DNA of 21,383 nt from a virus, in IMG/VR virus record IMGVR_UViG_3300006737_000272, positions 1 through 21,383 of that record. One strand, written 5' to 3'. Position numbers and translations under genes: made by a program. Positions within the stretch are counted from its first letter, which is position 1. Every line of letters starts with the position of its first letter. Below are positions 1 through 21,383 of the stretch, piece after piece. Below the pieces are notes generated by a model. The model did not search any database. It was given only the letters and a program-made list of their open reading frames with translations, and was not told the DNA's origin.

Positions 1-285
1 ATCAACTGTGAAGAACTTACATTTGGTGATCTCGATGAATCAAATCATTCTGGACTCAGAAAATGGTTCAAAGACAAATGGGTAAGATTTGGACCTGATG
101 GAAAAATCAGAGGAGATTGTGCTAGAGGGTCTTCAAAAGAAGGCAAACCTAAATGTTTACCAAGATCAAAAGCACAGGCACTGGGCAAAAAAGGCAGAAA
201 ATCTGCGGCCAGTAGAAAACGTAGACAAGACCCAAACAAAAATCGACGCGGAAAAGCAAAAAACGTAGCCACCAAAAAGAAATAG
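1..285 (+). CDS. Small basic protein, C-terminal part (5' end outside window)
   Basis: An open frame runs from the first base to a TAG at 283-285, giving 94 residues with no start inside the window. The protein is strongly basic. A tryptophan-bearing N-terminal part (residues about 20-40, with KWFKDKWVRFGPDGKIRGD) is followed by a KGKPKCLP-like segment: here GKPKCLPRSKA at about residues 49-59, with one Cys near 40 and one near 53. The tail is Lys/Arg-rich. The GDC...KPKCLP pattern resembles a family of small phage and protist proteins that I recall as DUF5872-like; this is from memory and unverified. No function is known to me. The basic tail would suit nucleic acid or virion binding, which is inference. 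The next gene starts 18 nt downstream. Confidence 0.7.
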   Translation: MNCEELTFGDLDESNHSGLRKWFKDKWVRFGPDGKIRGDCARGSSKEGKPKCLPRSKAQALGKKGRKSAASRKRRQDPNKNRRGKAKNVATKKK

Positions 286-303
286 TGATATATACTAGTA
301 TCC

Positions 304-1008
304 ATGGCATACTTGAATCATAACCTACCACCTTTCACATGTTTGATAAGAGATGAGTACATGTACGATCATCAAAAAGGTCACGGCGATTTTTCTGTGG
401 CAGAAGTTCATTCAGTTGCATCCATGGAACACAAAGTTCCATTGTTTGAAGCATTGATGGAAAATGGAGTAAACTGGACACGCAGACCTATCATGGCATT
501 CTGTTGGAAAGAAGATGCTCCTGTACATCCTATAGAAATGCATCAATACTGGAACTGTTTTTCCCCTTACATTGATGTAAATGTGCGACACAGATTGGCA
601 AGACGCAAAGCAGAATTGATTGATTTGCATGGTGGCAGACATTGGGGCGAATACATGTTCACACTAGATTGGTCTTGGGAAAATCATGCTGGCAACACAG
701 ACTGCAATTTTGCAGAAGATCCTGAACACAAATGTGGCCACACATTTAAAATGGATGATGGAAACTTTTTCATTTATCCAAACAACAGAATTGTGTGGAC
801 TGATGATGCATACATCACAGACAGACTCACACGCAATCCAGGATACAAAATTGATCAAACAGTGTACACAGTTGAAAACAAAAGAACTGGCGGCACTTCT
901 GATGACTACATGACCGAGTTTGGATCTAAAGGAGCCTCATACAAGGATACTAGTGAATTCAATAAATATGACAAAGACAACTCGGACGCGATGTATGGTG
1001 AAGATTAA
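304..1008 (+). CDS. Conserved hypothetical phage protein (234 aa)
   Basis: This is a 234-residue soluble protein with no signal peptide or membrane segment. It is rich in His, Trp, Tyr and Cys and begins MAYLNHNLPPFTCLIRDEY. It has a central GEYMFTLDWSWEN segment, then a HKCGH motif near residue 143 and FFIYPNNRIVW near 155-165. The tail is acidic and polar and looks disordered. From memory, proteins with this N-terminal pattern and PNNRI segment recur in T4-like cyanophages and pelagiphages as unnamed proteins. I cannot assign a function. No Shine-Dalgarno sequence precedes the ATG. TATACT at 291-296, inside the palindrome ATACTAGTAT (292-301), would put transcription start within one base of the start codon, so the message may be leaderless. 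Confidence 0.85.
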   Translation: MAYLNHNLPPFTCLIRDEYMYDHQKGHGDFSVAEVHSVASMEHKVPLFEALMENGVNWTRRPIMAFCWKEDAPVHPIEMHQYWNCFSPYIDVNVRHRLARRKAELIDLHGGRHWGEYMFTLDWSWENHAGNTDCNFAEDPEHKCGHTFKMDDGNFFIYPNNRIVWTDDAYITDRLTRNPGYKIDQTVYTVENKRTGGTSDDYMTEFGSKGASYKDTSEFNKYDKDNSDAMYGED

Positions 1009-1138
1009 AGAATTTGTACAAGTAGCAAAACAAATTGCAAAACCACAATCTCCAGGCAGTCGTGGTCTTAAGAAAAACAAAGAAGGCTCTGTAAGATATT
1101 TCAGTGCTGGCATGAAAAAACAAACTAGAAATCAATAG
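995..1138 (+). CDS. Small basic hypothetical protein (47 aa)
   Basis: A 47-residue frame begins with ATG at 995 inside the last codons of the preceding gene (14-nt overlap) and ends with TAG at 1136-1138. It is Lys/Arg/Gln-rich, with GSRGLKKNKEGSVRYFSAGM in the middle. The frame stays open upstream to 920, but that part overlaps the well-supported 304-1008 gene and reads like a shadow, so I place the start at 995. The frame fills the space up to the promoter of the next gene, which favours a real small gene. No Shine-Dalgarno is evident. Function unknown. Confidence 0.5.
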   Translation: MVKIKEFVQVAKQIAKPQSPGSRGLKKNKEGSVRYFSAGMKKQTRNQ

Positions 1139-1164
1139 ACAAATTCATTATTACGTTGTATAAT
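1136..1164 (+). promoter_or_regulatory. Sigma70-type promoter for the dsbA-gp43 gene block
   Basis: The -35 element TAGACA (1136-1141) is followed by a 17-nt spacer and a perfect -10 TATAAT (1159-1164). The predicted start is near 1171. This leaves a leader of about 16 nt that begins just before the Shine-Dalgarno AAAGGAG (1174-1180). The spacing and hexamers match the host vegetative consensus, so I expect early or middle expression of dsbA and the overlapping genes behind it. Confidence 0.75.
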
Positions 1165-1186
1165 AATTTTTTCAAAGGAGACAATT

Positions 1187-1438
1187 ATGGCAATAGCAAA
1201 CTTTAGTTCTGATGATCAAGCCAAGATTAAACAGATCATTCAGCAAGGCACAAATGTAAAACAAGAAGTACAAGATTTAAATGAAGGATTGCGTGACACA
1301 GTTAAAGCAGTAGCACTTGAACTTAACATAAAACCAGCAGTACTGATGAAAGCAATTAATGTTAGATTCAAAGACAGTGCGGCAGCTGAACGTGAAGATT
1401 TCGAAGACTTAGAAGTATTATTAGACATAGCAAGATAA
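1187..1438 (+). CDS. dsbA: DsbA-like dsDNA-binding late transcription protein
   Basis: This 83-residue protein matches T4 DsbA (89 aa) in length and in C-terminal pattern. A run of short helices covers residues about 25-80: QDLNEGLRDTVKAVALELNI, then PAVLMKAINVRFKD and an acidic EREDFEDLEVLLDIA end. T4 DsbA is a double-stranded DNA-binding protein that acts near late promoters. The family assignment rests on my recollection of the T4 sequence and on the shared helix and acidic-tail pattern. The gene has the clearest start in this part: AAAGGAG at 1174-1180, seven bases before the ATG, under a strong promoter. It heads the block that continues into pseudoazurin and DNA polymerase. Confidence 0.75.
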   Translation: MAIANFSSDDQAKIKQIIQQGTNVKQEVQDLNEGLRDTVKAVALELNIKPAVLMKAINVRFKDSAAAEREDFEDLEVLLDIAR

Positions 1439-1447
1439 GGAGCATAC

Positions 1448-1702
1448 ATGAAAAAAGAAATAAAAACCAAAATGCGTAAGTGGATCCAAGATCCAAAAAA
1501 CGAGGATGACCTATTTCAAATTATAGACTTTTGGGAGGATTTGGGAACTACACCAATGAATGCCTGGTGTAAATTATTAGACCCCCAATTGGAGAATGGG
1601 TCGATTACTCATGCGGAACAGGATACATACGCACATTTTATAGCTAGAATTGCCAAGGACACATTATTAAAAAGAGGATATACATGGGGGGAATATATAT
1701 GA
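1448..1702 (+). CDS. Hypothetical protein (84 aa)
   Basis: This is an 84-residue, probably helical soluble protein. Its N-terminus is charged (MKKEIKTKMRKW). The middle is acidic and aromatic (DDLFQIIDFWEDLG), and it has a single Cys near residue 41. Its start is well set: AAGGAG at 1437-1442 overlaps the dsbA stop codon and lies five bases before the ATG. Its TGA stop overlaps the pseudoazurin ATG (ATGA at 1699-1702), so the two are probably translationally coupled. I do not recognise the family. It lacks metal-binding motifs, a signal peptide or membrane helices that would link it to the copper protein. Confidence 0.8.
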   Translation: MKKEIKTKMRKWIQDPKNEDDLFQIIDFWEDLGTTPMNAWCKLLDPQLENGSITHAEQDTYAHFIARIAKDTLLKRGYTWGEYI

Positions 1703-2115
1703 AATATATTATTACACTATTAGTTTTTTTATTTGTTACACCAACATACGCAACCACTATTGAAATGTTGAACAAAAGAGACGATGGGGCTAAAATGGTT
1801 TACTCACAAGACATCGTGCAAGTTGATCCTGGCACAGTGATTACTTGGGTACCAACAGCAAAAGGTCACAATGTAGAATTTGTTGCTGGGCCAATAGGTG
1901 CAGAATTACCAAAGAAAAGCAAGATGAATGCAGAAACAAGCCACAGTTTTGATATGCCAGGCATATACTACTATGTGTGTACACCACACAAAGCTATGGG
2001 CATGATTGGTTTGGTTGTTGTAGGCAATGATGTCTCTAACAGGGAACAAATTGCAAAAGTAAAAGCAGTAGGAAAATCAAAGAAGAAATTAGCAGAGTTA
2101 CTTGATTCTTTATGA
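1699..2115 (+). CDS. Pseudoazurin-like secreted blue copper protein
   Basis: This 138-residue precursor has a classic signal peptide (MKYIITLLVFLFVTPTYA, cleavage expected after Ala18) and a mature cupredoxin domain of about 120 residues. The four type 1 copper ligands are all visible: His57 in KGHNVEF, then Cys94, His97 and Met102 in CTPHKAMGM. Plastocyanin shares the C-x2-H-x4-M spacing. The KGHNVE motif, the AMGMIGLVVVGND end of the domain and the extra C-terminal helical tail (residues about 115-138) match bacterial pseudoazurin instead. Pseudoazurins are periplasmic one-electron carriers that donate to copper nitrite reductase, N2O reductase or cytochrome c peroxidase. I chose ATG 1699 over ATG 1684 because 1699 gives a clean signal peptide, an ATGA overlap with the upstream stop and a G-rich stretch upstream. 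It lies in a DNA polymerase operon, which suggests expression early in infection. Confidence 0.92.
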   Translation: MKYIITLLVFLFVTPTYATTIEMLNKRDDGAKMVYSQDIVQVDPGTVITWVPTAKGHNVEFVAGPIGAELPKKSKMNAETSHSFDMPGIYYYVCTPHKAMGMIGLVVVGNDVSNREQIAKVKAVGKSKKKLAELLDSL

Positions 2116-2336
2116 AACTAGACACAATCTTAAAATGGTTAGCAACGTCAATTTTAATTGTAGGTACAGGCGTTAATGCTTTCGGAATATATCCGTTAGG
2201 TGCTATCATACTTGCACTAGGAGGTCTCATATGGCTGGCTGTTTCTTGTATGTGGCGTGAACCGTCTTTGATTGTGACCAATGCTGTTTTATTCCTTGTA
2301 GGCTCAGGAGGAATCGTGTTAAACTATATCACATGA
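2112..2336 (+). CDS. Small two-helix membrane protein
   Basis: This 74-residue protein consists largely of hydrophobic segments. One covers residues about 8-48 (LATSILIVGTGVNAFGIYP, then GAIILALGGLIWLAVSCM). After a short charged loop (WREPS) a second covers about 53-74 (LIVTNAVLFLVGSGGIVLNY). Two or three transmembrane helices are likely, consistent with an inner membrane protein. Its ATG overlaps the pseudoazurin stop (ATGA), and its own stop overlaps the gp43 start in the same way. Small YgjV-like or DUF-type membrane proteins of this shape occur in marine T4-like phages; I cannot name the family. A link to the neighbouring periplasmic copper protein is possible only by context. Confidence 0.85.
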   Translation: MKLDTILKWLATSILIVGTGVNAFGIYPLGAIILALGGLIWLAVSCMWREPSLIVTNAVLFLVGSGGIVLNYIT

Positions 2337-4966
2337 GTTACGTAGACGCATTATTTGACCGAGAAGCAGACAAGATATCTGTGGTAGAACGCAGAGAAGG
2401 CAAGAGATATTTCACAGAATATCCTGCTCGTTATGTGGCTTACTATGATGATCCCAAAGGCAAATACAAAAGCATATATGGTAATCCAGTCAGTAGGATA
2501 GCCACCAAACAGGGCAAAGAATTCAAACGTGAATGTGCTTTTCACAAAGACAAAAAAATGTATGAGTCAGATGTAAATCCAATCTTTAGATGCTTGGAAG
2601 AAAACTATCTGGGCAAAGAGACTCCAAAATTGCAGTGTGCGTTTTTTGATATTGAGGTAGATTTTGATCCAGCAAAAGGTTATGCCAAACCAGCAGATGC
2701 ATGGTCTCCTATAATTTCTGTCACTGTGTATTTGGATTGGTTAGATCAATTGATTACTCTTGCAGTACCACCCAAGAACTTTCCTAATCCAGAAATTGTA
2801 GAACAACAATTTGAAAACACAATGTTGTGTCCAGATGAAGCAGACATGTTGGACAAGTTTATCACAATCATAGAAGATGCTGATGTAATATCAGGTTGGA
2901 ACTCAGAAGGATTTGATATTCCATACACTGTGCATAGAATTGCTAAAGTGTTGAGCAAAGACGACACAAGACGTTTGTGTTTGTGGAACACATTTCCACG
3001 CAAAAGAACATTTGAACGTTTTGGCAACGAAGAAGTCACATATGATATAATAGGCAGAGTGCATCTGGATTATATGCAACTGTATAGAAAATACACATAT
3101 GAAGAAAGACATTCATACGCATTAGACTTTATATCCAAGCATGAACTGGGGGAACAAAAGACTCCTTATGAAGGCACACTGGATCAATTGTACAACGAAG
3201 ACTTTGTTAAATTTATAGAATACAACAGACAAGATACAGCACTGCTGGGCAGACTTGATGCCAAACTTAAATTTATTGATCTTTCTAATGAACTTGCACA
3301 TCAAAACACTGTGTTGATACAGACCACAATGGGTGCTGTGGCAGTGACTGAGCAAGGCATCATCAATGAAGCACACAGACGTGGTATGGTTGTTCCTGAC
3401 AGAGTAAGGCGTGAACCAGGATCAGATCCTGCGGCAGGTGCCTATGTGGCATATCCTAAAAAAGGATTGCATGATTGGATTGGATCCATTGACATCAATT
3501 CACTTTATCCAAGTGTGATCAGGGCATTGAACATGGGAAATGAAACTATTGTTGGACAACTGCGGCAAGACTTGACTGAAGACTTTATAGATGGAAAGAT
3601 GGCACAAAAAGTAAGTTTTGCAGGTGCATGGGAAGGCCAATTTGGCACACTAGAGTATGGTGCTGTCATGCGTAAAGACAGAGCACAAAGCATCACAATT
3701 GATTGGGAGAATGGAGAGTCCAATATACTCAGTGCGGCAGAAGTGTATGATTTGATCTATGATCAAGGCAATCCATGGTTCTTGAGTGCAAATGGCACAA
3801 TTTTTACACATGAATTTGCAGGTGTGATTCCAGGCTTGTTAGAACGTTGGTATGCAGAAAGAAAAGAAATGCAAGGCAAACTACAACAGGCAATTGATGC
3901 CGGAAACAAAGTAGAACAAGAGTTTTGGGATAAAAGACAATTGGTCAAAAAAATTAATTTGAATTCACTGTATGGTGCATTACTCAATCCAGGTTGTAGA
4001 TTCTTTGACATAAGAATCGGTCAATCAACAACATTGACTGGCAGATGCATAACAAAACACATGGCGGCAAAGACCAATGAAATCATTTGTGGCACATATG
4101 ATTATGTTGGACCATCTGTGATATATGGGGACACAGACTCTGTGTATTTCAGTGCCTATGCTCCTTTGAAAGAAGAAATAGATGCAGGCAACATTCCTTG
4201 GTCAGAAGATTCAGTGACTCAACTGTATGATTCTGTTGCAGAAGAAGTTAACAAGTCGTTTACAAAATATATGCAAGATGCTTTTAATTGTCCATCATCC
4301 TATGGCAAATTGATAAAAGCAGGCAGAGAAGTTGTTGGATCAAAAGGATTATTCATTACAAAGAAAAGATATGCTATCAAGATATATGATTTAGAAGGAA
4401 ACAAAGTAGACAAAATAAAAGCCATGGGGTTAGATTTAAAACGTTCAGACACTCCAAGTTACATACAAAATTTTCTATCAGATGTGTTGGACAGAGTGCT
4501 AACAGGAAAAGAAGAACAAGAAATAATGGAGTTTATTGCTGACTTTAGATTAGAATTTAAGAAGATGCCAGGCTGGGAAAAAGGATCACCAAGACGTGTA
4601 AACAAACTCACAGAGTATCATTCACGTGAAAAACGCAAAGGCAAAATAAACATGCCTGGACATGTGAGAGCGGCCATCAACTGGAACACACTCAAAAAGG
4701 TTTATAATGACAGATATTCCATGGATATCATAGATGGGCAAAAATGTATTGTGTGCAAACTTAAAGACAATCCCATGGGATACACGTCTATTGCATATCC
4801 AACAGATGAATTGCGTATTCCAGAATGGTTCAAGGAAATGCCATTTGCAGATGATGAGATGGAAGCAACATTGATCAATAAAAAGTTAGATAATTTGATA
4901 GGTGTGCTGGATTGGGATTTAGGAAATTCAGAAGCCGATAATACATTTGATAAATTATTTGGGTAA
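2333..4966 (+). CDS. 43: T4-like family B DNA polymerase (gp43)
   Basis: This 877-residue replicative polymerase is close to T4 gp43 (898 aa) in length. The exonuclease motifs are Exo I with Asp106 and Glu108 (FFDIEVDFD), Exo II at about residue 190 (VISGWNSEGFDIPY) and Exo III (YNRQDTALLGRLD, near 299). The polymerase motifs are A with Asp387 (DINSLYPSV), B (KKINLNSLYGALLNPG, about residues 539-554) and C with Asp600 and Asp602 (IYGDTDSVYF). A KKRYA motif follows. All catalytic residues are present, so an active proofreading polymerase is expected. The C-terminus ends in a short acidic/aromatic tail (DNTFDKLFG), the place where T4 polymerase carries its clamp-binding peptide. Its ATG overlaps the upstream stop and its stop overlaps the next ATG. 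Confidence 0.98.
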   Translation: MSYVDALFDREADKISVVERREGKRYFTEYPARYVAYYDDPKGKYKSIYGNPVSRIATKQGKEFKRECAFHKDKKMYESDVNPIFRCLEENYLGKETPKLQCAFFDIEVDFDPAKGYAKPADAWSPIISVTVYLDWLDQLITLAVPPKNFPNPEIVEQQFENTMLCPDEADMLDKFITIIEDADVISGWNSEGFDIPYTVHRIAKVLSKDDTRRLCLWNTFPRKRTFERFGNEEVTYDIIGRVHLDYMQLYRKYTYEERHSYALDFISKHELGEQKTPYEGTLDQLYNEDFVKFIEYNRQDTALLGRLDAKLKFIDLSNELAHQNTVLIQTTMGAVAVTEQGIINEAHRRGMVVPDRVRREPGSDPAAGAYVAYPKKGLHDWIGSIDINSLYPSVIRALNMGNETIVGQLRQDLTEDFIDGKMAQKVSFAGAWEGQFGTLEYGAVMRKDRAQSITIDWENGESNILSAAEVYDLIYDQGNPWFLSANGTIFTHEFAGVIPGLLERWYAERKEMQGKLQQAIDAGNKVEQEFWDKRQLVKKINLNSLYGALLNPGCRFFDIRIGQSTTLTGRCITKHMAAKTNEIICGTYDYVGPSVIYGDTDSVYFSAYAPLKEEIDAGNIPWSEDSVTQLYDSVAEEVNKSFTKYMQDAFNCPSSYGKLIKAGREVVGSKGLFITKKRYAIKIYDLEGNKVDKIKAMGLDLKRSDTPSYIQNFLSDVLDRVLTGKEEQEIMEFIADFRLEFKKMPGWEKGSPRRVNKLTEYHSREKRKGKINMPGHVRAAINWNTLKKVYNDRYSMDIIDGQKCIVCKLKDNPMGYTSIAYPTDELRIPEWFKEMPFADDEMEATLINKKLDNLIGVLDWDLGNSEADNTFDKLFG

Positions 4967-5793
4967 TGGCATCAAGATATCAAATAAAAGAAGCAGTCAA
5001 GATTCTTAAAGAAGCATGTAATGAAAACTTTGATATGTTCAAAAGTGAGTTGCATCAAGATCTTCAATCACTAGAAAATTATATTCAAACTTCAGATGAA
5101 GCATATCAAATGATCAATAATGATATGGGTAAAAGTCTTGCTATGGGGTTTGATGAAAAATTTTTTGAAACATTAAAAATTGAACACAATCAAAATGTAG
5201 AACACTTTATTAAAACATGGCTGGTAAGACAAAGTGATTGGCGATATCCAATGGTATGGCTTTGTCCTACAACATTACTTTACACAGAACAAGGAGTTAA
5301 ATCACATTTGGTGTATGTGCTGTCTAATAAATTTAAAATGAATGACATAGAACAACACTTGCGTAGCAATCTTAGAGAGAAATCTAATCCCCAACAGTAC
5401 AGACATAAACCATTAGAAATACATGGCGACATCCCAGATATGAATGTTCCATATGGACAAATTGGTAATATTGTGTGTCTTGATTATTTTCCGTATTTGT
5501 CTCTAGAACAGATGAGAAATTTGATATCATCTTTCAATCAGATGTTAAAACCAGGCGGGTCTGCATTTATACATTTTAGTGATGCTGACCAAGAGCGTGA
5601 ATGGAACTCGGTAGTGTCAAAAAAACGTACTTACTGTACAGAAACAATAATAAAAAAGATGGCAAGAAAGTTTGATATGAAGTGTGAGTTTCATCACATT
5701 GAAGATCATTATTCATTCTTATCCATGCAAAAGCCTGGAGAACTTGGAAGTATCAAAAAAGGCCCAACCAAAATGGAAAAGATTGGCGAATAA
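4966..5793 (+). CDS. Hypothetical protein with partial methyltransferase-like fold (275 aa)
   Basis: This 275-residue soluble protein has two parts. Residues about 1-90 are helical and charged. Residues about 95-255 resemble the second half of a class I SAM-dependent methyltransferase: a strand ending in IGNIVCLDYFPYLSLEQM, then MLKPGGSAFIHFSDAD (the usual loop after motif IV), then a C-terminal antiparallel pair. I see no canonical glycine-rich SAM-binding motif I, so it may be degenerate or a structural relative. It starts at ATG 4966, sharing a base with the gp43 TAA, and ends just before the clamp promoter. Its place between polymerase and clamp suggests a replication-time role, but none can be named. 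Confidence 0.8.
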   Translation: MASRYQIKEAVKILKEACNENFDMFKSELHQDLQSLENYIQTSDEAYQMINNDMGKSLAMGFDEKFFETLKIEHNQNVEHFIKTWLVRQSDWRYPMVWLCPTTLLYTEQGVKSHLVYVLSNKFKMNDIEQHLRSNLREKSNPQQYRHKPLEIHGDIPDMNVPYGQIGNIVCLDYFPYLSLEQMRNLISSFNQMLKPGGSAFIHFSDADQEREWNSVVSKKRTYCTETIIKKMARKFDMKCEFHHIEDHYSFLSMQKPGELGSIKKGPTKMEKIGE

Positions 5794-5796
5794 CAT

Positions 5797-5825
5797 TTGA
5801 CTTTTGATCTAATTACTTTTATAAT
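5797..5825 (+). promoter_or_regulatory. Sigma70-type promoter for the clamp / dpdA gene block
   Basis: TTGACT (5797-5802), a 17-nt spacer and a perfect TATAAT (5820-5825) lie in the 53-nt gap between genes. The predicted start is near 5832, immediately before AAGGAGA (5833-5839), so the leader is about 15 nt. This is the only strong promoter I see between 5793 and 11803, and the genes in that stretch are separated by one base or overlap. It may therefore drive the whole clamp-to-glycosyltransferase series. Confidence 0.85.
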
Positions 5826-5846
5826 GAAGTATAAGGAGATACACAT

Positions 5847-6584
5847 ATGAAGGATATACTACAAGACATTGTCAAGCACACACATTCATTAGGATTTATT
5901 GATCTAGTTAAGATAGTAGGTGACGACACAAAAACAGAAATGGATGCAATGGCTGAAGACAGATCAGTTGTTGTAAAAGCAGAATTTAATAAACCTGTTG
6001 CAGAAATGAAAGGTACATTTGGAATGCCTAACTTAGGTAAGTTAGACATTATTCTTAAGTGTCCTGAATACAAAGACAAAGCAGATATTACTGTAAACAC
6101 ACAAGATCGTAACGGTGAAACTGTTCCAACAGGATTGCATTTTGAAAATGCAAATAAAGACTTCAAAAATGATTATAGATTTATGAATTCAGAAATAGTA
6201 AATGAAAAATTAAAGTCTGTAAAATTTAGAGGAGTAAATTGGCATGTAACCATGAAGCCAACCATGCCATCTGTACAGCGATTGAACTTTCAAGCACAAG
6301 CCAACTCAGAAGAGAATGTGTTTACTGTGATCACTGAAGATGGAAACTTAAAATTTAAGTTTGGTGATGCTTCATCACATGCTGGTGAATTTGTATTCGA
6401 AACTGGTGTGACCGGTGAGTTGACTAAATCGTGGGCATGGCCTGTGGCACAAGTTACACAAATTTTAAAATTGATAGAAACTGCTGATTGCGAAATGAGT
6501 TTTTCAGATGATGGTGCATTACAGATTGTACTTGATTCAGGCGTTGGCAAATATCAATACATACTTCCTGCACAAAGCAAGTAA
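5847..6584 (+). CDS. 45: Sliding clamp (gp45-like DNA polymerase processivity factor)
   Basis: This 245-residue protein is slightly longer than T4 gp45 (228 aa). T4 gp45 forms a trimeric ring that tethers the polymerase to DNA and also activates late transcription. The sequence is an alternation of short strands with two similar halves, as in clamps. One half covers residues about 1-110 (a helix with HSLGFIDLVKI, then GMPNLGKLDIILKCPEY). The second covers about 130-245, ending in ADCEMSFSDDGALQIVLDSG and YQYILPAQSK. No short signature motif exists for this family, so the call depends on length, strand pattern, the terminal segments and the context beside gp43. It has an excellent start (AAGGAGA, seven bases from the ATG) and its own promoter. 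gp44/gp62 clamp loader genes are not in the window. Confidence 0.8.
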   Translation: MKDILQDIVKHTHSLGFIDLVKIVGDDTKTEMDAMAEDRSVVVKAEFNKPVAEMKGTFGMPNLGKLDIILKCPEYKDKADITVNTQDRNGETVPTGLHFENANKDFKNDYRFMNSEIVNEKLKSVKFRGVNWHVTMKPTMPSVQRLNFQAQANSEENVFTVITEDGNLKFKFGDASSHAGEFVFETGVTGELTKSWAWPVAQVTQILKLIETADCEMSFSDDGALQIVLDSGVGKYQYILPAQSK

Positions 6585-6585
6585 T

Positions 6586-8046
6586 ATGAGAATTAACCTT
6601 ACTGAAGAGCAAAAGGATTTCGCTCATTTCCTCCCTGCTACCAGTGGGTTTTACGCTACTTTCATTGGGAAACAGATGCATACCGATTACGTCGATCCTT
6701 CACGTATCCCCTCAAACTTCAAACATGGTGTTGAAAGTTTGAACTATCTGAATCCCAATGAAGGCCAGTTTCAATACAAATGGTGTTTGTATTCGGCTGG
6801 TCATGCCGATTTGGATCTATCCAAAGACTCCCCCAAAGAAGATATGTTTCGAAAACGTGACAGATCAACATCATGGGTGTTAGGTGACTCAGGTGGATTT
6901 CAGATAGGTAAAGGCAAATGGGCAGGTGACTGGAAAGACCCAGCATGTCCTAAAGCACAGAAAAAACGTGAACTGGTATTGAACTGGATGGATACACACA
7001 TGGACTATGGCATGATACTTGATATTCCTGCCTGGGTTGCACGTTCTCCGGAAGGAGCCACAGCATCAGGTGTAGGCAGTTATGATGAAGCACTAAAGGC
7101 CACAGATATCAACAATGAATATTTCATGAAGCACAGGACAGGTGCTTGTAAATTTTTAAATGTGTTACAAGGCGAAAATCATGCTGATGCAGATGCATGG
7201 TATGAACACATGAAACACTATTCAGATCCAAAACAACATCCGGGCAATCATTTGAATGGTTGGTCAATGGGTGGACAAAATATGTGTGATGTACATCTAG
7301 TCTTAAAAAGATTGGTTGCATTAAGATTTGATGGATTGCTGGAAAAGGGTGTGCATGATGTGATGCACTTCTTAGGCACATCTAAATTAGAATGGGCAAC
7401 ACTGCTGACAGACATACAGAGAGCAGTACGCAAATACCACAATGAAAACTTTATGGTTACATTTGATTGTGCATCACCTTTCCTTGCAACTGCAAATGGA
7501 CAAATTTATTGTGAACTAGAAACAGAAGACAGAACCAAATGGGTGTACAGAATGGTTCCAAGTATAGATGACAAAAAGTTATCCACAGACACGACACCAT
7601 TTTCACAGGCATTTATAAGAGAAGGCAAGCATTCAAGTTTCTTAAATTCACCTATTACAGATGGATTACAAGCAAAGGACATATGCATTTACGGGCCAGG
7701 TGACCTTAACAAAGTTGGTAAAGAAGGCAAAACATCTTGGGATTCTTTTTCATATGCAGTTATGATGGGCCATAATGTTTGGATGCACATCAACGCAGTG
7801 CAAGAAGCAAACAGGCAGTATGACAAAGGTATTATCCCTGACATGTTGGTTAATGAAACATTTGATAGGATTATGTTCCGTGATATTGTAGAAGCCATAT
7901 TTGCAACGGATGACAAAGAAGTAGCAGATGCTATAATAGAAGAGTACTCAAATTATTGGATGAGTATTATAGGAACTAGAGGAGCAACAGGCAAAAAAAC
8001 AGTTAATGCATCAACACAATTTGGTAACTTGTTTGAGGAAATATAA
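6586..8046 (+). CDS. dpdA: DpdA-like DNA-guanine transglycosylase (TGT superfamily)
   Basis: This 486-residue protein carries the tRNA-guanine transglycosylase superfamily hallmarks. VLGDSGGFQIGKG has the general-base Asp (Asp101) in a DSGGFQ motif. Next come a barrel strand with Asp146 (ILDIPAW), KFLNVLQGE (compare the VQGG strand of TGT) and NGWSMGGQ (compare GxxxGG). Last are HFLGTSKLEW and TFDCASPF, whose Asp294 matches the TGT nucleophile in its FDC motif. DpdA enzymes replace guanine in DNA with preQ0 or a relative. I do not see the usual C-terminal Cys/His zinc site of bacterial TGT, which favours a DNA-type enzyme over a tRNA one. ATG 6586 lies one base after the clamp stop. Upstream in-frame codons back to 6508 overlap the clamp gene and are rejected as the start. 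Confidence 0.85.
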   Translation: MRINLTEEQKDFAHFLPATSGFYATFIGKQMHTDYVDPSRIPSNFKHGVESLNYLNPNEGQFQYKWCLYSAGHADLDLSKDSPKEDMFRKRDRSTSWVLGDSGGFQIGKGKWAGDWKDPACPKAQKKRELVLNWMDTHMDYGMILDIPAWVARSPEGATASGVGSYDEALKATDINNEYFMKHRTGACKFLNVLQGENHADADAWYEHMKHYSDPKQHPGNHLNGWSMGGQNMCDVHLVLKRLVALRFDGLLEKGVHDVMHFLGTSKLEWATLLTDIQRAVRKYHNENFMVTFDCASPFLATANGQIYCELETEDRTKWVYRMVPSIDDKKLSTDTTPFSQAFIREGKHSSFLNSPITDGLQAKDICIYGPGDLNKVGKEGKTSWDSFSYAVMMGHNVWMHINAVQEANRQYDKGIIPDMLVNETFDRIMFRDIVEAIFATDDKEVADAIIEEYSNYWMSIIGTRGATGKKTVNASTQFGNLFEEI

Positions 8047-8279
8047 TGACAGAATTTACACAAGGAATACAAGGAGCATTCAAAGAATTAATAAAAAGTT
8101 CGTTGGCTCTGGCACTAATCTACACCACCGGCCATATCTGTATAGCAATGATAGTTGTTAGTACAATGACTGGAGCCAGTATATGGGAGGCAGGTGCTGT
8201 TGCATTAGTTGAACCTTCTATTAATGGATTATGGTTTTATGTTTTACATTCAACATGGAAAAAAGTGAAAGGATTATAA
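8046..8279 (+). CDS. DUF2061-like small membrane protein
   Basis: This 77-residue protein has two probable membrane helices at residues about 20-40 and 45-68. It follows the DUF2061 layout: an N-terminal ELIKSSLALALIYTTGH segment, a second helix beginning near a small-residue stretch, and a C-terminal LWFYVLHSTWKKVKG end matching the family's YxxHExxW motif, with the Glu replaced by Ser. DUF2061 proteins are small inner membrane proteins of unknown function that are frequent in marine bacteria and phages. The start shares one base with the dpdA stop (TAATG) and a GAGGAAA stretch lies just upstream. No functional tie to DNA modification is evident. Confidence 0.75.
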   Translation: MTEFTQGIQGAFKELIKSSLALALIYTTGHICIAMIVVSTMTGASIWEAGAVALVEPSINGLWFYVLHSTWKKVKGL

Positions 8280-8527
8280 TGGCATCTGCAAAAATTTTGA
8301 ATTTTAAACAAGAATTGAAAAAACTAAAAAAGACTGTCAAACAACTTGAAGCACAAAGAGAACTGAACCGATCATGGGATCACAAAGAAATATTGCTAGA
8401 TGCTAAAAAGAAAAAATTACAAATGAAACAACTTTTAGACGAACTTGAAGAAATGAGAGGCTCAGATACCTCTGATGAAAGTTTAAACAAATGGATAGAC
8501 GAAAAGTTTGATAATGATGAAACGTGA
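8279..8527 (+). CDS. Small coiled-coil protein (82 aa)
   Basis: This 82-residue, highly charged protein is dominated by a predicted helix or coiled coil from about residue 8 to 62 (FKQELKKLKKTVKQLEAQRE, later KKKLQMKQLLDELEEM). An acidic tail follows (about 63-82). ATG 8279 overlaps the preceding TAA by one base. The upstream in-frame ATG at 8231 lies inside the membrane protein gene and gives an unrelated N-terminus, so I rejected it. Short coiled-coil proteins of this kind are common in marine T4-like phages and their role is unknown. Confidence 0.75.
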   Translation: MASAKILNFKQELKKLKKTVKQLEAQRELNRSWDHKEILLDAKKKKLQMKQLLDELEEMRGSDTSDESLNKWIDEKFDNDET

Positions 8528-9026
8528 TTACGCAACAGGTGTAACAGACACTGCTGAATTTTTTGTAGGCACTGAAGTAGAAAAAACTCCTACACAAGGA
8601 ATGAAGACATTGTTTGTGGTCAAGCATCAACAGTACAAAGACATCGAAAAGTATGCAGAAGAAAATAATTGTACACACATTTATCTTGGAGCCAATCATT
8701 GTTTCAAATATTTTGATACCCTTGATAAAGAAATGTTGATGCCAACAATAAAAAGATTATTAGAAAATTATCATGTGACCCTTGATGTTCCTGGCAACGC
8801 AGACTTAAATGAAATAACAAATTTTCTATCCAATCCAAAATTTTCAATAGTGTATGCAGTGCCTGTAGAAAATATTATGGAAATGAAAGGCAATGTAATT
8901 TTTAAGATTGATGACAAAGACTTTAAAGCAACAAATCCTGGAGTATGGTGTTGGTCAGTACGTGACCTTATAAAAGAAGAACATTTTACTGACTGGAATG
9001 AATATGGAGATGATGAAATACTATGA
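8514..9026 (+). CDS. Conserved hypothetical protein next to the QueD-like gene (170 aa)
   Basis: This is a 170-residue soluble alpha/beta protein. It begins KRDYATGVTDTAEFFVGTEVE and continues with a strand-rich QGMKTLFVVKHQQY segment, THIYLGANHCFKYF (about 60-72) and a C-terminal FKATNPGVWCWSVRDL...DWNEYGDDEI part. I recall closely patterned proteins in T4-like cyanophages beside queuosine-type genes; this is unverified. I cannot place it in a known enzyme family. ATG 8514 and ATG 8517 are both possible, and either overlaps the upstream stop by about 11-14 bases. Its stop overlaps the QueD-like ATG (ATGA), so co-expression with that gene is very likely. Confidence 0.8.
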   Translation: MMKRDYATGVTDTAEFFVGTEVEKTPTQGMKTLFVVKHQQYKDIEKYAEENNCTHIYLGANHCFKYFDTLDKEMLMPTIKRLLENYHVTLDVPGNADLNEITNFLSNPKFSIVYAVPVENIMEMKGNVIFKIDDKDFKATNPGVWCWSVRDLIKEEHFTDWNEYGDDEIL

Positions 9027-9406
9027 ACACAATATGGGTAACATTTAGTAAAGAAGGCATACACAAATATCCTGCGGCACTTACTGATCCTAAATTAGCA
9101 ACAGGTGATGAATATGATGTGTCCTTTTTGGGATATCCGCATAGGCACATATTTCATTTTAAAGTATGGATTGAAGTATTTCATGATGACAGAGATATAG
9201 AATTTATACAGTTCAAAAGATGGCTTGAAAATTTATATGGTGATGGCATAATAGAACTTGATTATAAAAGTTGTGAAATGATGGGCGAAGATTTGGCAGA
9301 ACAAATCAAAGCAAGATATCCAGGCAGATATATTAAAATTTCTGTAAGCGAAGATGGAGAGAATGGTGCTGATATGGAATTTCCGTTTGCGGAGACAATG
9401 AATTGA
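9023..9406 (+). CDS. QueD-like 6-carboxytetrahydropterin synthase homologue, active site altered
   Basis: This 127-residue protein has the T-fold pattern of QueD/PTPS. The three zinc histidines are in place: His14 (FSKEGIHKYP, matching FxxAHRL) and His40 and His42 (YPHRHIFHFKVWIEV, matching LHGHxxxVxV). The helix IEFIQFKRWLENLY corresponds to the IDFxxLK helix. LDYKSCEM corresponds to the LDHxxLN segment and ISVSEDG to the VxET glutamate, giving Glu110. QueD converts 7,8-dihydroneopterin triphosphate to 6-carboxytetrahydropterin. Two catalytic positions differ: no Cys precedes HRH where E. coli QueD has Cys27, and the LDH histidine is Tyr81. It may be a variant enzyme, or it may bind a pterin without the standard chemistry. 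Both ends overlap neighbouring genes by four bases. Confidence 0.72.
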   Translation: MNTIWVTFSKEGIHKYPAALTDPKLATGDEYDVSFLGYPHRHIFHFKVWIEVFHDDRDIEFIQFKRWLENLYGDGIIELDYKSCEMMGEDLAEQIKARYPGRYIKISVSEDGENGADMEFPFAETMN

Positions 9407-9705
9407 GCAATCCAGGACCATACAGATACAAAACAAAAGTAATTGTATCAAGCACAGACACGAGTGACAGAAATTCTTATTATGCTGTTGAAGGTGGTGC
9501 ATTGAACAGTGGATACAAAGACTTTGACGTTGGATGTATAGTGAGCAATGACTTAGGACTAAAAGGTTGGACATATGGTAAAGACTTTTATTTTGAAGAT
9601 GCAGGACTTGATTGTGTTGTGTTTTCATGCGACAAAGCAGAAATACAAAGTTATTTGAATTTAAGATTTAAATGTGTTGACGAATCAGAAAGTTTATATG
9701 TATGA
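9403..9705 (+). CDS. Hypothetical protein with TTG start (100 aa)
   Basis: This is a 100-residue soluble protein with strand-like stretches. RYKTKVIVSSTDTSDRNSYY near the N-terminus is followed by a DFDVGCIVSNDLGLKGWTYG segment and a C-terminal DCVVFSCDKAEIQSYLNLRF part. The frame contains no internal Met or GTG start near its beginning. The only sensible start is TTG at 9403, which overlaps the QueD-like stop (TTGA), a coupled start with a rare initiation codon. Its stop overlaps the GMP reductase ATG. I do not recognise the family. It is held in a tight overlapping series with queD-like and guaC genes. Confidence 0.7.
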   Translation: MSNPGPYRYKTKVIVSSTDTSDRNSYYAVEGGALNSGYKDFDVGCIVSNDLGLKGWTYGKDFYFEDAGLDCVVFSCDKAEIQSYLNLRFKCVDESESLYV

Positions 9706-10754
9706 GAATAAAATCTGAAATAAAATTAAATTTTGACGATGTGCTGTTGCAACCCAAAAGATCAACATTGACATCACGTGCTGATGTTAAAATGACACGA
9801 ACATTTAATTTTATTAACTCTGGTAAGCAATTAGAATTTTGTCCTATATTTGCAAGTAATATGGATGGCGTAGGAACATTTTCTATGGCAAAAGTTTTAC
9901 AGGAATACAAAATGATGACTGTGATCACAAAGTCAACCACAATTGATCAATGGAAACAAGCGGCAGGCACTGGTCTTAGATTACAGTCTGTTTCTGTGTG
10001 TACTGGCACAAATGTGATGTGGGATCCAGATGCTCCTGATTACAACACTATGACGCAAGTGTTAGACAGTTTTCCAGATGTAAAATTTATTACTGTTGAC
10101 GTTGCCAATGCATATCACCAAAACTTTATTGACTTTGTGAAACGAATACGTGATGAGTATCCAACCAAAATAATAATTGCAGGAAATGTTGTTTCGCCTG
10201 AGATGACAGAAGAACTGATTTTGAATGGTGCAGACATTGTTAAAATAGGAATTGGTCCTGGATCTGTATGTACAACTAGAACAATGACAGGTGTTGGTGT
10301 ACCGCAGTTTTCAGCAATACTTGAATGTTCAGATGCGGCAAATGGTGTTGATGGACATATCATGGCAGACGGCGGTTGTGTGTTTCCAGGAGATATCGCA
10401 AAAGCATTAGGTGGCGGGGCTCATATGGTTATGATAGGCGGCATGCTGGCAGGACACGATGAATCAGAACAAAAAATAGTAGATGGACAAGTAGAATTTT
10501 ATGGCATGAGTTCAGATAGAGCAAGAGAAGTGCATGGAAAAAGAAAAGATGGTTATCGTGGCAATGAAGGAAGATTGATTACATTACCATACAGAGGACC
10601 AGTCAAAGAAACAGTGGAAGATATACTTGGCGGTGTGAGATCTTCTGCAACATATATTGGAGCAAGAAGGTTGAAAGATATGCCAAAATGTGCTACCTTT
10701 GTAAAGACACACAATGTAATAAACAGAGTTTATGAACAATACACAGTAAAATGA
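9702..10754 (+). CDS. guaC: GMP reductase (GuaC)
   Basis: This 350-residue protein follows E. coli GuaC (347 aa) along its whole length. The N-terminus reads LNFDDVLLQPKRSTLTSRAD, followed by NMDGVGTFSMA and VDVANAYHQNF. The phosphate-binding and catalytic loop IGIGPGSVCTTR has the catalytic cysteine Cys190 (E. coli Cys186). Then come MADGGCVFPGDIAKALGGGA, GGMLAGHDES, FYGMSSDRA and the C-terminal LPYRGPVKETVEDILGGVRS. It lacks the CBS domains of IMP dehydrogenase. GuaC reduces GMP to IMP with NADPH and releases ammonia. A phage copy is unusual. It sits in the overlapping series that starts with the clamp and dpdA and runs on to a glycosyltransferase, with folE and a purine phosphoribosyltransferase close behind. 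The start is ATG overlapping the upstream stop. Confidence 0.95.
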   Translation: MRIKSEIKLNFDDVLLQPKRSTLTSRADVKMTRTFNFINSGKQLEFCPIFASNMDGVGTFSMAKVLQEYKMMTVITKSTTIDQWKQAAGTGLRLQSVSVCTGTNVMWDPDAPDYNTMTQVLDSFPDVKFITVDVANAYHQNFIDFVKRIRDEYPTKIIIAGNVVSPEMTEELILNGADIVKIGIGPGSVCTTRTMTGVGVPQFSAILECSDAANGVDGHIMADGGCVFPGDIAKALGGGAHMVMIGGMLAGHDESEQKIVDGQVEFYGMSSDRAREVHGKRKDGYRGNEGRLITLPYRGPVKETVEDILGGVRSSATYIGARRLKDMPKCATFVKTHNVINRVYEQYTVK

Positions 10755-11803
10755 TTTTTATAGTAGACATAGAAGCAGTTGAAACAAGATACACAGCACA
10801 ATGGAAAAAGTATTTGCCTAAACAATTAGGTAGACACACAAATCAATCTGTGATGACCATATCAGGTGGCGATACTCCACAAGCAACTACTCCAGGAGCA
10901 TTCTTAAATTTTGGAGGCACCAATGTGTACAAATCCAAGCAATTAGAAAAAATTGGCCAAATGTTTTGTGACGGTGAAGTGAAAGATGGAGATTATTTTT
11001 TGTACACTGATGCATGGAATCCTACTGTGATCCAACTGCGATATATGGCAGAACTGTTGAATGTAAAAATTAAAATAGGCGGTATGTGGCACGCCGGTTC
11101 ATATGATCCAGCAGACTTTTTAGGCAGAATGATTGGTGATAAACCATGGGTGCGAAATGCAGAACGTTCTATGTATGATTGTTATGATGATAACTTCTTT
11201 GCCACAGACTTTCATATCAATATGTTTGCTGATACATTGAACTTGAATAAAGACAAAATCACAAGAACTGGTTGGCCGATGGAATACATGGACCAAGAAT
11301 TAGAAGCATTTAAAGATATGCCTAAAAAAGATATCATACTGTTTCCGCACAGAATTGCTCCTGAAAAACAGCCAGACATTTTTTATGATTTGAAAGATTC
11401 ATTGCCACAATATGAGTTTGTGGTAGCACAAGAAAAACCAAGATCCAAAGATGACTATCATAATTTGTTGGCAGAATCAAAATTATTATTCTCGGCCAAC
11501 TTGCAGGAAACATTAGGAATATCCGGCTTTGAAGGTTTATTGTTGGATGTTATTCCGTTAGTTCCAGACAGACTAAGTTACACAGAGATGTTTGACAATT
11601 TCAAATATCCTGCAGAATGGACTCTCGATATGAAAAAATATATGGAACACAAAGACAAAATTCTAAATACAATTTGTAATTACATGGACAATTATGATTC
11701 ATTCAGAATAAAGATGCAACATCAAAAACAATCACTCATGAAAGAATTTTTCCATGGAAAGAACTTGTATCAAAAAATTAATGACAGTATACTAAAATTA
11801 TAA
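10751..11803 (+). CDS. GT-B glycosyltransferase (GT4-like)
   Basis: This 350-residue protein has the C-terminal nucleotide-sugar domain of GT-B glycosyltransferases. ILFPHRIAPEKQPDIFYDL (about residues 195-215) is the usual inter-domain strand with the conserved Arg and Lys. LQETLGISGFEGLLL carries the EX7E motif, with Glu253 and Glu261. A PLVPDRLSYTEMF loop follows. The N-terminal half (about 1-180) is less conserved and includes DGDYFLYTDAWNP and GGMWHAGSYDP. It has no membrane helix, so it is cytoplasmic. The acceptor cannot be read from the sequence: DNA bases, a nucleotide, or a surface polymer are possible. Its ATG overlaps the guaC stop, so it is probably co-translated with the purine genes. 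Confidence 0.85.
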   Translation: MIFIVDIEAVETRYTAQWKKYLPKQLGRHTNQSVMTISGGDTPQATTPGAFLNFGGTNVYKSKQLEKIGQMFCDGEVKDGDYFLYTDAWNPTVIQLRYMAELLNVKIKIGGMWHAGSYDPADFLGRMIGDKPWVRNAERSMYDCYDDNFFATDFHINMFADTLNLNKDKITRTGWPMEYMDQELEAFKDMPKKDIILFPHRIAPEKQPDIFYDLKDSLPQYEFVVAQEKPRSKDDYHNLLAESKLLFSANLQETLGISGFEGLLLDVIPLVPDRLSYTEMFDNFKYPAEWTLDMKKYMEHKDKILNTICNYMDNYDSFRIKMQHQKQSLMKEFFHGKNLYQKINDSILKL

Positions 11804-11825
11804 CATCAAAAAAAAGGAACATAGT

Positions 11826-12512
11826 ATGACACAGACTTCCAACATAATCAAACAAAGAGTTAAAGATGCAGGTGCGAGGGCATGGGCCAATGACAACATC
11901 AGCGAATTTATCGAAGAGGGAGAAAAACAAAAACTTATAGACGAGGCTATCCCGGCATTTGAAAAAGTGTTGCAGAGCCTAGTGATAGACACAGAAACTG
12001 ATCCCAACAGCATGGACACCGCTAAAAGAATGGCCAAAATGTACATCAATGAGATCATGTCTGGTCGATACGACACAATGCCGAACCCTAGTGCATTTCC
12101 AAATTACATTGAAGGAGGCTATGAGGGTATGTTGGTTGTGAGAAGTGAACTTACAAGTTTGTGTTCGCACCATCACCAAACGGTCAAGGGTGTTGCATAC
12201 ATTGGTATCATCGCAGGACCTAAACTATTAGGATTGAGCAAATACACAAGGATCGCACAATGGTGTGCGAAAAGAGGCACACTACAAGAAGACCTGAATG
12301 TGATGATCGCAAACCAGATTGAGGAAACAACAGGAAGTAAAGACGTAGGAGTATATATTCAGGCCACACACGGCTGTTGTGAAAACAGAGGTATCAAGGC
12401 ACACAGCAGTTTGACACAGACGACTGTATTACGTGGAGCATTCAAGAATGATCCAGCAACTAAAAAAGAGTTTATGGACAATGTGAAACTACAACAACAG
12501 TTCGCGTGTTAA
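11826..12512 (+). CDS. folE: GTP cyclohydrolase I (FolE)
   Basis: This 228-residue protein has the complete GTP cyclohydrolase I zinc site. Cys113, His115 and His116 lie in SLCSHHH (E. coli Cys110, His112, His113), and Cys184 lies in ATHGCCENRG (E. coli Cys181). LLGLSKYTRIAQWCAKR matches the substrate-binding segment GxSKxxRxxxxxxxR. The enzyme converts GTP to 7,8-dihydroneopterin triphosphate and formate, the first step to both folate and 7-deazaguanines. With a QueD-like protein and QueE in the same window, the 7-deazaguanine route is the likelier use. An AAAAAGGAA stretch lies about 8 bases before the ATG. It follows the glycosyltransferase after 22 nt and precedes the phosphoribosyltransferase by 3 nt. 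Confidence 0.96.
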   Translation: MTQTSNIIKQRVKDAGARAWANDNISEFIEEGEKQKLIDEAIPAFEKVLQSLVIDTETDPNSMDTAKRMAKMYINEIMSGRYDTMPNPSAFPNYIEGGYEGMLVVRSELTSLCSHHHQTVKGVAYIGIIAGPKLLGLSKYTRIAQWCAKRGTLQEDLNVMIANQIEETTGSKDVGVYIQATHGCCENRGIKAHSSLTQTTVLRGAFKNDPATKKEFMDNVKLQQQFAC

Positions 12513-12515
12513 TTA

Positions 12516-12971
12516 ATGCCTAAGAAAAATAATATATCATGGCAAGACATAGACAAACTTACCAAGACACTAATACGCAAAATAGGTAAAACAAAATACG
12601 ATTCTATACTTGGCATCACTAGAGGAGGATTAATTCCAGCGGTGAAGATAAGCCATGCACTTGGTATTCCATTACAGCCTGTAAACTATCACACACGTGA
12701 TTTTGGTGGCATGGGGCATGAGTCAATGGGGATAGATTTGATGGATGAAATGTTGTGTGATCCTCCCAAAAAATACTTGGCAATCGATGACATCAATGAT
12801 TCCGGACTTACAATAAACGAACTATCAACAGAATTCAGAAACTGGAATATGAATGTTGAATGGGCGGTGCTACATGATAATAAACCATCTGTGGCGACAG
12901 TAAAATATTTTGCTAAAAAGATTGATAAGAATAAAGATCCTGCTTGGATAGTTTATCCGTGGGAAAAATAA
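12516..12971 (+). CDS. Xanthine-guanine type purine phosphoribosyltransferase
   Basis: This 151-residue protein is the size of E. coli Gpt (152 aa). It has the type I phosphoribosyltransferase layout. A WQDIDKLTKTLIRKI helix and YDSILGITRGGLIPAV (about residues 28-43) match the Gpt start pattern. The PRPP loop YLAIDDINDSGLT lies at residues 87-99, with Asp91 and Asp92. DPAWIVYPWEK forms the end of the protein; a Trp in this region stacks on the purine in the Gpt/Hpt group. The reaction would be guanine, xanthine or hypoxanthine plus PRPP giving the nucleotide. Which base is preferred cannot be read from the sequence. It starts 3 nt after folE. Its last 19 bases overlap, tail to tail, the end of the minus-strand amidinotransferase gene. 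Confidence 0.88.
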   Translation: MPKKNNISWQDIDKLTKTLIRKIGKTKYDSILGITRGGLIPAVKISHALGIPLQPVNYHTRDFGGMGHESMGIDLMDEMLCDPPKKYLAIDDINDSGLTINELSTEFRNWNMNVEWAVLHDNKPSVATVKYFAKKIDKNKDPAWIVYPWEK

Positions 12972-14020
12972 TCTTCACACTCACCTTCACGATATAAATC
13001 CAAAGTCATACAATGCACTCCGCCATCCCAAAAGTGTCTGTGTCTGAATGGTGCAATAATAGGTTGTATTTTATGACTCTCAAAATATTGGAATAACTCT
13101 TTGTTGTATGAATTCACTACAACTGTTTCTTGATTTATCATATGCACGTTGACATCGAACACAGTTTCTTCCACATACCCTACCCACTCAGTTAACCATG
13201 TCTCAACAAAATCTGCAAACTCATCATTTTTTTCTTCACCTGGCACCCACCATCTGCCTTTGTTTTTGTCTTTGATGTCTAACCATCCTTCTACTTTATC
13301 AAGATTAGAATCTGCTATGTAATGCACATCCCAGCCTGGAAATGTTTCATCATAATTCTGTATATCATTTAAAGAAATCAATACACCTGGCTTGCAAGGA
13401 TGGAAACAACAATCATTGTGTCCACCTATTTCTAATTGATACACTTTGATTTGCGGATAGTACTCGTTGAGAATACGTTTGAATTTTTCATTGTATTCTG
13501 AATCATAGTTGCCTGCATCTGTGTCTAGGTATAACCTGTTGCCTATCAAAGTTTGATGACCTCCATGTAGTCCTTTGAATCCATGATCTACAGGAATAAT
13601 ACATTGTTCAATAGGATCTTCCATTACATTAAACAATGATTTCATCATGTTACGATCACCTATCAAGTTTACAAACATGTGATCGCCTATTACTACTTGA
13701 CAATCTCTAGGCATGATAGGTGGTCTTGGTATCAATGATTTTGGTTTCCAAGCCTTGTGTTCAAATGCACCTGCATCATTTAGATAGTCTTCTATTGTCT
13801 CAGACTCATCTATTAATGTCCGAGTAACTTGAACATTTTGATCTTTGTATAATTTTTCTATTCTATCTATATCTTCGTTTGTTTCAATACAGATTTTTTG
13901 TAATGATTCTCGTAACTTTTGGTTTTTAACTGGCTCAAAAAATTTTTCAGAATAACAGGACCCAAGCATGATTGATTTCACAGGATCCCATGGAGACCAT
14001 CTTTTAAATTGGCGTAACAT
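12953..14020 (-). CDS. Amidinotransferase-family protein, divergent copy (355 aa)
   Basis: This is the only convincing minus-strand gene in the window. The 355-residue product has the pentein amidinotransferase fold signatures. The catalytic cysteine Cys337 lies in WDGGVHCMTLDL, matching the GGGFHCWTCD site of arginine:glycine amidinotransferase. The His/Asp pair lies in GGHNDCCFHPCKPG, matching the HxDA...GPG segment. Where the family has a FDAAxxxRxGxD segment, this protein has LHGGHQTLIGNRLYLD (residues about 150-166), so one acidic active-site residue is replaced. The protein may act on a different amine or as a hydrolase such as a deiminase. It is convergent with the phosphoribosyltransferase (19-bp overlap) and divergent from a second amidinotransferase 23 nt away, which suggests insertion as an accessory unit. 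Confidence 0.82.
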   Translation of the reverse strand: MLRQFKRWSPWDPVKSIMLGSCYSEKFFEPVKNQKLRESLQKICIETNEDIDRIEKLYKDQNVQVTRTLIDESETIEDYLNDAGAFEHKAWKPKSLIPRPPIMPRDCQVVIGDHMFVNLIGDRNMMKSLFNVMEDPIEQCIIPVDHGFKGLHGGHQTLIGNRLYLDTDAGNYDSEYNEKFKRILNEYYPQIKVYQLEIGGHNDCCFHPCKPGVLISLNDIQNYDETFPGWDVHYIADSNLDKVEGWLDIKDKNKGRWWVPGEEKNDEFADFVETWLTEWVGYVEETVFDVNVHMINQETVVVNSYNKELFQYFESHKIQPIIAPFRHRHFWDGGVHCMTLDLYREGECEDYFSHG

Positions 14021-14043
14021 TGTATTATATAAGTATTTAATGA
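14021..14043. promoter_or_regulatory. Short divergent intergenic region between two amidinotransferase genes
   Basis: Only 23 bases separate the two divergent start codons, so any promoters must be compact. On the plus strand TATAAGTA (14028-14035) is one base off the T4 late element TATAAATA. If used, it would place the transcript start at 14041, within three bases of the ATG at 14044. On the minus strand TATAAT is readable three bases before the ATG, too close for a standard start. I see no good -35 box for either direction and no Shine-Dalgarno. The evidence for a specific promoter is weak, but the geometry means the two genes share regulatory DNA. Confidence 0.35.
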
Positions 14044-15024
14044 ATGAATGAATGGGGTAAAGTTAAAAAGGTTATTGTTGGCACTGCCACGAGTGCGAGA
14101 TATTTGCCTGATGAATTAGGTGTAAGGCACATCAATTATGCTGATCGATCATTACAAGATTCTATTCCTGCTGGAGCATATTCACAAACAATTATAGATG
14201 AAGCAAATGAAGATTTGGAATCATTAGCAAAGATTTACAAAGACTTTGGAACTGAAGTATCCAGGCCTGAACCAGCAGAAGTAAATCATTATTTGTATTG
14301 CCCACGTGATAATATTTTAACCATTGGTGAAAAAATAATAGCATCACCTATGTCCATGAACTGTAGAAAAGATGAATACAAATATATGTGCAAAGTTACA
14401 GATGATCTCACTGCAACACAATTCATCCAAAAAGATTATGAAGACGGTTGTATTATGAACAAAAACAAATTGGCTACTTTGAATTTTACTCCCATGTGGG
14501 ATGCCGCTAATGTGCTGAGAGCAGGCAGAGATATTTTGTATCTACATTCTAATACTGGTAACTATGCAGGAGCAGAACAATTACAAAAATTACTAGGTCC
14601 AAATTTTAATGTTCATATTATTTCAGATGTGTATTCCTATTCTCATTTAGACAGTACCATTGCTTTGTTAAAACCTGGCACGGCACTAATAAATCCTAGC
14701 AGGATTAGAAGTAAAGATGTTCTGCCTTACGGTATGCGTAACTGGGATCTAATAGAATGTCCGGAACCTATAGAAATGAATTATGCAGGCACTGAAGCAA
14801 TGATGAGTCAATGGACTGGCATGAATTGTGTTAGTCTTGATGAGGACACTGTGGTTGTACAATCCACGCAAACCAATCTGATCAATGTGTTAGAAACAAA
14901 AGGATTCACAGTGATACCTGTGCATATGAGACATCAGAGATCTTTGAGTGGCGGTCCACATTGTTGTACTGTTGAACTAGAACGTGATTATGAATTGGAG
15001 TACACTTTTGATAACAAAAATTAA
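14044..15024 (+). CDS. Glycine / inosamine-phosphate type amidinotransferase
   Basis: This 326-residue protein aligns by eye with arginine:glycine amidinotransferase and streptomycin-pathway StrB1. PMWDAANVLRAGRDILYL has Asp153 at the family's FDAA position. NYAGAEQLQKLLGPNFNVHI follows, then YSHLDSTIALLKPG with His201 and Asp203, then AMMSQWTGMNCVSLDEDTVV, and SGGPHCCTVELER with the catalytic Cys307. All three catalytic positions are present. These enzymes move the amidino group of L-arginine to an amine, giving a guanidino product plus ornithine. The acceptor is unknown here. The start lies in an ATGA repeat (ATG at 14040, 14044, 14048 and 14052); only 14044 opens the long frame. The following oxygenase-like gene overlaps its end. 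Confidence 0.92.
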   Translation: MNEWGKVKKVIVGTATSARYLPDELGVRHINYADRSLQDSIPAGAYSQTIIDEANEDLESLAKIYKDFGTEVSRPEPAEVNHYLYCPRDNILTIGEKIIASPMSMNCRKDEYKYMCKVTDDLTATQFIQKDYEDGCIMNKNKLATLNFTPMWDAANVLRAGRDILYLHSNTGNYAGAEQLQKLLGPNFNVHIISDVYSYSHLDSTIALLKPGTALINPSRIRSKDVLPYGMRNWDLIECPEPIEMNYAGTEAMMSQWTGMNCVSLDEDTVVVQSTQTNLINVLETKGFTVIPVHMRHQRSLSGGPHCCTVELERDYELEYTFDNKN

Positions 15025-15502
15025 AGTATGCTGGAATATCCAAGACTTTATCAATCTCGATTATAAAACATTAGGCGGATACGGATCCAACAATTATATT
15101 CAATACAGTCAAGACTCTTACAAGCATATCATCAACAATGATGTTTACAGTATGCCAAACCCTATGCCAAAATTTGTAGATGAAGTAACAGCACAATTTG
15201 ATTATGACATTGTTGCTGTTGCATTCAACAGAACACCTCCTGGTAATATTTTGCCACTGCATTCTGACTTGTATGAAAACTATGTAAAAGCATACGAAAT
15301 AAATGACATCAATGATATTCATAGGTATATTATTTTTCTAGAAGATGCTAAAATAGGACACATGATGCAGATTGAAAATAATGTGTTTACTCAATGGAAA
15401 GCTGGAGATGTATGCAGTTGGCAAGGTTCAACTTTACATGCCGCCTACAATATGGGATATGAACATCGATACACAATGCAGGTAACATGCTCGAACAAAT
15501 AA
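15008..15502 (+). CDS. 2-oxoglutarate/Fe(II) oxygenase-like protein (Asp/Asn hydroxylase type)
   Basis: This protein of about 164 residues has the double-stranded beta-helix metal site pattern. His85-x-Asp87 lies in ILPLHSDLYE, the distal His144 in STLHAAYNMG, and an Arg154 follows in EHRYTMQVT to hold 2-oxoglutarate. The PPGNILPLHSD and FLEDAKIGHMMQIENNVFTQWKAGDV-like stretch (the latter about residues 110-135) matches small phage and bacterial aspartyl/asparaginyl hydroxylase-like proteins. The start is uncertain. TTG 15008 has GGAG at 14997-15000, seven bases upstream; ATG 14990 would add six residues but has no ribosome site. It overlaps both the amidinotransferase before it and the aminotransferase after it, so the three are probably translated together. 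The substrate is unknown: a small molecule, nucleotide or protein could be hydroxylated. Confidence 0.7.
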   Translation: MITKIKVCWNIQDFINLDYKTLGGYGSNNYIQYSQDSYKHIINNDVYSMPNPMPKFVDEVTAQFDYDIVAVAFNRTPPGNILPLHSDLYENYVKAYEINDINDIHRYIIFLEDAKIGHMMQIENNVFTQWKAGDVCSWQGSTLHAAYNMGYEHRYTMQVTCSNK

Positions 15503-16077
15503 AACAATTCGAAGACAAACTGTCTAAATTTACAGGTGCTCCATATGTTATAGCAACTGATTGTTGTACTCATGCGTTAGAAATTGCACTTAGATATACT
15601 GACCCAAAAAAGATCACAAGCACTGCATTTACATATTTGAGTGTGCCTATGTTGTTTCACAAGTTAGGAATAGAATATGAATTAACCGGTGAGGAATGGA
15701 TTGGCGAATACCAATTGCATGGATCAAATATCTGGGACAGTGCATGGCAACTATCTCCTGATATGTATCGACAAGGACAAATTCAATGTCTAAGTTTTGG
15801 TAACGGCAAACCTTTGGATGCCAAACGTGGCGGTTGTATACTGCTTGATGATAAAGAACAATATCGAACTATGAAACGTATGTCGATGGACGGTAGAGAT
15901 CCTGATATATCATGGAAAGAACAAGATACTTTTATACTTGGTTATCATTACAATATGTCTATAGAGCATTCAATACATTGTAGTAAACTATTAGATTCAT
16001 ACATATCAAATGAACAATACGAACCAAAAGCAGGTAATCATAGAGATTGTAGGGAACTTACATTTGACATTACCTAA
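15487..16077 (+). CDS. Half-length DegT/DnrJ/EryC1-type PLP aminotransferase
   Basis: This 196-residue protein corresponds to the large PLP-binding domain of sugar aminotransferases of the DegT/DnrJ/EryC1/StrS family, which are normally about 370 residues. FEDKLSKFTGAPYVIATDCCTHALEIAL matches the family start in overall pattern (about residues 8-35). SNIWDSAWQL has the Asp that binds the pyridine nitrogen. CLSFGNGKPLDAKRGGCILL carries the PLP lysine Lys108, in the SFxxxKxLxxGxGG position. The C-terminal small domain is missing, with only about 60 residues after the lysine site. Short forms like this occur in marine T4-like phages (recalled, unverified), so it may be a compact enzyme rather than a broken gene. 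It overlaps the oxygenase gene by 16 bases. Confidence 0.8.
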   Translation: MLEQIKQFEDKLSKFTGAPYVIATDCCTHALEIALRYTDPKKITSTAFTYLSVPMLFHKLGIEYELTGEEWIGEYQLHGSNIWDSAWQLSPDMYRQGQIQCLSFGNGKPLDAKRGGCILLDDKEQYRTMKRMSMDGRDPDISWKEQDTFILGYHYNMSIEHSIHCSKLLDSYISNEQYEPKAGNHRDCRELTFDIT

Positions 16078-16092
16078 ATAACATAATATACT
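16064..16092 (+). promoter_or_regulatory. Consensus sigma70 promoter of queE giving a leaderless start
   Basis: TTGACA (16064-16069), a 17-nt spacer and TATACT (16087-16092) form a near-perfect vegetative promoter. With the -10 element ending at 16092 as position -7, transcription starts at 16099, which is the A of the queE ATG. No Shine-Dalgarno is present. The -35 box lies within the last codons of the aminotransferase gene. Confidence 0.8.
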
Positions 16093-16098
16093 ATAAAC

Positions 16099-16995
16099 AT
16101 GTCTGACAAAAAGTATTATTATTCCGAGATCTTCCATTCTATCCAAGGTGAAGGACACTATACTGGTGTGCCTACTGCATGGATAAGATTTTTCCTTTGT
16201 AATTTACAATGCAATGGATTTGGACAAAAAGATCCAACAAATCCAGAAACATATGAACTGCCATATGAAGACTTCGATCCAATGACTGTAAACAGAGTTG
16301 AAGATTTGCCTGTGTGGAAACATGGTTGTGATTCTTCCTACACATGGGCAAAAAAATTCAAACACTTGATGGGGCATGAAACTCCAGAAGTGTTAGCAGA
16401 CAAAATTGTAGATATTCTCCGCAACGACTCCAATCCTGACGGATTGTTTAGACATCCTGTGTCAGGTCAGACACAACATCTTTGTTTTACTGGCGGAGAG
16501 CCATTGATGTTGATGACACAGGATGCCATAGTCGGTATTATGAAATCTTTACAAGAACGTGAAAATACTCCAAGTTCAATTACATTCGAAACTAATGGCA
16601 CACAAAAGTTGAAAGACACAACCAAAGAGTTTTTGGCAAACATGGAACAAGAAGTATTCTTTTCAGTCAGTCCAAAACTGTGGTCTGTAGCAGGTGAGAA
16701 GGCGGCAAAAGCAATAAAACCTGAAACAGTTGCAGAATACAAAGAAACAAGGGATCTTGGACAACTTAAATTTGTGGTTGGACACAGAGATAGAGAGTGG
16801 GAAGAACTTGATTCTGTGGTCAAACAATTCAGAGATGTTGGTGTTGATTGGCCTGTTTGGGTTATGCCTGTTGGAGCAAGAGAAGAAGAGCAGAGCATGT
16901 CAGCAGGAGAAGTTGCCAAAAAAGCGTTTGAACGTGGTTTTAATGTAGCGGCCAGAGTTCATGTATATCTGTTTGGTAATGCAATTGGTACTTGA
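16099..16995 (+). CDS. queE: 7-carboxy-7-deazaguanine synthase (QueE), radical SAM
   Basis: This 298-residue radical SAM enzyme has the QueE start motif FHSIQGEGHYTGVPTAWIRF. Cluster cysteines Cys34 and Cys38 lie in LCNLQCNGF. The usual third cysteine three residues later is missing. The likely replacement is Cys77 in HGCDSSYTW, which matches the WCDT segment after an insertion of about 37 residues. FTGGEPLML (about 130-138) is the SAM-binding GGEP motif. TFETNGTQ and FFSVSPKLW follow, the latter matching the SPK motif. QueE rearranges 6-carboxytetrahydropterin to 7-carboxy-7-deazaguanine, the step after QueD. It has its own consensus promoter and appears to be translated from a leaderless message. 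Its stop codon overlaps the next promoter. Confidence 0.93.
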   Translation: MSDKKYYYSEIFHSIQGEGHYTGVPTAWIRFFLCNLQCNGFGQKDPTNPETYELPYEDFDPMTVNRVEDLPVWKHGCDSSYTWAKKFKHLMGHETPEVLADKIVDILRNDSNPDGLFRHPVSGQTQHLCFTGGEPLMLMTQDAIVGIMKSLQERENTPSSITFETNGTQKLKDTTKEFLANMEQEVFFSVSPKLWSVAGEKAAKAIKPETVAEYKETRDLGQLKFVVGHRDREWEELDSVVKQFRDVGVDWPVWVMPVGAREEEQSMSAGEVAKKAFERGFNVAARVHVYLFGNAIGT

Positions 16996-17020
16996 CAAAT
17001 TTGGTAAGAATGCTTATAAT
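16992..17020 (+). promoter_or_regulatory. Perfect sigma70 promoter giving a leaderless start at 17027
   Basis: TTGACA (16992-16997), exactly 17 bases, then TATAAT (17015-17020): both hexamers are perfect. Placing the -10 end at -7 puts the transcript start at 17027, the A of the ATG of the next gene. There is no Shine-Dalgarno between promoter and start codon. The -35 box overlaps the queE stop codon. Confidence 0.85.
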
Positions 17021-17026
17021 AATACT

Positions 17027-17380
17027 ATGTTAGATAAAATGAAAAACATGTTTGGTGGTAAGAAAAAGAATAAAGTACAAACTCCGCTGACAGAAAAAGA
17101 AATAGCAACAAAAGAAGGTAAACCTTACGTGAAGGTTTTGGAAACAAAAGTCGATGCTGACAATCCAAAGATGGGTTATTTTGAATTGGATTGGAACAAA
17201 CATTTTGTAATCAACTTGAAAGAACATGGATACTCAGGCAACACTGATGAAGAAGTTGTTGATCATTGGTTCTCGGTGTTGTGTAATACTATTGCCACAG
17301 AAGATACCCCAATGGGTAGAAGCACAGAAGAAATAGTAAAACGCACAGTGAGAGAGGATGGCAAAACTGAAATCTCCTAA
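17027..17380 (+). CDS. Conserved hypothetical phage protein (117 aa)
   Basis: This 117-residue protein has a basic N-terminus (MFGGKKKNK). A folded part at about residues 30-110 follows with EGKPYVKVLETKVDADNP, GYFELDWNKHFVINLKEHGY and DEEVVDHWFSVLCNTIATED. From memory, proteins with the pattern GxFELDWN...FVxNL recur beside RNase H genes in T4-like cyanophages without a known function. I chose ATG 17027 because it falls exactly at the expected transcription start of the promoter at 16992-17020. The frame is open to 16961, but those codons lie inside queE. It overlaps the RNase H start by 23 bases. Confidence 0.82.
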   Translation: MLDKMKNMFGGKKKNKVQTPLTEKEIATKEGKPYVKVLETKVDADNPKMGYFELDWNKHFVINLKEHGYSGNTDEEVVDHWFSVLCNTIATEDTPMGRSTEEIVKRTVREDGKTEIS

Positions 17381-18368
17381 AACATATCTACTGTTTGATT
17401 CTGCCAACACATTCTTTAGAGCAAGACATGTTGTGCGTGGTGATGATATAGATACCAAGACAGGCTTGGCATTACATATTTGTATCAACTCAGTCAAAAA
17501 ATGTTGGGAAAGATTTAAAGCAGATCATGTTGTGTTTTGCTTCGAAGGTAGGTCTTGGCGTAAAGATACATACACTCCATACAAAGCAAATAGGAAAGAA
17601 ACACGTGATGCTATGTCCCCAGCAGAAATGGAAGCAGACAAAGTGTTTTGGGAATCATTTGATTCGTTCAAAGAATTTGTAGAAACAAAAACAAATAGCA
17701 CAGTATTACAGCACCCAAGACTGGAAGCCGATGATTATATTGCAGGATGGATTCAATCACATCCAGATGACAACCATATTATAGTAAGTTCTGATTCTGA
17801 CTTCTACCAATTGATTGCTCATAATGTTTCACAGTACAATGGCATTACTGATGTGTTGATTACACATGAAGGCTTTTTCGATGAACATGGTAAACATATC
17901 ATAGACAAAAAAACAAAAGTAGAAAAAGAAGCACCCAATCCAGAATGGTTGTTGTTCGAAAAATGTATGCGTGGCGATTCGTCAGACAATGTGTTTTCAG
18001 CATATCCAAAAGTAAGGAAAAACAAATTGCTAGAAGCATTCGAAGATCGACACAATCAAGGATTTGCATGGAATAATATTATGAATGCAAGATGGGTTGA
18101 TCATGAAGGCAAAGAAAGAATAGTAAAACAAGAATATGCTACAAATCAACAAGTGATAGACTTGACACAACAACCTGATGATATAAAAGAGATTATGTTT
18201 TCAACAATAGCAGACACAGAAAATAATCCAAAACAGGTTGCAAATGTTGGTATACATCTGTTAAAATTTTGTAGTAAACATGAACTAGTAAGGATTAGAG
18301 ACAATGTCAAATTTTATGCAGAGCCTTTTAACGCAAGAGTCAGTAACAACGAAGCAGTTGTTGCCTAA
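17358..18368 (+). CDS. rnh: T4 RNase H-like 5'-3' exonuclease (FEN family)
   Basis: This 336-residue protein is of the FEN/5' nuclease family and a little longer than T4 RNase H (305 aa). The metal-binding motifs are in order: YLLFDSANTFF with Asp14, HVVFCFEGRSWRKDTY with Glu63 where T4 has Asp71, RLEADDYIAGW (near 121), IIVSSDSDFYQL (near 140) and KCMRGDSSDNVF (about 200). A helical C-terminal domain follows. The enzyme removes RNA primers and flaps during lagging strand maturation, together with the polymerase and clamp found earlier in the window. ATG 17358 lies within the end of the preceding gene, immediately after a GAGAGG stretch that is too close for an ideal ribosome site. Confidence 0.93.
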   Translation: MAKLKSPKTYLLFDSANTFFRARHVVRGDDIDTKTGLALHICINSVKKCWERFKADHVVFCFEGRSWRKDTYTPYKANRKETRDAMSPAEMEADKVFWESFDSFKEFVETKTNSTVLQHPRLEADDYIAGWIQSHPDDNHIIVSSDSDFYQLIAHNVSQYNGITDVLITHEGFFDEHGKHIIDKKTKVEKEAPNPEWLLFEKCMRGDSSDNVFSAYPKVRKNKLLEAFEDRHNQGFAWNNIMNARWVDHEGKERIVKQEYATNQQVIDLTQQPDDIKEIMFSTIADTENNPKQVANVGIHLLKFCSKHELVRIRDNVKFYAEPFNARVSNNEAVVA

Positions 18369-18804
18369 TAGATTCTGGTTGTTATTACATAACGGTTCTA
18401 AAATAGGTACAATTCAAAAACACACAGACACACAATATGTGATTACTTGTGTAGATTCCACAATACTAACCATGTCGGAAGATGAAGTAAACACAAAATT
18501 CATACTGGATCATTCTGCAGAGACAGAGCCACAGGAACCTGAAAAAATATTGTATGACTATCCGACCAAACATGTTCCACACAACGGTGTATTTGATGTG
18601 CATAAAAAAATTGCTCTATACAGTAAAAGTGCAAACTCAGATAACATGTATGCGGCTGGATATTTTTTAGTGCATTTCCCAAAAGGCTGGGTACGAGGAT
18701 TTTGCCCCAAACTGTCTACACTAGAAGGAAATGAATTTAAAGGACCGTTTAAAACTGTTACTGAACAAAAACAGGCTTTTTCACTAGTAAACAGGGCAAA
18801 ATGA
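18304..18804 (+). CDS. Conserved hypothetical phage protein (166 aa)
   Basis: This 166-residue protein has two parts. Residues about 20-65 form a strand-rich domain (RFWLLLHNGSKIGTIQKHTD). An acidic linker (about 70-82) leads to a C-terminal domain with DYPTKHVPHNGVFDVHKKIA, then AAGYFLVHFPKGWVRGFCPK and NEFKGPFKT. From memory, the KGWV..FCPKL and GPFKT patterns recur in T4-like cyanophages next to the RNase H gene. The function is unknown. The start at 18304 overlaps rnh by 65 bases; AAGGATTAGAG lies just upstream. ATG 18316 is an alternative. Confidence 0.75.
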   Translation: MSNFMQSLLTQESVTTKQLLPNRFWLLLHNGSKIGTIQKHTDTQYVITCVDSTILTMSEDEVNTKFILDHSAETEPQEPEKILYDYPTKHVPHNGVFDVHKKIALYSKSANSDNMYAAGYFLVHFPKGWVRGFCPKLSTLEGNEFKGPFKTVTEQKQAFSLVNRAK

Positions 18805-18807
18805 TTG

Positions 18808-18815
18808 TTTAAATA
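18808..18815 (+). promoter_or_regulatory. T4-late-like promoter element TTTAAATA
   Basis: TTTAAATA lies in the 16-base gap before the gene at 18821 and differs from the T4 late element TATAAATA at one base. With the last A at -6, transcription would start at 18821, the A of the ATG. No Shine-Dalgarno is present. An 8-base AT-rich match in AT-rich DNA can occur by chance, so the main support is its position. Confidence 0.45.
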
Positions 18816-18820
18816 GCACT

Positions 18821-19036
18821 ATGAAGCAAGACGAAACATTACATATCAAAAATTTTATCGAAGCAATCAACAGAGCAGACAATTCTAGGCAAAAAGAAAT
18901 GAAGTTTGATATCGAAACTATCAAAAGAGTTAGAAATGCTTTGAACATGTTGTTGCTAAGATTGGTAGATAAGCAAATCAACACGCCAAATCAGGTACAG
19001 GAAATTGAACTTACCGGCGGAGGATTTAAAGAGTAA
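18821..19036 (+). CDS. Hypothetical protein (71 aa)
   Basis: This is a 71-residue, mostly helical protein. A charged N-terminal half (IKNFIEAINRADNSRQKEM) is followed by an amphipathic helix (IKRVRNALNMLLLRLVDKQI, about residues 34-53) and a polar tail ending in ELTGGGFKE. It has no cysteines, membrane segment or signal peptide. It looks like a small dimerising or accessory protein, but no family is recognised. It begins exactly where the TTTAAATA element would start transcription and has no ribosome binding site. Confidence 0.7.
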   Translation: MKQDETLHIKNFIEAINRADNSRQKEMKFDIETIKRVRNALNMLLLRLVDKQINTPNQVQEIELTGGGFKE

Positions 19037-19045
19037 TGAAATCGG

Positions 19046-19744
19046 ATGCTGGAATCTTTACACACTAAATTAAATTCGTTCACAAAGAGTGTTAACAGTC
19101 ACAACAACTTCACATATGATATTGATAAGTTTTATTTTGACCACGACTTATTAGAATATTTTTTACTCAAACAAATAATGGCTCATATAAAGCCTAAAAA
19201 TATTACTGCACTAGGTGGTTATACATGTTTAGATCTATGTGTTGCTCTCGAGGGGGTTGACTGCGACATTACAAATTACGAACCATTACAAGGCAAGTGG
19301 GCCTTGTCTGAAAAAGAATATCATTTGGTCACATATTTGATTAAACAATATTTTCAATTCAAAGGGGATTTCAAACATATCAAAGAAAAAGTTTCAAGCA
19401 TTTCATCAATCAAGAAATCAAAAATGATTACTATAAACATTCCAGGTTTTGATCTCAGGCAATTTTGTGACTTAGACGAAGAAGAACGACCAGACACAAT
19501 AGTATACAGTCATTACAATAAAATGATACACTTATCAAACTTGGTGAAAAACGATTTACAATACATAGTGAAAACATTGCCATTAAGATTTGTCACAAAT
19601 CAGTGGCTCATATTTTCCACAAACAATTTTGAACAGATGGAAAAAATAGATTTTGTAGATTACAACAAAAAGTTTTTTGATCTGTCTGATGTACACTATA
19701 TACATACAAATTATAACAATATGCAATATGAGGAGCACAAATGA
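19046..19744 (+). CDS. Hypothetical protein (232 aa)
   Basis: This 232-residue soluble protein is of unknown family. Residues about 40-75 read like the first half of a Rossmann-type fold: a strand and turn in KNITALGGYTCLDLCVAL, then DCDITNYEP. This could be a distant methyltransferase-like core, but the glycine motif is poor. Later parts include KMITINIPGFDLRQF and DTIVYSHYNKMIHLSNLV, followed by WLIFSTNNFEQMEKIDF. No catalytic set can be identified. ATG 19046 lies 10 bases after the previous stop without a clear Shine-Dalgarno. The gene end overlaps the glutaredoxin ATG (ATGA). Confidence 0.7.
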   Translation: MLESLHTKLNSFTKSVNSHNNFTYDIDKFYFDHDLLEYFLLKQIMAHIKPKNITALGGYTCLDLCVALEGVDCDITNYEPLQGKWALSEKEYHLVTYLIKQYFQFKGDFKHIKEKVSSISSIKKSKMITINIPGFDLRQFCDLDEEERPDTIVYSHYNKMIHLSNLVKNDLQYIVKTLPLRFVTNQWLIFSTNNFEQMEKIDFVDYNKKFFDLSDVHYIHTNYNNMQYEEHK

Positions 19745-19983
19745 AAATAGAAGATATTAAAGAAATTAAAATGATCACAAAAACAGTTTGTCCATACTGT
19801 GTCAAAGCGAAATCGTTATTGCAGTCAAAAGGATTAGAATGGACTGAAGAAAGCATAGAGGATCCTGCTGTCAGAGAATCATTCATGGCTGAGTATCCAA
19901 CTGTGAGAACAGTGCCACAAATTTTCATCAATGGCAATCGTGTTGGTGGCTACGATGATCTTGTAGCACTAGAACTTGAATAA
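19741..19983 (+). CDS. Glutaredoxin
   Basis: This 80-residue protein has the full glutaredoxin pattern: the active-site pair Cys17 and Cys20 in TVCPYCVKAKSLL, the cis-proline loop TVPQIFINGNRVGG (about 56-70) and a terminal GYDDLVALE. Glutaredoxins reduce disulfides with glutathione. In T4-like phages (T4 NrdC) they supply electrons to ribonucleotide reductase; no reductase gene is in this window. GAGGAG sits five bases before the ATG, and the ATG overlaps the stop of the gene before it. T4 NrdC has CVYC; this protein has the more bacterial CPYC. Confidence 0.95.
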   Translation: MKIEDIKEIKMITKTVCPYCVKAKSLLQSKGLEWTEESIEDPAVRESFMAEYPTVRTVPQIFINGNRVGGYDDLVALELE

Positions 19984-19997
19984 AAACCAACTCCCTG

Positions 19998-20017
19998 CTT
20001 AAATAGACCGATAAATA
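19998..20017 (+). promoter_or_regulatory. Tandem T4-late-like elements CTTAAATA and GATAAATA
   Basis: The 44-base gap after glutaredoxin contains CTTAAATA (19998-20005) and GATAAATA (20010-20017). The second fits the NATAAATA late-promoter motif described for T4-like cyanophages and would start transcription near 20023, five bases before the ATG at 20028. No -35 box is expected for a late promoter. No hairpin terminator for the glutaredoxin transcript is visible. Confidence 0.5.
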
Positions 20018-20027
20018 CTCATTACAT

Positions 20028-20324
20028 ATGAGTAGGCCAAAACCAAAGACCTTGTTGCAACACACACACAACAAAAGTTTCAAGATGGAAGAAATCTTAG
20101 AGGCTTCTGCCATCTTTGCGGTGTTCTACAAACAGAAACCGATCAATTTAAAAACCTCTTCTATAGTGTCCAACTATCCAGGACCAAAATACAAGAAAGT
20201 TTCTTTTTCGAATCCTGGTCATGCTCATAACCTAGCACAGAAACTCAACAATATGTTCAAGACAAAAGATTTTGCAGTGTATGAACTAACCAAGGGCAAG
20301 TTGTTGAAAGATGAAACTCACTAA
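20028..20324 (+). CDS. Conserved hypothetical phage protein (98 aa)
   Basis: This 98-residue basic protein begins MSRPKPKTLLQHTHNKSFKM. A strand-rich middle follows (AIFAVFYKQKPINL), then NYPGPKYKKVSFSNPGHAHN (about residues 49-68), a helix (LAQKLNNMF) and a short C-terminal strand (FAVYELTKGK). I recall the YPGPKYKKVSFSN pattern as a recurrent uncharacterised protein in T4-like cyanophages; this is unverified. It follows the GATAAATA element, so it may be expressed late. It overlaps the next gene by 14 bases. Confidence 0.8.
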   Translation: MSRPKPKTLLQHTHNKSFKMEEILEASAIFAVFYKQKPINLKTSSIVSNYPGPKYKKVSFSNPGHAHNLAQKLNNMFKTKDFAVYELTKGKLLKDETH

Positions 20325-20655
20325 ACTTGCACTTGCCAACATTGTTAAAGGACGATGCGGTGTTCCTGATTCCTTAAGAAGTCTACCTGCTATCATGTTC
20401 CGCAATATTAAAAGTGATGCAACTAATTTTCAATTGACCTACAAAGGATTTCACTTGCTAAAAAATTGTGATTTCAAGCATTATAAAATTAAATTGAAAA
20501 ACACAATGACTGTGAAAGGCATGTTAAATCTTGATCGTGCCTGTGCATGTCCTTATTATATTAACACTAAAAAAACTTATGTATTATTCTTTTCTGAAAA
20601 ACCTGCAGTCATGTTGCAATTACTAGACGGCGATCTAGAACACTTTGTACTATGA
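20311..20655 (+). CDS. Hypothetical basic protein with CxCP motif (114 aa)
   Basis: This 114-residue basic protein has a Cys near residue 16 (VKGRCGVPDSLRSLP) and a CACPYYI motif near residues 78-84. LLKNCDFKHYKIKLKNTMTV lies between them, and the C-terminal part is strand-rich (KTYVLFFSEKPAVMLQLLDG). Four cysteines are present, but their spacing does not make a recognisable zinc finger. The function is unknown. ATG 20311 overlaps the preceding gene by 14 bases and its stop overlaps the next ATG (ATGA at 20652-20655). Confidence 0.75.
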   Translation: MKLTKLALANIVKGRCGVPDSLRSLPAIMFRNIKSDATNFQLTYKGFHLLKNCDFKHYKIKLKNTMTVKGMLNLDRACACPYYINTKKTYVLFFSEKPAVMLQLLDGDLEHFVL

Positions 20656-21383
20656 TAATATTGACTTCAGGTTGTAGTTTCACACAATACAAATGGCCTA
20701 CTTGGGCCAATTATTTGAAAGAATGGTCAACAGAGGAACAACCATATCAAGTGATTAATGTAGGAGATGCTGGTATTGACAACAGTATTATTGCTTATAG
20801 AATGATTGATTATTTGAACAACAGAATACGAGTGGGAGATTTTGAACGTTCTCATGATCCAAAAGATGTAGGAAAAGTTTGTGTTATGTGGACTGGGCAT
20901 GAACGGTATTGTCCACAATACAAAGATATTGTGACTCATACAGATCTTAAGTATGTTGGAGAACACTTTCATCCAAATGAAAGATTAAGAAACTTGGCCA
21001 TGTGTATGGATGTAGTCAATCTATTGTGCCAGACAAGAAACATAGAATGCTACAATTTCTTCTATTTTCAATTTACTCCCCAGGAAAGAAGGTACCTTGA
21101 TCGTATGACTGCAGGCTCTTGGAATCTCAACCACACTGTGTTCTCTATGCATAGAAGTAATAAAAAACCACTCTACGATGATATACATCCTACACCTTTA
21201 GACCAATGGAGATTTGCCAATGAGGTAGTTGCTCCTTATATTGGATTGCCTAAGAAAGACAGTGTGCCTGAGATAGTGAAAGAACATGAAAAACTTGTTC
21301 GTGGGAAAAGAACTAAATTTATGGATCCAGATATGTCAAATTATTCGCACCGTGACAAACCTACATATTTCAATATCACTAAG
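20652..21383 (+). CDS. SGNH-hydrolase-like protein, 3' end outside window
   Basis: This frame opens at ATG 20652, overlapping the preceding stop, and stays open for 244 codons to the last base of the window. The N-terminal ILTSGCSFTQYKWPTWANYL has a Ser where the SGNH/GDSL family has its catalytic Ser (block I). VINVGDAGIDNSIIAYRMID gives the block II glycine. VMWTGHERYC takes the place of block III. DIHPTPLDQWRF (about residues 177-188) gives the Asp-x-x-His pair of block V. SGNH enzymes are esterases, lipases or acetyl-hydrolases. In phages such proteins can be virion-associated or act on glycans, which is inference. The GxND glycine-asparagine of block III is not standard here. Confidence 0.75.
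   Translation, partial: MIILTSGCSFTQYKWPTWANYLKEWSTEEQPYQVINVGDAGIDNSIIAYRMIDYLNNRIRVGDFERSHDPKDVGKVCVMWTGHERYCPQYKDIVTHTDLKYVGEHFHPNERLRNLAMCMDVVNLLCQTRNIECYNFFYFQFTPQERRYLDRMTAGSWNLNHTVFSMHRSNKKPLYDDIHPTPLDQWRFANEVVAPYIGLPKKDSVPEIVKEHEKLVRGKRTKFMDPDMSNYSHRDKPTYFNITK

Follow-up and report, generated by a model that had tools for sequence, protein, structure and literature searches.

A stretch of viral DNA of 21,383 bases (positions 1 to 21,383 of IMG/VR record IMGVR_UViG_3300006737_000272, hereafter the window) carries an intact gene that very likely encodes a pseudoazurin, one of the small blue copper proteins that ferry electrons outside the inner membrane. Relatives of this gene are widespread among viral contigs, often next to a gene for a DoxX-family membrane protein. 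We consider it probable that the phage protein serves as a periplasmic electron carrier that sustains host electron flow, as part of a DoxX module in the wider phage family.

Identification of a Phage Pseudoazurin

The gene (1699-2115, plus strand) is an intact open frame encoding 138 aa plus stop. An in-frame ATG is also present at 1684, and three related viral genes (in L002, L003, and L004) begin at the equivalent of 1699. As originally predicted, the product starts with a probable signal peptide, of Sec type when read by eye, which takes up the first 18 residues (1699-1752) and is followed, from 1753 on, by a mature domain of 120 aa. The N termini of its relatives are hydrophobic and varied in sequence, and the window protein is presumably secreted. 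When the protein is aligned with the pseudoazurin 1bqk, His57 (1867-1869) and the Cys94, His97, and Met102 residues of a Cys-x2-His-x4-Met loop (1978-2004) superpose on His40, Cys78, His81, and Met86, which we take to be the copper ligands of that protein. The window protein has, in other words, the full His-Cys-His-Met set of a type 1 site with its loop spacing, and the four ligands are unchanged in 20 phage sequences and in all 90 aligned phage and bacterial sequences, which bears out the earlier claim of four type 1 ligands. The protein would be expected to load copper accordingly. Simple counting over the 10 pairs among five clade sequences, some of them near synonymous saturation, gives dN/dS values of 0.09-0.18, the mark of purifying selection. 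Since many homologues keep the ligands and dN/dS is in this range, a chance origin of the open frame is excluded.

As for the family, the TIGR02375 pseudoazurin profile gives the window protein 96 bits and is the best by about 48, ahead of the halocyanin (47 bits), amicyanin (45), and plastocyanin (35) profiles, while the Pfam Copper-bind profile gives 62.9 bits. The score misses the NCBIfam equivalog cut-off of 109.85, which is a threshold for naming and no biochemical definition, and which is also missed by 11 of the 13 genomes behind the bacterial relatives. In a sequence search of the PDB, the top matches are pseudoazurins (1bqk, 1.9e-22), the solved structures sharing 34-42% identity with the window protein. 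Modeled with AF2 (mean pLDDT 98.1), the mature domain ends in helices 97-101 and 108-118, the C-terminal helical extension of the pseudoazurin fold that is missing from plastocyanin. VIA-align superposes this model on Sinorhizobium meliloti pseudoazurin 3tu6 with a Z of 22.1 and an rmsd of 0.9 Å, and the first 26 entries listed are all pseudoazurins, over which 114-118 residues are aligned, versus 84-89 for the listed plastocyanins, the best of which reaches a Z of 12.8. Among the 50 entries listed by a structure search of BFVD there is no pseudoazurin, and the best of them is a blue copper protein from Fadolivirus (TM 0.51).

In a tree of 122 rows and 124 columns, rooted on three cyanophage plastocyanins and including no amicyanin or azurin, phage and bacterial pseudoazurins split from the plastocyanins with a support of 100/100. 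The bootstrap was unsettled, the program gave warnings about the small number of columns and the long branches, and no starred branch smaller than half of the rows contains the window. The window protein clusters with L002, L162, and L004 (94/93), with L023 joining next (94/86), and the adjoining bacterial group (89/69, weak) is made up of Rhizobiales, Rhodobiaceae, and PS1. Phage and bacterial copies are mixed, starred branches forcing at least four changes of label between the two, and gene transfer is therefore frequent.

No grouping with the cyanophage plastocyanins (PetE) was found for the window protein in the profile comparison, a search of the INPHARED phage records, the tree, or the fold, and a plastocyanin identity is ruled out by the profile, the tree, and the predicted fold. 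The original prediction of a pseudoazurin and not a plastocyanin has thus held up in sequence, predicted fold, and phylogeny, and the two checks it proposed agree: the model matches crystal pseudoazurins over plastocyanins, and the tree keeps the protein apart from those of cyanophages. It is very likely that the gene is real and that its family is pseudoazurin.

With the bacterial pseudoazurins of S. meliloti (3tu6) and Achromobacter (1bqk), the window protein has in common the four ligands, the loop spacing, a signal peptide by eye, and a predicted fold that agrees along the entire mature chain, C-terminal helices included; besides its modest identity to the solved proteins, it differs from them in being encoded by a phage, within a DNA replication operon. 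Cyanophage PetE (phrog_515), which serves cyanobacterial photosynthesis, is likewise a type 1 copper carrier found on phages, and in two of the three regions examined it adjoins PTOX or ferredoxin genes. However, it forms its own clade (100/100) and is 27.6-34.6% identical to phage pseudoazurins in the listed rows.

Position in a Phage Replication Region

The neighborhood of the gene, entirely on the plus strand, is that of a phage. Upstream lies a small regulator-like protein (1187-1438; phrog_12534/phrog_639), 46% identical to the protein found at the same place in the Sinorhizobium jumbo phage Phosso. Downstream come DUF6552 (2112-2336; PF20189), a 74-aa protein that is hydrophobic by eye, and an 877-aa DNA polymerase of jumbo-phage type (2333-4966), for which the earlier label gp43 was right in the sense of a family-B phage polymerase. 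The closest relatives of the polymerase are those of alphaproteobacterial jumbo phages, Phosso (47.9%) and the Agrobacterium phage Atu_ph07 (44.7%), and a sliding clamp (5847-6584), 35% identical to the annotated Phosso clamp, marks the phage replication region. The order regulator, polymerase, clamp, glycosyltransferase, and FolE is common to the window and Phosso, at 35-61% identity. Unlike the window, Phosso has no pseudoazurin or DUF6552 between regulator and polymerase, and has instead a 95-aa hypothetical protein with no match in the window.

The order regulator, pseudoazurin, DUF6552, polymerase is found in six contigs, the window and five others (L001-L004 and L162) that are 82.9-99.9% identical to it at the DNA level, in alignments spanning pseudoazurin into the polymerase. 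A chimera or contamination, already doubted in the original prediction, is ruled out by these five contigs, one of which (L001) is almost identical to the window. ATGA overlaps are confirmed at 1699, 2112, and 2333, and the claim that they couple pseudoazurin to the genes on both sides holds for the window, but it extends to the whole clade downstream only. The pseudoazurin-DUF6552 and DUF6552-polymerase overlaps are kept in all six contigs, whereas the 84-aa ORF that overlaps pseudoazurin upstream (1448-1702) is, among the fetched loci, confined to the window and near-identical L001. It is an insertion outside the conserved module, DNA similarity to L002, L003, L004, and L162 stopping at 1453 and restarting at 1695-1699. 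Of 50 long records examined, 10 carry a T4-type capsid gene (gp23), seven of these with pseudoazurin and three with cytochrome c; the capsid gene is absent from the window and from the L002 and L003 records, all of which are fragments; a tRNA search of the 21,383-base window found none. As a host-type metabolic gene that is under selection in a phage genome, the window pseudoazurin is a candidate auxiliary metabolic gene, which would be expressed and beneficial during infection.

Elsewhere in the window, a 234-aa protein (304-1008) matches phrog_3704, "ferredoxin," with 162 bits and has no NCBIfam or Pfam match, and the label may be wrong. Genes at 9702-12971 and 16099-16995 (IMPDH/GMP reductase, FolE, phosphoribosyltransferase, and a short match to a QueE-like protein of Phosso) suggest purine or deazapurine chemistry, as judged from their matches. 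Two ORFs adjoin on opposite strands (12956-14020, minus; 14044-15024, plus), the second with a below-threshold match to arginine deiminase (21.9 of 22.8 bits).

Distribution in Viruses and Bacteria

The gene is no single oddity, since a profile scan of IMG/VR found at least 322 viral stretches that encode a pseudoazurin relative; phage pseudoazurin is thus widespread among viral contigs. Fetching the best 80 of these, together with the best 80 of 261 stretches from a single-sequence scan, yielded 95 distinct loci, and the proposal that the gene be sought in related phage contigs is thereby answered, both within and beyond the window clade. In INPHARED (50,697 records), tblastn with the window protein gave no match at E≤1e-3; at E≤10 it gave 182 records of Synechococcus phages, cyanophages and, once, Cylindrospermopsis, with 20 listed rows annotated as plastocyanin, and a second phage pseudoazurin gave 156 cyanophage records at E≤1. 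The original prediction knew of no described phage pseudoazurin, and none turned up in INPHARED or in the accessible open-licence literature, where no PMC paper was found on pseudoazurin, DoxX, or cupredoxin as a viral auxiliary metabolic gene.

In bacterial genome contigs, 213 stretches encode a relative, and the 80 best were fetched; by record title, the bacterial relatives are mostly marine Alphaproteobacteria. In the family to which a Pelagibacter genome belongs, 20 of 79 members have a relative, as do 53 of 289 members of the class at E≤1e-3, 21 of them above the cut-off. The pseudoazurin-bearing phage group is probably marine, a label that rests on the record titles of the bacterial relatives, and its host is probably a marine alphaproteobacterium. 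Where a 335-kb contig binned as Neomarinimicrobiota was compared with a viral contig (loci L087 and L023), the gene products of the two are 99-100% identical; the binned contig is either a large phage placed in the wrong bin or a prophage.

Linkage to DoxX and Exchange with Cytochrome c

Clustering of the genes flanking pseudoazurin revealed one recurrent neighbor, a DoxX-family membrane protein. Of the 96 viral pseudoazurin loci, the DoxX profile detects it in 57, on the same strand in every one and directly adjacent (overlapping or within 64 nt) in 45, and it is still found in 27 of 48 loci after removal of near-copies. A reverse search with DoxX returned 113 phage loci, the best 80 of which include 53 with pseudoazurin and 21 without either carrier in the fetched flank, several of these beside an NrdA-like gene. 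The divergence of pseudoazurin is correlated with that of DoxX (Mantel r 0.64, 0 of 5,000 permutations, 42 dereplicated pairs), as expected if both travel together, with shared phage ancestry contributing; this test and the co-occurrence counts take related phages as independent.

In the remaining six of the best 80 DoxX loci, the gene overlapping DoxX encodes a cytochrome c of class I that is secreted and carries a CxxCH heme motif, and none of these loci has pseudoazurin too. Searching with this cytochrome c gave 21 phage loci, 13 with DoxX and none with pseudoazurin. Of the 13, 12 were measured as overlapping and in one the contig end cuts the cytochrome gene; the eight loci without DoxX include some short ones. 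Pseudoazurin can thus be replaced by a secreted cytochrome c in the DoxX module. At E≤0.01, neither the phage cytochrome c nor the phage DoxX has a match in INPHARED.

DoxX-family proteins are mostly uncharacterized, and thiosulfate:quinone chemistry is established for DoxD, according to the accessible parts of PMC6704655. The phage partner proteins exceed the Pfam cut-off for DoxX (PF07681; 29.6 and 32.9 bits), which places them in the family but does not make them DoxD, the thiosulfate:quinone oxidoreductase subunit. A fold search with the predicted phage DoxX structure finds nothing in the PDB at E≤0.001. A quinone role is conceivable for phage DoxX, which might act on quinone or thiol electrons.

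No DoxX lies near pseudoazurin in 39 of the 96 viral loci, and of the 38 such records other than the window three have one elsewhere. In the window clade (the window itself and the L001-L004 and L162 records, all fragments of at most 91 kb) no DoxX was found, and DUF6552 is present in its place: in L015, whose polymerase is 59% identical, DoxX sits between pseudoazurin and polymerase, the slot of DUF6552 in the window. For the window, the module reading therefore rests on analogy with L015.

In the fetched flanks of 116 bacterial genome loci, a phage-type DoxX turned up once, in L100, which is probably a phage contig inside a Muricauda bin. PF07681 was found in 9 of 24 pseudoazurin-bearing genomes, and two seemingly bacterial loci, L338 (genome G005) and L339 (G008), encode a DoxX 64-67% identical to that of phages, with about 8.6 and 7.8 kb between it and pseudoazurin. 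The phage pair may therefore derive from such neighborhoods.

Three further observations concern these loci. In L257, L263, L266, L270, and L273-L275, phage DoxX adjoins, by eye, a gene like that of the ribonucleotide reductase large subunit, with no carrier, and in most of these loci a gene for a small membrane protein lies upstream. The cluster 15 protein, by eye secreted and porin-like, is encoded at or near pseudoazurin in L031-L035, L037, L044, L175, and L176, not in L036; the one member scanned has no Pfam match, and these are possibly further phage-encoded envelope proteins. In a Pelagibacter genome (G009, contig 1, 608526-612827), a DoxX match is found about 2.7 kb from COX1.

Bacterial Counterparts and the Electron Acceptor

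DUF6552 adjoins pseudoazurin in the six clade contigs and in one bacterial locus, L096, which belongs to the bacterial tree group near the window and whose next gene encodes a DUF6552 58% identical to that of the window. The window pair therefore probably came from an L096-like bacterium, or was transferred in the reverse direction. Both families are matched in 6 of 289 class members (G007, G021, G120, G167, G254, and G265, the match in G167 being weak and broken), and are adjacent only in G007, in which COX1 was found and SoxY and NirK were not.

The partner enzyme was sought in 36 pseudoazurin-bearing genomes (12 of the 13 behind the bacterial relatives, a further 12 from which fetched loci came, and 12 of the 19 other Pelagibacteraceae positives). 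A COX1-family oxidase is present in 30 of them, the other six being possibly incomplete, and SoxY in 13. By cluster membership, with Pfam run on one member per cluster, SoxYZ genes lie near pseudoazurin in 9 of 80 bacterial loci and cytochrome c oxidase subunit genes in 7. Because COX1 occurs in most of these genomes and oxidase genes beside pseudoazurin in those seven loci, cytochrome c oxidase is the likely acceptor, as far as gene content can tell. In one Pelagibacteraceae contig (G310 contig 69, 8-2056), a COX1 fragment and pseudoazurin are about 1.3 kb apart.

Proposed Role and Alternatives

We propose that a jumbo-type myovirus, with a marine alphaproteobacterium as its probable host, encodes a genuine pseudoazurin that would be exported to the host periplasm and take up copper as a type 1 site. 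As a one-electron carrier, it would keep periplasmic electrons flowing to the terminal oxidase during infection, and in some hosts sulfur oxidation might also feed electrons to it. In the wider phage family, pseudoazurin and the DoxX-type four-helix membrane protein would form a two-gene module in which cytochrome c can substitute, with DUF6552 occupying the DoxX slot in the window clade. That pseudoazurin acts as an electron carrier in the infected host is likely, and aerobic respiration or sulfur-linked electron flow is its most likely role on genomic grounds. For the DoxX module as a respiratory device, the odds are about even.

The classical partners of pseudoazurin are copper nitrite reductase, N2O reductase, and peroxidases, and the phage protein could feed one of these, such that denitrification or peroxide defense continues in the infected cell. 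The accessible part of PMC12423496 states a role in denitrification for pseudoazurin, and some bacterial copies, L093 and L338 among them, have genes nearby that look peroxiredoxin-like by eye. We nevertheless consider this unlikely: NirK is above cut-off in none of the 36 genomes, with weak matches in five, one of them a partial match of 102 bits in G341, and the seven annotated neighbor proteins scanned in bacteria include Sox and cytochrome c oxidase components and no nir gene. NirK is thus rejected as the partner in these genomes, and the nitrite-reductase role of the original prediction finds no support in the bacterial relatives, where COX1 is the rule.

The full set of copper ligands would also suit a protein that buffers or chaperones copper, shielding the infected cell or provisioning oxidases with the metal, and carries no electrons, an option that the original prediction had also raised. 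It is quite unlikely, because two unrelated one-electron carriers alternate beside one membrane protein, which speaks for electron transfer and not copper buffering; the entire pseudoazurin fold is, moreover, retained in the predicted model. Since the copper and heme carriers have this property in common, one-electron periplasmic transfer would be the simplest reading. Finally, the intermixing of phage and bacterial copies, with its frequent transfer, is what one would see for a passenger gained by recombination without benefit, and host DNA might have been misassembled into a phage contig. Five further contigs of the same order, the constraint on the protein sequence, and the hundreds of viral stretches with a relative make either of these very improbable.

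Genes of respiratory complexes have been reported in viruses before. The accessible parts of PMC3474794 describe viral samples from the Indian Ocean with reads that belong to cbb3-type cytochrome oxidase and to NADH dehydrogenase, and viral respiratory genes as such are therefore not new; those of PMC6563490 describe a gene of the plastocyanin/azurin/halocyanin family in integrated elements of Thaumarchaeota. These cases concern other enzymes or archaeal elements, and pseudoazurin and DoxX go unmentioned in the parts accessible; phage pseudoazurin with its DoxX module would be the new addition.

That phages carry pseudoazurin, often beside a membrane-protein gene, suggests that they support host respiration during infection. 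We would give even chances to the broader idea that phages of heterotrophs, probably marine alphaproteobacterial ones, use DoxX or DUF6552 with an exchangeable pseudoazurin or cytochrome c as an electron route to the host oxidase. The linkage offers a handle on the widespread DoxX family, whose partners here are two interchangeable soluble electron carriers. Viral control of photosynthetic electron transport is well known in cyanophages, and the module, if our reading is right, would be the respiratory counterpart of their genes for it. If respiratory carriers are also brought along by phages of marine Alphaproteobacteria, SAR11-like ones among them, infected heterotrophs could go on making ATP by a virus-encoded route, which would bear on carbon and sulfur cycling.
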